NCBI RefSeq assembly: GCF_000018425.1
Contig: NC_010424.1
Location: 186,001-250,000 of the forward strand
Reading direction: 5' to 3'
Length of the DNA stretch: 64,000 nucleotides
DNA from: Candidatus Desulforudis audaxviator MP104C
GTDB taxonomy: Bacteria; Bacillota; Desulfotomaculia; Desulfotomaculales; Desulforudaceae
Shown: positions 1 through 64,000 of the stretch, piece after piece
Position numbering within the stretch: the first letter of the stretch is position 1
How the letters are laid out: each line of letters opens with the position of its first letter
Program-made: the position numbers and the translations under genes
The notes under the pieces: model-generated
The model's input: only the letters and a program-made list of their open reading frames with translations
What the model was told of the DNA's origin: nothing
The model's database searches: none

Positions 1-678
1 ACCGGGTTCGGGCTGGCGCGCGCCGAAAACACCTTCGAGGCGACCCAAAACGCCGACATCTTCGCCGAGGTTTCGGGTTTTCTGAAAGCGGCGGCGGTCA
101 ACCTGGCCAAGATCTCCGCGGACCTGCGCTTGCTGGCCTCCGGCCCCCGGGCGGGATTGGGCGAAATCAAGCTTCCACCGGTACAGGCCGGATCATCCAT
201 AATGCCGGGCAAGTACAATCCGGTTGTCCCGGAAATGGTCACGCAAACCGCCTTCCAGGTGATGGCCAACGACCTAGCCGTCAGTCTGGCCGCCGCGTCC
301 GGACAGCTTGAACTAAACGCCTTTTTGCCCCTGATTGCGCATAATCTTCTGCAGTCCTTCACTATCCTCACCGGCGCGGCGGGAACCCTGGCCGAGAAGT
401 GCATCCGGGGCATTACGGCCGACCCTGAGCGCTGCCGCCGGCTCCTAGACACCAGCCAGGGCGTGATCACCGCTTTTGTGCCCTACCTCGGCTATGAGCA
501 GGCTGCCGCAGTGGTGGAGCGGGCGATCCGCACCCAGAGGCCGCTGACCGAGATCCTGGTAGAGGAGGGGCTGTTTACCCTGGAAGAGGTGGAAGCCATC
601 ATGCGCCCCGAGGAACTTACCACCCCCGGTGTGGCCGGGGCGCGCTACTTTCAGCGGCAAAAGAGAACCGGGGATTAA
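1..678 (+). CDS. aspA: Aspartate ammonia-lyase, C-terminal part (cut by window edge)
   Basis: The frame is open from base 1 and gives the last 225 residues of an aspartase of the fumarase/aspartase superfamily, which interconverts L-aspartate with fumarate and ammonia. The superfamily signature GSSIMPGKYNP lies at bases 190-222, and the remaining residues form the helical core and C-terminal domain. The gene ends 38 bp before hydG and on the same strand, so it is probably co-transcribed with it. An aspartase-like gene beside hydEFG is a known genomic association in anaerobes, although its role there is not settled. Fumarase is a less likely reading. The start lies outside the window. Confidence 0.9.
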   Translation, partial: TGFGLARAENTFEATQNADIFAEVSGFLKAAAVNLAKISADLRLLASGPRAGLGEIKLPPVQAGSSIMPGKYNPVVPEMVTQTAFQVMANDLAVSLAAASGQLELNAFLPLIAHNLLQSFTILTGAAGTLAEKCIRGITADPERCRRLLDTSQGVITAFVPYLGYEQAAAVVERAIRTQRPLTEILVEEGLFTLEEVEAIMRPEELTTPGVAGARYFQRQKRTGD

Positions 679-716
679 ACCCGGAATAAGTTCTTTTTGT
701 TAAGGAGGTTTTTCCA

Positions 717-2192
717 ATGCTGACCACTACGGAAAAAGCCTGGCTGGACGAACGCCTGGCATACATCAAGGCCTATGAGGCTTCCGAAAAAAGGCCGAGC
801 TTCGTGAGCGACGCGGAAATTGAGGCCGTCTTGAAACGCAAGGCCGATCCCGAGCGGCTGGAAGTGGAAGAGGTTCTAAGCAAGGCCAAGGAGCTTCACG
901 GACTAACCCCGGACGACGCAGCCGTATTGCTGAACAACCGGGACCCGGAACTCTGGGCGGAGATTTTTGCGACCGCGCACTGGATCAAGCAGGAGGTCTA
1001 CGGTAACCGGATCGTTCTGTTCGCCCCCCTCTACATTTCCAGTCCGTGCGTAAACAACTGCGCTTACTGCGGCTTCCGGCACAGCAATGATCAGGTCGCC
1101 AAAAAGACCCTTTCGCCGGCCGAACTGGAGGCCGAAGTAAAGGCGCTGATCACCAAGGGGCACAAACGGCTGATCGTGGTTTATGGTGAGCACCCGGCCA
1201 GCGACGTCGATTTTATGTGCCGGACCATCGAAACGATCTACGCCGTCAAAGAAGGCCGGGGCGAGATCCGCAGGGTCAACGTCAACGCCGCGCCCCTAAC
1301 CGTGGAAGAATACCGGCGGCTGAAAGAAGTCGGCATCGGTACCTATCAGGTGTTTCAGGAGACGTACCACCTGACCACCTACCGGAAGATGCACCCGGCG
1401 AACACCCTCAAGGGTTCGTTCCGCTGGCGGTTGTTCGCCCTGCACCGGGCGCAGGAAGCAGGAATCGACGACGTGGCCGTCGGCGCGCTCTTCGGGCTGT
1501 ATGACTGGCGCTTCGAGGTACTGGGCCTCCTTTACCACGCCCTGGACCTGGAGCGGGAGTTCGGCGTGGGCCCGCACACCATCTCGGTCCCCCGGCTGGA
1601 GCCGGCCTTGAACACCCCGCTGACCACCAGCTCACCCTACCGGGTGGCCGATGAGGACTTCAAGAAGGCGGTCACCGTACTGCGGTGCGCCGTGCCTTAC
1701 ACCGGTATCATCCTCACCTGCCGCGAAAAGCCCGCTTTGCGGCGGGAGGTCATCGCGCTGGGCGTCTCGCAGGTCGACGCCGGGTCCCGGACCGCCGTGG
1801 GCGGCTACGCGGAGATGGAACGGGAACACATCCCCGACCGCGAGCAGTTCCAACTGGCGGACACCCGCTCCCTGGACGAGTATATTCTGGAACTGTGCCG
1901 GGACGGGTACATCCCTTCCTTCTGCACGGCGGGATACCGTACCGGTCGCACCGGCTGCCACTTTATGTCCTTTGCCAAGCAGGGTTTGATTAAGAATTTC
2001 TGCCTGCCGAACGCCGTGCTCACTTTCAAGGAATACCTTCTCGACTACGCTTCGCCCGAAACCAGGGATGCCGGGGAAAAAACCATCGCCCGGCACGTCG
2101 AAGACTTTGCCCGCCGGATGCCGCAACGCGCCGAAAAACTGAAAGAGATGCTTTCCCGGATGGAGGGTGGCCAGCGTGACCTGTACTTTTAA
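717..2192 (+). CDS. hydG: [FeFe] hydrogenase H-cluster maturase HydG (tyrosine lyase)
   Basis: A 491-residue radical SAM enzyme that cleaves tyrosine to make the CO and CN ligands of the [FeFe]-hydrogenase H-cluster. The SAM-cluster motif CVNNCAYC gives C111, C115 and C118. Length and sequence fit HydG better than ThiH. The C-terminal auxiliary-cluster motif of HydG is CX2CX22C. Here it reads CTAGYRTGRTGC, so C403 and C429 are present but the middle position is G406, with an extra cysteine at 414. The ATG follows a strong AAGGAGG site. Its end overlaps the next small gene. The start and frame are clear, but the state of the second cluster is uncertain. Confidence 0.95.
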   Translation: MLTTTEKAWLDERLAYIKAYEASEKRPSFVSDAEIEAVLKRKADPERLEVEEVLSKAKELHGLTPDDAAVLLNNRDPELWAEIFATAHWIKQEVYGNRIVLFAPLYISSPCVNNCAYCGFRHSNDQVAKKTLSPAELEAEVKALITKGHKRLIVVYGEHPASDVDFMCRTIETIYAVKEGRGEIRRVNVNAAPLTVEEYRRLKEVGIGTYQVFQETYHLTTYRKMHPANTLKGSFRWRLFALHRAQEAGIDDVAVGALFGLYDWRFEVLGLLYHALDLEREFGVGPHTISVPRLEPALNTPLTTSSPYRVADEDFKKAVTVLRCAVPYTGIILTCREKPALRREVIALGVSQVDAGSRTAVGGYAEMEREHIPDREQFQLADTRSLDEYILELCRDGYIPSFCTAGYRTGRTGCHFMSFAKQGLIKNFCLPNAVLTFKEYLLDYASPETRDAGEKTIARHVEDFARRMPQRAEKLKEMLSRMEGGQRDLYF

Positions 2193-2562
2193 AACTTCGG
2201 AGCCTGCGGCGGCGGTAACCTGCGAAGCCGAACTTGTTCGGGCGCTGCAGGAGGCGGCCCGGAAGGCGTGTGCGGCTTACGGGGTGCCCAAAATCTATTT
2301 CGCCCGGTCGCTGGGCCGGCGCCTGCATTACCTGACCGGTTTCGGCGAGGAAACATACCTCCCGGCGGCCAGGGAGTCCCTGGGACACGACATCTGGGTG
2401 TTCATCGAAGGGGGCGACCGGCTGGCGGCCGGGCAGAAAGGCCGCCTGCTGGCCGAGCTGAGGCAAGCAGTGGCGGCCTGCGCCGGTGCCGGGAAAGCCG
2501 ACCCGCAGGGTGCCGCCGAAAACCAGTCCCGGACCGGAAAACGAAAGGAGACCACGGAATGA
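2176..2562 (+). CDS. Small unknown protein inside the hyd maturation operon
   Basis: A 128-residue protein that I do not recognise. A GTG at 2176, 8 bases after GGAGGG (2162-2167), is preferred to the GTG at 2167, which would abut that site. The gene overlaps the end of hydG by 17 bases and is followed after about 100 bp by hydF, so translational coupling is likely. The protein has no obvious membrane segment or signal peptide. Its middle part (KIYFARSLGRRLHYLTGF) looks like an alpha/beta fold, and its tail is rich in Ala, Lys and Gln. It does not resemble the ACT-like TM1266 regulator often found in such operons. The function is open, and its position suggests a maturation or hydrogenase-related role. 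Confidence 0.7.
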   Translation: MTCTFKTSEPAAAVTCEAELVRALQEAARKACAAYGVPKIYFARSLGRRLHYLTGFGEETYLPAARESLGHDIWVFIEGGDRLAAGQKGRLLAELRQAVAACAGAGKADPQGAAENQSRTGKRKETTE

Positions 2563-2620
2563 GCCTGAATACCATGCTGCGGGGCCAGCACCCCGCACAG
2601 CCCTTTAAAAGTAAAAAGGT

Positions 2621-2642
2621 AAAAAGGGGCCTGGCCCTTTTT
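2621..2642. repeat. REP-like palindrome between the unknown gene and hydF
   Basis: A near-perfect palindrome with arms AAAAAGGGGCC and GGCCCTTTTT around a T. It is the same design as the perfect copy at 8422-8444. It lies inside the operon, 18 bp before the hydF start, and might weaken or tune read-through into hydF. Confidence 0.6.
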
Positions 2643-2659
2643 GGGGAGGGGTGGGTGGA

Positions 2660-3943
2660 TTGAACGAGACGCCGCGCGGGCAGCGCCTGCACCTGGCCAT
2701 TTTTGGGCGGCGCAACGCCGGGAAGTCCAGCCTGATCAACGCCCTGACCGGGCAGCAGGTGGCGATCGTGGCCGACGTGCCGGGGACCACCACCGATCCG
2801 GTAGCCAAGGCCATGGAACTTTTGCCTCTCGGCCCGGTGATGCTGATCGACACGGCGGGGCTGGACGATACGGGCGAGTTGGGCCGCTTGCGGGTCGAGA
2901 AGAGTCTGGACGTTTTGCAGAAGGCCGACCTGGTGCTCCTGGTCGTCGATCCGGGTCAGGGTTTCGGCGCGTGTGAGCAGGACGTGCTGGCGCATGTGCG
3001 GGCGCGGGACCTCCCCGTGATTGCCGTGATAAACAAGGCCGACCTGTACCCGGAGGGAGCGGCCGGAGAATGGCCCGAGCTGTCTTCCCTGCCCCGGATT
3101 CCGGTGAGCGCACGCACCGGGTACGGCATCGACCGCCTCAAGCGGCTGATCGTCGGGAGCGCTCCTCGGGACTGGACGCTTCCCACGATCGCCGGCGACC
3201 TTCTGGCCCCGGGGGACACGGTGGTCCTGGTCGTTCCCATCGATAAGGCGGCGCCGAAGGGCAGGCTGATTCTCCCGCAGCAGCAGGTCATCCGTGACGT
3301 CCTGGAGCACGACGCGGTGGCGGTCGTGGTCAAGGAGCGGGAACTCCGCTACGTCTTGAACCGGTTGGGCCACCCGCCGAAGCTGGTGGTGACCGACGCC
3401 TCCGTCTACCAGCGCGCGGTCGCCGACACCCCGCCCGAAGTGTTGCTGACGTCCTTCTCCATCCTGTTCGCGCGGTACAAGGGTGATCTGGAGACCCTGG
3501 TGGCGGGGGCCGCCGCGGTCGGCGGACTCCGTCCGGGAGACCGGATCCTGATCGCCGAAGCCTGCACGCACCACCCGATCGCGGACGACATCGGCCGGGT
3601 GAAGATCCCCCGGTGGCTGCGGCAGGCGGCGGGCGGGGAACTGCATTTCGACGTCATGTCCGGCGGCGGACCCTTGCCTTCGAACCTGGGGGATTACCGG
3701 CTGGTTGTCCACTGCGGGGCTTGCATGCTCAACCGCCGGGAAATGCTCTCGCGGATTATGCAGGCGCAGGAGGCCGGGGTGCCCATCGTCAACTACGGCG
3801 TGCTGATTGCGCAAGTGCAGGGGGTGCTGGAGCGTGCGCTCTCGCCCTTCCCGGCGGTGCTGGAGCGGCTCGGGGCGGCGATGCAAACCTTTGACGACGC
3901 GGATGTGGTGCCGCGCCGGGTTCCATTCGGGCGGGGGGAGTGA
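2660..3943 (+). CDS. hydF: [FeFe] hydrogenase H-cluster maturation GTPase HydF
   Basis: A 427-residue GTPase and scaffold that carries the diiron precursor made by HydE and HydG to apo-hydrogenase. The N-terminal G domain has the P-loop GRRNAGKS at residues 16-23. The C-terminal cluster domain has C302 (ACTHHP) and the HCGAC motif with C352 and C355, the expected Fe-S ligands. The TTG at 2660 is chosen because it lies 10 bases after a GGAGG site and gives MNETPRG, the usual HydF N-terminus; the GTG at 2651 would touch the ribosome-binding site. It overlaps hydE by four bases. Confidence 0.95.
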   Translation: MNETPRGQRLHLAIFGRRNAGKSSLINALTGQQVAIVADVPGTTTDPVAKAMELLPLGPVMLIDTAGLDDTGELGRLRVEKSLDVLQKADLVLLVVDPGQGFGACEQDVLAHVRARDLPVIAVINKADLYPEGAAGEWPELSSLPRIPVSARTGYGIDRLKRLIVGSAPRDWTLPTIAGDLLAPGDTVVLVVPIDKAAPKGRLILPQQQVIRDVLEHDAVAVVVKERELRYVLNRLGHPPKLVVTDASVYQRAVADTPPEVLLTSFSILFARYKGDLETLVAGAAAVGGLRPGDRILIAEACTHHPIADDIGRVKIPRWLRQAAGGELHFDVMSGGGPLPSNLGDYRLVVHCGACMLNRREMLSRIMQAQEAGVPIVNYGVLIAQVQGVLERALSPFPAVLERLGAAMQTFDDADVVPRRVPFGRGE

Positions 3944-5061
3944 AACCGGTGCGAGGGCCTGCCAAGAAAGTGTCGGCGGGGGCGGAAGGCCGCCGCGTGC
4001 CGGAGCCGGACGAGATCCTGGCGCTGCTCAGGGCGGAGGGCACCCAGGCCGAGGCCGGCCGTGTGCCGACTCGGGAAGAGATCGTGGCCTTGTTGACGGC
4101 CGGGGATGCGGACACCGACGCCCTCTACCGCGCCGCCGACGCGGTGCGTGCCGGGCACGTGGGTGACACGGTGCACCTGCGGGCGATTATCGAGTTCTCT
4201 AACCACTGCGTACAAAACTGCCTGTACTGCGGCCTGCGGCGCAATAACCGGCGCCTCTTCCGGTACCGGATGAGCCCGGATGAAATCTTCGCCGCCGCCG
4301 CCGTGGCCCGGGATCAAGGTTACCGGACCGTCGTGCTCCAGAGCGGCGAGGACCCCGGTTACCCGACATCCGAACTGGCGCGGTTGGTCCACCGTCTGAA
4401 GGATCAACTCGACGTCGCGGTCACCCTCTCTGTGGGCGAGCTTCCCCGGGTGGTCTACCGCGAGCTGCGGACCGCCGGCGCCGACCGGTACCTTCTCAAG
4501 CACGAAACGGCCGACCCGGCGCTCTTCGCGCGCCTGCGGCCGGGCACCACGCTCGCCGGGCGCCTGGAAAAGCTGGTCTGGCTGCGGGAGTTGGGTTACC
4601 AGGTGGGGAGCGGGAACATGGTCGGGCTGCCGGGCCAGACGGTGGAAAGCCTGGCCGCCGACGTCATCCTGCTGCGGGAACTGGAGGTCGAAATGGCCGG
4701 CATCGGTCCCTTCATCCCGCACCCGGACACGCCGCTGGCCGGCGCCCCCCCCGGCCCGCTGGAACTGACCCTGGATGTGCTGGCCGTGACGCGGCTCGTA
4801 CTGCCCCGCGCGCACCTGCCGGCCACCACCGCGATGAGTGTGCTGCACCCGGAAGGAAGGCAGCGCGCCCTCGCCTGCGGGGCCAACGTGGTGATGCCGG
4901 ATCTGACCCCGGAGCCTTACCGGCGGCACTACGAGATCTACCCGGGCCGGACGGCGGCTCCGGTTGGGGCGCCGCGTTCGTTTGCCGCTTGGCGGGAGAC
5001 GCTGGCTGGGCTGGGACGCCCGGTGGATTCCGGCTACGGGCACGGTCCCGGGCGAAACTGA
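3940..5061 (+). CDS. hydE: [FeFe] hydrogenase H-cluster maturase HydE (radical SAM)
   Basis: A 373-residue radical SAM protein of the biotin-synthase-like group, needed for assembly of the diiron subcluster of [FeFe] hydrogenase. The SAM-cluster motif CVQNCLYC gives C90, C94 and C97, followed by the barrel. The GTG start overlaps the hydF stop, which indicates translational coupling. The protein is slightly longer than typical HydE (about 350 residues) because of an N-terminal helical extension before residue 60. No hydrogenase structural gene is visible in the window, so the substrate enzyme must be encoded elsewhere. Confidence 0.95.
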   Translation: MKPVRGPAKKVSAGAEGRRVPEPDEILALLRAEGTQAEAGRVPTREEIVALLTAGDADTDALYRAADAVRAGHVGDTVHLRAIIEFSNHCVQNCLYCGLRRNNRRLFRYRMSPDEIFAAAAVARDQGYRTVVLQSGEDPGYPTSELARLVHRLKDQLDVAVTLSVGELPRVVYRELRTAGADRYLLKHETADPALFARLRPGTTLAGRLEKLVWLRELGYQVGSGNMVGLPGQTVESLAADVILLRELEVEMAGIGPFIPHPDTPLAGAPPGPLELTLDVLAVTRLVLPRAHLPATTAMSVLHPEGRQRALACGANVVMPDLTPEPYRRHYEIYPGRTAAPVGAPRSFAAWRETLAGLGRPVDSGYGHGPGRN

Positions 5062-5156
5062 AAGGCATGGTCAACAATAAGCCATACCCGGCATCACACG
5101 CCTGTCAATTCGAAAACGAACCAATCGACACTTATCTAAACTTATCTAAGGAGAGG

Positions 5157-5483
5157 ATGTGGAGGAACATCGGTATCGTGGTCCAGACCGCGGACGCCGA
5201 GCAGGCGTGGAGTGCATTCCGGCTGGCGAACCGGGCGTTGGATGAAGGGCACGAGGTCAGGGTGTTTTTGCTCAGCCAGGGGGTGCTGGCCGGGGACTTG
5301 GGGGAGGAGCCCTGCAACGTCAATAAGCAGATGCGGATCTTCATCGCCAACGACGGCCAACTCTGGGCCTGCGGGAAGTGCCTGGCCCTGCACGAGAAGG
5401 AGGCGGGCGAACTCTGCCCGTTCGGGGGACTGAAGGACTTACTCGAACTTGTGGAGTGGGCGGACAAGCTCCTGACCTTTTAG
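5157..5483 (+). CDS. DsrE/DsrF-like small protein
   Basis: A 108-residue protein with the DsrE/F fold pattern: MWRNIGIVVQTADAEQAWSA, then a central strand EVRVFLLSQGV and the cysteine-containing segment ACGKCLAL, which could hold the reactive cysteine. Members of this family bind or relay sulfur, but the family alone does not fix the substrate. The ATG at 5157 follows AAGGAGAGG. The open frame extends upstream into hydE but that part is not DsrE-like. The leader has a direct repeat ACTTATCTAA just before the ribosome-binding site. It is the last gene of the hyd group and is 95 bp from hydE, so co-transcription is plausible but not shown. Confidence 0.75.
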   Translation: MWRNIGIVVQTADAEQAWSAFRLANRALDEGHEVRVFLLSQGVLAGDLGEEPCNVNKQMRIFIANDGQLWACGKCLALHEKEAGELCPFGGLKDLLELVEWADKLLTF

Positions 5484-5501
5484 CATTCATAACGTCCGAT
5501 T

Positions 5502-5597
5502 TCCTGGCTTCCTTGGGTTTCAAGAAAACGTCTCCCTTCATGGGTGACATTTTCTCAGACCGCTTATGAGGTGACAATATCACAGGCCAATAGCAAA
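5502..5597. repeat. 96-bp repeat upstream of tRNA-Asn (copy 1), IS-end-like
   Basis: Identical over all 96 bases to 33951-34046, in the same orientation. It contains two direct GGTGACA heptamers 27 bp apart (5543 and 5570). On the complement, an ATG is followed by codons for MKGDVFLKPKEAR, which looks like the first residues of an IS transposase. It therefore resembles one end of an IS plus the start of its transposase gene. It stops 16 bp before the -35 box of the tRNA-Asn promoter. Confidence 0.85.
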
Positions 5598-5613
5598 AAA
5601 CCCGGAGAACCAT

Positions 5614-5642
5614 TTGCGTAACGAAATCTATTGTGGTACAAT
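5614..5642 (+). promoter_or_regulatory. Promoter of tRNA-Asn
   Basis: TTGCGT (5614-5619), a 17-bp spacer and TACAAT (5637-5642), ending 12 bp before the tRNA 5' end. Confidence 0.75.
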
Positions 5643-5654
5643 ATAAACTGCCGT

Positions 5655-5729
5655 TCCGCGATAGCTCAACGGTAGAGCAACCGGCTGTTAACCGGTAGGT
5701 TGTAGGTTCGAATCCTACTCGCGGAGCCA
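5655..5729 (+). tRNA. tRNA-Asn (anticodon GTT)
   Basis: The acceptor arms TCCGCGA and TCGCGGA pair fully, the anticodon loop is CTGTTAA, the T arm reads GTAGG-TTCGAAT-CCTAC, and CCA is encoded. It is a single-gene transcription unit with its own promoter and terminator. Confidence 0.97.
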
Positions 5730-5744
5730 ATAAACGAAAGAGCA

Positions 5745-5775
5745 GCCGCCGCACACTGTGCGGCGGCTTTTGAGT
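5745..5775 (+). terminator. Rho-independent terminator of tRNA-Asn
   Basis: A 10-bp perfect stem GCCGCCGCAC / GTGCGGCGGC with a 3-nt loop, followed by TTTTGAGTTTT. Confidence 0.85.
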
Positions 5776-5998
5776 TTTGCAGGGCGACCGTAACGGCCGG
5801 CGCTCGGGCGGCCTCGGCGCGTGTGAGCGGTGCCCAGGGCTCAAACCGCTCGCCGGAGGAGAGCACCGGCTTCAACCCGGCAGCAAGGACGGCGCGCATC
5901 TTTAGCGGTTTTACCTGACCGCGGTCTGTCTGGTATTATTGTTCCAACGACGATTCACCGGACGGTTACTTCAAAAAAACACCAAGCGAGGGTGAAAA

Positions 5999-7768
5999 AT
6001 GACGCTGAACAATCTACATGAGTTTATGGCGACGCTGCGACGGGAGCGGGAACTGATCGAGGTGCGCGCGGAAGTGGATCCATATCTTGAAATCCCGGAG
6101 ATTCACCGGCGGGTGATCGCCGCCGGCGGGCCGGCCCTGCTTTTCAGCCGGGTGAAGAACAGCCCCTACCCAGTGCTGACCAACATGTTCGGCACGCCGA
6201 AGCGGATCGAGATCGCGTTCGGCCCCCGGCCGGCGGCACTGGTGCGGGAGGCGGTGCACCTGGTCGAAACCATGCTGCCGCCCAGGCTGTCAGGGCTCTG
6301 GAGGGCGCGCGGCACCCTGCGCGACCTGGCCCGGGTCGGCACGGGAAGGGCGCGGCGCGCGCCGGTAACCGAGGTGACCGAGCGGCCGGCCCGGCTGGAC
6401 CGGCTGCCGATGCTTACCGGCTGGCCCCGGGACGGGGGCGCGTTTCTGACGCTGCCGCTGGTGTACACCGAACACCCGGAGACCGGGAAACATAACTTGG
6501 GGATGTACCGGGTGCAGCGTTACGACCCGGCCACGGCCGGGATGCACTGGCAGATTCACAAGGGCGGGGGTTTTCACTACCACGTGGCCGAACAGAAGGG
6601 CGAGGCGCTGCCGGTGACTGTGTTCCTGGGCGGGCCGCCAGCCTTGATTCTGGCGGCGATCGCGCCGTTGCCCGAAGACATCCCGGAACTCCTGTTCGCG
6701 TCCCTGCTGGCAGGCCGGAAGGTGCGCCTGGCCCGTAACCCGGCCGGGGGCCACCCCCTAATCGCAGAGTGCGAGTTCGCGCTCTGCGGGGAGGTGCCGC
6801 CCTTCGAGCGTCGTCCCGAGGGCCCGTTCGGGGACCACTACGGTTATTACTCGCTGGCGCATGATTTCCCGGTGTTCCGGGTGCACCACGTATACCGGCG
6901 CCGCAATCCGGTTTACCCGGCCACGGTGGTGGGCAAGCCCCGTCAGGAGGACTATTATATCGGGGAGTACCTGACTGAAGTGTTAAGCCCGCTGTACCCG
7001 CTGGTCATGCCGTCGGTGCGCAAGCTCTGGAGTTACGGCGAGACCGGTTTTCACCCTTTGGCCGCGGCGGTGGTCAAGGAAAGGTACGCCCGGGAGGCCC
7101 TGGTTTCGGCCTTCCGCATCCTCGGTGAGGGCCAGCTTTCCCTGACCAAGTTCCTGATCATCACGGACGGGATGGTCGATCTGAAGGATTTCCGGGCGCT
7201 GTTGACCCACATCCTGGCCCGAACCAACTGGGAAACTGATTTCTTCGTCCTGGACAACCTGGCCATGGACACCCTGGACTACGCCGGGCCGGAGCTTAAC
7301 CGGGGCAGCAAGGCCATCCTGATGGGCCTGGGCCACGCCCGCCGCGAACTTCCCCGGAGCTTCGCCGGCGAGCTGCCGGCGGGCGTTGGGGCCGTGGAGG
7401 TGTTTTGCCCGGGCTGTCTGGTGGCGGCCGGGGCGCCGCACGCGGACGAACCGGGCCTGGCGGCGCGGGTGGCTGCTCATGGGACCTTCGACGAATGGCC
7501 GCTTATCGTGCTGGCCGATCGGGCGGAGATCGCCCGGGACCAGACCGACTTCCTGTGGACCGTGTTCACCCGGTTCGAGCCGGCGGCTGACATCCACGCC
7601 GCCGGGACCGAGGTGCGGCGCCACCACCTGTGTTACCGGCCCCCCGTGGTGATCGATGCCCGGATGAAACGGGCCTACCCGCCGGAGGTGGAGCCGGACC
7701 CGGAGACGGTCGCCCTGGTGGACCGCCGCTGGGGGGAATATTTCACCGGCCTGACACGAAAGCTGTAA
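5999..7768 (+). CDS. UbiD-family (prenylated-FMN) decarboxylase
   Basis: A 589-residue member of the UbiD family, enzymes that use prenylated FMN to (de)carboxylate aromatic or unsaturated acids. The family pattern is visible from the N-terminus (LHEFMATLRRERELIEV) through the core FERRPEGPFGDHYGYYS and the central NPVYPATVVGKPRQEDYY. Possible roles are a menaquinone-pathway decarboxylation or degradation of aromatic acids; no UbiX partner or quinone gene is adjacent to decide between them. The ATG at 5999 follows GAGGGTG. The gene stands alone, with about 230 bp of featureless DNA between it and the tRNA terminator. The family call is firm and the substrate is unknown. Confidence 0.88.
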   Translation: MTLNNLHEFMATLRRERELIEVRAEVDPYLEIPEIHRRVIAAGGPALLFSRVKNSPYPVLTNMFGTPKRIEIAFGPRPAALVREAVHLVETMLPPRLSGLWRARGTLRDLARVGTGRARRAPVTEVTERPARLDRLPMLTGWPRDGGAFLTLPLVYTEHPETGKHNLGMYRVQRYDPATAGMHWQIHKGGGFHYHVAEQKGEALPVTVFLGGPPALILAAIAPLPEDIPELLFASLLAGRKVRLARNPAGGHPLIAECEFALCGEVPPFERRPEGPFGDHYGYYSLAHDFPVFRVHHVYRRRNPVYPATVVGKPRQEDYYIGEYLTEVLSPLYPLVMPSVRKLWSYGETGFHPLAAAVVKERYAREALVSAFRILGEGQLSLTKFLIITDGMVDLKDFRALLTHILARTNWETDFFVLDNLAMDTLDYAGPELNRGSKAILMGLGHARRELPRSFAGELPAGVGAVEVFCPGCLVAAGAPHADEPGLAARVAAHGTFDEWPLIVLADRAEIARDQTDFLWTVFTRFEPAADIHAAGTEVRRHHLCYRPPVVIDARMKRAYPPEVEPDPETVALVDRRWGEYFTGLTRKL

Positions 7769-7840
7769 ACCGTGCGCTGTAGGGTGAATTAATTAATTTA
7801 ATGATAGGACGGGTTTGCCTGAAAGACGGAGGTGAGGGCA

Positions 7841-8161
7841 ATGGACTGGACGCTGGGTCCCCTGGACGTGGTGCTGTTGGGGCTGGGGTTGGTGCTCATT
7901 TCCACGGGCAACGCGGTGATGTTCGCCGACCGCCTGGCACGTTCGTTCGGTGCCAAACTCGAGGGCGTGGCCGACCCGCGCGGCCTGTCAATGTTTGTCG
8001 GCCTCTGGGTGTTCGGCCTGGGGGTGCTGACCGCGCTCTTTCCGGTAGGCGTGCGCGTTGTCGGGGTCTACTACGGCTGGGCGCTCGCAGCGCTGGCCGT
8101 GATCGGGATTCTCCGCGTATACACGGGTTACCCCCGGTACCTGAAAAACATCCGGCCCTGA
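7841..8161 (+). CDS. Small membrane protein, unknown function
   Basis: A 106-residue protein with three likely membrane segments: roughly residues 8-27 (VVLLGLGLVLISTGNAVMF), 50-70 (MFVGLWVFGLGVLTALFP) and 76-95. A short charged loop (DRLARSFGAKLEG) lies between the first two. The ATG at 7841 is preferred because GGAGGTG lies 6-12 bases upstream; a GTG at 7832 is in the same frame but overlaps that site. It lies 72 bp after the ubiD-like gene and could be in the same transcript. I do not recognise the family. Confidence 0.65.
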   Translation: MDWTLGPLDVVLLGLGLVLISTGNAVMFADRLARSFGAKLEGVADPRGLSMFVGLWVFGLGVLTALFPVGVRVVGVYYGWALAALAVIGILRVYTGYPRYLKNIRP

Positions 8162-8457
8162 AGACCGCAACCAGCCTCCGAAAAAGGAGGCAGACTTTTC
8201 TCTCCCCCCTCTGCTTCCGACGACCGGCCACCGACTACCGACGACCAAATGGGGTAGAGGGACAGACACCTTTTTTCCGGAGTCGTCCTTGTCCGAACAT
8301 ATTGTTGTTTTCCTCGGACGTCACCCTGCCGCCGGGAGTCGGTCTGCAGGCTGAAAAAAGCGAGCCAGTCCCCAATCGCCTTCTCAAGGCGGCAAGCGGG
8401 GGGCCAAGGCGGAGAAACCACAAAAAGGGGCCTGGCCCCTTTTTGCACCGACCACCA
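8162..8457. other. Intergenic repeat-rich region
   Basis: No credible gene. It holds a heptad-like run near 8217-8246 (CCACCGACTACCGACGACC), which is the complement of the GGTCGGTGGT repeats at 30.7 kb; a GGGACAGACACCTTTTTTCC element near 8259-8278 of the kind seen in REP-type dispersed repeats; and the palindrome at 8422-8444. Confidence 0.6.
8422..8444. repeat. Perfect REP-like palindrome / bidirectional terminator
   Basis: Two 11-base arms, AAAAAGGGGCC and GGCCCCTTTTT, are separated by a single T. It lies 13 bp past the ablB stop, so on the complementary strand it can act as the ablB terminator (stem followed by T-run). Confidence 0.75.
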
Positions 8458-9312
8458 TTAGGCCGGGTACTTCACCCAGAGGTGCAGGTCTTCGAACCGG
8501 CCGCCGAAGCGGGCGTTGTTGATCAGAGTGCCGCCGTGCCGGTAGCCGAGACGGTGAAACACCAGGTTCATCCCATAAGAGCCGGCCCGAGACAGGCTCC
8601 AGAAGCAGCGGTAACCGCGCTCCGCACAGGTCCGCTCCAACGCGAACAGGAGGTGGCTTGCCAGGCCCCGGCCCCGGAAGTCGGGATGGGTGGCACAGTT
8701 GGTCATCTCGGCGTTCTTGTACGACGGATCGATCTCGGCCGCGGCCGCGCCCACGATCCGGCCGCCGGTGGTCGCCACCTGAAACAGTGTACCCAGCCCC
8801 ATGGCCAACTCCAGGTATTCCGGGTCGTCCACCGGGGTGGGGTAGGCTTGGAACACCGTGCCGAACAGCCGGGCCAGCTCCGGAATGTCCCCGGTGTCCG
8901 CCGGGCGCAGGGCGATGTCTGGGTCCGGGCCGGCACCGATCTCCCGGGGGCGGGTGCGGATTTCCGCCAGTATCTCCAGTTCGCCCGCCAGCGTGCCGCT
9001 TTCCTGTCTGGCCGGGTTCAGGTAGTAGGCCAGAAAGAGCGCCGTTCGGCCGTCGAAGAACCCCTCGGCCCGCGCTTCGGTGACAAAGCCCGCCGGAGTC
9101 AGGGCAGCGGTGTCTTCCTCCCGCACCGGAAACACGATCTTACCGTAACCCTTCTTCCGGGCGTGCTGCACAAGCGCGTCCGCCAGCGCGGAGTGGTCGT
9201 CCACCCGGTAGTCAAACACCCACAAGCGCTCATTGGTGTCGTCGTTATGGGCGTGATAGGAATAACCTTCATTGTTAACGCGCACCAGGTCGTCTGTTTC
9301 GGTGAAAAGCAC
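8458..9312 (-). CDS. ablB: Beta-lysine N6-acetyltransferase AblB
   Basis: A 284-residue GNAT acetyltransferase with an extra N-terminal domain, matching the AblB type (putative beta-lysine N-acetyltransferase). The GNAT acetyl-CoA loop is HPDFRGRGLASHLL at about residues 206-219. With AblA it makes N-epsilon-acetyl-beta-lysine, a compatible solute: AblA turns lysine into beta-lysine and AblB acetylates it. The nearby ablA gene, transcribed divergently, supports this role. Usually ablA and ablB are consecutive on one strand, whereas here they diverge across a 377-bp gap. The ATG at 9312 follows AAAAGGAGTGAGA on the complementary strand. Confidence 0.9.
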   Translation of the reverse strand: MLFTETDDLVRVNNEGYSYHAHNDDTNERLWVFDYRVDDHSALADALVQHARKKGYGKIVFPVREEDTAALTPAGFVTEARAEGFFDGRTALFLAYYLNPARQESGTLAGELEILAEIRTRPREIGAGPDPDIALRPADTGDIPELARLFGTVFQAYPTPVDDPEYLELAMGLGTLFQVATTGGRIVGAAAAEIDPSYKNAEMTNCATHPDFRGRGLASHLLFALERTCAERGYRCFWSLSRAGSYGMNLVFHRLGYRHGGTLINNARFGGRFEDLHLWVKYPA

Positions 9313-9474
9313 CGGTTCTCACTCCTTTTCCCAGCTTCCTCCTGGCGGGTTGAAAAAAGCTAAGACTTGAGTCCTATCAGTGTCTGAATATTCCATAACT
9401 TAAGAAAGTAAAGCTTTGACCCCTTTTGCCCTTGCGGAATAGCCCGCCCCGGTCCGTCAAAGACTAGAGCGGAG

Positions 9475-9663
9475 GTGGGTGCCCTGAACCGGAAAGAACT
9501 CCTCTCCAAGCTGAACTTCTTCTACGGCTTGGAACTGCAGCAGGTTGACCTATATGATGCCCAATCACGGCAATTATGGAGGACATCTAGCAGCTTGATC
9601 GACGAGGATTTGCACACCGCTTGGTCCGCCAACAAGCTCAAGGAATTGGAACACCGCCACTGA
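9475..9663 (+). pseudogene. Fragment of a ferritin-like-domain protein
   Basis: A 62-codon frame whose first half (ELLSKLNFFYGLELQQVDLY) resembles the N-terminal helix of small ferritin-like proteins of Clostridia, while the second half does not continue the pattern. It ends 26 bp before ablA. A GGAGGTG site precedes it, but the GTG start (9475) overlaps that site and the best-spaced start would be CTG at 9484. It is probably a truncated or frameshifted remnant; a real small leader gene for ablA remains possible. Confidence 0.4.
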
Positions 9664-9689
9664 CGTCGGGCGCACGGGAGGTTCTCCGC

Positions 9690-10952
9690 ATGAAGGCCGC
9701 AACGGACAGGCTTGGTCCCTGGCGCCATGTCCCGGACGCCGACTGGAACGACTGGCACTGGCAACTGGCCAACCGGGTCACCACCGTGGATGAGCTCCGG
9801 AACCTGATCAACCTCACCCCGGAGGAAGAACAGGGGGTCCGGCGCTGCCTGGAAACCCTGCGCATGGCCATCACTCCCTACTATGCCTCCCTGATGGACC
9901 CGGATAACCCGGAGGACCCGATCCGGAAGCAGGCCGTGCCCTTGGCGGCCGAACTCCAGTTCGGGCTGGCCGAAAGCCGGGACCCCCTGGCTGAGGAGGT
10001 CGATTCCCCGGTTCCGGGAATCACGCACCGCTACCCGGACCGGGTATTGCTGCTGCTGACCGACCAGTGCGCCATGTACTGCCGGCACTGCACCCGCCGC
10101 CGGCTGGCCGGCAAGACCGACCGGGCCCTGCCTCCGGCCAGGATCAAAGCGGCCCTGGAATATATCCGGAAAACCACCGCCATCCGGGACGTTCTGCTCT
10201 CCGGGGGCGACAGCCTGCTCCTGGCCGAGGACCGCCTGGGTGGAATCCTGGAAAGCCTGCGCGCCATCGACCACGTCGAGATCATCCGGATTGGCACCCG
10301 GACCCCGGTGGTGCTGCCCCAGCGGATCACGCCGGAGCTGTGCGCACTCCTGCGTCGTTTTCACCCCGTTTACGTGAATATGCACTTCAACCACCCGAAA
10401 GAAGTCACCCCGGAGGCCGCCGAGGCCTGCCGGATGCTGGCCGACGCGGGGCTTCCGCTCGCGAACCAGACCGTGCTGCTCCGCGGCGTGAACGACTGTC
10501 CCTACGTGATCAAGGATCTGATGCACTCCCTGCTCCGCATCAGGGTCCGCCCCTATTACCTCTACCAGTGCGACCTTTCCCCTGGCCTAGAGCACTTCCG
10601 CACCACCGTCGCCCAGGGAATTGAGATTATCGAACTCCTGCGCGGGCATACCTCCGGCCTAGCCGTGCCCACCTACGTGGTTGACGCCCCGGGCGGGGGC
10701 GGCAAAATTCCGGTTGCGCCCCAGTACATGATTTCACAGTCGGAGAGAATGGTGATTCTGCGCAACTACGAGGGGGTGATCACGGCCTACACCGAACCGG
10801 AGGAACGCCCGGCGGCCTGCCGTGACTGCCGGGACTGCAGCCGGTTGGGTTACCGGGAGGGCGCCGGCCTGCAGAAGCTCTTGACGGGGTCCCAGATCAG
10901 CCTGGTACCCAAGGGCACCCTACGGGAGAAGCGGCGGCGCACCTACTGTTGA
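9690..10952 (+). CDS. ablA: Lysine 2,3-aminomutase AblA (KamA)
   Basis: A 420-residue radical SAM/PLP enzyme that converts L-lysine to L-beta-lysine. The [4Fe-4S] motif CAMYCRHC gives C127, C131 and C134. The PLP lysine context is DAPGGGGKIPV near residue 340, and the C-terminal CRDCRDC holds likely zinc cysteines. The N-terminus from ATG 9690 (WRHVPDADWNDWHWQL) matches the clostridial enzyme, with GGAGGT 7 bases upstream; longer in-frame starts read through non-homologous sequence. It is paired with divergent ablB for osmolyte synthesis. It overlaps the convergent HAD gene by 10 bases. Confidence 0.95.
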   Translation: MKAATDRLGPWRHVPDADWNDWHWQLANRVTTVDELRNLINLTPEEEQGVRRCLETLRMAITPYYASLMDPDNPEDPIRKQAVPLAAELQFGLAESRDPLAEEVDSPVPGITHRYPDRVLLLLTDQCAMYCRHCTRRRLAGKTDRALPPARIKAALEYIRKTTAIRDVLLSGGDSLLLAEDRLGGILESLRAIDHVEIIRIGTRTPVVLPQRITPELCALLRRFHPVYVNMHFNHPKEVTPEAAEACRMLADAGLPLANQTVLLRGVNDCPYVIKDLMHSLLRIRVRPYYLYQCDLSPGLEHFRTTVAQGIEIIELLRGHTSGLAVPTYVVDAPGGGGKIPVAPQYMISQSERMVILRNYEGVITAYTEPEERPAACRDCRDCSRLGYREGAGLQKLLTGSQISLVPKGTLREKRRRTYC

Positions 10953-11674
10953 CCGGAAGCCGTTTTTCCCCGGTGCGTGATGAAGGTCAGGAGGTCCGAG
11001 AGCCGCCCGCTGAAATCGGGACGACGGTCACACCCGTCACGCGTAATCAGGCAATCAGTCACCAGGAAAGTCCGGATACCCAGATCACCGGCAACCAGGT
11101 CCTCTTCCGGGTCGTTGCCGGCCATCAGGCAATCCGCGGGTCCGGCCCCGAGGAGGTCCAGAATCTCCTGGTAGTATTGGGGCCTCGGCTTGCAGAAGTG
11201 CATGTTTTCGTAGACCGTCACCAGCCGGAAGGGGAGGTCGCCGACTCCGGCCCAACGCAAACGTTCTTCGATGGCCATCCGCGGGAAGATCGGGTTGGTG
11301 GCGACCACCAGTTCGATCCCCCGTTCGAGGGCCTGCGTGCAGACCGCGCGGGCCAGCGGGGTGGTACTTGTCAGGGATGCCAATTTGGGGAAATCCTCGC
11401 GGTAGAACCGTTCAAAAATGGCCATGGTCTCTTTCTCCGGCAGTCCGGACCGGGCGAAGAAGTCGGTCCGGAAGACCTCGGCGTTGGTCAGCTTCGGATC
11501 CAGGTTCTCGATCATGGCCCGGGTGGCGGCCAAAAGGTGCTTGACGAAACGTTCGGGGGCTAGGTGGGGTGCCATTTTAGCCGCCACCGCCTGGACGTAG
11601 CCCCTGAGGAATTTCTCCTTGTCCATCGGCAGCAGGGTCCCGTCCAGGTCCAGAAGCAGGTACTTGCATGGCAT
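10943..11674 (-). CDS. HAD-superfamily hydrolase
   Basis: A 243-residue HAD phosphatase-like protein. Motif I is DLDGTLLP with both aspartates (residues 9 and 11), motif II is VVATNP, the motif III lysine is in FCKPRPQYY, and motif IV is GNDPEEDLVAGD. The helical cap of about 100 residues after motif I indicates subclass I. The substrate cannot be read from sequence; phosphoglycolate- or nucleotide-like small phosphates are typical. It converges with and slightly overlaps ablA. Its upstream region runs into IS copy 1, 98 bp beyond the start codon. Confidence 0.85.
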   Translation of the reverse strand: MPCKYLLLDLDGTLLPMDKEKFLRGYVQAVAAKMAPHLAPERFVKHLLAATRAMIENLDPKLTNAEVFRTDFFARSGLPEKETMAIFERFYREDFPKLASLTSTTPLARAVCTQALERGIELVVATNPIFPRMAIEERLRWAGVGDLPFRLVTVYENMHFCKPRPQYYQEILDLLGAGPADCLMAGNDPEEDLVAGDLGIRTFLVTDCLITRDGCDRRPDFSGRLSDLLTFITHRGKTASGQQ

Positions 11675-11772
11675 GGTATCCCCCCGTCCCGCCCATTATA
11701 ACAGCCAGCTGCGTACAAGACTATCCCCGGAATGCTTCCGGGAAAGAGTAAGCGGCCCCGCCCAATCATAGG

Positions 11773-13565
11773 AAGCCATTTGCGATGTTCGGGAGAAAAG
11801 ATAAATAGGCTGTTTTAGAGTTGCGGAAAAAACATTTTACCCCGGTCCAATCCGGATTTTATGCGGTTTGCAGGGATGGGTAACGGGCGGATCGGCAAAA
11901 TTGACCCCAAGGGAGAAAAGCGGAGAAAAAGCGAAGGAGAATGAGAAATAAGAAGGGAAAACCCCCTTTTGTGGAGAATCCTTTTTGTAACCACCAAAAA
12001 AGAACCACGAAGGAGGTTTCCCTTATGGCCATTATACCACAACAGCGGCTTTTTGGGTGGCAGGAAATCGACGAACTCGGTGACTTGGAACGTTTTTTGC
12101 TTGTAGTGAACCACCTGCCCGATGAGCAGTTGATGCAAAAGCTGGAGAGAGAGCGTGGTAAGGGACGGGATGATTACCCGGTGCGGGCGGTTTGGAACTC
12201 CATCCTGGCCGGGATCGTATTTCAGCACGTGTCTGTGGAGAGCCTGCGGCGGGAACTCTGCCGGAACGGCCAGTTGCGGGAACTTTGCGGTTTTGATCCG
12301 GCCCGGGGCGAGGATGCCGTTCCGCCTTCTTACATATACAGCCGCATCTTGGTGAAACTGATGCGGCACGCCGACGAAGTGGAAAACATATTTACGCGGC
12401 TGGTGGATGAAATAAGAGTGCTGCTACCGGATTTCGGTCGAATTTTGGCCATAGACAGCAAAGCCGTCAGCAGTCTGGCCCGGGGCAAAAAGCGGGATGA
12501 AGAAGAGAAGGTCCAAAAGCCTGACGGGCGCCGGGACACCGATGCGGACTGGGGCCGGAAAACATACCGGGGGCGTAAGAAAGGCGGCACCCTATGGGAA
12601 AAAGTCGTGTGGTGGTTTGGCTACAAACTCCACCTTGTAGTTGACGCTGTTTATGAACTGCCGGTGGGATTTGCGGTGACAAAGGCGTCGGCCAGCGACG
12701 TGAAAGAGGGACATATACTCATTGATCGGGTGGCGAAAGAGCATCCGGAGATTGTGGCCCGCTGCGAGGCATTGGCGGCGGACAAAGCCTTTGACGACAT
12801 CAAGCTAAACGTGAAACTCTGGGACGAATACCGGATCAAGCCCGTGATTGACATCCGCAACACGTGGCGGGACGGCGAGGAGACGTGGCTTGTAACCGGT
12901 AAGGAGAACATCGTTTACGATTACCGTGGAACGGTTTATTGTTGCTGCCCCGAGACAAACAAACGTCGCGAGATGGCCTTCGGGGGATTTGAGAAAGACC
13001 GGGAAACCTTGAAATACCGCTGTCCGGCCCGGCACTACGGAGTAGAGTGCCGGGGCATGGAACAATGTGCCGCAACCGGTGGGATACGTATTCCCCTGGT
13101 GGAAGACCGGCGGATCTTCACCCCGCTGGCGCGGTCCAGCTACAAGTGGAAAACACTCTACAAAAAGCGTACGGCGGTAGAAAGGGTAAATGCCCGCCTG
13201 GACGAGGCCTACGGATTTGAAAAGCATTTCATTCGGGGCTTGAAGAAGATGAAGCTGCGTTGCGGGTTGGCCCTGATGGTGATGCTGGCGATGGCCGTGG
13301 GCCGACTGCGACAAAAACAAGGAATAGACTTAAGGAGCCTGGTGAAGGCGGCCTGACGGGGCTCAACCGGAAAACAGATTACCTGCCAAGAGACGCCCAG
13401 AGTGGCGCTGGGGTAAGTTTGCCCTTTGGCAGAGCGGCATAGTCTATATACTCCATTTACCCCAATATTAGGTTGCTAACTGTGTTTTGTGGCTTGGGGA
13501 ACAGCCGGTGCCGGGTGTGGGCGTTGCCTTGTCGGGACCAAAAATGCTTACAACGCAAAACGCTG
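11773..13565 (+). mobile_element. Insertion sequence, copy 1 (1793 bp, 5-bp target duplication ATAGG)
   Basis: This element matches 55792-57584 with only three differences seen (11919, 12687, 12965). The 5-bp target duplication ATAGG occurs at 11768-11772 and 13566-13570. The ends are imperfect inverted repeats: AAGCCATTTGCGATGT at the left, and CAGCGTTTTGCGTTGT when the right end is read inward. It encodes one DDE transposase and has about 250 bp of non-coding DNA before it and 209 bp after it. It sits between the HAD gene and the DUF2889 gene. Confidence 0.93.
12025..13356 (+). CDS. DDE transposase (IS4/IS5-like), IS copy 1
   Basis: A 443-residue transposase. An N-terminal helical domain (about residues 1-130) is followed by the RNase-H-like catalytic domain: first Asp in ILAIDSKAV, second in ALAADKAFDD, and the Glu in YKKRTAVERVNARL, which matches the Y-2-R-3-E signature of IS4-type enzymes. 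A cysteine-rich insertion (YCCCPETN, CPARHYGVEC) lies between the second Asp and the Glu. The ATG at 12025 follows AGGAGGT; an in-frame ATG at 11941 has no such site. It differs from copy 2 by one residue (Arg versus His near residue 314). It is intact and probably recently active. Confidence 0.93.
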   Translation: MAIIPQQRLFGWQEIDELGDLERFLLVVNHLPDEQLMQKLERERGKGRDDYPVRAVWNSILAGIVFQHVSVESLRRELCRNGQLRELCGFDPARGEDAVPPSYIYSRILVKLMRHADEVENIFTRLVDEIRVLLPDFGRILAIDSKAVSSLARGKKRDEEEKVQKPDGRRDTDADWGRKTYRGRKKGGTLWEKVVWWFGYKLHLVVDAVYELPVGFAVTKASASDVKEGHILIDRVAKEHPEIVARCEALAADKAFDDIKLNVKLWDEYRIKPVIDIRNTWRDGEETWLVTGKENIVYDYRGTVYCCCPETNKRREMAFGGFEKDRETLKYRCPARHYGVECRGMEQCAATGGIRIPLVEDRRIFTPLARSSYKWKTLYKKRTAVERVNARLDEAYGFEKHFIRGLKKMKLRCGLALMVMLAMAVGRLRQKQGIDLRSLVKAA

Positions 13566-13579
13566 ATAGGGAATTTTGC

Positions 13580-13609
13580 TTGAGCCGGATTGTTGCTCCA
13601 TGCTAAAAT
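13580..13609 (+). promoter_or_regulatory. Putative promoter of the DUF2889 gene beside the IS
   Basis: TTGAGC (13580-13585), an 18-bp spacer and TAAAAT (13604-13609) preceded by TG (extended -10). The -35 box starts 9 bp after the target duplication of IS copy 1. Confidence 0.5.
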
Positions 13610-13651
13610 GGGACACTATTTGTTTTTTTGGATGAGTGGGCGAAGGAAGGT

Positions 13652-14467
13652 ATGGAAATCGTGCTGGATTTGGTGCGGCACCGTTACCTGACCGTACAAC
13701 GCGACGGTCCGGAGGTCTTGGTCCAAACCGTGCAGTGCGGTACCCTGACGGAGGCGAGCGCCCGTTTCACGGTCGATCCGCACACTTTCGTCATCCGCGC
13801 GGCCCGCTGGGAGTGGCACCGGCCCCCGGATTCCCGGGCGCCGGTAAGCGTTGATGTGCCGGAACTGGAAGGCGTGGAGGCCTATTTCAAGGCGGGGGCT
13901 ACCGCGCTCCGGGCCGCCCTCGTGGACTACCCGCCCCTGGCCCTGGACCTGTTCACCGAGAACATCCGCGCCCTGATTCAGGCCGAGTCCTTTCTGTACG
14001 CCGAACGCGGTTATTCCACCCTGGATGACTACGTGGAACACTGGAAGACATTCTACCTCAACGCCTGCCGCTACTACAGCAACCTGGACCGTGTATCCGT
14101 GGGCTGGGGTCGGTACGTGGGCCGGCGGGAAGGTCCAAACCTGTTCCACCGTTTTGAATCCCTCACCCGGTATTCCTCCGAGGATATCCAAACTGTCCGG
14201 GCGACGATAAACGATTCCTTCCACGAAATGGCCTTGAGGCTGGTCCTGAAAGGCGAAGAGCTGGAGGTGAAAGAGGCGGCCGGCAGAGTGCTCCGGGCGC
14301 CCGACCGGGTTTGTTTCGAAGCCGCTGACCTGGCGCGGGGCCTGGAAGGCACCGCTCTGGCCGGGAAGTCGAAGAAACAGATCGCGCCCCTGTTGGGAGG
14401 CGCCCAGGGTTGCGTGCACCTGATCAATCTGGCGGCTGCCTCGGGGGTCGAAGCTTCAGTTTCTTAA
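13652..14467 (+). CDS. DUF2889 family protein
   Basis: A 271-residue protein matching the DUF2889 pattern, including the late GGAQGCVHLINLA segment (a conserved Cys-x-His near residue 260), which may mark a metal or catalytic site. The function of the family is not established. The ATG at 13652 directly follows AAGGAAGG; a TTG at 13628 is in frame but lacks a ribosome-binding site. The gene stands alone, 86 bp after IS copy 1 and 128 bp before the P-type ATPase gene. It has no membrane segment or signal peptide. Confidence 0.75.
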   Translation: MEIVLDLVRHRYLTVQRDGPEVLVQTVQCGTLTEASARFTVDPHTFVIRAARWEWHRPPDSRAPVSVDVPELEGVEAYFKAGATALRAALVDYPPLALDLFTENIRALIQAESFLYAERGYSTLDDYVEHWKTFYLNACRYYSNLDRVSVGWGRYVGRREGPNLFHRFESLTRYSSEDIQTVRATINDSFHEMALRLVLKGEELEVKEAAGRVLRAPDRVCFEAADLARGLEGTALAGKSKKQIAPLLGGAQGCVHLINLAAASGVEASVS

Positions 14468-14595
14468 GTTATTACAGGGACTGGACTCATTCCCGAGAAG
14501 TATTAGAGGTGGGGTCCTCCAAAAAGATAACCAGCGCGCCCCGGAAGCACGGTTGATCGAACACTATCTCACCACTTTGCAGGGGTGTACCTTCA

Positions 14596-17322
14596 TTGTT
14601 GAAGCGCGCCGACATTCAGAACATCGCGTGGCACGCCCTGCCCGCCGGGGAAGTATACGCCCGGCTGGCGACCGTACCCGCCGGGCTGGATGCGGAAGAA
14701 GCGGCCGCACGGCAGCGGGAGTTCGGCCCAAACGCCCTGCCCGGCCCAAAAATCCGAAGCCTGGGGCTCATTTTCGTCCACCAGTTCTTCAGCCCGCTTA
14801 TTTACATCCTGCTGGCGGCGGCAATCGTTTCGGTCGTGATCGGCGAAGTGAAGGACGCGGGGTTCATTCTGGCCGTGATTCTGCTCAACGCCGGGATCGG
14901 CACCCATCAGGAGTGGAAGGCAGAGAAAAGTGCGGCTGCGCTGCAGGGATTCCTGACGGTGCTCGTCCGAGTCAGCCGGGCAGGGGTGGAGCGGCAAGTA
15001 CCGGCCGAGGAGCTGGTCCCGGGGGACGTGGTGTTCCTGGAATCGGGGAACCGGGTCCCGGCCGACCTCCGGCTGGTGCAGGCCAACGGCCTGGCGGCAG
15101 ACGAGTCGCTGTTGACCGGAGAATCAATAGCCGTCCAGAAAGACACCGCGCCCGTCGGCGCGGAGGTCCCGGTCAGTGACCGTTCGAACATGGCCTTTGC
15201 CGGGTCGATAATCACCGCCGGACGAGGAACCGGGATTGTGGTGGCCACCGGCAAGGACACCGAGGTCGGTAAAATCGCTGAAGCGGTGACCCAGGCGGAG
15301 ACGTCCAAACCGCCGCTGGTGCTTAGAATGGAGAGGTTCTCCCGGCAGATCAGCTTCGCTGTCCTCGGTGCCTGCGCGCTCCTCGCCGCGGTCGCGATCG
15401 CCAGGGGAATGCCAGCCGCGGAGGTGTTCTTCACGGCCGTGGCCCTAGCTGTATCCGCGATTCCGGAGGGGCTACCGGTGGCGATCACCATCGCTCTGTC
15501 CGTGGCCACCGTCCGCATGCTGCGCCGGAACGTGATCGTGCGCAAACTGACGGCGGTCGAGGCTCTGGGCAGCTGCACGCTGATCGCCAGCGACAAGACG
15601 GGCACGCTCACCGTGAACAAGCAATCGCTTCGGCTCCTGGCTCTTCCCTCGGGAGAACGTTTTACGGTTTCCGGAGAGGGTTACGCCGGGGAAGGGGAAG
15701 TGAGCACCCAGAACGGGGAACCCCTTGCGGCCAGCGCCCGGTCCCGGGTTGAAGCTTTGGCCCGGGCCGGTATTGTGTGCAACGAAGCGACGCTCTTGCG
15801 GGATGGTGAAACCTGGACCGGCCACGGAGACGCCGTGGACCTGGCTTTTTTGGCCCTCGGGTACAAGCTGGGGCTGGAGCCGGAGTCCGTGCGCCGCGGG
15901 GTGACCGTGGTCGGGGAGATCCCCTTCGAGTCCGAACGCCGGTACGCCGCCCGGTTCTACCGGGAAGAAGGCCGGATGCGGGTGGCGGTGAAAGGTGCGA
16001 TCGAGACGGTCCTCCCGTTTTGCCGGACCATGCTTACGGAGGGCGGCACGGTCGAAATCGACCCGGAGTCCGTGCAGCGGGAGGCGCTGTCCCTGTCCGG
16101 CGGGGGCTTCCGGGTGCTGGCCGTCGCCGGGGGAGAACTGGACGCGCCGCCGGATGCGCCCGCTTATGAGGAGGCCCACATTCCGCCCCTGACCCTGCTC
16201 GGCCTGGTCGGCCTGATCGATCCTTTGCGCCCGGAGGTGCGGGCGGCCGTGGATAAGTGCCGGACGGCAGGGGTAAAGGTGGCCATGATCACCGGGGACC
16301 ATCCGGCCACCGCCCTGGCCATCGCCCGTGAACTAGGCATCGCGCACGCGGAGACGGACCTGGTCACCGGCGGGCAGTTGGACGCGGCCGGGCCACCGGA
16401 CAGTCCCGAGTTCCTGGAATTGGTGAAGTCGGCCCACGTGTTCGCGCGGGTCACGCCTTTGCAGAAACTGCACATCGTGGATGCCCTGATCCAGGCGGGT
16501 CACTACGTGGCGGTCACCGGGGACGGGGTGAACGACGCCCCGGCGATGCGCAAGGCGAACATCGGGGTGGCCATGGGTTCGGGCACGGACGTGGCCAAGG
16601 ACACGGCGGCCATTATCGTCACCGACGACAACTTCGCGTCTATCGAGGCCGGGGTGGAGGAAGGGCGCTACGCCTACGACAACATCCGGAAAGTAATTTA
16701 CCTCTTGGTGGCCACCGGTGCGGCCGAGGTGGTGCTGATCACCCTGGCGCTCCTGTTCGGCTTGCCGCTGCCCCTGGTGGCGGTGCAACTGCTGTGGCTG
16801 AACTTGGTCACGAACGGTATCCAGCACGTGGGCCTGGCCGTGGAAGGGGGCGAGCCGGAAACTATGACCCGTCCGCCGCGCAAACCTACCGAAGGTGTGT
16901 TTAACCGGCTGATGGTGCAGCAATTGGTCGTAGCCAGCGCGACCATGGGCGTAACCGCTTTCGGACTGTGGTACTGGCTCCTGGCCTCGGGGTGGGAGGA
17001 AGCGGCGGCCCGGAATATGGTGCTGCTGTTGATGGTTTTCCTGGAGAATTTCCACGTGTTCAACTGCCGGTCCGAATACCGTTCTGCCTTCCGGGTGCCC
17101 CTAACGCGCAACCTGGTGCTGGTGGCCGGGGTGCTGGCCGCGCAGGGGATTCACATCCTGGCGATGCACATCCCCTTCATGCAGTCGGTGCTGCGGGTGG
17201 CGCCGGTTTCGACCGGTGAGTGGCTGAGTCTGTTCCTGCTGGCCTCGGTGGTCCTGGTGGTGATGGAACTTTTCAAACTGGCCAAGCGCTACTCGTCCTC
17301 GACGATTACCGCGGTGCCGTAA
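14596..17322 (+). CDS. Cation-transporting P-type ATPase (type II)
   Basis: A 908-residue P2-type ATPase. It has an N-terminal cation ATPase domain (ALPAGEVYARLATVPAGL), membrane helices M1-M2, an actuator domain with LLTGES, M4 with the PEGLP ion-site motif, the phosphorylation motif DKTGT at D333, the hinge TGDGVNDAPA, and the C-terminal M5-M10 bundle. In M6 the sequence is NLVTNGIQHVG, so Asn740 stands where SERCA-type Ca2+ pumps have an aspartate. A pure Ca2+ pump is therefore uncertain, and Na+, K+ or Mg2+ are alternatives. The TTG at 14596 follows AGGGGTG. Its end overlaps the convergent ybjQ-like gene by 34 bp. Confidence 0.88.
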   Translation: MLKRADIQNIAWHALPAGEVYARLATVPAGLDAEEAAARQREFGPNALPGPKIRSLGLIFVHQFFSPLIYILLAAAIVSVVIGEVKDAGFILAVILLNAGIGTHQEWKAEKSAAALQGFLTVLVRVSRAGVERQVPAEELVPGDVVFLESGNRVPADLRLVQANGLAADESLLTGESIAVQKDTAPVGAEVPVSDRSNMAFAGSIITAGRGTGIVVATGKDTEVGKIAEAVTQAETSKPPLVLRMERFSRQISFAVLGACALLAAVAIARGMPAAEVFFTAVALAVSAIPEGLPVAITIALSVATVRMLRRNVIVRKLTAVEALGSCTLIASDKTGTLTVNKQSLRLLALPSGERFTVSGEGYAGEGEVSTQNGEPLAASARSRVEALARAGIVCNEATLLRDGETWTGHGDAVDLAFLALGYKLGLEPESVRRGVTVVGEIPFESERRYAARFYREEGRMRVAVKGAIETVLPFCRTMLTEGGTVEIDPESVQREALSLSGGGFRVLAVAGGELDAPPDAPAYEEAHIPPLTLLGLVGLIDPLRPEVRAAVDKCRTAGVKVAMITGDHPATALAIARELGIAHAETDLVTGGQLDAAGPPDSPEFLELVKSAHVFARVTPLQKLHIVDALIQAGHYVAVTGDGVNDAPAMRKANIGVAMGSGTDVAKDTAAIIVTDDNFASIEAGVEEGRYAYDNIRKVIYLLVATGAAEVVLITLALLFGLPLPLVAVQLLWLNLVTNGIQHVGLAVEGGEPETMTRPPRKPTEGVFNRLMVQQLVVASATMGVTAFGLWYWLLASGWEEAAARNMVLLLMVFLENFHVFNCRSEYRSAFRVPLTRNLVLVAGVLAAQGIHILAMHIPFMQSVLRVAPVSTGEWLSLFLLASVVLVVMELFKLAKRYSSSTITAVP

Positions 17323-17609
17323 GCCAGGATCTCGGCGGCGGTGGCCGCCACCTGGGCGGTGACGAAGCGCACCTCCACGACCGCATTCGCACCGAGCCTT
17401 TCGGCTTCCTCCACCATCCGCTTGACGGCGTCCCGGCGGGACATGGACATCAATTCGGTGTATTCCTTGATCTCGCCGCCGACGATATTCTTCAATCCCG
17501 CCAGCACGTCGCGGCCGATGTTGCGGCTGCGCACGATATTCCCGCTGACCAGGCCCAGGGTGCGCACCACCCTCTTGCCCGGAATCTCCCGCGTAGTGGT
17601 AATGATCAT
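17289..17609 (-). CDS. YbjQ/UPF0145 family protein
   Basis: A 106-residue member of the YbjQ (UPF0145) family, small proteins predicted to form oligomers and sometimes labelled heavy-metal-binding. Typical features are the N-terminal TTREIPGKRVVRTLGLVSG, the central NIGRDVLAGLKNIVGGE and the helix EEAERLGANAVVEVRF. The cellular role is unknown. It overlaps the upstream small membrane protein gene by four bases (ATGA), so the two form an operon on the minus strand. Confidence 0.88.
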   Translation of the reverse strand: MIITTTREIPGKRVVRTLGLVSGNIVRSRNIGRDVLAGLKNIVGGEIKEYTELMSMSRRDAVKRMVEEAERLGANAVVEVRFVTAQVAATAAEILAYGTAVIVEDE

Positions 17610-17806
17610 CCTTCATCGCCCTCCCGCCGTTTTTCGAGCCACAGGACCACGAGCAGAATACCGAAGCCCAGGCCGACGGCCGCGATCCCCAGGCGCAGCA
17701 GCACGGGGATTACGTCCGCGGTCAGGAATATCCAGACCCCCCAGCCGGCAAAACCGGCCAGGAGCAGGATACCTAACCCGATCATAAGGTATGATAGAAA
17801 TCTCAA
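17606..17806 (-). CDS. Small two-helix membrane protein
   Basis: A 66-residue protein with two hydrophobic segments (LSYLMIGLGILLLAGFAGWG and the segment VIPVLLRLGIAAVGLGFGIL with following residues) and a charged tail LEKRREGDEG. A TTG at 17806 is chosen because a GGGGATG site lies upstream on the complement; the frame extends further upstream but is not membrane-like there. It is translationally coupled to the ybjQ-like gene. The family is not recognised. Confidence 0.6.
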   Translation of the reverse strand: MRFLSYLMIGLGILLLAGFAGWGVWIFLTADVIPVLLRLGIAAVGLGFGILLVVLWLEKRREGDEG

Positions 17807-17981
17807 GCCAAAATCATCCCCATTGACTGAACCTGGATAAAGTATACCACACAGACCCGGATAAAGCATACCCACGTTTCGACGTTGCCGGCGGGATGAT
17901 GAGCGGCTCGCCCCGGCCGTCCGCCGGCGCACGGATCGGTTGAAACGGGCCGCCCCGGGGAGAATAGAGAGAGAACGGTAT

Positions 17982-18010
17982 TTGACTCGTTTTTGTTTCG
18001 GGGTTATAGT
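17982..18010 (+). promoter_or_regulatory. Promoter of the ctsR operon
   Basis: TTGACT (17982-17987), a 17-bp spacer and TATAGT (18005-18010). The -10 box overlaps the CtsR operator. Confidence 0.85.
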
Positions 18011-18024
18011 TAAAGTCAGTCAAA
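18008..18024 (+). promoter_or_regulatory. CtsR operator
   Basis: Direct repeat AGTTAAA-GTC-AGTCAAA fits the CtsR box (RGTCAAA, 3-nt spacer, RGTCAAA) with one mismatch, and is followed by a further GTCAAA. Overlap with the -10 box implies that CtsR represses its own operon. Confidence 0.85.
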
Positions 18025-18046
18025 GTCAAAAAATATCGACCAAGGA

Positions 18047-18571
18047 GTGAGGTCACTGCCGACTCTCGCCGACAGCATTGCGGAATACATCAAAAGGCGC
18101 GTGGCGGAAAGCCCGCACGGTTACGTCGAGATCCGGCGCAACGACCTGGCCGAACGATTTCAGTGCGTACCGTCCCAGGTGACCTACGTTCTGGCCACCA
18201 GGTTCCATGTACGGACCGGGTTTGTGGTGGAAAGCCGGCGCGGCGGCGGCGGCTACATTCGTGTGGTCCGATTGCCCTCGGCGCAGAACGGGCTGGCCCG
18301 GGAATTGTATCGCCTGATCGGGTCCCGCATCGGGTCCCGTGAGGCCCGGGAGATAGTGCTGCGCCTGCGCGCGGAAGGCTTGATCGGGGAACGCGAGACC
18401 CGCCTGATCAGCGGCGCGGTTGACGACCGGACCCTGCGCGTGCTGGATTTTCCCTGGCGCAACCTGGTCCGGGCCAGCATCCTGAAGGAGATGCTCAGCG
18501 CACTCCTGCACGAAGCGGCCGGGCCGGGCAGTGGCCGCAGGGCCGGAAAAGGAGATGAGGGCACCCCTTGA
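18047..18571 (+). CDS. ctsR: Class III stress-gene repressor CtsR
   Basis: A DNA-binding repressor of clp heat-shock genes. The winged helix-turn-helix (ERFQCVPSQVTYVLATRF) and the glycine-rich wing RRGGGGYIRV are typical, followed by the C-terminal dimer/McsB-interaction domain. The GTG at 18047 shares a base with the AAGGAG site, which leaves no spacing. A CTG at 18056 would have ideal 8-base spacing and would give MPTLADSIAEYI, the usual N-terminus, so initiation may really be there. First gene of ctsR-mcsA-mcsB-clpC, with its own operator upstream. Confidence 0.95.
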   Translation: MRSLPTLADSIAEYIKRRVAESPHGYVEIRRNDLAERFQCVPSQVTYVLATRFHVRTGFVVESRRGGGGYIRVVRLPSAQNGLARELYRLIGSRIGSREAREIVLRLRAEGLIGERETRLISGAVDDRTLRVLDFPWRNLVRASILKEMLSALLHEAAGPGSGRRAGKGDEGTP

Positions 18572-19071
18572 TCTGCGAGCGATGCAAACAACAACCGGCC
18601 TCGGTGCACTACACCGAGGTCATCAATAATCAGAAACGCCAGATGTACCTGTGCCCGGCCTGCGCCGAGGAAGCCCATAAGGCGTTCGACCTCGGGGCGC
18701 CGCTCAACCTGCACAATTTGCTGGCCGGACTGATGGGCCCCGGAAACGTCAAGGAAGTTCCGGAAAACGAGGCGGAGTTCCTTTGTGAAACCTGCGGGCT
18801 TTCGGACGCCGCGTTCGGCAAATACGGTCTTCTAGGTTGCGGCGGGTGCTACCAGTATTTCGGCGAACGCCTGGAGCCGCTTCTGAGGCGGATCCACGGC
18901 TCCACCCGGCACACTGGCAAGGTGCCCCAGCGTTCCCGGAACAAGTATCTGCTGATACAGGAAGTGGACCGCCTGCGAGCCCAAATGCGTGAGGCGGTTG
19001 AAAAAGAGGAATTTGAGCGCGCCGCCGCGTTGCGGGACGCGATCCGGGATCTGCAACAGAGGCTGGCTTGA
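18568..19071 (+). CDS. mcsA: McsA, zinc-binding activator of McsB
   Basis: A 167-residue protein with two pairs of CxxC zinc motifs (CERC, CPAC, CETC and CGGC) in the first 95 residues and a C-terminal UVR motif (EEFERAAALRDAIRDLQQR). McsA activates the arginine kinase McsB and modulates CtsR and ClpC. The TTG start overlaps the ctsR stop codon, so translation is coupled. Confidence 0.93.
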   Translation: MICERCKQQPASVHYTEVINNQKRQMYLCPACAEEAHKAFDLGAPLNLHNLLAGLMGPGNVKEVPENEAEFLCETCGLSDAAFGKYGLLGCGGCYQYFGERLEPLLRRIHGSTRHTGKVPQRSRNKYLLIQEVDRLRAQMREAVEKEEFERAAALRDAIRDLQQRLA

Positions 19072-19090
19072 TGGGGGAGGTTGCGCACGC

Positions 19091-20236
19091 TTGAGTTTGA
19101 AGAACACGTTACAGAGCCCGTACAGCCAGTGGATGGAGGACGACGCTCCCGAGTCGGACGTGGTCATCTCCTCGCGGGCTCGCCTGGCCCGAAGTCTGGC
19201 CGGTTACCCCTTTCCCCACCGGCTTTCTCCGGAACAGGCCGAACAGGTGATCCAGGCAGTCAGCCTGGCCGTCCGCAACGCGGAGTTCCGGACACGTTTC
19301 GGCGACGTGGAGTTGGTCCGGATGACCGAATTGTCTCCGGTCGACCGGTGGATACTGGTGGAAAAGCACTTGATCAGCCCCGGTTTTCTCAAGAACACGG
19401 GGAGCAGTTTCGAATACAAGGGGCTGGTGCTGACCCCGGACGAGCAGCTGAGCATCATGGTGAACGAAGAAGACCACCTGCGCATCCAGTGCCTGTTCCC
19501 CGGGCTGCAGCTTGAGGCCGCGGCCCGCACGGCGGACGAGGCCGACAGCCTGCTGGAAAAGACGCTTGATTTCGCGTTTTCGGACCGGATCGGCTATCTA
19601 ACCGCCTGTCCGACCAACGTGGGGACCGGGCTCCGCGCTTCGGTGATGGTGCACCTCCCGGGACTGGTACTGCTCGGACAGGTCAAGGAGGTGCTGACGA
19701 CCGTTTCCAGGCTGGGGCTGACGGTACGCGGCCTGTTCGGCGAGGGGACCGATGCGGTGGGCAACCTTTTCCAGGTCTCGAACCAGGTGACCCTGGGTCA
19801 CCGGGAGTCTGAAATTACGGGCAACCTGGCTTCGGTCACCCGGCAGGTGATCGAGCAGGAGCGCTCAGCCCGCCAACAGCTGGTCAGGCAGATGCCGGTG
19901 GTCATGCGTGACCGGGTGGGCCGGGCGCTCGGGATCCTTAAACACGCGCACACCCTGGGTGTGGAAGAGGCCATGCGCCTGATTTCGGACGTACGCCTGG
20001 GGGTAATGGCGGGACTCCTGAAGGGGCCGCCGTCGCGGGTGCTTCTGGAACTTATGGTTATCACCAGGCCGTCGTACCTGGTGAGAGTCAGCGGGCGGGA
20101 ACTATCCCCGCCTGAATGGGACGAATTGCGGGCCACACTGGTCCGGGAGCTTGTGAACGCGCATTCCGGAGAACATCCCGGAGCGCAGGATGGTCGTGAC
20201 ACCGGCCGCCGACCGGAAGAGAAGAAGAAGATATGA
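19091..20236 (+). CDS. mcsB: Protein-arginine kinase McsB
   Basis: A 381-residue member of the ATP:guanido phosphotransferase family that phosphorylates protein arginines and marks proteins for ClpCP. Family segments visible are SSRARLARSLAGYPFP (nucleotide-binding arginines), NEEDHLRIQ, the catalytic-cysteine region ACPTNVGTGLRASVM and GEGTDAVGNLFQVSNQ. The TTG at 19091 lies 10 bases after GGGGAGG, gives the expected N-terminus (SLKNTLQSPYSQWM), and begins 19 bp after mcsA. An upstream in-frame extension lies inside mcsA and is not homologous. Confidence 0.95.
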   Translation: MSLKNTLQSPYSQWMEDDAPESDVVISSRARLARSLAGYPFPHRLSPEQAEQVIQAVSLAVRNAEFRTRFGDVELVRMTELSPVDRWILVEKHLISPGFLKNTGSSFEYKGLVLTPDEQLSIMVNEEDHLRIQCLFPGLQLEAAARTADEADSLLEKTLDFAFSDRIGYLTACPTNVGTGLRASVMVHLPGLVLLGQVKEVLTTVSRLGLTVRGLFGEGTDAVGNLFQVSNQVTLGHRESEITGNLASVTRQVIEQERSARQQLVRQMPVVMRDRVGRALGILKHAHTLGVEEAMRLISDVRLGVMAGLLKGPPSRVLLELMVITRPSYLVRVSGRELSPPEWDELRATLVRELVNAHSGEHPGAQDGRDTGRRPEEKKKI

Positions 20237-20296
20237 AAAGCGCGTATGAAAAGCGCGCGGAGTGGGTGATTTCCCCCGCGCACGGAGGTGTAAAGA

Positions 20297-22735
<2,439 letters not shown>

Positions 22736-22789
22736 CGGGCTATTATCCGTGGAAGCCCATCGGTTAGACATAATACGACCGTCTTCGAC

Positions 22790-22818
22790 TTGTGGATAAG
22801 TCCAAAAAATGGTATAGT
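22790..22818 (+). promoter_or_regulatory. Promoter of radA-disA
   Basis: TTGTGG (22790-22795), a 17-bp spacer and TATAGT (22813-22818), 90 bp before the radA start. Confidence 0.7.
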
Positions 22819-22908
22819 AACGGCTAAGGTATTTCGAAGTCGGGAATAGAGTTCAGAATGTAAGCTGAAATGACTTGCGGTTCTGGGCTCTCGTAGTGAG
22901 GTTGACTG

Positions 22909-24246
22909 ATGCGCTGCCGGGAGTGCGGGTACCGATCGGTCCGTTGGCTCGGCCGTTGCCCGGGTTGCGGGGAATGGCACACCTTTGAAGAGGAAACCGA
23001 GGTGAAGGCGGCCCGCCGGGAGACTCTGGCCGGCGACCCTCCCCGGCCACTGACCGAAGTGGTCGGCGCTGAGGAAACCCGTATCACCAGCGGCATCGGG
23101 GAAATGGACCGGGTTCTCGGAGGCGGCTTCGTTCCGGGGTCCGTGGTTCTTCTGGGCGGCGACCCGGGAGTCGGCAAGTCCACCCTGCTCTTGCAGGCGG
23201 CCGTGCGTGTGGCCGGTATCGTGGGACGGGTGCTCTACGTGTCGGGTGAAGAGTCGGCCCCGCAGGTACGGTTACGCGCCGAACGTCTGCGGGCGGTCCA
23301 TTCGGGGCTCTACCTCGCGCCGGAAACCGATATTGAGCGGGTTGAAAAGCATATTTCCGAACTGCGGCCCGTAGTCGTGATCGTGGATTCCATCCAGACG
23401 GTGTCCCTGGACGGGCTGGCGGCGGTGCCCGGCAGCCTGGGGCAGGTCAGGGAGTGCACCGTGCGCCTGACCCGCCTGGCGAAGAGCACCGGCATCCCGG
23501 TTCTCCTGGTCGGACACGTCACCAAGGAAGGCGTGCTGGCCGGCCCCCGGACCATGGAGCACATGGTGGATACGGTGCTGTACCTCGAGGGAGACCGGCA
23601 CCATACCTATCGCGTCCTGCGCGGGGTTAAGAACCGTTTTGGTTCCACGAATGAGATCGGCGTTTTTGAGATGGACTCCGCCGGGCTCCGCGAAGTTGAA
23701 AACCCCTCACGGCTGTTTTTGAGTTCCGGGGCCGCCCCCGTTTCGGGTTCGGTGGTCGTGTCCTGCGTGGAGGGCACCCGTCCCCTGCTCGTCGAAATCC
23801 AGGCCCTAGTCAGTGCCGCGGGGTATGGTACTCCCCGACGTATGACCGCGGGGGTCGACTACAACCGCGTCATCCTGATGGCCGCCGTTCTTGAAAAGCG
23901 GGTCGGCCTGATGTTGAGCAGCCAGGACATATACGTGAACGCCGTCGGCGGTGTGAAAATCTCGGAACCGGCCGCCGATTTGGGTATCGCGCTTGCCCTG
24001 GTCTCCAGTTTCTGGGACCGGCCGGTGCCGGCGGGCACAGTGGTGATCGGTGAGGTCGGCCTGACCGGGGAACTGCGCCCGGTGCCCCAACTTGGCAATC
24101 GCCTGCGGGAGGCCGCCAAGCTTGGCTTCGATAGCGCTGTTTTTCCGGCCGCCTCGGGCGGTTCAAACGAGCCCGGCGGGGAAAGTCTCCGGCTGTTTGC
24201 GGCGGGCAGCGTGAGCGAGGCTCTGGATTTGGTCTTGACCAAATGA
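22909..24246 (+). CDS. radA: DNA repair protein RadA
   Basis: A 445-residue RecA-like ATPase that promotes branch migration in recombination. It has an N-terminal C4 zinc finger (CRECG and CPGCG), Walker A GGDPGVGKSTLLLQ, the RadA-specific KNRFGS motif (GVKNRFGSTNEIG), and a C-terminal Lon-protease-like domain. The N-terminus is short, beginning two residues before the first zinc cysteine, but no better in-frame start lies upstream. disA follows after 22 bp, the same order as in Bacillus. Confidence 0.96.
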   Translation: MRCRECGYRSVRWLGRCPGCGEWHTFEEETEVKAARRETLAGDPPRPLTEVVGAEETRITSGIGEMDRVLGGGFVPGSVVLLGGDPGVGKSTLLLQAAVRVAGIVGRVLYVSGEESAPQVRLRAERLRAVHSGLYLAPETDIERVEKHISELRPVVVIVDSIQTVSLDGLAAVPGSLGQVRECTVRLTRLAKSTGIPVLLVGHVTKEGVLAGPRTMEHMVDTVLYLEGDRHHTYRVLRGVKNRFGSTNEIGVFEMDSAGLREVENPSRLFLSSGAAPVSGSVVVSCVEGTRPLLVEIQALVSAAGYGTPRRMTAGVDYNRVILMAAVLEKRVGLMLSSQDIYVNAVGGVKISEPAADLGIALALVSSFWDRPVPAGTVVIGEVGLTGELRPVPQLGNRLREAAKLGFDSAVFPAASGGSNEPGGESLRLFAAGSVSEALDLVLTK

Positions 24247-24268
24247 CACGGAGGAAGGGGGAAGTCTT

Positions 24269-25345
24269 TTGGCTGATGAGCGGGGCGAAGAAGCGCTGCT
24301 GAAGGTGTTACGCACTGTGGCGCCCGGAACCCCCCTGCGCGAGGGTCTGGAGCACATCCTTCGTTCCGAGAGCGGCGCGCTGATCGTAGTGGCCGACCGG
24401 CCGGAGATACTTGAAATCGCCGAGGGCGGGTTTCACGTCAACGCCGACTTCTCGCCGGCGAAACTCTACGAGTTGGCCAAGATGGACGGCGCGATCATCC
24501 TGGACAAGGACGCCCGCCGGATCATCGCCGCGAATACACAGCTGGTTCCCGACTTGGGCATCCCGTCCAACGAAACCGGAATCCGGCACCGTACCGCCGA
24601 GCGTGTGGCTAGGCAGACCGACGCCCTCGTGATTTCCATCTCGGAGCGGCGCGGTGTGATCACCATTTACAAGGGGCCCATGAAGTACGTCCTGCGCGAC
24701 CTGGAGGTTATTTTCACGAAGGCCAACCAGGCCCTGCAGACCCTGGAGAAGTACCGGGCCGTACTGGACCGGGTGCTGGTCAACTTGAGCATCGCCGAGT
24801 TTGAGGACACAGTTACCCTGTTCGAGGTCGCCAAGGTGATCCAGCGCGTGGTGATGACCCTGAAAGTAGTCAGGGAGATTCACAAATACATTTGCGAACT
24901 CGGCACCGAGGGCCGCCTGATCACCATGCAGTTGGACGAATTGATCAGCAACGTGGAGAACGAGGGCCTGATGGTCATCCGGGACTACACAGTGAACCCG
25001 GAGGAGAAATCCCCCAGGCAAATCCAGGGCATTATCGAATCCTGGCCCAGCGAGGACTTGCTGGACTTGCCGCTTATCGCCCGAGCGCTCGGTTATTCCG
25101 GAGGAAGCGGTATCCTGGAACAAAACGTTTCTCCGCGCGGGTACCGGGTGCTGGGTAAGATCCCGCGCCTGCCATACCCGGTGGTGGAGAACCTGGTAAG
25201 CGTATTCGCCAACCTGAACAAGGTACTCAACGCCTCCCTGGACGAACTGGACGAGGTGGAAGGCATCGGTGAAACCAGGGCCCGTTCGATCAAGGAGGGG
25301 CTGAGCCGCTACTGGAACCAATTGTTGCAGGAGAGATACAGATAA
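24269..25345 (+). CDS. disA: DNA integrity scanning protein DisA (diadenylate cyclase)
   Basis: A 358-residue enzyme that makes c-di-AMP from two ATP and scans DNA for branched structures. The DAC domain has DGA (KMDGAIILD) and RHR (GIRHRTAER); a helical spine and a C-terminal HhH DNA-binding domain (LDEVEGIGETRARSIKEG) follow. The TTG start is preceded by GGAAGGGGGAAG. It is probably co-transcribed with radA. Confidence 0.97.
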   Translation: MADERGEEALLKVLRTVAPGTPLREGLEHILRSESGALIVVADRPEILEIAEGGFHVNADFSPAKLYELAKMDGAIILDKDARRIIAANTQLVPDLGIPSNETGIRHRTAERVARQTDALVISISERRGVITIYKGPMKYVLRDLEVIFTKANQALQTLEKYRAVLDRVLVNLSIAEFEDTVTLFEVAKVIQRVVMTLKVVREIHKYICELGTEGRLITMQLDELISNVENEGLMVIRDYTVNPEEKSPRQIQGIIESWPSEDLLDLPLIARALGYSGGSGILEQNVSPRGYRVLGKIPRLPYPVVENLVSVFANLNKVLNASLDELDEVEGIGETRARSIKEGLSRYWNQLLQERYR

Positions 25346-25405
25346 TAGAGGCCGGAGGCCGGAGATCAGAGGTCGGAGGCAGAGGAAGCACCGGCGGAAA
25401 TAGAG

Positions 25406-25447
25406 GTGAGAAGTGAGAAGTGAGAGGTGAGAGGTTGGAGGTGAGAA
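25406..25447. repeat. Heptad tandem repeat (GTGAGAA/G)6
   Basis: Six consecutive 7-base units: GTGAGAA twice, GTGAGAG twice, GTTGGAG, GTGAGAA. One strand is almost pure purine. Confidence 0.8.
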
Positions 25448-25456
25448 ATAGAGGAA

Positions 25457-25486
25457 GCACCGGCAGGGCCGGTGCGCGGTTTTTAT
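25457..25486 (+). terminator. Terminator downstream of disA
   Basis: Stem GCACCGGC / GCCGGTGC with an AGG loop, followed by GCGGTTTTTATT. Confidence 0.75.
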
Positions 25487-25644
25487 TAGGGGAAACCCAA
25501 CGTCCGACCTCGTTACGGGCGTGGCCGGGGTGATGTGCCGGTTCGGATAGGACAAGCGGTGATCCGCAAACGGGTTGCCAGGAAATAGAGTGGGCGTTAA
25601 AACGGAAGAGCGCGGGAGTGCTGATCCGCCCGGGGCCCCGATTT

Positions 25645-25674
25645 TTGACAGGAATATCTTGTTTATGTTATACT
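25645..25674 (+). promoter_or_regulatory. Promoter of carD
   Basis: TTGACA (25645-25650) with TATACT (25669-25674) at 18 bp, or TTATAC at 17 bp. Confidence 0.8.
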
Positions 25675-25707
25675 ACTTGGTAGGTAGAGGGGTATTTAGG
25701 AGGTGGG

Positions 25708-26187
25708 GTGTTGTTTAAAATCGGGGACAAAGTTGTTTACCCCATGCACGGAGCCGGAGTGATCGAGGCGATTGAAGAGAAAGAGATTCTGGGCGAGCGG
25801 CAGCAGTACTACGTACTCCGCTTACCGGTCGGGAATATGAAGGTGATGGTACCCACGGCGAACGGCCCGAACATCGGACTGCGGCAGGTGATCGGACAGG
25901 AGGAAGTCCAAAAGGTCTTCGGAATCCTCAAGGATGTAAGCACGCAGATGCCCGGCAACTGGAACCGGAGGTACCGGGCGAACCTCGAAAAGATAAAGAG
26001 CGGAAACATTTATGAGGTGGCCGAGGTGGTGCGGAATCTGGCCCGAAGGGAACGCGAAAAGGGGCTTTCCTCCGGCGAGAAGAGAATGCTGGAGAGTGCG
26101 CGGCAAATCCTGATCAGCGAGTTGGTGTTGGCCACGGAAGTGGAGGAAGATAAGGCACGATCGATGTTGGAAGAGATGTTTGCCTGA
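25708..26187 (+). CDS. CarD family transcriptional regulator
   Basis: A 159-residue protein with the CarD/CdnL/TRCF RNA-polymerase-interacting domain at the N-terminus (MLFKIGDKVVYPMHGAGVI) and a helical DNA-binding C-terminus. CarD proteins stabilise open complexes, notably at stable-RNA promoters. The GTG at 25708 after AGGAGGT gives the usual MLF start. It is a monocistronic unit: it has its own promoter, and a terminator follows. Confidence 0.92.
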   Translation: MLFKIGDKVVYPMHGAGVIEAIEEKEILGERQQYYVLRLPVGNMKVMVPTANGPNIGLRQVIGQEEVQKVFGILKDVSTQMPGNWNRRYRANLEKIKSGNIYEVAEVVRNLARREREKGLSSGEKRMLESARQILISELVLATEVEEDKARSMLEEMFA

Positions 26188-26189
26188 AG

Positions 26190-26221
26190 CGCTGGCGGAA
26201 GACGCGCCAGCCTTTTGTTTT
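26190..26221 (+). terminator. Terminator of carD
   Basis: Stem GCTGGCG / CGCCAGC with a short loop, followed by CTTTTGTTTT. Confidence 0.8.
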
Positions 26222-26248
26222 GTAGGCTGGTGTGGGGAACTGTATAAT
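26220..26248 (+). promoter_or_regulatory. Promoter of the PIN/TRAM gene
   Basis: TTGTAG (26220-26225), a 17-bp spacer and TATAAT (26243-26248). A second TATAAT lies 10 bp further on. Confidence 0.65.
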
Positions 26249-26312
26249 ATTGTATAATAGAGGTAGCCTCGATCAAGAATACTACTAGATGTAAAGAAAG
26301 GGGGTGTAAGAT

Positions 26313-27428
26313 ATGTTGCGGAAATTGGCCTTTTTGGGGCTTGCACTGGCTTTCGGCGGTATCGGTGGGGTTGTCGGCTATTACCTTGTGCAAAGTGGGC
26401 TTTTCATTCAACCACTGGGCTATGGGATCGCGGCGCTGGTGGTCGCCCTGGGTTTGATGGTGGGGATAATCGCCGCGCCGCGGCTTATGGACCTCGGTAA
26501 TCTGTTGTTGGCGCGTGCCGTTGAGTATCTGCAGAAAATGCCCACCCAGGACCTTCTTTTTGCCTCTTTTGGCCTTATTCTTGGTCTTCTCATTGCCAAT
26601 CTTATTAGATCACTACTCTATGTTTTCGGTTGGTTCGGCCAGGCATTCAGTATTCTCTTGGCCATCTGCCTGGTTTACCTTGGAATAAACGTCGCCGTCA
26701 AGAAACGGGACGAAATCATCGGTTTGTTTGGAAACCTGTCCCGATTCGGGCGCGGCGAAAAAAGCGGCCGCGGGGAAGCGAAGCTGCTTGACACCTCGGC
26801 CATTATTGACGGCCGGGTCGCCGATCTCTGCAAGAGCGGTTTTCTGGACGGCACCCTGATCATTCCGGGGTTTGTTCTGGAAGAACTGCAGCACGTGGCC
26901 GATTCCGGCGACATTCTGAAGCGGAACCGGGGCCGCCGGGGCCTGGATATCGTGAATCAGATCCGCCGCCAGACCGACGTGCGGGTGCAGATTTACGAGA
27001 GCGTCAAGGGGCTGGAGGATGCCAACGGCGTGGACGCCAAACTGGTAAAGCTGTCCAAGAAGCTGGGTGCCAAAATCATCACCACGGACTTCAACCTGAA
27101 CAAGGTGGCCGAAATCCACGGCATCCGGGTACTCAATATCAATGAATTGGCCAACGCCCTGAAGCCGGTGGTGTTGCCCGGTGAAGAGATGGTCATCCAG
27201 ATAATCAAGGACGGCAAGGAATCCGGTCAAGGTGTCGGTTACCTGGACGACGGCACCATGATCGTGGTCGACGGCGGCAAGAAGTACATTGGTCACGGTA
27301 TTCGGGTCCTGGTCACCAGTGTTTTGCAGACCACTGCCGGACGGATGATTTTCGCCCGACCGAAGGCGGTGGTCAAGCACGACGGGACGATCGCGCACGA
27401 ACTGGACGAGGTGAACGCGGTTGGCTGA
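26313..27428 (+). CDS. PIN/TRAM domain membrane protein (YacL-like)
   Basis: A 371-residue protein with four likely N-terminal membrane helices (about residues 1-125), a PIN nuclease domain beginning LLDTSAIIDGRVADL with acidic residues continuing to TDFNLNKVAEI, and a C-terminal TRAM RNA-binding domain (GVGYLDDGTMIVVDGG). It is the YacL-type protein conserved between carD and ispD in Firmicutes; a ribonuclease role is inferred from the domains. It overlaps the ispDF start by eight bases, so translation is coupled. Confidence 0.92.
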   Translation: MLRKLAFLGLALAFGGIGGVVGYYLVQSGLFIQPLGYGIAALVVALGLMVGIIAAPRLMDLGNLLLARAVEYLQKMPTQDLLFASFGLILGLLIANLIRSLLYVFGWFGQAFSILLAICLVYLGINVAVKKRDEIIGLFGNLSRFGRGEKSGRGEAKLLDTSAIIDGRVADLCKSGFLDGTLIIPGFVLEELQHVADSGDILKRNRGRRGLDIVNQIRRQTDVRVQIYESVKGLEDANGVDAKLVKLSKKLGAKIITTDFNLNKVAEIHGIRVLNINELANALKPVVLPGEEMVIQIIKDGKESGQGVGYLDDGTMIVVDGGKKYIGHGIRVLVTSVLQTTAGRMIFARPKAVVKHDGTIAHELDEVNAVG

Positions 27429-28605
27429 TACGCTGGCTATTGTGGTGGCGGCCGGCCGGAGCAGTCGGATGGGAGAAGGCCCCAAGAAGCAATACCGGCT
27501 GCTTGCCGGCCGCCCGGTTTTGGGCCGCACCCTGGAAGTCTTTGAACACGCGCCCGCCGTTGACGGAGTGGTCCTGGTCGTCGCTCCCGGTGAGGAGGAC
27601 TGGTGCCGCGAGGAGATCGTGACGCGGTTCGGTTTCACCAAGGTGGTGGCGGTGGTTCCGGGCGGGGAGGTGCGCCGGGATTCGGTGTGGGCGGGGTTAC
27701 AGGCCCTGCCGCCGTGTGCGCTGGTCCTGGTGCACGACGGGGTGCGGCCCTTCGTCACGGCCCGGCAAATCGCCGCGGTGGCCGAAGCAGCCCGCGAATG
27801 CGGGGCGGCCACGCTGGCGGTGCCGCCCAAGGACACCGTGAAACTGGGCGGGCCGCCGGGTGCGCCGGTTTCCACCCTGCCCCGGGAAAACCTGTGGCTC
27901 GTGCAGACCCCCCAGGCTTTCCGGTTCGACGTGCTGATCAAAGCGCACCACCTGGCCCGGGAGCGGGGTCTCGCGGCCACCGACGACACGTCCCTGGCGG
28001 AGGCCGCCGGCTACGACGTCCGGATGGTGCCGGGCGCCTACACAAACATCAAAATCACAACCCCCGAGGATTTGGCCTTTGCCGAGGCGCTGCTGGGAGG
28101 TGGACCGGTGCTGGTCGGGTTCGGGTACGACGTCCACCGGTTGGTTGACGACCGAAAGCTGATCCTGGGCGGAGTGGAGGTGCCCCACGACCGGGGCCTC
28201 TTGGGGCATTCGGACGCGGACGTGCTGGTGCACGCGGTGATGGATGCGCTGCTGGGGGCGGCCGGCGCGGGGGATATCGGCCGGTGGTTTCCGGATGACG
28301 ATCCGACCTACCGCGGTATCTCCAGTATGGATCTCCTGGTCCGGGTGGCGGCGTTTCTGCGGGAACGCGGCCTGGAAACGTCGAACCTGGACGCCGTGGT
28401 GGTGGCCGAGGCGCCGCGCCTGTCACCGTTCATCTCCCGGATGCGGGACAACCTGGCAAGCGTGCTGGGCGTCTCTCCCGCCGCGGTCAACGTCAAGGCC
28501 ACCACCACGGAGGGGCTCGGCTTCACCGGTTCGGGCGCGGGTATCGCCGCCTACGCCGTGGCCGCCCTGCGGCGAATTGTTTTGCCCGGCGACCGGGTGT
28601 TATAA
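27421..28605 (+). CDS. ispDF: Bifunctional IspD-IspF (MEP isoprenoid pathway)
   Basis: A 394-residue fusion. Residues 1-230 are IspD (4-diphosphocytidyl-2C-methyl-D-erythritol synthase) with the nucleotide loop [18 protein letters not shown]. From about residue 236 ([10 protein letters not shown]) it is IspF (MECDP synthase) with the zinc Asp-x-His DVH and [12 protein letters not shown]. The two enzymes act at non-consecutive steps of the MEP pathway, with IspE between them. Fusion is known in some bacteria, while many Firmicutes keep separate adjacent genes. The TTG start overlaps the PIN/TRAM stop. Confidence 0.95.
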
Positions 28606-28639
28606 TGAGCTGTGTCAGCTGGCCGAGGGAGGGGAGTAT

Positions 28640-29356
28640 GTGTTCCGGACGCTGCGTCAGGACGTGCGGGCGGTCTTTGAACGCGACCCCGCCGCCAAAA
28701 ATCTGGTCGAAGTGCTCACCTGCTACCCGGGACTGCATGCGATCTGCATGCACCGTATCGCCCACGCCCTCTACCGGCGGCGTCTCTTCACCCTGGCCCG
28801 GCTGATCTCCCACTTCTCCCGGTTTCTAACCGGCATCGAGATCCACCCGGGAGCCCGGATCGGGGAAGGGTTCTTCATCGACCACGGCTCTGGCGTGGTG
28901 ATCGGCGAAACCGCCGAGATCGGCCGGAACGTGACCCTGTACCAGGGGGTCACCTTGGGCGGCACGGGCAAGGAAAAGGGTAAGCGTCACCCCACCATCG
29001 GGGACAACGTGGTGATCAGTGCCGGCGCTAAGGTCTTGGGATCGTTTGAAATCGGGGCCAACTCCAGGATCGGGGCCGGATCGGTGGTCTTGAAACCAGT
29101 GCCTCCCAACTGCACCGTGGTGGGGGTGCCGGGGAAGATCGTGCGGCGCGACGGGCAGCGGGTTGACGGCATCGACCTGCGGCACGACCAGTTGCCCGAC
29201 CCGGTGGCGGAAGCCCTGGCCGCGATGCAGGAGCGGATTATGCATTTGGAGGCCAAAGTCCGCCGGCTGGAAGGCGAACCACAGGCGGGAGGGGAAGCGG
29301 ATCTTGCAAATCTTCAACACCCTGACCGGGCGCAAAGAGACGTTTTGTCCCCGTGA
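28640..29356 (+). CDS. cysE: Serine O-acetyltransferase CysE
   Basis: A 238-residue enzyme of the left-handed beta-helix hexapeptide family that acetylates serine for cysteine synthesis. The N-terminal helical region ([17 protein letters not shown]) is followed by hexapeptide repeats from [12 protein letters not shown] through [18 protein letters not shown] to [11 protein letters not shown]. The GTG at 28640 after GAGGGGAG gives the normal N-terminus. A C-terminal tail of about 45 residues beyond the helix has a predicted coiled segment ([17 protein letters not shown]). It overlaps cysS by 53 bp, so cysteine synthesis and cysteinyl-tRNA charging are coupled. Confidence 0.93.
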
Positions 29357-30740
29357 TCCGGGGCGGGTGAGCATCTACGTTTGCGGGCCCACCACCTACA
29401 ACTTCATTCACCTGGGAAACGCCCGGGCGCTGGTGGTGTTCGACACCATCCGCCGCTACTTTTTGTATAAGGGTTACCGGGTGCTTTACATCCAGAATTT
29501 CACCGACGTGGACGATAAAATCATCAACCGGTCCCGGGAAGAGGGGATAGACCCGCAAACCCTGGCCGCAAAATACGTGGACGAGTACTTCGTCGACGCC
29601 GACGCCCTCAACGTGCGGCGCGCGGACGTGCACCCGAAGGTCTCGGACCACATCCCCGAGATCATCGCCCTGATCACGATGATTATCGACCGGGGGCTGG
29701 CCTACGTAGCCGGCGGGGACGTCTACTTCGCGGTCCGTAAGTTCGGCGGTTACGGCCGGCTCTCCAAGCGTTCCCTGGACGACCTGCTGGCCGGGGCCCG
29801 GGTCGAGGTCGGCGAGCAGAAGCGGGATCCCCTCGATTTCGCCCTGTGGAAGGCGGCCAAACCGGGGGAGCCCTGGTGGGAAAGCCCCTGGGGCCGGGGG
29901 CGGCCGGGCTGGCACATCGAGTGCTCGGCGATGGCCTTGAAATACCTGGGGACAGGTTTTGACATCCACGGCGGCGGGGCGGACCTGATCTTTCCCCACC
30001 ACGAAAACGAAATTGCCCAGTCGGAGGGCGCCACCGGCGAGCCTTTCGCCCGTTACTGGATCCACAACGGTTTCATTACCATCCGGGAAGAGAAAATGTC
30101 CAAGTCGCTGGGCAACGTCTTCCTGGTGCGCGAACTGACCCGGCTCTACCCGCCCGAGGCGCTGCGGCTCTTCCTCTTGTCCAATCACTACCGCAATCCG
30201 CTCGACTACGACCCCGAGGCCATGGAGGCGAGCGTCCGCGCCGTCAACCGTTTGAAGACGTGCCTCGGCCTGCTGCGCGAGTCTTTGGACCGGCCGGCCC
30301 CGGACGGAGACGGAGGGGGGGGAAACCGGCTGGAGGCGGTTCTGGAGGTACTCCAGGGGCGGTTTGAGGCGGCGATGGATGACGATTTCAACACGGCACT
30401 GGCCCAGGCCGTAATGTTTGACCTGACCCACGAGGTGAACACCTACCTGCACCAGAACGACCGGCCCAGCCGGGGGGCCCTGCAAAAGGCCCTGGACCTG
30501 TTTGACGCGTTCAACCGCGTACTGGGCATTTTCCCGGAGCACAAGGGGCGGATCGTGCTCGAAGCCGGGGCGGTGAGCGGCGACCTGTCCCAGGGGCTGC
30601 TCGACCTTTTGATCGCGCTCCGCCAGGACGCCCGCCGCAACAAGGACTTCGCCACGGCCGACCGGATCAGGGACGGGCTCCGGGCGCTGGGCATCTTACT
30701 TGAGGACACCCCGCAGGGCGTACGCTGGAAGAAGACGTAA
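29304..30740 (+). CDS. cysS: Cysteinyl-tRNA synthetase
   Basis: A 478-residue class I aminoacyl-tRNA synthetase. The HIGH-type motif is FIHLGNAR, the KMSKS motif is [10 protein letters not shown], and the zinc/substrate cysteine is in YVCGPTTYN. The TTG at 29304, about 10 bases after GGGAGGGGAAG, gives the usual [13 protein letters not shown]-terminus. It is inside the 3' end of cysE and thus translationally coupled. Confidence 0.96.
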
Positions 30741-30795
30741 CGTTTTGGTGGTCGGTGGTCGGTGGTGGCAGCGTTTTGGTGGTCGGTGGTCTGAG
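30741..30795. repeat. GGTGGTC heptad repeat block
   Basis: The unit CGTTTTGGTGGTCGGTGGTC occurs twice (30741 and about 30771), built of GGTGGTC heptads. The inverse appears near 8217-8246. Confidence 0.75.
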
Positions 30796-31057
30796 GAATC
30801 GGCTGACCAAAACACAGCATGGTGTATGCCGGGGCATTGTCGGAGCTGACATTGGGAGCCTGTTCAGGAAACGCAGCGAACCGAGGAATAGCGGCGGCGT
30901 GTTTTTCGCTGAAACGGGCGGGTTGCGGCGCGTCGTCCGGGGCGAACGGGTTCATTCCTTCCTTGGTGGGACACCGTGACCGGAGATAATGCCCCGGCAG
31001 CACACAACCCTACGGTTACATCTTCAGGGACCGAGAGACTGAAAGGATGGCTTTTCC
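30741..31057. other. Intergenic region between cysS and thyX with heptad repeats
   Basis: No credible gene or hairpin terminator seen. The first 55 bases carry GGTGGTC-type repeats; the remainder is featureless apart from the thyX ribosome-binding site GAAAGGA. Confidence 0.55.
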
Positions 31058-31810
31058 GTGGGAGAAAGAGAGTTGCGGGTTGTATTGCTGGCGCACACCG
31101 AAGGGCCCGAGGCGCTGGCCGCCCTGGCCGGGCGCCGGTGCTACTCCAGCCTGGACAATAACGATCTGGTCGCCACCGAAGCCGGGCGTGATCCGGGGGA
31201 ACTGATCCGGAAGCTGGTGGGCATGGGGCACGTCACCGTCATCGAACACGCCTCATACACCTTTGCGGTCGAGGGCGTTTCCCGGAGCCTTCTGGCCCAG
31301 ATCACCAGACACCGCCTGGCTTCATTCAGCGTGCAGTCCCAGCGGTACGTGGGCGAGACGGCGGCCAAGAACCCCGACGGGGTATTCGATTACGTGATCC
31401 CGCCGCGGATCGCCGCCCTGGGAAACGGGGCCCGGGAGGAATTCGCGCGCCAGATGCGCACGATCCAGGAGTGGTACGACCACTGGGCACGGGAACTCGG
31501 GGGTGGGCGGGACGCCTTTGAGGATGCCCGCTTCGTCCTGCCGAACGCCGCCGAAACGAAGTTCGTGTTCACCATGAACGCCCGGGAGCTCTTGCACTTC
31601 TTCACCCTGCGCTGCTGCGAGCGGGCCCAGTGGGAGATCCGGGAGTTGGCCGACCGGATGCTGGATTTGGTGAAGCCCACCGCGCCGACCATCTTCGCCA
31701 AGGCCGGGCCGGCGTGCCTGCGCGGGCCCTGCCCGGAAGGGAAACTGAACTGCGGGAAGCTGAAGGAGGTCCGCAAGAAATACCGCGGGGGCGGATCAAA
31801 ATGCTCTTGA
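31058..31810 (+). CDS. thyX: Flavin-dependent thymidylate synthase ThyX
   Basis: A 250-residue FAD enzyme that methylates dUMP to dTMP. The ThyX motif reads RHRLASFSVQSQRY (RHRxxSxxxxSxR). The N-terminal GHVTVIEHASYTFAVEG is typical. The C-terminal tail is rich in cysteine and basic residues (CLRGPCPEGKLNCGK). The GTG start is chosen from the ribosome-binding site and homologous N-terminus. It begins a run with rlmB and the NYN gene on the same strand. Confidence 0.95.
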   Translation: MGERELRVVLLAHTEGPEALAALAGRRCYSSLDNNDLVATEAGRDPGELIRKLVGMGHVTVIEHASYTFAVEGVSRSLLAQITRHRLASFSVQSQRYVGETAAKNPDGVFDYVIPPRIAALGNGAREEFARQMRTIQEWYDHWARELGGGRDAFEDARFVLPNAAETKFVFTMNARELLHFFTLRCCERAQWEIRELADRMLDLVKPTAPTIFAKAGPACLRGPCPEGKLNCGKLKEVRKKYRGGGSKCS

Positions 31811-31869
31811 CGATGATCCGGGATTGAGCTCGTGAGCTCGTCGCGGGCGTATGTTTTGGGAGGCCGACA

Positions 31870-32625
31870 GTGCGCGACTCGCGTGACTCCGAAAAACAGA
31901 CGGTCATCTACGGCCGGAACCCGGTCCGGGAGGCCTTGCGGGGTGGGCGGACCCTGCACAAGATCCTGGTGGTCCGGGGAGCCGACCCCCGACTGTTCCG
32001 GGAACTGCGGGAGCTGGCGCGGCCGGGGCGGATTCCGGTGCAAGTCGTGGAACGTCCGCTGCTGGACCGGCTGACCGATGGCGGTGCCCACCAGGGTGTG
32101 GCCGCGACGGTTTCCGTCAAGGACTTCGCGACGGTCGAAGAACTGCTGGGAACGGAGAACCCGCTCATTGTGGTCCTGAACGCAATTCAGGATCCGCGCA
32201 ACCTGGGGGCGATCCTCCGCACCGCCGAGGCGGCCGGCGTGGATGGTGCCGTGGTCCCGTCGCGGCGGGCGGCCCCACTCACCCCTGCGGCGGCCAAGAC
32301 CGCGGCGGGAGCGGTGGAGTATCTTCCGGTGGCCCGAGTCACCAACATCGCCCTCACCCTCCGTGAGTTTAAACAGAAGGGCTTGTGGGTGGTCGGGGCC
32401 GATCCGGATGGTCCGGTTTCGTATTGGGACGCGGACCTGGGAGGACCGCTGGCCCTAGTGATCGGGGGCGAAGCGGGGGGCCTGGGCCGGGCGGTGCGGG
32501 CGGAGTGCGACTCCCTGGTCCGAATTCCGATGTCGGGCCGCGTAGGGTCCCTCAACGCTTCAGTGGCGGCCGCCCTGCTGATTTACGAGGCCGTCCGCCA
32601 GAGGAGGGCCGGCGGGTCATTATGA
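31870..32625 (+). CDS. rlmB: 23S rRNA (guanosine-2'-O-)-methyltransferase RlmB (SpoU family)
   Basis: A 251-residue SpoU/TrmH methyltransferase with an N-terminal substrate-binding domain (IYGRNPVREALRGG) and knot-fold motifs 1-3: AIQDPRNLGAILRTAEAAG, VIGGEAGGLGR and IPMSGRVGSLNASVAAALL. It most likely methylates G2251 of 23S rRNA; a different rRNA or tRNA target cannot be excluded. Its end overlaps the NYN gene (ATGA). Confidence 0.92.
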   Translation: MRDSRDSEKQTVIYGRNPVREALRGGRTLHKILVVRGADPRLFRELRELARPGRIPVQVVERPLLDRLTDGGAHQGVAATVSVKDFATVEELLGTENPLIVVLNAIQDPRNLGAILRTAEAAGVDGAVVPSRRAAPLTPAAAKTAAGAVEYLPVARVTNIALTLREFKQKGLWVVGADPDGPVSYWDADLGGPLALVIGGEAGGLGRAVRAECDSLVRIPMSGRVGSLNASVAAALLIYEAVRQRRAGGSL

Positions 32626-33128
32626 AGGAACACCTAGTGGTGGACGGCTACAACGTGATCTTCAACTCCCCGGAGCTTAAAGACCTGAACGACCTGGAGC
32701 ACGCACGCGCCCGTCTGATCGACACCCTGATCAATTTTGCAGCGTTGGCTGGTCAACAGGTGACCGTGGTGTTCGACGCCCACTCTGTTCCGGGAGGAGT
32801 GGCGCACACCGAGAGGTACGGGCCGGTGGAGGTGATCTATACGTCCGAAGGGGAGACGGCCGATACGGTAATCGAGCGCATGATCGGAAGACTGTCCGGG
32901 CGGTCGGCGTCGGTGTTCGTGGTTACCGCCGATTATGTCGAACAGCGGCAGGTCCTGGGCCTGGGGGCCTACCGGGTGCCGCCGGGGGAATTCTGGGAAA
33001 AAGTGCGACGGTTGACGCGGGAATCGATTGTCTACCACCGGGATAAACCGGCCGACGGCTATTTGGAAAACCGTCTGGAAGAACGAACCAGGGCGGCGCT
33101 GGAGGCGTGGCGCCGCAAAAAGCCATAA
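32622..33128 (+). CDS. NYN-domain (YacP-like) RNA-binding/nuclease protein
   Basis: A 168-residue protein with the YacP/NYN PIN-like fold: HLVVDGYNVIFNSPEL carries the first aspartate, and VVFDAHSVPGG and FVVTADYVEQRQ give the others. The Bacillus homologue (Rae1) cleaves mRNA in ribosomes; a similar role is inferred from family and position. ATG 32622 overlaps the rlmB stop. Confidence 0.9.
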   Translation: MKEHLVVDGYNVIFNSPELKDLNDLEHARARLIDTLINFAALAGQQVTVVFDAHSVPGGVAHTERYGPVEVIYTSEGETADTVIERMIGRLSGRSASVFVVTADYVEQRQVLGLGAYRVPPGEFWEKVRRLTRESIVYHRDKPADGYLENRLEERTRAALEAWRRKKP

Positions 33129-33157
33129 GGGTAGCCGGGAGTACGGACAGGTTAGGC

Positions 33158-33186
33158 TTGACTCCCGTCAGGCCATTAAGTATAAT
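33158..33186 (+). promoter_or_regulatory. Promoter of sigH
   Basis: TTGACT (33158-33163), a 17-bp spacer and TATAAT (33181-33186). Confidence 0.85.
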
Positions 33187-33239
33187 TCATAACGTAAGTG
33201 CCTTTCCTTATTTATACCCTTACACGGAGGCGATAGTTT

Positions 33240-33890
33240 TTGAGCCTCAACCCCCAATTCGAGACTGCCCAGTTCCAGATCTATCACGCCCTAGAAGACG
33301 AGAAGATAGTTGAACATGCCCGGGAAGGCGACAGTGAAGCCCTGGAATTCCTCATCAACAAGTACCGCCATTTTGTGCGCGCCAAGGCCCGGTCCTATTT
33401 CCTGATCGGGGCCGACCGGGAGGACATCATCCAGGAGGGTATGATTGGCCTTTACAAGGCTATCCGCGACTTCCGCCTGGACAAACTCTCCTCGTTCCGG
33501 GCGTTTGCCGAACTGTGTATCACCAGGCAGATCATTACGGCGATCAAAACGGCGACCAGGCAAAAACACATCCCCCTCAATTCTTACGTATCCCTGAACA
33601 AACCCATCTACGACGAAGACTCGGACCGCACCCTCCTGGACGTCATCTCCGGTTCCAAAATCACCGATCCCGAAGAACTTGTCATCAGCCGCGAAGAGTT
33701 TGACGATATCGAGGAGAAAATCGGCGAACTGCTTAGTTCGTTGGAATGGAAGGTGCTCATGTCCTACCTGGAGGGCAAGTCCTACCAAGAGATCGCCGAG
33801 GATCTGGACCGGCACGTAAAATCGATCGATAACGCCCTGCAGCGGGTAAAGCGCAAACTGGAGAAATACCTGGAAAGGCGCGAAATTTAG
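33240..33890 (+). CDS. sigH: RNA polymerase sigma-H factor (Spo0H)
   Basis: A 216-residue sigma-70-family factor of the SigH type that directs transition-phase and early sporulation genes. Region 2 (INKYRHFVRAKARSYFLIGA then DIIQEGMIGLYKAIRDF) and region 4 (EWKVLMSYLEGKSYQEIAED) are clear. The TTG start lies about 10 bases after GGAGG. It supports a spore-forming organism. tRNA genes follow. Confidence 0.95.
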   Translation: MSLNPQFETAQFQIYHALEDEKIVEHAREGDSEALEFLINKYRHFVRAKARSYFLIGADREDIIQEGMIGLYKAIRDFRLDKLSSFRAFAELCITRQIITAIKTATRQKHIPLNSYVSLNKPIYDEDSDRTLLDVISGSKITDPEELVISREEFDDIEEKIGELLSSLEWKVLMSYLEGKSYQEIAEDLDRHVKSIDNALQRVKRKLEKYLERREI

Positions 33891-33950
33891 CCGGTCAATC
33901 AGTTGAAATAAAGCACGGGGGCTCCAAGAGACCCGTTTTGACGGCAAGTC

Positions 33951-34046
33951 TCCTGGCTTCCTTGGGTTTCAAGAAAACGTCTCCCTTCATGGGTGACATT
34001 TTCTCAGACCGCTTATGAGGTGACAATATCACAGGCCAATAGCAAA
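33951..34046. repeat. 96-bp repeat upstream of the tRNA cluster (copy 2)
   Basis: Identical to 5502-5597. It lies 60 bp after the sigH stop and ends 15 bp before the -35 box of the tRNA cluster promoter. Confidence 0.85.
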
Positions 34047-34061
34047 GGGGAGCCGTAGTGG

Positions 34062-34090
34062 TTGACAGCCGCGGCTCCTTTTGCTACCAT
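34062..34090 (+). promoter_or_regulatory. Promoter of the tRNA cluster
   Basis: TTGACA (34062-34067), a 17-bp spacer and TACCAT (34085-34090). A GGAGCCG / CGGCTCC inverted repeat spans the -35 box. Confidence 0.8.
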
Positions 34091-34153
34091 AGTGATGCGC
34101 TACAAGAGACGGACGGTGCCGGCCGCTCTGACCGGCCCCGTCCCGTGTTTTAG

Positions 34154-34228
34154 GCCGGCGTAGCTCAGTGGCAGAGCAGCTGACTTGTAATCAGCAGGTC
34201 GGGGGTTCAAATCCCTTCGCCGGCTCCA
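34154..34228 (+). tRNA. tRNA-Thr (anticodon TGT)
   Basis: Acceptor GCCGGCG / CGCCGGC, anticodon loop CTTGTAA, T loop TTCAAAT, encoded CCA. Confidence 0.96.
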
Positions 34229-34295
34229 GCAAGGTACCGGACGCGAATGTCCTTGTAAAGGATACCGGTTTGTGATACAATAAATTCGTTGACTT

Positions 34296-34373
<78 letters not shown>

Positions 34374-34385
34374 ATTGAAAGACGG

Positions 34386-34461
34386 GCCCATATAGCTCAG
34401 TAGGCAGAGCGTATCCTTGGTAAGGATAAGGTCGGCGGTTCGATCCCGCCTATGGGCTCCA
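34386..34461 (+). tRNA. tRNA-Thr (anticodon GGT)
   Basis: Acceptor GCCCATA / TATGGGC, anticodon stem TATCC / GGATA with loop TTGGTAA, encoded CCA. Confidence 0.95.
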
Positions 34462-34468
34462 AATACCA

Positions 34469-34545
34469 GGCGGAGTAGCTCAGGTTGGTAGAGCAAGCGG
34501 TTCATACCCGCTGCGTCGGGGGTTCAAGTCCCTCCTCCGCTACCA
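34469..34545 (+). tRNA. Elongator tRNA-Met (anticodon CAT)
   Basis: Acceptor GGCGGAG / CTCCGCT with a G1-U72 wobble, anticodon loop TTCATAC, encoded CCA. It lacks the initiator G-C triplet. Confidence 0.94.
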
Positions 34546-34553
34546 GTGCACAG

Positions 34554-34580
34554 CCAGCCGGCAAGGCTGGTTTTGTTTTT
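34554..34580 (+). terminator. Terminator of the tRNA cluster
   Basis: Stem CCAGCC / GGCTGG followed by TTTTGTTTTTT. Confidence 0.85.
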
Positions 34581-35049
34581 TGGGGCCTAAATCGGCCGCA
34601 TTGGCCGGGTTATGCTTAAGACTTACTTCGGCTAAATCGTGCTTCAAACCCGAGGTGCGTGGGTCTGAACTATAAGCTACCCCACTCGTGCTGAAAAGCG
34701 CCGAATACCAGAGGGAGGCAAAGGATTAGGGCTATAGGGAATTGGTTTTCGAAGATAAGTCGGGCTTCTAAATGGAATCGGTAGGCAAGTTAAAGACGAC
34801 GATACCTTCGACCATACGGAAGTGTTTGACATTCCGGGTAACCAGGCTTGCTTCGTGCTCCTGGGCAGTACCGGCAATGATCGCATTGATTGGTGTCAGA
34901 CCTTGGTGACGGTAATACTGCAGCAAGATCCCGGCACGTCGGGTGATACTCGAGCATTGCGAAATCCCCAATCCAAAGCACGCCGTCCGGAGTCTTACCG
35001 TCAGAACCCAAGATGTGGACAATGCATTCTTTGAAAAGAGGCGGGGAAA
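34581..35049. other. Start of the accessory island: non-coding DNA with a vapC remnant
   Basis: Apart from the PIN-domain fragment listed separately, I see no credible gene here. Confidence 0.55.
34768..34941 (-). pseudogene. VapC-like PIN-domain fragment (C-terminal part)
   Basis: About 57 codons resemble the C-terminus of a VapC toxin: INAIIAGTAQEHEASLVTRN, then HFRMVEGIVVFNL. This corresponds to the last acidic residues and strand of the PIN domain. The N-terminal half with the first catalytic aspartate is missing and the upstream sequence does not continue the fold. No antitoxin gene is adjacent. It is a dead remnant of a toxin-antitoxin locus. Confidence 0.55.
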
Positions 35050-35271
35050 TTGAACAAGCTTCTCCTTGGCGCGGTTCTGGCCCTGTTGTTGGCAGTAGCC
35101 GGGTGCACGGGCGACCGCGGGGCGCCGCCCTCGACACCGGGACTCCTGGCCGCCGAGTGGCAGAAGATCAGGGAGACTTGCGCCTTGGAAGACGGAACCC
35201 GGGCCGTGATCCGGGACTTGAGTTTTGCGGTGGACCCGGCCAGCCGTGAAGTCACGTCCCTGCAGATGTAA
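35050..35271 (+). CDS. Small lipoprotein, unknown function
   Basis: A 73-residue protein beginning MNKLLLGAVLALLLAVAGCT. This is a lysine followed by a hydrophobic stretch and the lipobox AVAGC, so cleavage before Cys19 and lipid anchoring are expected. The mature part is about 55 residues and hydrophilic. The start is TTG after a purine-rich leader. I do not recognise the family. The gene is isolated within the accessory island. Confidence 0.55.
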   Translation: MNKLLLGAVLALLLAVAGCTGDRGAPPSTPGLLAAEWQKIRETCALEDGTRAVIRDLSFAVDPASREVTSLQM

Positions 35272-35312
35272 ACGGGATAAACGGATAAACGGATAAAACG
35301 GATAACGGATAA
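35270..35312. repeat. ACGGATAA octamer tandem repeat
   Basis: Five imperfect units of ACGGATAA begin at the lipoprotein stop codon, with unit lengths of 7-9 bases. They run into a 26-bp sequence repeated at 37627. Confidence 0.7.
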
Positions 35313-35329
35313 GAATTTACTTTTTGTTG
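35304..35329. repeat. 26-bp direct repeat, left copy
   Basis: Identical to 37627-37652. The pair brackets a 2.3-kb segment carrying the ACT-MBL gene. Confidence 0.8.
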
Positions 35330-35614
35330 GCCTTAAGGCAATGGCGAGCCTTGTTGATGTTATATTTATTTGCTATCTTGACATCCGTATTTAATACCTC
35401 CGAAGATGCAGTTCAGATCATGCACAAAGCCCCGGAAAGAGATTATTTTCTTCCGAGGCTTCCTGGTATTATATATTCTTACGGCGGTGTTTGTTTCGGT
35501 TTTGTCTCTACCGCTGGGGCAACGGGCAATCACTCACTCTCCGTTTCTGGAAACGCCGGCCTGCTTGCTTACTTTTAATAAGTTAGGTGCCTGGCACCCA
35601 CGCCCGCTCTTCGT
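35330..35614. other. Intergenic region with a small palindrome
   Basis: Short open frames are present but show no recognisable protein. It holds the palindrome GGTGCC-T-GGCACC at 35586-35598, of the same design as the GGGGCC-T-GGCCCC element at 8422. Confidence 0.5.
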
Positions 35615-37201
35615 CTACCGGTTTAACCACCTGGCCGGGTAGTAATCGCCGTGGCCCGGCGCAACAATCGCCCCGCGGTTTCGTTCGTACAACTCGGCAT
35701 CAAGGCCAAGCACGATCTCCTTCAGGGCCTGCATTTCCTGGCGGAAAAGAAGGGAGTTGGTGTTAGTGCTTGTCATCATAAACTTCGGCAGGTTAAGAAA
35801 TTCCCGTTCCTCTGGCCCCAGGCTCACAAGGAGCATGAGGTAGTCACCCGTGAAAATGAGCCCCGATTCAACACCGATAAAGAAAACCTGGCCGGGAATA
35901 TGGCCGCCCATGCTTTCCAGTACTTTAAAGGTCTGGCCGCCCACTGTGAAAGTGTCGATAACCCGGAGACCGTTCAAGCGACCGAGGTCGCCGGTGCCGT
36001 ACGCTTCCCACGCGGACGGCGCAGCAGACTTCGTAAAGGTATTAACCAGCACCGTGAAGTAGTGGTTCAACCCGGCGAGCGGCGAACCACTCCCCCACGC
36101 CCGGTTTTCGTTTTCCAGTATGCCGCAGGCATCGGGGTGGAGGAAGACACGGCTACCGAACTCGGAAGCGAAATAACCGCTCAAGCCCGCGTGATCCGCA
36201 TCGGCGTGACTAAGGTAGATGCGACGTATACGCGCGGGGTCCAACCCGTTCTCCCGCAACATCCGCTTTACGTCTTCGTAGTAAACCCCGTACCCGCCGT
36301 CTACCATGACCACTTCTTCGTCACTTTGCAGCATGTAGATGTTCCCTCCGGTCGGAAGACGAAAGGCGTGGAAGACGATACTTCCAAGGGGAAGCGCCGG
36401 GAGCCGCCGGTAGGAAAAACCGGGACCGGTCCTGCACAGGGATGTTGAAGCGAAGGCCAGCACATTAGTGAAAACCTTACCGGCTTCGAGATTCTTGCCC
36501 GCCTCCCTGTTAAACCTGGCCAGCGCCTCGGACATGCGCTGGGACGACTCTACGACCTTCTTCAGGCGATCGATGTCCTCCGTCCCCAGGAGCCGCTTCA
36601 GCCTGAAAAAAAACCGCTCTACGAGATTGAGGCCGATGACGTTTTCTGTTTCTTCCTGCTCCGTGCCCTGGTACTCTAGGCTGTAATAATACCCGTGTTC
36701 ATTGAGGTCTTTCAGGAGCTCATCTATCTCCCGAGCACTCCGGGTAGCGAGGGAAACTGTAGCTGTCACCTCGGAAACGGCCTCGTTATATGCCATATAA
36801 ATGACATTGGCCCCGTGGTTCCGGAGCAGGGCGGCGAATGCTGCCAACGAACCCGGCCGGTGCTGGAGATGCCACTTCAATTTGAGAATGTTCTGGGTAT
36901 CGAGCACGCCAAGTTCAAGGGCCGACGCATGGGATTCTTCGTCGAGCATCCCTTGCTCGTTCAGTTCCCGGCAAACATTCTGTAAGGACTGGAGGTCGTT
37001 ACTTTTTCCCTCGACAAGCACCCGGTTGGGATGCTCCGACCGGTTATAGTGAAAAGAGGTGATATTGACGTTGTGGCTGGCGAAAATGCTAGCCAGCGCC
37101 GCCAATGAACCAGGTCGGTCGGCCACAAAGACCATCACTTTGCATAAGTAATCTTCGTTACCGGACACGGAGCGGTAAATATGGAACAGGTTGCTGCACA
37201 T
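35615..37201 (-). CDS. ACT-ACT-metallo-beta-lactamase fusion protein
   Basis: A 528-residue protein of unknown function. The N-terminal part has two ACT-like domains: VMVFVADRPGSLAALASIFA near residues 22-41 and KWHLQHRPGSLAAFAALLR near 105-125, the type that bind amino acids. A helical linker follows (about residues 190-250). The C-terminal half is a metallo-beta-lactamase fold with SHADADHAG, GGHIPGQ, FTGDY and APGHGD, enough for a two-metal site. The architecture suggests a hydrolase or flavodiiron-like protein regulated by a small ligand. No partner gene is adjacent. ACT-MBL fusions are uncommon, and I cannot name a characterised member. Confidence 0.8.
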   Translation of the reverse strand: MCSNLFHIYRSVSGNEDYLCKVMVFVADRPGSLAALASIFASHNVNITSFHYNRSEHPNRVLVEGKSNDLQSLQNVCRELNEQGMLDEESHASALELGVLDTQNILKLKWHLQHRPGSLAAFAALLRNHGANVIYMAYNEAVSEVTATVSLATRSAREIDELLKDLNEHGYYYSLEYQGTEQEETENVIGLNLVERFFFRLKRLLGTEDIDRLKKVVESSQRMSEALARFNREAGKNLEAGKVFTNVLAFASTSLCRTGPGFSYRRLPALPLGSIVFHAFRLPTGGNIYMLQSDEEVVMVDGGYGVYYEDVKRMLRENGLDPARIRRIYLSHADADHAGLSGYFASEFGSRVFLHPDACGILENENRAWGSGSPLAGLNHYFTVLVNTFTKSAAPSAWEAYGTGDLGRLNGLRVIDTFTVGGQTFKVLESMGGHIPGQVFFIGVESGLIFTGDYLMLLVSLGPEEREFLNLPKFMMTSTNTNSLLFRQEMQALKEIVLGLDAELYERNRGAIVAPGHGDYYPARWLNR

Positions 37202-37652
37202 AATGACCCCCCGGAAAATAACGGATTTTTACAGAGTAAATTCTTCCGGTGACATGACATTTTTGGGGTGAGTGAATTCGTAAGATCCGCAACAACTTGC
37301 GGCTTAAGTCCGTACCTTTGGTCTTTATGAAAAGCTTCTTTCTTTTGATCTCGACTTCCGCGAAGTTCATCGCATTTAGCTCAAGGCCGCTTAACTATCT
37401 GGGGCGGGGCCAGTGGACAGAACTATTCTTCTTTTGGCTTCAATAGAATCTCATTTAGTTCTTCCACCGTCTTACAAAACCCGGATTAAATTATTAATAT
37501 CTTCTGATGACCGAAAATTTTCTGTCATGGCTATAATTTTCGCATTGGGATAGGTTTTCTTAAACTCCAGCAGATATTGCGGTGCCGCTCCACGGAACCC
37601 CATAAATAGCCTGATCCTCGTCGCCCAACGGATAAGAATTTACTTTTTGTTG
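37202..37652. other. Intergenic region upstream of the ACT-MBL gene
   Basis: No gene recognised. It contains the right copy of the 26-bp repeat at its far end and is visibly more AT-rich than the housekeeping regions. Confidence 0.5.
37627..37652. repeat. 26-bp direct repeat, right copy
   Basis: Identical to 35304-35329. The final ACTTTTTGTTG is then repeated once more in tandem. Confidence 0.8.
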
Positions 37653-38022
37653 ACTTTTTGTTGGAGAGAGCATAACAAGAGCCACAAAGCATGTCAAGCA
37701 CACAAAATACTTCCGTGACATACACGATTTTACATATGACTTGCGCAAGACAGCGCGGAATTGGCAACATCCAAAAAGAGAACCGGCGCAGGTTCCATAA
37801 TCATCCAAATTAGCGGCGCTTCGGACACAGCCATTCACCGAACTCGACCACCCGTTTCTGATGGCACGAAGGACAAAAGTGGCGGCGTTTACACGAAAAG
37901 GCCAACAAGTATTCGTGGCCGCATGCATCGCACCGCACCCGGGCAAACCCGAAATGGAGATCGCCGCAATGTAAACGGCATTGTCCGCAGGTGCGCGGCA
38001 GGCGTTCAGCATTCGCATCCAT
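37653..38022 (-). pseudogene. IS91-like transposase remnant (zinc-binding N-terminus)
   Basis: Codons 38022-37810 encode a cysteine-rich domain (RVRCDACGHEYLLAFSCKRR, then HFCPSCHQKRVVEFGEWLC) typical of the N-terminal zinc-binding domain of IS91-family transposases. The frame then stops; a shifted frame further on (MLPIPRCLAQ) faintly continues the family pattern. The catalytic tyrosine domain is absent. It is a degraded remnant. Confidence 0.65.
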
Positions 38023-38207
38023 CCCTTGACAGAAACAGGTGTTTCATGTCAGATTACCACATGCCCCCTGAGTAGTCGAGAGATGCCATTTATGCGCTTG
38101 CGGTCAAGTCTCGATGATAGCCATCCAGTCCAGATTAGCCGGATTGGCACGGGGGGTACTGAGAAAGTTGGGAAATCAGGAGCGGTATTGTGCCTAAGTG
38201 GATGCCA

Positions 38208-38393
38208 TTATACAGCTAAGGTACTTGTCGCCGGTAAAGAGGCATATAGCTCCGTCAGGCGCTTGCGCTTGAAGGCCCTTACCATAACTTCGCCTTCGGG
38301 GTTTACATCGAATGTCAACTCGTCACCCGGCTGTAGATCAAGCTTACGTCGAACGGTTACCGGTATGGTTATCTTCTTGTGACATTGATCCAC
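38208..38393 (-). pseudogene. AbrB/SpoVT-type swapped-hairpin DNA-binding fragment
   Basis: A 61-codon frame containing a swapped-hairpin AbrB-type domain (KKITIPVTVRRKLDLQPGDE). The N-terminus is short for a complete domain and the C-terminus (LYASLPATSTLAV) ends abruptly where antitoxins of this group usually continue. It may be a truncated antitoxin gene; a functional short protein is not excluded. Confidence 0.5.
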
Positions 38394-38721
38394 ACTTCCG
38401 AAAATCAGGTTCTTCCTGGTATTCTAAGGCTTTCCCGCTTAGAAGAGGGAAGGGATGAAATTTAGTTCAAAAGGCCAGAATTCGACAGGTTTCGTCAAAG
38501 GACAATTGATATTATTGTATTGTCGAAATAAGCCAGAAATTTCAAGGTGGCCCCCATTATACTGAACGAAGGAACGTCAGGGCAAAGGACCCGGGGAGGC
38601 ATGATAGGGTAAGCAGGGGGCGATAAGTGGGTAGACCACCCAAGATGAATGTTTTCAAAAAGGCTGATAAAGTGAGCTTTTTAAAGTGTGGCTCCAAAAC
38701 GTTGAGATAGGAGGTATCGTT
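38394..38721. other. AT-rich region upstream of the CPBP gene with Spo0A-box-like sites
   Basis: No gene. TTCGACA (38481-38487), TTCGTCA (38491-38497) and TGTCGAA (38521-38527) all fit the Spo0A box TGNCGAA on one strand or the other. The CPBP ribosome-binding site AGGAGGT lies at the end. Confidence 0.45.
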
Positions 38722-39639
38722 ATGAATAAAAATGCCAAAAAACCTTTATTATTTATAGGGCTAACCTTTCTGGTCAACTGGGTACTGGCAGGATTGTTTT
38801 TTGCTTTTGGCGGTGAAATTGGTGGTGTTGAAGGACGTGGAATGTTAATTATCTATATGTTCCTTCCAATGGTCGTGGCGATTATTGTTCAAAAGTTTAT
38901 TTATAGAGAACATCTCAAAAAACCATTGGGGATCTCTTTTAAGTTAAATCGGTGGTTTTTGGTGGCATGGCTACTTCCACCCGTCATTGCCTTTGCTGCA
39001 TTTGGAGTAAGTTTACTTTTTCCGGGAGTTGAATATTCTCCAGAAATGACAGGAATGGCTGAGAGACTGCAACAATCTGTCTTAACGACACCAGAACAGT
39101 TTATTCAGATGCAAAGCCAGTTTGCCGCTTTTCCAGTTCATCCAATTTGGATTTTCCTGTTGATCTGGCTTGTTGCAGGACTAACCATTAATGCTCTTTT
39201 TGGTTTTGGCGAGGAATTAGGCTGGAGAGGACTTCTTCAAAGAGAGTTTGGTTACATGAGCTTCTGGAAATCGTCAGCGATTATTGGCTTTATCTGGGGA
39301 ATATGGCATGCTCCTATTGTTCTTCTAGGATATAATTATCCTAATTATCCAGTAGTTGGGATATTTATGATGACAATTTTAACTCTGCTGCTATCTCCAA
39401 TTTTCAGTTATATTAGACTTAAAGCAAAATCTGTCATTGCCGCCTCTGTAATTCATGGTTCATTTAACGCTACTGCTGGACTCTCTTTTGTAATGCTTAA
39501 AGGCGGAAGTGAATTAACTGTAGGAGTGCTCGGTTTGGCTGGTTTCATTGTTCTTTTAATAGCGAACTTCTGTATATTCTTTTTCGACAAATCCGTTAGA
39601 AGAAGACCTGTAGATGCTATCATGGAGGACATTAAATGA
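38722..39639 (+). CDS. CPBP family intramembrane glutamic protease
   Basis: A 305-residue membrane protein of the CPBP (Abi/CAAX protease) family. The catalytic motifs EELGWRGLLQREFG (EExxxR) and FIWGIWHAP (FxxxH) lie within the eight or so hydrophobic helices, and a third histidine is in VIHGSFNATAG. Such proteins cleave membrane substrates or confer bacteriocin immunity. The ATG at 38722 follows AGGAGGT. The gene is strikingly AT-rich compared with its surroundings and stands among IS remnants, so recent horizontal transfer is likely. Confidence 0.88.
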   Translation: MNKNAKKPLLFIGLTFLVNWVLAGLFFAFGGEIGGVEGRGMLIIYMFLPMVVAIIVQKFIYREHLKKPLGISFKLNRWFLVAWLLPPVIAFAAFGVSLLFPGVEYSPEMTGMAERLQQSVLTTPEQFIQMQSQFAAFPVHPIWIFLLIWLVAGLTINALFGFGEELGWRGLLQREFGYMSFWKSSAIIGFIWGIWHAPIVLLGYNYPNYPVVGIFMMTILTLLLSPIFSYIRLKAKSVIAASVIHGSFNATAGLSFVMLKGGSELTVGVLGLAGFIVLLIANFCIFFFDKSVRRRPVDAIMEDIK

Positions 39640-39705
39640 AATGGTGTTGTGCTAGAATAATCGGAATAAGGGACTGCGTATAAAAAGCGGATAAAAGGCT
39701 TCGCT

Positions 39706-39840
39706 ATGCTTCGCCCAAATTGCCTTCAGCTGAGTGCACTAGCCGTTCCGATTGAGAACTACATCGCAGAAAAGCGAGCTGTGGGCTATAAATTCGATAA
39801 AGGAGCCGATATGCTGAGGAGTTTCGGCTCTTTTGTGTAC
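39706..39840 (+). pseudogene. N-terminal fragment of a tyrosine-recombinase-like integrase
   Basis: About 35 codons (VPIENYIAEKRAVGYKFDKG, then ADMLRSFGSFV) resemble the N-terminal SAM-like core-binding domain of integrases found in Clostridia. The frame is broken at about 39838 by a transposase remnant lying in the opposite direction. No catalytic domain is present in the window. Confidence 0.5.
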
Positions 39841-40415
39841 AGTCGAGGCACCGGTATCATCAGCGACGGCCTGGATCTTTTTCGCCAAGCGCGTCACCAC
39901 CCGTACGGTGTCCGCAATCAAGCCGGAATCGGTGGGGTGGTGGATGTTGGCCTCGACCACGGTGGTGTCCACCCGCACTTTGGTACGGCTCTTTATGATC
40001 TTTTCCTCCGCTGCCTTGCGGATCAGGTGCTCGTTCAGCTCGGCCATATGGTCGCTCCCGTCGGCGTCCAACCGCCGCCGGATCTTTGACAGAGTGCTGG
40101 GATGGGGTACCCGTTTATGCAAGGGAATCCGGCAGAACCGGCGCCAACTGATGCGGTCCCCCACCTGATTGCAAACATCCCGGTCGCTGAGTCCGTACTG
40201 GTACTGGAGCGCCGTCATGCGCAAGTAGGTCTCCGCTGTACGGAAGGTCGTCCCAGAAATCGGTGGTATTTGTCCTGAAACGGTTTGAAGAAGCGCCCAT
40301 CATCCAGCCAAGAATCCAGTTTGGCCAGGTGTTCCGGGAACTCAAACAACTCGGGCGGCAACAGCTGATCCAGGAACGATACTTGGCGGCACTCTTCCTG
40401 ACGGAGACGCAACAT
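39838..40415 (-). pseudogene. IS5/IS1182-like transposase remnant
   Basis: Two frames on the minus strand join into the N-terminal half of a DDE transposase. The first (40415 to about 40240) reads FLDQLLPPELFEFPEHLAKL; the second continues LRMTALQYQYGLSDRDVCNQ, RVPHPSTLSKIRRRL, and the first catalytic aspartate region KVRVDTTVVEANIHHPTDSG. A frameshift separates them near 40240-40260, and the remainder of the catalytic domain is missing. It truncates the integrase fragment to its left. Confidence 0.75.
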
Positions 40416-40489
40416 GCTCAGATAAAAATCATTCCTTACGCTGTTGAGCGTCAGGAAAGGATTTCGATGACTATGCTTATATCAACTCC

Positions 40490-40924
40490 ATGTATTCCAT
40501 AAGTATGTTCTTTTCATTGGATTACCTTATTGCAAACGAAAATAGTCCATTACAAGGACTTCCAATTGTCCAACCTATTACAGGTTTTGCTATGAAGAGT
40601 TATTATTTGTGGGTACGGTGTTCCGGATCCATCCATAAAGGAAGACCGTTTATTCAGTTTTATAATAACGCAGACTATTACGAGAAAATCATGAATAGAC
40701 GAACTGCTTGGATAGATGAGAATGGCCGTACTCATTGGTCAACTATGCTAGATGAAGAAAAAAGAATTGCTGACTATTTAAGGAATGAAAAAGAAGCTAA
40801 CAAGTGTTCGAGCCGGACATCAAACCACGCGATGCAAGTATGGTGGTGCTTCTCCAAGACCTTTGACCGCACGGTTTGGTACCGTTCAACCGCAGCGTTG
40901 GGCGGCTTTATTGCGGGGGTGTGA
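40490..40924 (+). CDS. Hypothetical AT-rich open frame
   Basis: A 144-codon frame. Codons up to about 105 have a plausible soluble-protein composition (MKSYYLWVRCSGSIHKGRPF, YYEKIMNRRTAWIDENGRTH), whereas the rest changes composition and G+C abruptly near 40800, so only the first part may be a gene remnant. There is no clear ribosome-binding site or recognised family. It may be the tail of an imported low-G+C gene. Confidence 0.25.
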   Translation: MYSISMFFSLDYLIANENSPLQGLPIVQPITGFAMKSYYLWVRCSGSIHKGRPFIQFYNNADYYEKIMNRRTAWIDENGRTHWSTMLDEEKRIADYLRNEKEANKCSSRTSNHAMQVWWCFSKTFDRTVWYRSTAALGGFIAGV

Positions 40925-41091
40925 ACGGTAAACCTAAGTGGAGAAAAACCGGCCAACAAAAACGGAGAAGATTTTCCAGTTGTCCCCTTCCTTCCCGCTA
41001 AGAGCTGTGCAGGAATTTGGTATCCTTTGCCGAAATTGGGGTTAACCCATTTGAGTAATGTAATGGCGGGCCAGCGGGAGAGAAGGTGAAC

Positions 41092-44000
41092 ATGGATAAT
41101 CAATTCTTTGAAAAGCCAATCCTTAACTCTCCCTATGAGTATCCGGCGCGGCACTGGGAACTTGATGATCAGGGCCAGCCTACGCAACGAATCATCGACA
41201 GGCGCCGTCGCGCCGAGTTCATCACGCCGATTCCGAAGCCCAGGAAACGCAAGGATTCACTGGACCAGCAACAGATGGTTTTCGATGAAGGCAAAGGGCT
41301 TTCGACGAAAGCTCAGCAGTATGATCCTACGTCCATTATCAATGAGATTCGACGCCATGTAGACCAGTGGCGCAGCAGTTCCCCCGGTGATTGGCGCGTC
41401 ACGCCCGAAACCGCCCGGCTGCTTCACCACTGGCGACATCATAAGTTCAGCAACATCCAGCCGTTTTTCTGCCAGGTCGAAGCGGTTGAGACGGTCATCT
41501 GGTTGACGGAAGTGGCTCCGAAAATCGGCAAGATCGGCCAGCCATTCCTTGAACACCTTATCAATGCTAACAATGAGGCCAACCCGGGCCTGCTGCGTCT
41601 GGCCCTGAAGCTGGCTACCGGTGCCGGCAAAACCACAGTAATGGCCATGCTGATTGCCTGGCAGACCATCAATGCCGTGCGCCAGCCCAATAGCAAACGA
41701 TTCACCCGGGGGTTCTTGGTTGTCTGCCCGGGTCTGACTATCCGCGACCGGCTCCGCGTGCTTCAGCCCAATGATCCGGACAGCTACTACCAGAGCCGGG
41801 AACTCGTCCCCAACGATATGCTCCGCGATCTGGAACGGGCTAAGATCGTCATCACCAACTACCACGCCTTCAAACTCCGCGAACGCATGGAGCTGTCCAA
41901 GGGCGGCCGGTCGCTGCTTCAGGGCCGGGGCGCGGCGCTCAACACGTTGGAAACCGAGGGACAGATGCTCCAGCGGGTGATGCCCGAGCTGATGGGTATG
42001 AAGAACATCCTGGTGCTCAACGACGAGGCGCATCATTGTTACCGTGAAAAGCCCAAAAGCGATGCCGAGGGCGAGCTGAAAGGCGATGACCGGAGGGAAG
42101 CCGAGAAAAACAACGAAGCTGCCCGTGTTTGGATCTCCGGCCTCGAAACCGTCAACCGCAAACTCGGTATCACGCGCGTCATTGACCTATCGGCAACGCC
42201 GTTCTTCCTCCGGGGCTCCGGCTACGCTGAGGGTACGCTGTTCCCCTGGACGGTGAGTGACTTCTCGCTGATGGACGCCATCGAATGCGGCATCGTCAAA
42301 CTGCCGCGCGTTCCTGTGGCCGATAACATCCCTGGCGGGGAGATGCCCAAGTTCCGCAACCTCTGGGAGCACATTCGCACGCGGATGCCTAAGAAAGGCC
42401 GGGGTAAGGCAAAGAGCCTTGATCCGCTGAGCCTGCCGGTCGAGCTGCAAACTGCGCTCGATGCCCTTTATGGGCATTACGAAAAGACATATGAACTATG
42501 GCAGAAAAGCGGTATTAGAGTCCCGCCCTGCTTCATTGTGGTCTGCAACAATACGTCCACCTCCAAACTGGTGTACGACTATATTTCCGGCTTCTACCGG
42601 GAGAACGAAGACGGTTCGACCACCCTTGAGAACGGACGCCTGGCACTCTTTCGGAACTTCGACGAGCACGGCAACCCACTCCCCCGTCCACGGACGCTGT
42701 TGATAGACAGTGAGCAGCTCGAATCCGGCGAAGCACTGGACGATAACTTCCGCGCTATGGCTGCCGATGCGATCGAGCGTTTCCGACGCGAGATCATAGA
42801 ACGTACCGGCGACCGCCGCCAGGCCGAGAACCTGACAGATCAGGAGTTGCTGCGGGAAGTCATGAATACCGTTGGTAAGGAAGGTCGCCTCGGCGAGTCG
42901 ATTCGCTGCGTGGTATCGGTTTCCATGCTTACTGAGGGCTGGGATGCTAACACCGTTACGCATGTGCTGGGCGTGCGTGCCTTTGGCACTCAGCTCTTGT
43001 GCGAGCAGGTCATCGGCCGTGCGTTGCGCCGCCAGTCCTATGACCTCAATGAGGACGGCTTGTTTAACGTAGAATATGCTGACATACTGGGGATACCGTT
43101 CGACTTCACCGCCAAGCCGGTTATTGCGCCCCCGCAACCGCCCCGTGAGACCATCCAGGTCAAGGCTGTGCGACCCGACCGCGACCACCTCGAGATCCGT
43201 TTTCCGCGCGTCGAAGGTTACCGTGTCGAACTGCCCGAGGAAAGGCTTACCGCCAAATTCAACGACGACTCCATTCTTGAGCTGACCCCAGATATCGTCG
43301 GCCCCTCGATCACCAAGAACGCGGGGATTATTGGTGAAGACGTCGACCTCAGCCTGCAGCATCTGGAAGATATACGGCGGTCCACGCTGCTGTTTCACCT
43401 TACCAAACGTTTGCTGTACACCAAGTGGCGGGACCACGGGGAAGAGCCCAGACTCCACCTGTTCGGGCAGCTTAAGCGAATCACCAGGCAGTGGCTCGAT
43501 AACTATTTGGTCTGCAAGGGCGGCACCTTCCCCGCGCAACTAATGTATCAGGAGTTGGCGGACATGGCTTGTGAGCGCATAACCGCCGGCATCACCCGTT
43601 CGTTGGTGGGTGAACGGCCCATTAAGGCTATACTGGACCCCTATAACCCCACTGGCTCCACTATCCACGTGAACTTCAATACCTCGAAGAAAAACCGCTG
43701 GGAGACCGACCCACGCCGCTGTCACATCAATTGGGTCATCCTCGACAGCGACTGGGAGGCCGAGTTCTGCCGCGTTGCTGAGTCCCATCCACGGGTCAAG
43801 GCTTATGTCAAGAACCACAACCTCGGACTGGAAGTACCGTACCGCTACGGTTCGGAGGTACGGAAGTACATCCCCGACTTCATCGTCCTAGTCGACGGCG
43901 GGCACGGCGAGGACAACCTGCTCCACCTGGTCGTCGAGATCAAGGGGTACCGGCGCGAGGACGCCAAGGAGAAGAAGACCGCCATGGAGACCTACTGGAT

Positions 44001-44157
44001 ACCCGGGGTCAATAAGCTCAAACAGTATGGCCGCTGGGCGTTTGCCGAGTTCACCGAGGTCTACCGCATCGAGGCCGACTTTGAGGCCAGGGTCGAAGCC
44101 GAGTTCAACAAGATGATCGATTCAGTCACCACTCGGCCGACGGTGGAGGGGAGTTAA
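41092..44157 (+). CDS. Type III-like restriction enzyme, Res subunit (helicase-nuclease)
   Basis: A 1021-residue SF2 helicase with a nuclease domain. Walker A is ATGAGKTT (about residues 175-182), motif II is LNDEAHHC (D311-E-A-H), motif VI is EQVIGRALRRQSY (about residue 640), and a C-terminal PD-(D/E)xK site is PDFIVLVDG...VVEIKGYR (about residues 928-950). It would translocate on DNA and cut unmodified sites together with Mod. The ATG at 41092 follows AGAAGGTG. The stop is one base before the mod start, so they form one operon. The order res-mod is the reverse of classical type III systems. Confidence 0.9.
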   Translation: MDNQFFEKPILNSPYEYPARHWELDDQGQPTQRIIDRRRRAEFITPIPKPRKRKDSLDQQQMVFDEGKGLSTKAQQYDPTSIINEIRRHVDQWRSSSPGDWRVTPETARLLHHWRHHKFSNIQPFFCQVEAVETVIWLTEVAPKIGKIGQPFLEHLINANNEANPGLLRLALKLATGAGKTTVMAMLIAWQTINAVRQPNSKRFTRGFLVVCPGLTIRDRLRVLQPNDPDSYYQSRELVPNDMLRDLERAKIVITNYHAFKLRERMELSKGGRSLLQGRGAALNTLETEGQMLQRVMPELMGMKNILVLNDEAHHCYREKPKSDAEGELKGDDRREAEKNNEAARVWISGLETVNRKLGITRVIDLSATPFFLRGSGYAEGTLFPWTVSDFSLMDAIECGIVKLPRVPVADNIPGGEMPKFRNLWEHIRTRMPKKGRGKAKSLDPLSLPVELQTALDALYGHYEKTYELWQKSGIRVPPCFIVVCNNTSTSKLVYDYISGFYRENEDGSTTLENGRLALFRNFDEHGNPLPRPRTLLIDSEQLESGEALDDNFRAMAADAIERFRREIIERTGDRRQAENLTDQELLREVMNTVGKEGRLGESIRCVVSVSMLTEGWDANTVTHVLGVRAFGTQLLCEQVIGRALRRQSYDLNEDGLFNVEYADILGIPFDFTAKPVIAPPQPPRETIQVKAVRPDRDHLEIRFPRVEGYRVELPEERLTAKFNDDSILELTPDIVGPSITKNAGIIGEDVDLSLQHLEDIRRSTLLFHLTKRLLYTKWRDHGEEPRLHLFGQLKRITRQWLDNYLVCKGGTFPAQLMYQELADMACERITAGITRSLVGERPIKAILDPYNPTGSTIHVNFNTSKKNRWETDPRRCHINWVILDSDWEAEFCRVAESHPRVKAYVKNHNLGLEVPYRYGSEVRKYIPDFIVLVDGGHGEDNLLHLVVEIKGYRREDAKEKKTAMETYWIPGVNKLKQYGRWAFAEFTEVYRIEADFEARVEAEFNKMIDSVTTRPTVEGS

Positions 44158-44158
44158 G

Positions 44159-46849
44159 ATGGCCAAGAAGACAACGAAAAAGACCGTCGAAACCCTCACA
44201 CACAACGAGGCCAAGCGCAAGAACATCCCGACGGCCGAATACCAATCGGTAATGAGGAAGGATGAGCTAAGTCCCATTCGCATCGCCTACGAGCGCCGCA
44301 ACCGGGATTTAGACCCGCAACTTGTCTGGCGCGGTAAGGACGAAAAACACTGGTCCGACCTCGTCGTCCATGCGCCGCCGCTATACATCCAGGAGAAGGT
44401 ACACCCCAAGGTCCTGATCGACGACCTGCTCCGTTGGACCAAGGCTCAGAAAAAGGCCCAAGGCCCGCAGATCGATTTATTCGCCGACTTTAACGGCCTA
44501 CCAAACGAGAGCGCGAGGACCGAGTTCTACCAGCACGACGCCAACTGGAGCAACCGGATGATCCTCGGCGACAGCCTGCAAGTGATGGCGTCGCTGGCTG
44601 AACGCGAAGGCCTGCGCGGCAAGGTCCAGTGCATCTACATCGACCCGCCCTACGGAATCAAATTTAATTCGAATTTTCAGTGGTCGACGACGAGTCGGGA
44701 TGTGAAGGACGGCAACGTTGAGCACATCACGCGCGAGCCGGAGCAGGTTAAAGCGTTCCGAGACACTTGGCGTGACGGGATTCATTCTTATTTAACCTAT
44801 CTGCGGGACCGGCTGACGGTAGCGCGCGATTTGTTGGCGGACTCAGGCTCGATTTTTGTACAGATTGGGGATGAAAATGTTCATCGGGTTCGGGCGTTGA
44901 TGGATGAGGTGTTTGGGGAAGACTGCTTTATAAGTGAGATCATTGTTGTTAAGTCGTCCGGACTTGGGAGTACAACTCTTCCGCGCCAAAATGATTACAT
45001 TCTTTTTTATGGCAAATCTCCAGATTCAATCAAGTACAGACAGCTATTTAAGGATAAGGCATTGGATGGTGAAGGCGCGGGAGCATATCAGTATGTAAAA
45101 GGGCTGGACGGCATTATCCGTCGTATGAAAGACGAGGAGAAGAAAAATCCACACTTGATTCCCAGTGGTTATTCACCGCTCCGTTTTGGCGATCTGACGA
45201 AACCGGGGCCAGGCGCAAAATACGAATTGGAGTTTCAAGGCAGGACTTTCACAAGCAGAGGCCGATGGTGGGGAATGCCCAAAGAAAGCTTGGAGCGCGC
45301 TGCAAAAGCCGATCGTCTCTATGCGTTAGCTTCGACCGTTAGCTATCAGCGTCTGCTCAACGACTGGAGTTCATTCCCGCTAACGAACACTTGGACGGAT
45401 ACTGGAACAGGTAGCGGGCTGAACAAAATCTACGTTGTGCAAACTGATGACAAGATTGTCCAACGATGTATTTTGATGGCCACCGACCCCGGCGATCTCG
45501 TACTCGATCCAACTTGTGGCTCCGGCACAACTGCTTACGTTGCCGAGCAATGGGGTCGTCGCTGGATTACGATTGACACTTCCCGTGTAGCACTGGCCTT
45601 GGCTCGGGCACGGATTATGGGTGCGCGGTACCCGTACTACATACTCGCCGACAGTCGCGAAGGGCAACTCAAGGAGGCCGAGATCACCCGCACTGCGCCG
45701 TCCGAGGCTCCGACCCGCGGCGATATCCGCCAGGGGTTCGTCTACGAACGGGTACCTCATATCACGCTTAAATCCATTGCCAACAACGCGGAGATCGACG
45801 TCATCTGGGACAAGTTCCAGGAGACGATGGAACCGCTACGAGACCAACTCAACAAGGCCCTCGGTAAAAGGTGGGAAGAATGGGAAATCCCTCACAAAGC
45901 CGACGACGAGTGGTCGGATGAAGCAAAGGCGCTGCACGCAAAGTGGTGGGAGCAGCGCATCGCCCGGCAGAAGGAGATCGACGCCTCCATCGCCGCCAAG
46001 GCCGAGTTCGAGTACCTCTACGACAAGCCCTATGAGGACAAGAGAAAGGTGCGTGTTGCCGGGCCGTTCACGGTCGAGAGCCTGTCGCCGCACCGCGTGC
46101 TGGCGGTGGACGAGAATGACGAGCTGATCGACGGCGTTGGGGAATCGGCGGCCGGCTACGGAGAGGAACGGGACTTCGTTCAAATGATCCTGGAAAACCT
46201 CAAGATCTCTGGTGTGCAGCAGGCCCACAAGGAAGACAAGATCATCTTTTCCTCGATTATCCCCTGGCCCGGGGATCTGGTCTGTGGAGAAGGGCGCTAC
46301 GTTGAGGGAGACGGGGATTCAGCCGTGGAGAAACGCGCCGCGATTTTCGTCGGTCCGGAGTTCGGCACCGTATCCCGCCCCGATCTTGTGGCGGCCGCCC
46401 GCGAGGCGGGTGATGCGGGCTTCGATGTGCTCATCGCCTGCGCCTTCAACTACGACGCCCATTCATCGGAGTTCAACAAGCTTGGCCGAATACCGGTGCT
46501 CAAGGCCCGGATGAACGCCGACCTGCACATGGCCGACGACCTGAAAAACACCGGCAAGGGCAACCTGTTCGTCATCTTCGGCGAGCCGGACATAGACATT
46601 CTCGACGCTGGGAACGGGCAGATACAAGTGAAAATCAATGGCGTGGACGTGTTCCACCCCAACACCGGTGAGGTTCGCAGCGACGGGCCTGAGGGGATAG
46701 CCTGTTGGTTCATCGACACCGACTACAACGAGGAGAGCTTCTTTGTACGCCATGCCTACTTCCTTGGCGTAAACGATCCCTATAAGGCGCTCAAGACCAC
46801 GCTGAAGGCCGAGATCAACGAAGACGCCTGGGCCACACTCCATAGGTAA
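44159..46849 (+). CDS. Adenine-specific DNA methyltransferase, Mod subunit (3' end altered by IS66)
   Basis: An 896-residue beta-class N6-adenine methyltransferase. The catalytic motif DPPY is at residues 162-165 and the SAM motif LDPTCGSGTT is at about 450-458. The segment between them, expected to hold target recognition, is visibly more AT-rich than the flanks. The last residues are EINEDAWATLHR, and the stop codon TAA (46847-46849) lies inside the terminal repeat of the IS66 element that starts at 46846. Related proteins continue for roughly 30-40 residues more, so the C-terminus is probably truncated. Both catalytic motifs are intact, but activity cannot be judged. Confidence 0.88.
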   Translation: MAKKTTKKTVETLTHNEAKRKNIPTAEYQSVMRKDELSPIRIAYERRNRDLDPQLVWRGKDEKHWSDLVVHAPPLYIQEKVHPKVLIDDLLRWTKAQKKAQGPQIDLFADFNGLPNESARTEFYQHDANWSNRMILGDSLQVMASLAEREGLRGKVQCIYIDPPYGIKFNSNFQWSTTSRDVKDGNVEHITREPEQVKAFRDTWRDGIHSYLTYLRDRLTVARDLLADSGSIFVQIGDENVHRVRALMDEVFGEDCFISEIIVVKSSGLGSTTLPRQNDYILFYGKSPDSIKYRQLFKDKALDGEGAGAYQYVKGLDGIIRRMKDEEKKNPHLIPSGYSPLRFGDLTKPGPGAKYELEFQGRTFTSRGRWWGMPKESLERAAKADRLYALASTVSYQRLLNDWSSFPLTNTWTDTGTGSGLNKIYVVQTDDKIVQRCILMATDPGDLVLDPTCGSGTTAYVAEQWGRRWITIDTSRVALALARARIMGARYPYYILADSREGQLKEAEITRTAPSEAPTRGDIRQGFVYERVPHITLKSIANNAEIDVIWDKFQETMEPLRDQLNKALGKRWEEWEIPHKADDEWSDEAKALHAKWWEQRIARQKEIDASIAAKAEFEYLYDKPYEDKRKVRVAGPFTVESLSPHRVLAVDENDELIDGVGESAAGYGEERDFVQMILENLKISGVQQAHKEDKIIFSSIIPWPGDLVCGEGRYVEGDGDSAVEKRAAIFVGPEFGTVSRPDLVAAAREAGDAGFDVLIACAFNYDAHSSEFNKLGRIPVLKARMNADLHMADDLKNTGKGNLFVIFGEPDIDILDAGNGQIQVKINGVDVFHPNTGEVRSDGPEGIACWFIDTDYNEESFFVRHAYFLGVNDPYKALKTTLKAEINEDAWATLHR

Positions 46850-46908
46850 GCGTCAAATACTTCCCACCTTTAAAGCCAGGTGAGGATTGATTTAGACTCT
46901 CTAATAGA

Positions 46909-48480
46909 CTACTTGCCACCCCGACAGATCGGTGGCAGTGTTGCCGACCAGGGAAGCAACTCTTCTAAGGCCTGTTCATCCTGAATATCCATGTTCGGCA
47001 GCTTTACAAAAAGATACTGCAGGTAACTGAAGGGGTTGAGGCCGTTTTCCTTCGCTGTTTCCACAACACTATAAATGATGGCACTGGCGCTTGCCCCACG
47101 GGCGGTGTTCGCGAATAGCCAGTTCTTACGGCCGATGACAAATGGTTTAATGGAGCGCTCACTGCGGTTGTTGTCCAACTCCAGGCGGCCGTCTTCCAGA
47201 AAAACGGTAAGCCTGTCCCACTGGTTGCGGCAATACTTGATGGCTTGGCCGAAGGCGCTTTTCGGCAGAACTCTGGGGCTCTGGTATTTCAGCCAGGCTG
47301 AAAAAGCCTCCACCACCGGCCGACTGAGTTCCTGGCGACGCGTATGACGCTCCTGGGGAGTGACTTCACGGAACTCCCGTTCGATGGCAAAGAGACGGTT
47401 GCAGAACTCCAACCCTTCTTTGGCGGCCACCGCCGCACCGCGCTGGGCGTTGGGCAGTGCTTTTAGCGCTTCGTCGAACTTGCGCCGGGCATACGCCCAA
47501 CACCCGACCAGGGTCACATCCGGCAGTTCGTTGTAGCCGGTATAGCCGTCGACATGCAGGTAACCCTTAAAGCCGGACAAGAACCGGCGGGGATGTTTAC
47601 TGGCCCGGGTGGTCTGGTAGTCATAAAGGATTATTGGCGGTCCGGCCCGCCCGGTGCGGTAAAGCCAGAGGTAGGAAGTGCTTTGCGCCGACCGGCCCGG
47701 TTCATTGAGTACCTGCAAGGTCGTCTCATCGGCGTGCAGGATGTCTTGCGCCAGTAGATGCTTGTGCATCCGGGCATACAGGAGGCTTAGCCAGCGATCC
47801 GCACCCTGGATCATCCAGTTGGCCAGGGTTTGGCGGGAGAGTTCCACGCCCCGACGGGCCAGGTGTTGTTCCTGGCGGTAAAGCGGCATGCCCTCCACGT
47901 ACTTTTGGGTCATAATGTAGGCCATGGCCGAGGGGGAAACCAGGCTTCCCGGCAGTACCGCCGCCGGCATCGGGGCGGTGACGATGGGGGTTTTGATGTC
48001 TTCCCGTTCACAGCGGCGGCAGGCGTAGACATAGCGGACGTGCTTGACGACACTGACCTGGGCCGGAATGATTTTGAGTTCCTGCCTGACCTCGGTGCTC
48101 ATTTCGTGCAGGGCGCCGCCGCAGGCACATCTCTGCTCTTCCGGAGCGAGCCGGTATTCAATGATCTCCTCCGGCAGATCCTTTAGCTGTTCCTGGCGCC
48201 GGCCCTGCTTTTTGCGGCGGCGGTAGGTGATTTCCTCGATCGTTGGTTCGAAAGACGCTCTGGCTTCGGCCTCTGCCTCGTTGAAAAGCTCCACTTGGTT
48301 TTGGGTCTGCTCACTGGAGCGGCCGAATTGACGCTGTTGGCTGAGACGGAACTGTTCTTCAAACCAGTTAAGTTTGGCCGTTAGTTCAGCGATTTGCTGT
48401 TGCTGTAAAGCACATTTTATCTGGAGTTCTTCGATGGTTTTCGCTGCATTATCCATGTCTACCAATTCGACACATGGCAC
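46909..48480 (-). CDS. tnpC: IS66 transposase TnpC
   Basis: A 523-residue IS66 transposase. An N-terminal coiled coil ([20 protein letters not shown]) and a zinc-finger region (CACGG ... CRRCE) precede the DDE domain; an acidic residue lies in [10 protein letters not shown] and the family segment HVDGYTGYN is present. The C-terminal domain contains [23 protein letters not shown] 48480 or ATG 48456 may be the start. Uninterrupted. Confidence 0.95.
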
Positions 48481-48522
48481 GAAAAACCCTTTAAAATCAA
48501 GGCTTAAACATCATTTTCTTTA

Positions 48523-48879
48523 TTACAAAATCGTTCTGGCCCTGACCTCCGAATGGGCTGGCTGCGCAAGTGACAGACCGTCAAGCAGCCAACGCAACTC
48601 CCGGTAGGTGACCGGTGCGACTGTTCCAGAATTATCTTTGGTCGGCCACTGGAATTTGCCGCGCTCGAGCCGACGATAGTGCAGCCAGAAACCGTTATGC
48701 TCCCACTGGAGGATCTTGAGTTTGTCCCGTTTGCGGTTGCAGAACACGAAAAGGCACGAGGAGAACGGATCCAGGCGGAATCCTTCCTTGACCAATACGG
48801 CCAACCCGTCGATGGATTTGCGCAGGTCGGTGCTGCCGCAAGCCAGATAGACCCGGTGGTGTTCGGTTTCTCTGATCAT
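48523..48879 (-). CDS. tnpB: IS66 accessory protein TnpB
   Basis: A 118-residue protein of the IS66 Orf2 family with the typical YLACGSTDLRKSIDGLAVLV and FVFCNRKRDKLKILQWEHNG. It is needed for IS66 transposition; its precise role is not known. It overlaps tnpA by four bases (ATGA). Confidence 0.95.
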   Translation of the reverse strand: MIRETEHHRVYLACGSTDLRKSIDGLAVLVKEGFRLDPFSSCLFVFCNRKRDKLKILQWEHNGFWLHYRRLERGKFQWPTKDNSGTVAPVTYRELRWLLDGLSLAQPAHSEVRARTIL

Positions 48880-49181
48880 TGTGCCAGGGCGCGCACCACA
48901 TCACGAAGTAGATCGGGATCAAAGCCCGGCCGCACTTCGACGGTGGCTTGGCCGATTCTGATGACCAGGGGTGGATTAGCAAGGTCTCTTAAGTTCAGTG
49001 ACAACCACTGGGTCGGTACATTTCCGACGGCTTGGGAATGTTTCTTGAGCCAGTATCTTAGTTGATGGGGTTTTACCTGCTGTTCCGCGCACCAGGCGGA
49101 CACGCTCTGCCCGCTGGCCTGAAACTCGGCTACTCTGGTGGCCCATTGGTTTCGTAGGCCCTGTAGCTCTGCTTTGGTCAC
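48876..49181 (-). CDS. tnpA: IS66 accessory protein TnpA (helix-turn-helix)
   Basis: A 101-residue protein with an HTH-like core (FQASGQSVSAWCAEQQVKPH), the first gene of the IS66 operon. It is translationally coupled to tnpB. Confidence 0.92.
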   Translation of the reverse strand: MTKAELQGLRNQWATRVAEFQASGQSVSAWCAEQQVKPHQLRYWLKKHSQAVGNVPTQWLSLNLRDLANPPLVIRIGQATVEVRPGFDPDLLRDVVRALAQ

Positions 49182-49311
49182 GTGGCGATGCCCTCCTTCG
49201 ATTTTTGCTGCGTAGAGTATCTCATTTGGGAGGGCGAAAAGCTAGGTGGGGGCTATTTGACGCTTACATTCCTCGCCGCTCTCGGACATTTCTTTCCAGA
49301 ATCCAGCCGTT

Positions 49312-49488
49312 TCACGCAGAATATCTAATGCTGTTATTGGATCTTGGTGGCTCTCCATTTTGCGACTTAAAATTACCTTGCCGTCTCCGGCAAATCACCT
49401 TAAGCACGTCACCCGTCCTTAAGCCCAGCTTCTTACGAACAGGGGCCGGCAAAGTGACCTGCCCCTTTGAGGAAATATGAGTTTCCAC
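49312..49488 (-). CDS. Small AbrB/SpoVT-type DNA-binding protein
   Basis: A 58-residue frame starting at GTG 49488: VETHISSKGQVTLPAPVRKK is a clear swapped-hairpin AbrB domain, as in MazE-like antitoxins and transition-state regulators. After about residue 40 the sequence (RRRQGNFKSQNGEPPRSNNS) looks unrelated, so the C-terminus may have been replaced at a junction near the IS66 end. It could be a solitary antitoxin. There is no toxin gene next to it on the same strand. Confidence 0.55.
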   Translation of the reverse strand: METHISSKGQVTLPAPVRKKLGLRTGDVLKVICRRRQGNFKSQNGEPPRSNNSIRYSA

Positions 49489-49717
49489 GGCATTGTCCCC
49501 TCACAAACAGGGAAATTGCTCTTGCAAAAAACGCTCAGAGTCTCAGCGGGCCTGCGCCTCACGTCCGCTTGGGTGGGAGACCCGATCATCCTACGCAACT
49601 GCGGCGAACACGACAAAACCTTAAAGCACCGCTAAGCGGTAGCGGCCGCTGCTGGGAGAGTCGGGAGCCGGCGGTTCAGTGCGGTTTAGTGGTGAACGGG
49701 AAAGCTGTCGGTGAGGG
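49489..49717. other. Non-coding stretch before the Phd/VapC operon
   Basis: No gene seen. It includes short palindromes (ACCGCTAAGCGGT, AGCGGCCGCT) near 49628-49650. Confidence 0.4.
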
Positions 49718-49754
49718 TTGCAATGTGGTCATTTGGCTGATATAATGTGACCAC
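49718..49754 (+). promoter_or_regulatory. Promoter and operator of the toxin-antitoxin operon
   Basis: TTGCAA (49718-49723), a 17-bp spacer and TATAAT (49741-49746). A perfect inverted repeat GTGGTCA (49725-49731) / TGACCAC (49748-49754) brackets the -10 box, consistent with autorepression by the antitoxin complex. Confidence 0.75.
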
Positions 49755-49769
49755 CAGGGGGTGAAGTGT

Positions 49770-50036
49770 ATGCGGATAGGAATCCGAGAGATGAAGACAC
49801 GGTTCAGCCGCTACATCCAGCGCATAAAAGAGGGGGAAACCATTATCATTACGGAACGTAACACTCCGGTTGCCAAACTGGTGCCGATACAGCTGCCAGT
49901 GTCCGAAGAGATCCTCCGCCTGGTAGAGGTCGGTATGGTTTCCTGGAAAGGCGGCAAGCCTAAAGGATTGGCTACCCCGGTTGAGCCACAGGGGACCGTG
50001 AGTGTGGCGGATATCGCAACGGAGGACCGGCGGTGA
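49770..50036 (+). CDS. Phd/YefM-family antitoxin
   Basis: An 88-residue antitoxin. The N-terminal Phd fold (MRIGIREMKTRFSRYIQRIK followed by EGETIIITERNTPVAKLVPI) binds DNA and dimerises; the C-terminal half should wrap the toxin. The ATG at 49770 after AGGGGGTG is preferred to a GTG at 49761. The stop overlaps the toxin GTG start, the usual coupling for antitoxin before toxin. Confidence 0.88.
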   Translation: MRIGIREMKTRFSRYIQRIKEGETIIITERNTPVAKLVPIQLPVSEEILRLVEVGMVSWKGGKPKGLATPVEPQGTVSVADIATEDRR

Positions 50037-50497
50037 TCCTCTATCTGGATACCAGCGCTCTGGTGAAGCTCTACATCCGGGAAGAAGGATCCGAAGTCAC
50101 TCAAAGGTTACTAGCCGCTTCCTCCGTCGTGGCCACCTCCAAGGTGGCCTACGCCGAGGCCAGGGCCGCCTTGGCACGGGCGTACCGCGACAGCATCCTG
50201 GACAACAAGAAATATACCCTGGCGGTCAGTGCCTTCAGGGACGATTGGGATCGGTACTTCGCGGTGGAGGTATCCGACATGCTGATCGGGTTCGCCGGAG
50301 ACCTTGCGGAAAAACACAGTCTGCGGGGGTTCGATGCCATCCACTTGGCCTCCATTTTAACAGTCAAGCGACAGGTCAAAAGTCCCTTGTTGGCGGCCTG
50401 TTGGGATGCCCGCCTGTGGGATGCCATTCGAACCTGCGGCATTGATGTAATTCCCGAAGTGCGCCCGGTACAAAGAACGACACCCGGGAAAGACTAG
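50033..50497 (+). CDS. vapC: PIN-domain toxin (VapC family)
   Basis: A 154-residue PIN nuclease. The acidic residues appear in LYLDTSALVKLYIREEGS (first Asp), YAEARAALARAY (Glu) and RGFDAIHLAS (Asp). VapC toxins cleave specific RNAs, often initiator tRNA or the sarcin-ricin loop, but the target here cannot be inferred. It is paired with the Phd-type antitoxin and has an intact active site. Confidence 0.9.
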   Translation: MILYLDTSALVKLYIREEGSEVTQRLLAASSVVATSKVAYAEARAALARAYRDSILDNKKYTLAVSAFRDDWDRYFAVEVSDMLIGFAGDLAEKHSLRGFDAIHLASILTVKRQVKSPLLAACWDARLWDAIRTCGIDVIPEVRPVQRTTPGKD

Positions 50498-50871
50498 TCA
50501 GACGCCGTAGAAGAGGTGCTCCAAGATCTGCAACTACCCTACCAGATGCGGACTCAAGCGGGACTGCGCCTTGCGACTTTGCGGTTCCAGATGGACGTAA
50601 TGCGCAGATTATAGGAGCTGCAAAGGGCTTTAATTCCACAGGTAGCAAGCTCACAGATGCGGTTAGAGAAAGCGAAGACTTGGCCAACAAGCGTTGTCCA
50701 GTCCAGTGTGTCTTGTGTGATTGACGGTATCGGTTGGCTTGGTCGCCAAGCCGACCTTAGGAGAATCTTTGATGTCTCGGCAGGAGTTCGCGTTTGATTA
50801 GCGAATAAATACACCTTGGCTCTGGACAAATATGTAATAGCCAATTCTTGACTGTCGAGGAGGTCGGGTTT
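50498..50871. other. Long leader region upstream of tuf, end of the accessory island
   Basis: No gene recognised. Only the GAGGAGGT site (50857-50864) before tuf is clear; I do not see a convincing sigma-A promoter, so the tuf promoter is unresolved. Confidence 0.45.
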
Positions 50872-52071
50872 ATGGCGAAACCCAAGTTTGTGCGTACCAA
50901 GCCGCACGTAAACGTCGGCACGATCGGCCACGTGGACCACGGCAAGACCACGCTGACGGCGGCGATCACCCTGGTCCTGTCCAAGTTGGGTCAGGCCGAG
51001 TACAAGAAATACGACGACATCGACGCGGCGCCGGAGGAGAAGGCGCGCGGCATCACCATCAACACCGCGCACGTGGAATACGAGACCGAGAAGCGGCATT
51101 ACGCGCACGTGGACTGCCCGGGGCACGCCGACTACATCAAGAACATGATTACCGGCGCGGCCCAGATGGACGGGGCGATTCTGGTGGTCTCGGCGGCCGA
51201 TGGCCCCATGCCCCAGACCCGTGAGCACATCCTCCTGGCTCGCCAGGTGGCCGTGCCCTCCATCGTGGTCTACCTGAACAAGGCCGACATGGTCGACGAT
51301 CCGGAGTTATTGGAACTGGTCGAGATGGAAGTGCGCGAGCTTTTGTCCAACTACGAGTTTCCGGGAGACGACACCCCGATCGTCACCGGATCCGCCCTAA
51401 AAGCCCTGGAATGCGGCTGCGCCAACCGGGAGTGCGCGCATTGCAAGTCCATCTGGGAGTTGATGGACGCCGTTGACAACTACATTCCGACGCCTGAGCG
51501 TGACATCGACAAGCCCTTCCTGATGCCGGTCGAAGACGTATTTTCCATCACCGGGCGCGGCACGGTGGGCACCGGCCGGGTGGAGCGGGGCACCGTGAAG
51601 ACCGGGGACGAGGTCGAGATCGTTGGTTTCGCGGCCAAGCCGCGCAAGACTGTGGTTACGGGGGTGGAGATGTTCCGCAAGGTTCTGGACTATGCCCAGG
51701 CCGGAGACAACGTGGGTTGCCTGTTGCGGGGTGTGGACCGTACCGAGCTTGAGCGGGGCCAGGTATTGGCAAAGCCGGGATCCATCAAGCCGCTGACCGA
51801 ATTTACGGCCAACGTGTACGTGCTGAGTAAAGAAGAAGGTGGGCGTCACACCCCGTTCTTCAACGGATACCGTCCGCAGTTCTACTTCCGGACCACCGAC
51901 GTGACCGGCGTGATTCATCTGCCGGAAGGCGTGGAGATGGTGATGCCTGGGGACAACCTGCAGATGGACGTCAGCCTGATCACCCCGATCGCCATCGAAG
52001 AAGGCTTGCGGTTTGCCATCCGCGAGGGCGGCCGCACGGTGGGCGCCGGCGTGGTCACGGCGATCAAGTGA
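50872..52071 (+). CDS. tuf: Elongation factor Tu
   Basis: A 399-residue GTPase that brings aminoacyl-tRNA to the ribosome. G motifs GHVDHGKTT (19-27), DCPGHADY (from residue 82) and NKADM are present, with domains 2 and 3 complete. Between residues 181 and 191 the sequence [11 protein letters not shown] has four cysteines (C181, C183, C188, C191), where E. coli EF-Tu has no cysteines. The ATG at 50872 follows GAGGAGGT. A strong terminator follows the gene. Confidence 0.97.
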
Positions 52072-52087
52072 GAAAGAAGGCCGAAGG

Positions 52088-52122
52088 GGTGGGGGCCTGA
52101 TTAAGGGGGTCCCCACCTTTTG
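52088..52122 (+). terminator. Terminator of tuf
   Basis: Stem GGTGGGGGCC / GGTCCCCACC (one mismatch) with a loop of about 10 nt and TTTTG after it. Confidence 0.8.
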
Positions 52123-52126
52123 TGCC

Positions 52127-52155
52127 TTGACATCCCGTGACGGTTGTGATACATT
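52127..52155 (+). promoter_or_regulatory. Promoter of rpmG-secE-nusG-rplKA
   Basis: TTGACA (52127-52132), a 17-bp spacer and TACATT (52150-52155). Confidence 0.85.
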
Positions 52156-52213
52156 CAAGAGCGTAAATTTTTGCCGGGACTGGTCTTTTTTTAGTTTTGG
52201 GAGGTGTTTGCCG

Positions 52214-52363
52214 GTGCGGGTGAATGTCACGCTGGCTTGTACGGAATGCAAGCGGAGAAACTACATTACCACCAAGAACAAAAAGAACGACCCCAACCGG
52301 ATCGAGATGAAGAAATACTGCCGTTGGTGCGGGTCGCACACAATGCACAAGGAGACCAAATAA
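52214..52363 (+). CDS. rpmG: 50S ribosomal protein L33
   Basis: A 49-residue zinc-ribbon ribosomal protein with two CxxC pairs: [10 protein letters not shown] and [12 protein letters not shown]. The GTG at 52214 lies after GGGAGGTG. secE follows after 24 bp. No tRNA-Trp gene lies between rpmG and secE, where some relatives have one. Confidence 0.95.
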
Positions 52364-52387
52364 GCTAGGGAAGCTAGGGATGTTAAC

Positions 52388-52729
52388 ATGGCGGAGAGTA
52401 GAAAGCGGGAGGGCAAACCGGCGGGGAAACCGGGGAACGCCGGGCCCAAGGATGGGCCCGGGAAAGAAATCAGGGTAAAGAAAGACCCGAAGAAAGACCC
52501 GAAGAAGGAAGCACCTGCCGTTAAAAAGAAGCCGCGCGAGGGCCTGGTCAAAAACAGCCGGCGATTTTTTGAAGGCGTGTGGCATGAGCTGAAGAAGGTG
52601 CACTGGCCCACCCGCCGCGAGGTGATCATCTACACGGGCGTGGTGCTGGTGGCCGTGCTTCTGGTCGGCCTGATCCTGTGGATTTTCGACCTCCTCTTGA
52701 GCCAGATTTTTGGCCGGCTGATTACATAG
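52388..52729 (+). CDS. secE: Preprotein translocase subunit SecE
   Basis: A 113-residue protein. The C-terminal 60 residues form the normal SecE: conserved amphipathic helix (FEGVWHELKKVHWPTRREV) and one membrane segment (IIYTGVVLVAVLLVGLILWI). The first 50 residues are a Lys/Pro/Gly-rich extension (PKKDPKKEAPAVKKKP) longer than in many bacteria. It stabilises SecY. Operon with nusG. Confidence 0.95.
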   Translation: MAESRKREGKPAGKPGNAGPKDGPGKEIRVKKDPKKDPKKEAPAVKKKPREGLVKNSRRFFEGVWHELKKVHWPTRREVIIYTGVVLVAVLLVGLILWIFDLLLSQIFGRLIT

Positions 52730-52775
52730 ACTGGGAGGTGGAGGACCGGGCGGATCCGAGCCGGTCCTCATTTCC

Positions 52776-53312
52776 GTGAGCAAACAGTGGTTTGTAGTCC
52801 ATACCTATTCCGGTTATGAAAACAAGGTGAAAGCCAACCTGGAAAAGCGGATCGAGTCGATGAGTATGGAAGACAAGATCTTCCGTATCGTTGTGCCCGT
52901 GGAGGACGAAATCGAAGTCAAGGGCGGCAAGCGCAAGATCTCCAAGCGCAAGATTTTCCCCGGCTACGTGATGGTGGAGATGATTCTGGACGACGACTCT
53001 TACCGCGTGGTGCGCAATACCCCCGGAGTCACCGGTTTTGTGGGCAGTGTCGGGATCGGCTCCAAACCCATTCCCCTGACCGACGCCGAAGCGAACCAGA
53101 TCATCAGCCAGATGGAAGGCGACGAACCGCGTATCCGCATCGACCTGGTTCCCGGGGAGAAGGTGCGCGTGATGGCCGGGCCGTTTGAGAACTTCATCGG
53201 CACGGTGGATGACGTGAACTACGAAAAGGCCAAAATCCGGGTGATGATTTCGATGTTTGGACGGGAGACCCCCATCGAACTTGAATACTTCCAGATTGAA
53301 AAAGTCACCTAG
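52776..53312 (+). CDS. nusG: Transcription termination/antitermination factor NusG
   Basis: A 178-residue protein with the NGN domain ([20 protein letters not shown]) and a C-terminal KOW domain ([20 protein letters not shown]). It binds RNA polymerase and links it to the ribosome or Rho. GTG start. It lies between secE and rplK as in most bacteria. Confidence 0.97.
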
Positions 53313-53356
53313 CGACAGGCTTCCGACCCATCCCGGGACAGCAAGGAGGTGACGCG

Positions 53357-53785
53357 ATGGCAAAAAAGGTAATGGCTATGGTCAAATTGCAGATCCCGGC
53401 AGGCAAGGCCACGCCGGCACCCCCGGTGGGCCCGGCTCTCGGTCAGCACGGGGTCAATATCATGGCCTTTGTGAAGGAGTACAACGAGCGGACGGCCGGC
53501 CAGGTCGGTCTGATCATTCCGGTGGAAATCACCGTTTACGCCGACCGGACTTTCAGTTTTGTGACCAAGACGCCGCCGGCATCGGTGCTGCTGAAGAAAG
53601 CGGCCGGCATCGAGACTGCTTCCGGGCAGCCGCACGTCAAGAAGGTCGGTAAAGTCACCCGCACGAAGGTACGGGAGATCGCCGAACTGAAGATGCCGGA
53701 CCTGAATGCGGCCGATGTCGAGGCTGCGGTGCGCATGGTTGAAGGAACAGCGAGAAGTATGGGAATTGAAATCGTGGAAGGCTAG
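53357..53785 (+). CDS. rplK: 50S ribosomal protein L11
   Basis: A 142-residue protein with the usual N-terminal [20 protein letters not shown] and C-terminal RNA-binding domain ending [20 protein letters not shown]. It binds the GTPase-associated region of 23S rRNA. AAGGAGGTG precedes the ATG. Confidence 0.97.
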
Positions 53786-53832
53786 TGGGAGGAGCGACGC
53801 TCCGTTATCACCACAGGAGGAGGCGGGCGAGG

Positions 53833-54528
53833 TTGCCGAAACACGGGAAGAAGTACGTTGAAGCGGCAAAACAGGTTGATTCCGAAAAGCAGTACGAGGT
53901 CCGGGAGGCACTGGAACTGGTGCGGAAACTGGCCCCGGCCAAGTTCGACGAGACCGTCGAGGCGGCCGTCAAGCTGGGAGTCGACCCCCGGCATGCCGAC
54001 CAGCAGGTGCGCGGCGCGGTGGTGCTGCCCCATGGCACGGGCAAGACCCGCACTGTGCTCGTGTTTGCCAAGGGCGAGAAAGTCACGGAGGCCGAAAAGG
54101 CCGGTGCCGATTACGTGGGCGGCGAGGAGATGGTGGCCAAAATCCAGGGCGGCTGGATGGAGTTCGACGTGGCCATCGCCACCCCGGACATGATGTCGGC
54201 CGTGGGTAAAATCGGCCGGATTCTCGGTCCCCGGGGCCTAATGCCCAACCCCAAAACGGGCACCGTCACTTTTGACATTGCCCGGGCGGTGGCCGAGGTG
54301 AAGGCTGGGAAGATCCAGTACCGGGTCGACAAGGCCGGGAACATTCACGCGCCGATCGGCAAGGTGTCCTTTGAGGTCGAGAAGCTGGAAGAGAACTTAA
54401 AGACCTTGATCGACGCGCTGATCAGGGCCAAGCCGGCGGCGGCGAAGGGTCAGTACCTGCGTGGTATTGTGGTCACCTCGACCATGGGTCCGGGAGTCAG
54501 GGTCAACACCCGTAAATTCATCGGCTAG
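53833..54528 (+). CDS. rplA: 50S ribosomal protein L1
   Basis: A 231-residue protein. The TTG at 53833 after AGGAGGAGGCGGG gives the normal N-terminus [20 protein letters not shown]; the longer upstream frame is Arg-rich and not homologous. Signature region [20 protein letters not shown] is present. It forms the L1 stalk and usually represses its own operon by binding the leader. Confidence 0.97.
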
Positions 54529-54575
54529 GCCGAAGTCCTTGACAAGTGAATACCGAAGTCTCTTGCTCCGATTGG

Positions 54576-54690
54576 CTGTAGACAGTAGGCGCCCTTTTGG
54601 GCTTAATGGTCCTCCGGGACCGCCAACCGAGGCCGGAAACAGGGTTTATGCGCCTCTGTATGCCGTTGTCTACAGGGGCCTTCATATTTT
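54576..54690 (+). ncRNA. Ribosomal protein L10 leader
   Basis: The leader between rplA and rplJ begins CTGTAGACAG (54576) and ends GTCTACAG (54668-54675), an 8-bp closing stem, with the characteristic internal segments GGCGCCCTTTTGGGC and TATGCGCCTCTGTATGCC. It matches the L10 leader type by which L10(L12)4 represses rplJL expression. Confidence 0.85.
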
Positions 54691-54708
54691 TAGGAGGAGG
54701 TGTATCGT

Positions 54709-55236
54709 TTGCCCCAAAAAAAAGACAAGGTCGCAACCGTGGCCGACCTGCGAGAGCGGATGCATCGGGCCCGGGTGATTGTTCTGAGTGACTACCGGGG
54801 AATGAGTGTGGCCGAAATCACCGCGCTCCGGCGCAAGGTGCGTGAAACCGGGTCGCAAATGCTGGTGGTCAAGAACACGCTGGCGCGTCTGGCCGCCCGC
54901 GAGGCCGGCATCAAGGAAATGGAGTCCCTGCTCACCGGCCCCACCGCCCTGGCTTTCGGCTATGAGGACGAAATCGCGCTCAGCAAGCTGATGGTCCAGT
55001 TTGAGAAGGACTACAAGCAGTTCGACCTGAAAGGCGGCGTGATGAAGGGCCGGTTGCTGCCCCGCGAGAGTATCCTGAAACTGGCCGACCTGCCCCCGCG
55101 GCAAGTGCTTCTGGGCCAGGTGACCGGAGCCTTCCAGGCACCGATCGCCGCCCTGGCCAACGTGTTGCAGGGGAACATCCGCAACCTGGTTTACGTGCTC
55201 GAGGCTGTCAGGGAAAAGAAGGCCGCCGGGGCCTAG
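54709..55236 (+). CDS. rplJ: 50S ribosomal protein L10
   Basis: A 175-residue protein that anchors L12 dimers to the ribosome. The TTG at 54709 after TAGGAGGAGG gives PQKKDKVATVADLRERM; VIVLSDYRGMSVAEITALRR and the C-terminal L12-binding helix (ALANVLQGNIRNLVYVLEAV) are typical. It is under the L10 leader. Confidence 0.96.
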   Translation: MPQKKDKVATVADLRERMHRARVIVLSDYRGMSVAEITALRRKVRETGSQMLVVKNTLARLAAREAGIKEMESLLTGPTALAFGYEDEIALSKLMVQFEKDYKQFDLKGGVMKGRLLPRESILKLADLPPRQVLLGQVTGAFQAPIAALANVLQGNIRNLVYVLEAVREKKAAGA

Positions 55237-55285
55237 CGCCGATTGCCGTGTTACCGAATGATATTTTTAGGAGGTTGATTCTCAG

Positions 55286-55666
55286 ATGTCCAAAGTCAAC
55301 GAAATCATCGAAATCGTGAAGGGGCTTACCGTCCTTGAACTGGCCGAACTGGTCAAGGCGATGGAAGAGGAGTTCGGCGTGAGCGCGGCCGCGCCCGTGG
55401 CGGCCGTGGCGGCGGTTCCGGCCGCGGCGGCGCCGGTGGTCGAGGAAGAGGAGCAAACCGAGTTCGACGTCATCCTCAAAAACGTAGGCAACGAAAAGAT
55501 CAAGGTGATCAAGGTGGTCCGGGAAATCACCGGTTTGGGGCTGAAAGAGGCCAAGGAACTGGTTGACGGCGCGCCGAATCCCGTGAAGGAGAAGGTCAAC
55601 AAGGAAGAAGCGGAAACCATCAAGAAGAAGCTGGAAGAAGTTGGCGCCGGCATCGAAATCAAATAG
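55286..55666 (+). CDS. rplL: 50S ribosomal protein L7/L12
   Basis: A 126-residue protein with an N-terminal dimerisation helix, an Ala/Val-rich hinge ([20 protein letters not shown]) and a C-terminal domain ([20 protein letters not shown]). It recruits translational GTPases. AGGAGGTTG precedes the ATG. Confidence 0.97.
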
Positions 55667-55718
55667 GAAACCGGGGTGTTGCCGGCACGTACGCAAAGAA
55701 CGGAATCGCGGTAGTGAG

Positions 55719-55764
55719 TTGGAGCCCCTTCCACATACGGCTTGGGGCTCCAATTTGCTGTTTT
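55719..55764 (+). terminator. Terminator after rplL
   Basis: Stem TTGGAGCCCC / GGGGCTCCAA followed by TTTGCTGTTTT. It separates the ribosomal protein unit from rpoBC. Confidence 0.8.
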
Positions 55765-55791
55765 ATGCATTATGCCATCATTTTCCACCCA

Positions 55792-57584
55792 AAGCCATTT
55801 GCGATGTTCGGGAGAAAAGATAAATAGGCTGTTTTAGAGTTGCGGAAAAAACATTTTACCCCGGTCCAATCCGGATTTTATGCGGTTTGCAGGGATGGGT
55901 AACGGGCGGATCGGCAAAATTGACCCCAAGGGAGAAAGGCGGAGAAAAAGCGAAGGAGAATGAGAAATAAGAAGGGAAAACCCCCTTTTGTGGAGAATCC
56001 TTTTTGTAACCACCAAAAAAGAACCACGAAGGAGGTTTCCCTTATGGCCATTATACCACAACAGCGGCTTTTTGGGTGGCAGGAAATCGACGAACTCGGT
56101 GACTTGGAACGTTTTTTGCTTGTAGTGAACCACCTGCCCGATGAGCAGTTGATGCAAAAGCTGGAGAGAGAGCGTGGTAAGGGACGGGATGATTACCCGG
56201 TGCGGGCGGTTTGGAACTCCATCCTGGCCGGGATCGTATTTCAGCACGTGTCTGTGGAGAGCCTGCGGCGGGAACTCTGCCGGAACGGCCAGTTGCGGGA
56301 ACTTTGCGGTTTTGATCCGGCCCGGGGCGAGGATGCCGTTCCGCCTTCTTACATATACAGCCGCATCTTGGTGAAACTGATGCGGCACGCCGACGAAGTG
56401 GAAAACATATTTACGCGGCTGGTGGATGAAATAAGAGTGCTGCTACCGGATTTCGGTCGAATTTTGGCCATAGACAGCAAAGCCGTCAGCAGTCTGGCCC
56501 GGGGCAAAAAGCGGGATGAAGAAGAGAAGGTCCAAAAGCCTGACGGGCGCCGGGACACCGATGCGGACTGGGGCCGGAAAACATACCGGGGGCGTAAGAA
56601 AGGCGGCACCCTATGGGAAAAAGTCGTGTGGTGGTTTGGCTACAAACTCCACCTTGTAGTTGACGCTGTTTATGAACTGCCGGTGGGATTTGCGGTGACA
56701 AAGGCATCGGCCAGCGACGTGAAAGAGGGACATATACTCATTGATCGGGTGGCGAAAGAGCATCCGGAGATTGTGGCCCGCTGCGAGGCATTGGCGGCGG
56801 ACAAAGCCTTTGACGACATCAAGCTAAACGTGAAACTCTGGGACGAATACCGGATCAAGCCCGTGATTGACATCCGCAACACGTGGCGGGACGGCGAGGA
56901 GACGTGGCTTGTAACCGGTAAGGAGAACATCGTTTACGATTACCGTGGAACGGTTTATTGTTGCTGCCCCGAGACAAACAAACATCGCGAGATGGCCTTC
57001 GGGGGATTTGAGAAAGACCGGGAAACCTTGAAATACCGCTGTCCGGCCCGGCACTACGGAGTAGAGTGCCGGGGCATGGAACAATGTGCCGCAACCGGTG
57101 GGATACGTATTCCCCTGGTGGAAGACCGGCGGATCTTCACCCCGCTGGCGCGGTCCAGCTACAAGTGGAAAACACTCTACAAAAAGCGTACGGCGGTAGA
57201 AAGGGTAAATGCCCGCCTGGACGAGGCCTACGGATTTGAAAAGCATTTCATTCGGGGCTTGAAGAAGATGAAGCTGCGTTGCGGGTTGGCCCTGATGGTG
57301 ATGCTGGCGATGGCCGTGGGCCGACTGCGACAAAAACAAGGAATAGACTTAAGGAGCCTGGTGAAGGCGGCCTGACGGGGCTCAACCGGAAAACAGATTA
57401 CCTGCCAAGAGACGCCCAGAGTGGCGCTGGGGTAAGTTTGCCCTTTGGCAGAGCGGCATAGTCTATATACTCCATTTACCCCAATATTAGGTTGCTAACT
57501 GTGTTTTGTGGCTTGGGGAACAGCCGGTGCCGGGTGTGGGCGTTGCCTTGTCGGGACCAAAAATGCTTACAACGCAAAACGCTG
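55792..57584 (+). mobile_element. Insertion sequence, copy 2 (1793 bp, 5-bp target duplication ACCCA)
   Basis: It matches copy 1 (11773-13565) with three base differences seen. The target duplication ACCCA is at 55787-55791 and 57585-57589. It lies between the rplL terminator and the rpoB promoter; the -35 box starts 9 bp after the duplication. Confidence 0.94.
56044..57375 (+). CDS. DDE transposase (IS4/IS5-like), IS copy 2
   Basis: A 443-residue transposase, identical to that of copy 1 except for one residue (His instead of Arg in the ETNKHREM segment). Catalytic residues D (AIDSKAV), D (AADKAFDD) and E (RTAVERVN) are present. The ATG at 56044 follows AGGAGGT. It is transcribed toward rpoB, but a 209-bp non-coding IS tail and the native rpoB promoter lie between. 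Confidence 0.93.
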   Translation: MAIIPQQRLFGWQEIDELGDLERFLLVVNHLPDEQLMQKLERERGKGRDDYPVRAVWNSILAGIVFQHVSVESLRRELCRNGQLRELCGFDPARGEDAVPPSYIYSRILVKLMRHADEVENIFTRLVDEIRVLLPDFGRILAIDSKAVSSLARGKKRDEEEKVQKPDGRRDTDADWGRKTYRGRKKGGTLWEKVVWWFGYKLHLVVDAVYELPVGFAVTKASASDVKEGHILIDRVAKEHPEIVARCEALAADKAFDDIKLNVKLWDEYRIKPVIDIRNTWRDGEETWLVTGKENIVYDYRGTVYCCCPETNKHREMAFGGFEKDRETLKYRCPARHYGVECRGMEQCAATGGIRIPLVEDRRIFTPLARSSYKWKTLYKKRTAVERVNARLDEAYGFEKHFIRGLKKMKLRCGLALMVMLAMAVGRLRQKQGIDLRSLVKAA

Positions 57585-57598
57585 ACCCAAATTGTTTC

Positions 57599-57627
57599 TT
57601 GACACCAACAACGTCCCGTGTTAAAAT
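57599..57627 (+). promoter_or_regulatory. Promoter of rpoB-rpoC
   Basis: Consensus TTGACA (57599-57604), a 17-bp spacer and TAAAAT (57622-57627), giving a leader of about 130 nt before rpoB. Confidence 0.85.
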
Positions 57628-57761
57628 TAAAAGTCGTTGCGTCTGATTACAAGTATTATCTTCCAGGTTAGCGGCAATACTATCCAGATAGGTTTTTCAA
57701 GTATAAAGCGAGGTGCACTTAAACCTTGCTTTTCGTATTTTATTTTTCAGGGGGTTGAGGT

Positions 57762-60700
57762 ATGCCCTTCGTTAAGCCCAGGGAGCGTCGTCTTTTTGGT
57801 AAACTCCGAGAGGTCCTCGATCTTCCCGACCTGGTAGAGGTTCAGAAGCGTTCTTACGACTGGTTTTTGGACAAGGGGCTGCGCGAGGTATTCCACGACA
57901 TCTCTCCGATCCAGGATTTCACCGGTAACCTGGTGCTGGAATTTCTGGACTACCAGTTGGGGGAACCCAAGTACACCGTTCAGGAGTGCAAAGACCGCGA
58001 CGTTACCTTTGCCGCCCCGATGCGGATTAAGGTCCGTCTGATCAACCGGGAGACCGGCGAGGTCAAGGAACAGGACGTGTTCATGGGCGACTTCCCGTTG
58101 ATGACCGAGAAGGGGACCTTCATTATTAATGGAGCCGAGAGAGTCATTGTCAGTCAATTGGTTCGCTCGCCCGGGGTGTACTTTGACATCCAACCCGATC
58201 CCAGCGGCAAACAGATTTACAGCGCCACCGTCATTCCGAACCGGGGGGCATGGCTGGAGTTCGAGACCGACGTCCAGGACCAGATCTGGGTGCGGGTCGA
58301 CCGTACCCGCAAGATTCCGGCCACGGTGCTGATCAAAGCTTTGGGTTTTGGGAACAAGGCGCGCATCCTGGACCTCTTCGACCAGCACAAAAGCATTCAG
58401 GAAACCCTCAACAAGGACAACACCGACAGCGAGGAAGACGCCCTTATTGAGATCTACAAGCGCTTGCGGCCGGGAGAACCGCCGACCGCCGACAGTGCCC
58501 GTTCCCTCCTGGAAACCCTTTTCTTTGACCCGAAGCGGTACGACCTGGCGGCAGTCGGGCGCTACAAACTGTTCAAGAAGTTAAAGCACGGGGTACTTTA
58601 CCGCTTCGACAAGGAGCAGAGCGGCCGGACCGAATTCGACCCCTACCTGAAGCAGGAAGTGCCGGTGGAGCGTGAGTTCATCCGTGAACTCACCCGCGAG
58701 GACATCCTGGCGACCGTCCGGTACCTGATCAGATTGATGCAGGGCGAGGGCCGGGCCGACGACATCGACCACCTGGGCAACCGCCGGTTGCGGTCGGTGG
58801 GCGAGTTGCTACAGAACCAGTTCCGGATCGGCCTGGCACGGATGGAACGGGTGGTGCGGGAGCGCATGACCATCCAGGACGTCGAGGTGATCACCCCGCA
58901 GGCCCTCATCAACATTCGCCCCGTGGTGGCGTCGATCAAGGAGTTTTTCGGTTCAAGCCAGTTGTCTCAGTTCATGGACCAGACCAACCCGCTGGCCGAG
59001 CTGACTCACAAGCGCCGGCTCTCGGCTCTGGGTCCGGGAGGCCTGTCCCGGGAGCGGGCCGGGTTTGAGGTCCGGGACGTGCACCATTCCCATTACGGCC
59101 GGGTGTGCCCGATTGAGACCCCGGAGGGTCCGAACATCGGCTTGATCGGGTCACTGACCACCTACGCGCGGGTGAACGAGTTCGGGTTTATCGAAACTCC
59201 CTACCAGAAAGTGGACAAAGAAAAACGGCGGGTCACCGAAGAGATCGTATACCTGACCGCCGACGAGGAAGAAGAATACGTGATCGCCCAGGCGAACGTG
59301 GAGTTGGACGAGAACGGGCACTTCGTGGAGAACAGGGTGGACTGCCGCTACCGGGGCGAGATCATGGTGGTAGACGCCGGCCGGGTCGACTACGTAGACG
59401 TATCGCCCAAGCAAGTGTTTTCCGTGGCGACGTCCCTGATTCCCTTCCTGGAGCACGACGACGCCAACCGGGCCCTGATGGGGGCCAACATGCAGCGTCA
59501 GGCTGTACCGCTTTTGATTTCCGAGGCCCCTTTCATCGGCACCGGTATCGAAGCAAAAGCGGCCTACGACTCCGGGGTGCTGGTGATCGCCGAAAGGGGC
59601 GGAGTCGCGGAGCGGGTGACTGCCACCGAGATCAAGATCCGTACCAGCTCCGGGGCGGTGGATCACTACCGCCTGACCAAATTCGGACGTTCCAACCAGG
59701 GCACCTGTTTCAACCAGCGCCCGATCATCTCCCGGGGCGATAGAATCGCGGCCGGGCAGGTGATTGCGGACGGCCCGTGTACCGACCACGGAGAACTGGC
59801 GCTGGGGCGGAATGTCCTGACCGCGTTCATGCCCTGGGAAGGTTACAATTATGAAGACGCGATTCTGGTGAGTGAGAAGCTCGTCAAGGAAGACCTTTAC
59901 ACCTCGATCCACATCGAGGAGTACGAGTGTGACGCCCGGGATACTAAACTGGGTCCGGAGGAGATCACCCGGGACATCCCCAACGTGGGGGACGAGGCTT
60001 TAAAGGACCTGGACGACCGGGGTGTGATCCGGATCGGGGCCGAGGTCCGGTCGGGTGACATCCTGGTCGGCAAGGTGACTCCCAAAGGTGAAACCGAGCT
60101 TACCGCCGAGGAACGGCTGCTCCGGGCGATCTTCGGGGAGAAGGCCCGCGAGGTCCGGGACACCTCGTTGCGGGTCCCGCACGGGGAATCGGGCAAAGTA
60201 GTGGACGTAAAAGTATTCTCCCGGGAAAACGGCGACGAGCTGCCCCCGGGAGTGAACCGGCTGGTGCGCGTGTACGTGGCCCAGAAACGGAAACTCTCCG
60301 AAGGCGACAAGATGGCCGGCCGCCATGGGAACAAGGGGGTCATCGCCCGGATCATGCCCGAGGAGGACATGCCCTTCATGCCGGACGGCACCCCGATTGA
60401 AGTGGTATTGAATCCCCTGGGGGTACCGTCCCGGATGAACATCGGCCAGGTGTTCGAATCCCACCTGGGGTGGGCGGCCAAGATCCTGGGCTACAATATC
60501 GCCACCCCGGTGTTCAGTGGCGCCAGTGAGGCCGAAATCATCCGGACTCTGGAGGAGTCCGGCCTGCCGACGGACGGTAAGGTGAGGCTGCGTGACGGGC
60601 GGACCGGGAAGGAATTTGACAACCCGGTGACCGTCGGCTACCTGTACATGCTGAAACTGGCCCACCTAGTGGACGACAAGATTCACGCCCGTTCCACTGG

Positions 60701-61313
60701 GCCGTATTCCCTGGTTACCCAGCAGCCGCTGGGGGGCAAGGCCCAGTTTGGCGGGCAGCGTTTCGGGGAAATGGAGGTCTGGGCGCTGGAGGCTTACGGT
60801 GCCGCCTATACCCTGCAAGAAATTCTAACGGTGAAGTCGGACGACGTGGTCGGCCGGGTGAAAACATACGAGGCCATCGTCAAGGGCGAAAACGTTCCCG
60901 AGCCCGGGGTGCCGGAGTCCTTCAAAGTACTGGTCAAGGAGCTGCAGAGCCTGGGTCTGGACGTCAAAGTCCTGACCGAGGAAAACACCGAGATCGAAAT
61001 CAAGGAACTCGATGAGGATGTGACCGAAACCGGCAAGGAACTGGGACTCGACTTCCGGATGCCGGAGCCGAGAACCAAGGCGGTGTCCGTTGAAGAAGAG
61101 GATGATATCCAGGACGGCGGGGTTTTGCTGCACGACACGGAGGCACAGGCCGACGACGGAGACGAGGAGGACGAAGAGGAGCTCGAAAAGCCCCTGCGGG
61201 GCTTGTTCCCGCTGGTGGTTGAAGAGGAAGAGATTGATGAGGACGATGAACTCGGCGGGAGTTTTGAAGAAGAAGCTGACGGAGAAGAGGAAGGGGAGTC
61301 GGACGACAACTAG
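57762..61313 (+). CDS. rpoB: RNA polymerase beta subunit
   Basis: A 1183-residue catalytic subunit. The rifampicin region reads [20 protein letters not shown] then [12 protein letters not shown], that is, sensitive-type residues. The conserved [19 protein letters not shown] motif lies near the C-terminus. The last 80 residues are an unusual acidic tail with runs of Asp/Glu ([14 protein letters not shown] and [10 protein letters not shown]). The ATG follows GGGGGTTGAGG. rpoC starts 65 bp later. Confidence 0.98.
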
Positions 61314-61378
61314 GTTTTCCTGACTTGTGTTGACCGATTGACTGCGACCGACGACTACTTCGGGAGGGAGCAAGCTTA

Positions 61379-64000
61379 GTGCTGGATCTTACCAATTTCG
61401 ATCGGATCAGAATCGGGCTGGCTTCTGCGGACCACATCACCACCTGGTCCCACGGCGAAGTTAAAAAGCCGGAGACTATCAACTACCGGACCCTGAAACC
61501 GGAACGCGACGGGCTGTTTTGCGAGCGGATCTTCGGGCCGACCCGGGACTGGGAGTGCTACTGCGGTAAGTATAAAAGGGTACGTTACAAAGGCATAGTC
61601 TGCGACCGCTGCGGTGTCGAGGTCACCCGTTCCAAGGTACGCCGGGAACGGCTGGGGCACATCAAACTGGCCGCGCCGGTATCCCACATCTGGTATTTCA
61701 AAGGAATCCCGTCCCGGATGGGGTTGTTGCTGGATATGTCCCCGCGGGCCCTGGAAAAGGTGCTGTACTTCGTCTCGTACATTGTCACCAACCCCGGGGA
61801 TACGCCGCTTTTCAAGAAACAACTGCTGACCGAGCAGGAATACCGGGAGTTCCGCGACAAGTACGGCACGGATTTTCAGGCCGCAATGGGCGCGGAGGCG
61901 ATTCTTCAGCTTCTGGACGAGATCGACCTGAACGAGCTGGCCGCCGAATTGAGGCAGGAGATCCGGGACGTGACCGGCCAGCGCCGCATCCGGGCGATCC
62001 GCCGGCTGGAGGTGGTCGAATCCTTCCGCAAGTCCCAGAACAGCCCGTCCTGGATGATCATGCAGGTGCTGCCGGTCATCCCGCCGGAACTAAGGCCGAT
62101 GGTACAGCTCGACGGGGGGCGTTTCGCCACCTCGGACTTAAACGACCTGTACCGGCGCGTGATTAACCGGAACAATCGGCTCAAACGCTTGCTCGAACTG
62201 GGCGCTCCGGACATCATCGTCCGCAACGAAAAGCGCATGCTCCAGGAGGCGGTCGACGCCCTGATCGACAATGGGAGGCGGGGCCGGCCGGTGACTGGGC
62301 CGGGGAACCGTCCGCTGAAGTCGTTGAGCGACATGCTCAAAGGAAAGCAGGGGCGCTTCCGGCAGAACCTCTTGGGCAAGCGGGTCGACTACTCGGGCCG
62401 TTCGGTGATCGTGGTCGGCCCGTCGTTAAAGCTGCACCAGTGCGGCCTGCCGAAGGAGATGGCGCTCGAGCTTTTTAAGCCGTTTGTGATGAAACGCCTG
62501 GTCGGCGACGGCCACGCCCACAACATCAAAAGCGCCAAGCGCAAGGTGGAGCGGGTGCGGCCGGAGGTCTGGGACGTGCTGGAGGACGTGATCAAGGAAC
62601 ACCCGGTGCTTTTGAACCGGGCGCCCACCCTGCACCGCCTGGGGATCCAAGCCTTTGAGCCGGTGCTGGTCGAGGGCCGGGCCATTCAGATCCACCCGCT
62701 GGTGTGCACGGCCTATAACGCCGACTTCGACGGGGACCAGATGGCGGTGCACGTGCCGCTTTCGGCGGAGGCCCAGGCCGAAGCCCGGCTCCTGATGCTG
62801 TCCACCTACAACATCCTGAACCCGAAGGACGGCCGACCGGTGACCATCCCCACCCAGGACATGGTGCTCGGGATTTACTACCTGACCATCGAGCGCCCAG
62901 GGGCCCGGGGTGAGGGGAAGGCTTTTCGCGACGTCAACGAGGCCATCCTGGCCTACGAATCGGGTGTGATCGAACTGCACGCGCTGGTGAAGGTTAACAT
63001 GGGTGATGGCCGGCTTCTGGAGACCACCGTGGGGCGGCTGATCTTCAACGAGGCCATGCCGCCGGAAATCAGCTACATCAACAAGCTGGTGGACAAGAAG
63101 GAACTGAGCCTCATCGTCGACCGGTGCTACCGCCGCCTGGGGTACAAGCGGACCGCCGAGCTTCTGGACGGCATCAAACAGCTTGGTTTCAAGTACGCCA
63201 CCCAGGGCGGGCTGACCATCGGGATGAACGATATTGTGATCCCGGAACGGAAAAAGGAGATTCTGGGCGAAGCCGAGAGCCACGTGGAAATGATCGAGGA
63301 TCAATACCGGCGCGGTCTGATCACCTTTGACGAGAAGTACCGCCAGACCATCGAGACCTGGAACCGGGCTACGGAACTGGTGACCCAGGAACTCTTGAAC
63401 ACCCTGGACCGGTTCAACCCGGTGTACATGATGGCCACCTCGGGCGCCCGGGGTAACATTCAGCAGATCCGGCAGCTGGCGGGCCTGCGCGGCCTGATGG
63501 CCGACCCTTCGGGGCGGATCATCGACCTGCCGATCAAGGCGAACTTCCGGGAAGGGCTCTCGGTGCTCGAGTACTTCATCTCCACCCACGGCGCGCGCAA
63601 GGGCCTGGCGGACACCGCGCTCCGGACCGCCGACTCGGGGTACCTGACCCGGAGGCTGGTGGACGTGGCTCAGGACGTGATTGTGCGGGAAATAGACTGC
63701 GGCACCGACGAGTATGTCGAGGTCGGAGACGTGCGGGACGGCACGGAAATCATCGAGATGCTCCAGGACCGGATTGTGGGCCGCACCGCGGCGCGCGCAA
63801 TCGTCCACCCGGAAACGGGGGCCGTAATCGTCGACGCCGATGAGGAAATCCTGGAGGAGGCGGCGGAAAAGATTGTGGCCGCCGGGATCAAGAAGGTGGC
63901 GATCCGCTCGGTGTTCACCTGCAAGACCCGGCACGGGGTGTGCAAGAAGTGCTACGGTCGCAATTTGGCGACCGGCCGGGTTGTGGACATCGGTGAGGCC
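61379..64000 (+). CDS. rpoC: RNA polymerase beta' subunit (3' end beyond the window)
   Basis: The first 874 codons are present and the frame is still open at the window edge. The N-terminal zinc site has C60, C62, C75 and C78 (CYC and CDRC), the clamp/rudder sequence follows, and the active-site motif NADFDGDQM is at residues 447-455. The start is GTG at 61379, after GGGAGGGAG. Translation [20 protein letters not shown] is the usual N-terminus. Confidence 0.97.

Follow-up and report, generated by a model that had tools for sequence, protein, structure and literature searches.

The window analysed here, a 64,000-nucleotide stretch of the Candidatus Desulforudis audaxviator MP104C genome, encodes a HydG maturase that has glycine at position 406, the site of the second of three auxiliary-cluster cysteines. 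The missing cysteine is the mark of a subfamily, not a defect. On balance, the protein is probably a working enzyme of an old subfamily, group II HydG, in which the second auxiliary-cluster thiolate has been lost or moved, with relocation to C414 in the present case. Re-reading of the codons bears out the residues named in the original prediction (C403, G406 encoded by GGA, C414 and C429), and its statement that hydE and hydF are otherwise intact agrees with the complete motifs of both proteins (Table 1).

Table 1. Coordinates, in the window, of hydG, its cluster-binding residues and the neighbouring genes.
Feature	Position	Strand	Basis or remark
aspA-like ammonia-lyase gene, 3' part	1..678	+	profile match; usual neighbour of hyd genes according to the available passages of PMC11736057
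hydG	717..2192	+	491-aa ORF, group II HydG, C-terminal cysteines C-x10-C-x14-C
Radical SAM CX3CX2C (C111, C115, C118)	1047..1070	+	invariant in 143/143 aligned HydG
H287, equivalent of 4wcx His265	1575..1577	+	His in 143/143 and in 115/115 (second set)
C403, first auxiliary-cluster cysteine	1923..1925 (TGC)	+	kept in 143/143 HydG
G406 (GGA), at site of second cluster cysteine	1932..1934	+	codon read and alignment to 4wcx
C414, candidate replacement ligand	1956..1958 (TGC)	+	start of a predicted helix (DSSP on model); alignment
C429, third auxiliary-cluster cysteine	2001..2003 (TGC)	+	kept in 143/143 HydG
Unannotated small protein, 131 aa	2167..2562	+	homologue family beside variant hydG; invariant Arg R52
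hydF	2651..3943	+	CxH...HCxxC intact
hydE	3940..5061	+	CX3CX2C intact

The protein scores 496 bits against NCBIfam TIGR03955 (rSAM_HydG), above the cut-off of 312, and 261 bits against the ThiH profile TIGR02351, below the cut-off of 380, which rules out a misannotated ThiH. Its gene lies in a hyd maturation context, with hydF, hydE and the aspA-like gene as neighbours; a gene for a DsrE/DsrF-like protein directly follows hydE (window 4989-5483, + strand). The AF2 model (pLDDT 94.2) matches the solved Thermoanaerobacter italicus HydG (4wcx) with Z 57 and 1.1 Å over 453 residues, its confidence being lowest around the cluster loop (block means of 75-83 over residues 401-430). Alignment to 4wcx pairs residue 406 with the second Cys of CTACYRMGRTG. 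The window protein reads C403-x2-G406-x22-C429 in place of the canonical CX2CX22C, and has T409 (codon ACC) where the C-x5-C-x19-C form has Cys. His265 of 4wcx, the ligand of the dangler iron, maps to H287 by alignment. The predicted function is cleavage of tyrosine to CO and CN, with an auxiliary cluster carrying a dangler iron.

Loss of the second cysteine is not confined to this genome. A scan of 84,980 species, with one genome each, returned 100 loci with a non-Cys residue at 406, including Syntrophomonas, Thermosyntropha, Clostridium tyrobutyricum, Ammonifex, Fermentibacteria and Planctomycetota; the scan pattern joins the HydG motif to a codon 406 whose first base is not T, leaving Ser and other T-codons outside. 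Of 398 genomes sampled from the window's phylum, 195 have the general HydG motif and 21 its non-Cys form, and at least two further variants, with IM where the pattern has FM, stand outside this count. The motif has no match in the viral contigs searched. Removal of 25 partial and 36 duplicate sequences from 204 motif hits left an alignment of 143 unique full-length HydG proteins, enriched for variants by design and not a random sample. It shows Gly406 to be common to many relatives: residue 406 is Gly in 57 of the 89 unique variants, Asp in 31 and Ala in one.

Most variants carry another cysteine nearby. C409 is present in 64 of the 89 variants versus none of the 54 sequences with C406; C414 is found in ten variants (three of them with C409 too), C418 in two and C420 in one. 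The original prediction proposed that the enzyme uses C414 or other ligands, and this is the best reading because most variants carry a replacement Cys, while the third ligand itself remains unproven. In the mechanism that we propose, tyrosine would still be cleaved and the Fe(CO)2CN unit built on the auxiliary cluster. In the lineage of the window, this cluster would be held by C403, C429 and, as third thiolate, C414 (C-x10-C-x14-C); in sister lineages, C409 would be the third thiolate (C-x5-C-x19-C).

The main rival to ligand relocation holds that a third protein thiolate is dispensable, with C403, C429 and a non-Cys ligand (water, free cysteine, or a histidine or aspartate from the loop of residues 406-415) sufficing for the cluster and C409 and C414 as bystanders. 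We consider it unlikely, if well short of negligible. It gains from the 15 of 89 variants with no Cys in 404-428, which also count against relocation: eight are of a PVC-type form, and all seven others have His at 414 or 415, compared with 22 of the 74 variants with a loop Cys and five of the 54 sequences with C406. One type without a loop Cys is that of Clostridium acetireducens. Asp at 406 in 31 variants and the presence of C414 alongside C406 in relatives (see below) also speak for it. Set against this, a loop Cys is kept in 74 of the 89 variants, and the cases with His represent about two lineages.

The genomic company of the variants bears on the same choice. We examined 56 variant genomes, in two sets of 50 that partly overlap. 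A single HydG motif is present in 45 of 50 genomes of the first set; in the second, which leaves aside four genomes already known to hold two HydG motifs, 46 of 50 give a single HydG protein match at E 1e-60, and two of the other four have a second match that is merely 30-31% identical. A second HydG accompanies none of 45 variants with a Cys in 406-427 versus six of 11 without a loop Cys (Fisher p 1.4e-5, related genomes counted apart), and all six second copies carry C406. This pattern is in keeping with the loop having to supply a third thiolate at some position and argues against dispensability, whereas the five of 11 genomes without a loop Cys in which no second HydG was seen favour dispensability and weigh against relocation. 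Four of the six two-HydG genomes, from Planctomycetota, Lentisphaerae and a Deltaproteobacterium MAG, pair their C406-bearing copy with a HydG reading CTAGYR[EQ]GRTGA and FCIANG, possibly a paralogue of other use; one further genome (L100) showed one motif.

To place the window protein, we built a HydG tree without columns 403-416. It separates a branch with C406 only from the group II branch, which comprises all variants plus some C406 proteins, and requires at least five changes between Cys and non-Cys at 406 (six in an enlarged set). The two subgroups differ widely outside the cluster motif as well (Q211/I, R238/H, P193/A and V155/E in window numbering). Eight relatives in or near the window's family, two of them in its own genus, have both C406 and C414 (CTSCYR...C414), and six others share G406 and C414. 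The HydG of Ammonifex thiophilus also combines G406 with C414. Since the closest HydG to that of the window is a CTSC protein (80% identical), the state of position 406 changed recently here; C414 occurs in both forms. Judged from these sequences, C414 owes its origin to more than replacement of C406, being present in all eight CTSC relatives that keep C406. Within a wider clade of 22 rows, a C409 protein and a PVC-type branch are without C414. A single clade of CTSC relatives is neither established nor rejected (AU p 0.296), and one and two gain or loss events at C406 are indistinguishable. We do not take C409 or C414 as proven compensation on the tree, where relatedness-corrected pairs give no significant association.

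One variant HydG, that of Syntrophomonas wolfei, has been put to use in making active hydrogenase. According to the available passages of PMC5626996, its hydE, hydG and hydF were cloned together with a 348-bp ORF in E. coli BL21(DE3) and yielded active Hyd1ABC, the recombinant hydrogenase reducing NAD+ with H2 at 94.5 U/mg. The two primers given there have exact matches in the S. wolfei genome, one where the hydG ORF starts and the other where the hydE ORF ends, and the small ORF lies in the stretch that they bracket. The HydG so enclosed reads CTADYRCGRTGGCFM, with D406 and C409. Since this HydG lies in a construct that gave active hydrogenase, absence of the second cysteine need not prevent maturation, at least when Asp406 and Cys409 are present; the passages describe no HydG-less control. 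As support for relocation to C414, the E. coli evidence is limited in that it concerns an Asp/C409 variant with a small ORF in the same construct. The idea that many functional HydG proteins have glycine at this position thus holds for occurrence, and proven function was found for the Asp variant only.

Variability of the HydG C-terminal motif is partly known already. The passages of PMC9431212 available to us state that the motif varies among HydG proteins, that of C. autoethanogenum being C-x(5)-C-x(19)-C, that activation in vitro without HydG amounts to about 1%, and, citing earlier work, that C. acetobutylicum cannot do without the canonical motif, mutation of which abolishes maturation; the last result counts against a dispensable third thiolate. 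The literature searched, in which motif spellings were judged by title, gave no account of a C-x10-C-x14-C HydG, nor of C406 and C414 occurring together in relatives from the same genus, and searches on the HydG of Desulforudis and on HydG sequence or phylogeny returned no paper on this motif form.

Downstream of the window hydG lies a small gene whose homologues accompany variants in particular. A homologue adjoins hydG on the same strand at 98 of 132 variant loci versus none of 55 C406 loci, counting loci whose downstream flank extends 700 bp or more (17 short-flank loci dropped, duplicates kept); at eight other variant loci it lies elsewhere in the locus, and at 26 it is missing. In the 398-genome phylum sample, the small gene is present in 26 genomes. 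Genome-wide it occurs in 19 of 23 variant genomes versus six of the 174 remaining genomes with the HydG motif (Fisher p 1e-17, relatedness ignored), where the six include one genome whose HydG was unseen (G281); the genome G345 has a fragment and lacks a HydG motif. Among 60 relatives of the window genome, all eight variants have it and none of the 42 with C406 (eight CTSC and 34 others), the other ten offering no readable HydG motif. On the tree, the small gene is limited to group II (57 of 85 R238 rows, 0 of 30 H238 rows).

These associations raise a further explanation, in which the small protein makes good the lack of C406: it would bind or complete the auxiliary cluster, or bring in iron or cysteine. 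It is favoured by the locus, genome and relative counts above and by the co-cloning of the small ORF in the S. wolfei construct; we nevertheless judge it decidedly improbable. The family has no conserved Cys, its sole invariant residue being Arg R52. On the tree, the small gene stands with C406 in five rows, is missing from 17 variant rows and needs about 17 changes, and relatedness-corrected pairs give no significant association with position 406 (median p 0.5). A check of 31 variant genomes, the majority picked for having no adjacent copy, found none in 21. A strict substitute for C406 is ruled out both by variants without the small gene and by five C406 genomes that have it.

The AF2 model of the small protein consists of a helix, four strands and a helix (mean pLDDT 83, core about 95) and resembles GAF and roadblock domains with Z of at most 9.8, a likeness that may reflect only a common arrangement. 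No Pfam or NCBIfam family was matched by more than two of 59 members at E 0.1, PDB sequences gave nothing better than E 0.2, and Foldseek found no match to the model under E 0.001. The S. wolfei ORF is noted in the available passages of PMC5626996 only as an ORF without known domains, and the small gene is absent among the matches listed (titles and abstract starts) in a literature search for extra maturation proteins. On the basis of co-occurrence, the small gene is possibly an overlooked maturation partner. As a bolder and decidedly speculative proposal, group II HydG would be a distinct mechanistic class whose auxiliary cluster has an open or movable third-ligand site, assembly or turnover would in most members rely on the small GAF/roadblock-like protein encoded beside hydG as a fourth H-cluster maturation component, and the lineages with both C406 and C414 (CTSC) would have dispensed with it.

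We return to the preferred reading of a working enzyme with a relocated ligand and weigh it against one in which the window HydG is degenerate or makes a changed product, such as free CO and CN only, with no synthon built. One ligand cysteine is indeed missing, and the six genomes pairing a variant without loop Cys with a C406 HydG suggest that some variants may have another role. This reading is nonetheless very improbable, because the window HydG has C414, shows low dN/dS (0.03-0.25 across seven HydG pairs, the window gene being in two of the pairs) and stands alone, as far as we found, in a genome that encodes several HydA proteins, and because a variant relative gave active hydrogenase in E. 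coli. The altered function entertained in the original prediction finds no support: the last two grounds apply to it too, and the HydF and HydE motifs are intact. The PF02906 [FeFe]-hydrogenase domain is present in 49 of 50 variant genomes, and the window's own genome, a single contig of 2,349,476 bases in which we found no second HydG, has seven stretches of it; a simple pattern search found all three H-cluster motifs in three of its ORFs. One HydA gene, upstream of the window at about 175.3-177.1 kb of the contig (L212:5310-7075), is apparently frameshifted and split over two frames, with intact copies adjoining.

[NiFe]-hydrogenase matches are also present in this genome, and hydrogen metabolism alone is therefore no proof of HydG function; a literature search found no paper on growth of the cultivated strain on H2. 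One [NiFe] large subunit, outside the window at 1095121-1096401 of the contig (L243), reads QRICGV-TGA-PISHG, where an in-frame TGA takes the place of the second cysteine codon in the N-terminal motif L1, and a second match (1741489-1741725) also has one in-frame TGA in the same part of the profile. In known NiFeSe enzymes, selenocysteine lies in the C-terminal motif, and the TGA of the first subunit possibly encodes selenocysteine at an unusual place.

That codon 406 is misread or misassembled is practically out of the question, being ruled out by relatives with 70-78% identical HydG that have Gly406 in other codons (GGT, GGC) and by the residues that travel with it among the nearest relatives (A405 and G410 with G406, S405 and A/E410 with C406). 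The dN/dS values given above also speak against an error. G406 is inherited and common to relatives.

Three-cysteine ligation is held essential for Fe(CO)2CN assembly, and natural enzymes without one of these cysteines probe that site; as some have no nearby replacement Cys, what the site requires is open to direct experiment. Genome surveys that demand known motifs can overlook such HydG genes. In the available passages of PMC9431212, HydG is reported as undetected in five of eight acetogens, possibly cases in point. The small gene beside hydG offers a specific lead to a possible maturation partner that has escaped notice.

Compared with canonical T. italicus HydG (4wcx; CX2CX22C), the window HydG is 54% identical, has the same fold and shares the radical SAM motif, the dangler His and the first and third auxiliary Cys; it differs in the Gly at the second auxiliary Cys, the extra C414, the Q211/R238 residue set of the variants' branch and the small gene after hydG. 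ThiH (2-iminoacetate synthase) has the tyrosine lyase fold in common with it (7pd1, Z 42.9), but the match ends at residue 402 and the alignment gives no counterpart of H287. The HydG proteins of C. autoethanogenum, compared by published motif alone (PMC9431212, in part), and of S. wolfei (PMC5626996, in part), which belongs to the same tree branch, are likewise without the second cysteine of CX2C. Both supply C409, whereas the window HydG has T409 and C414; at 406, the S. wolfei protein has Asp and the window protein Gly.
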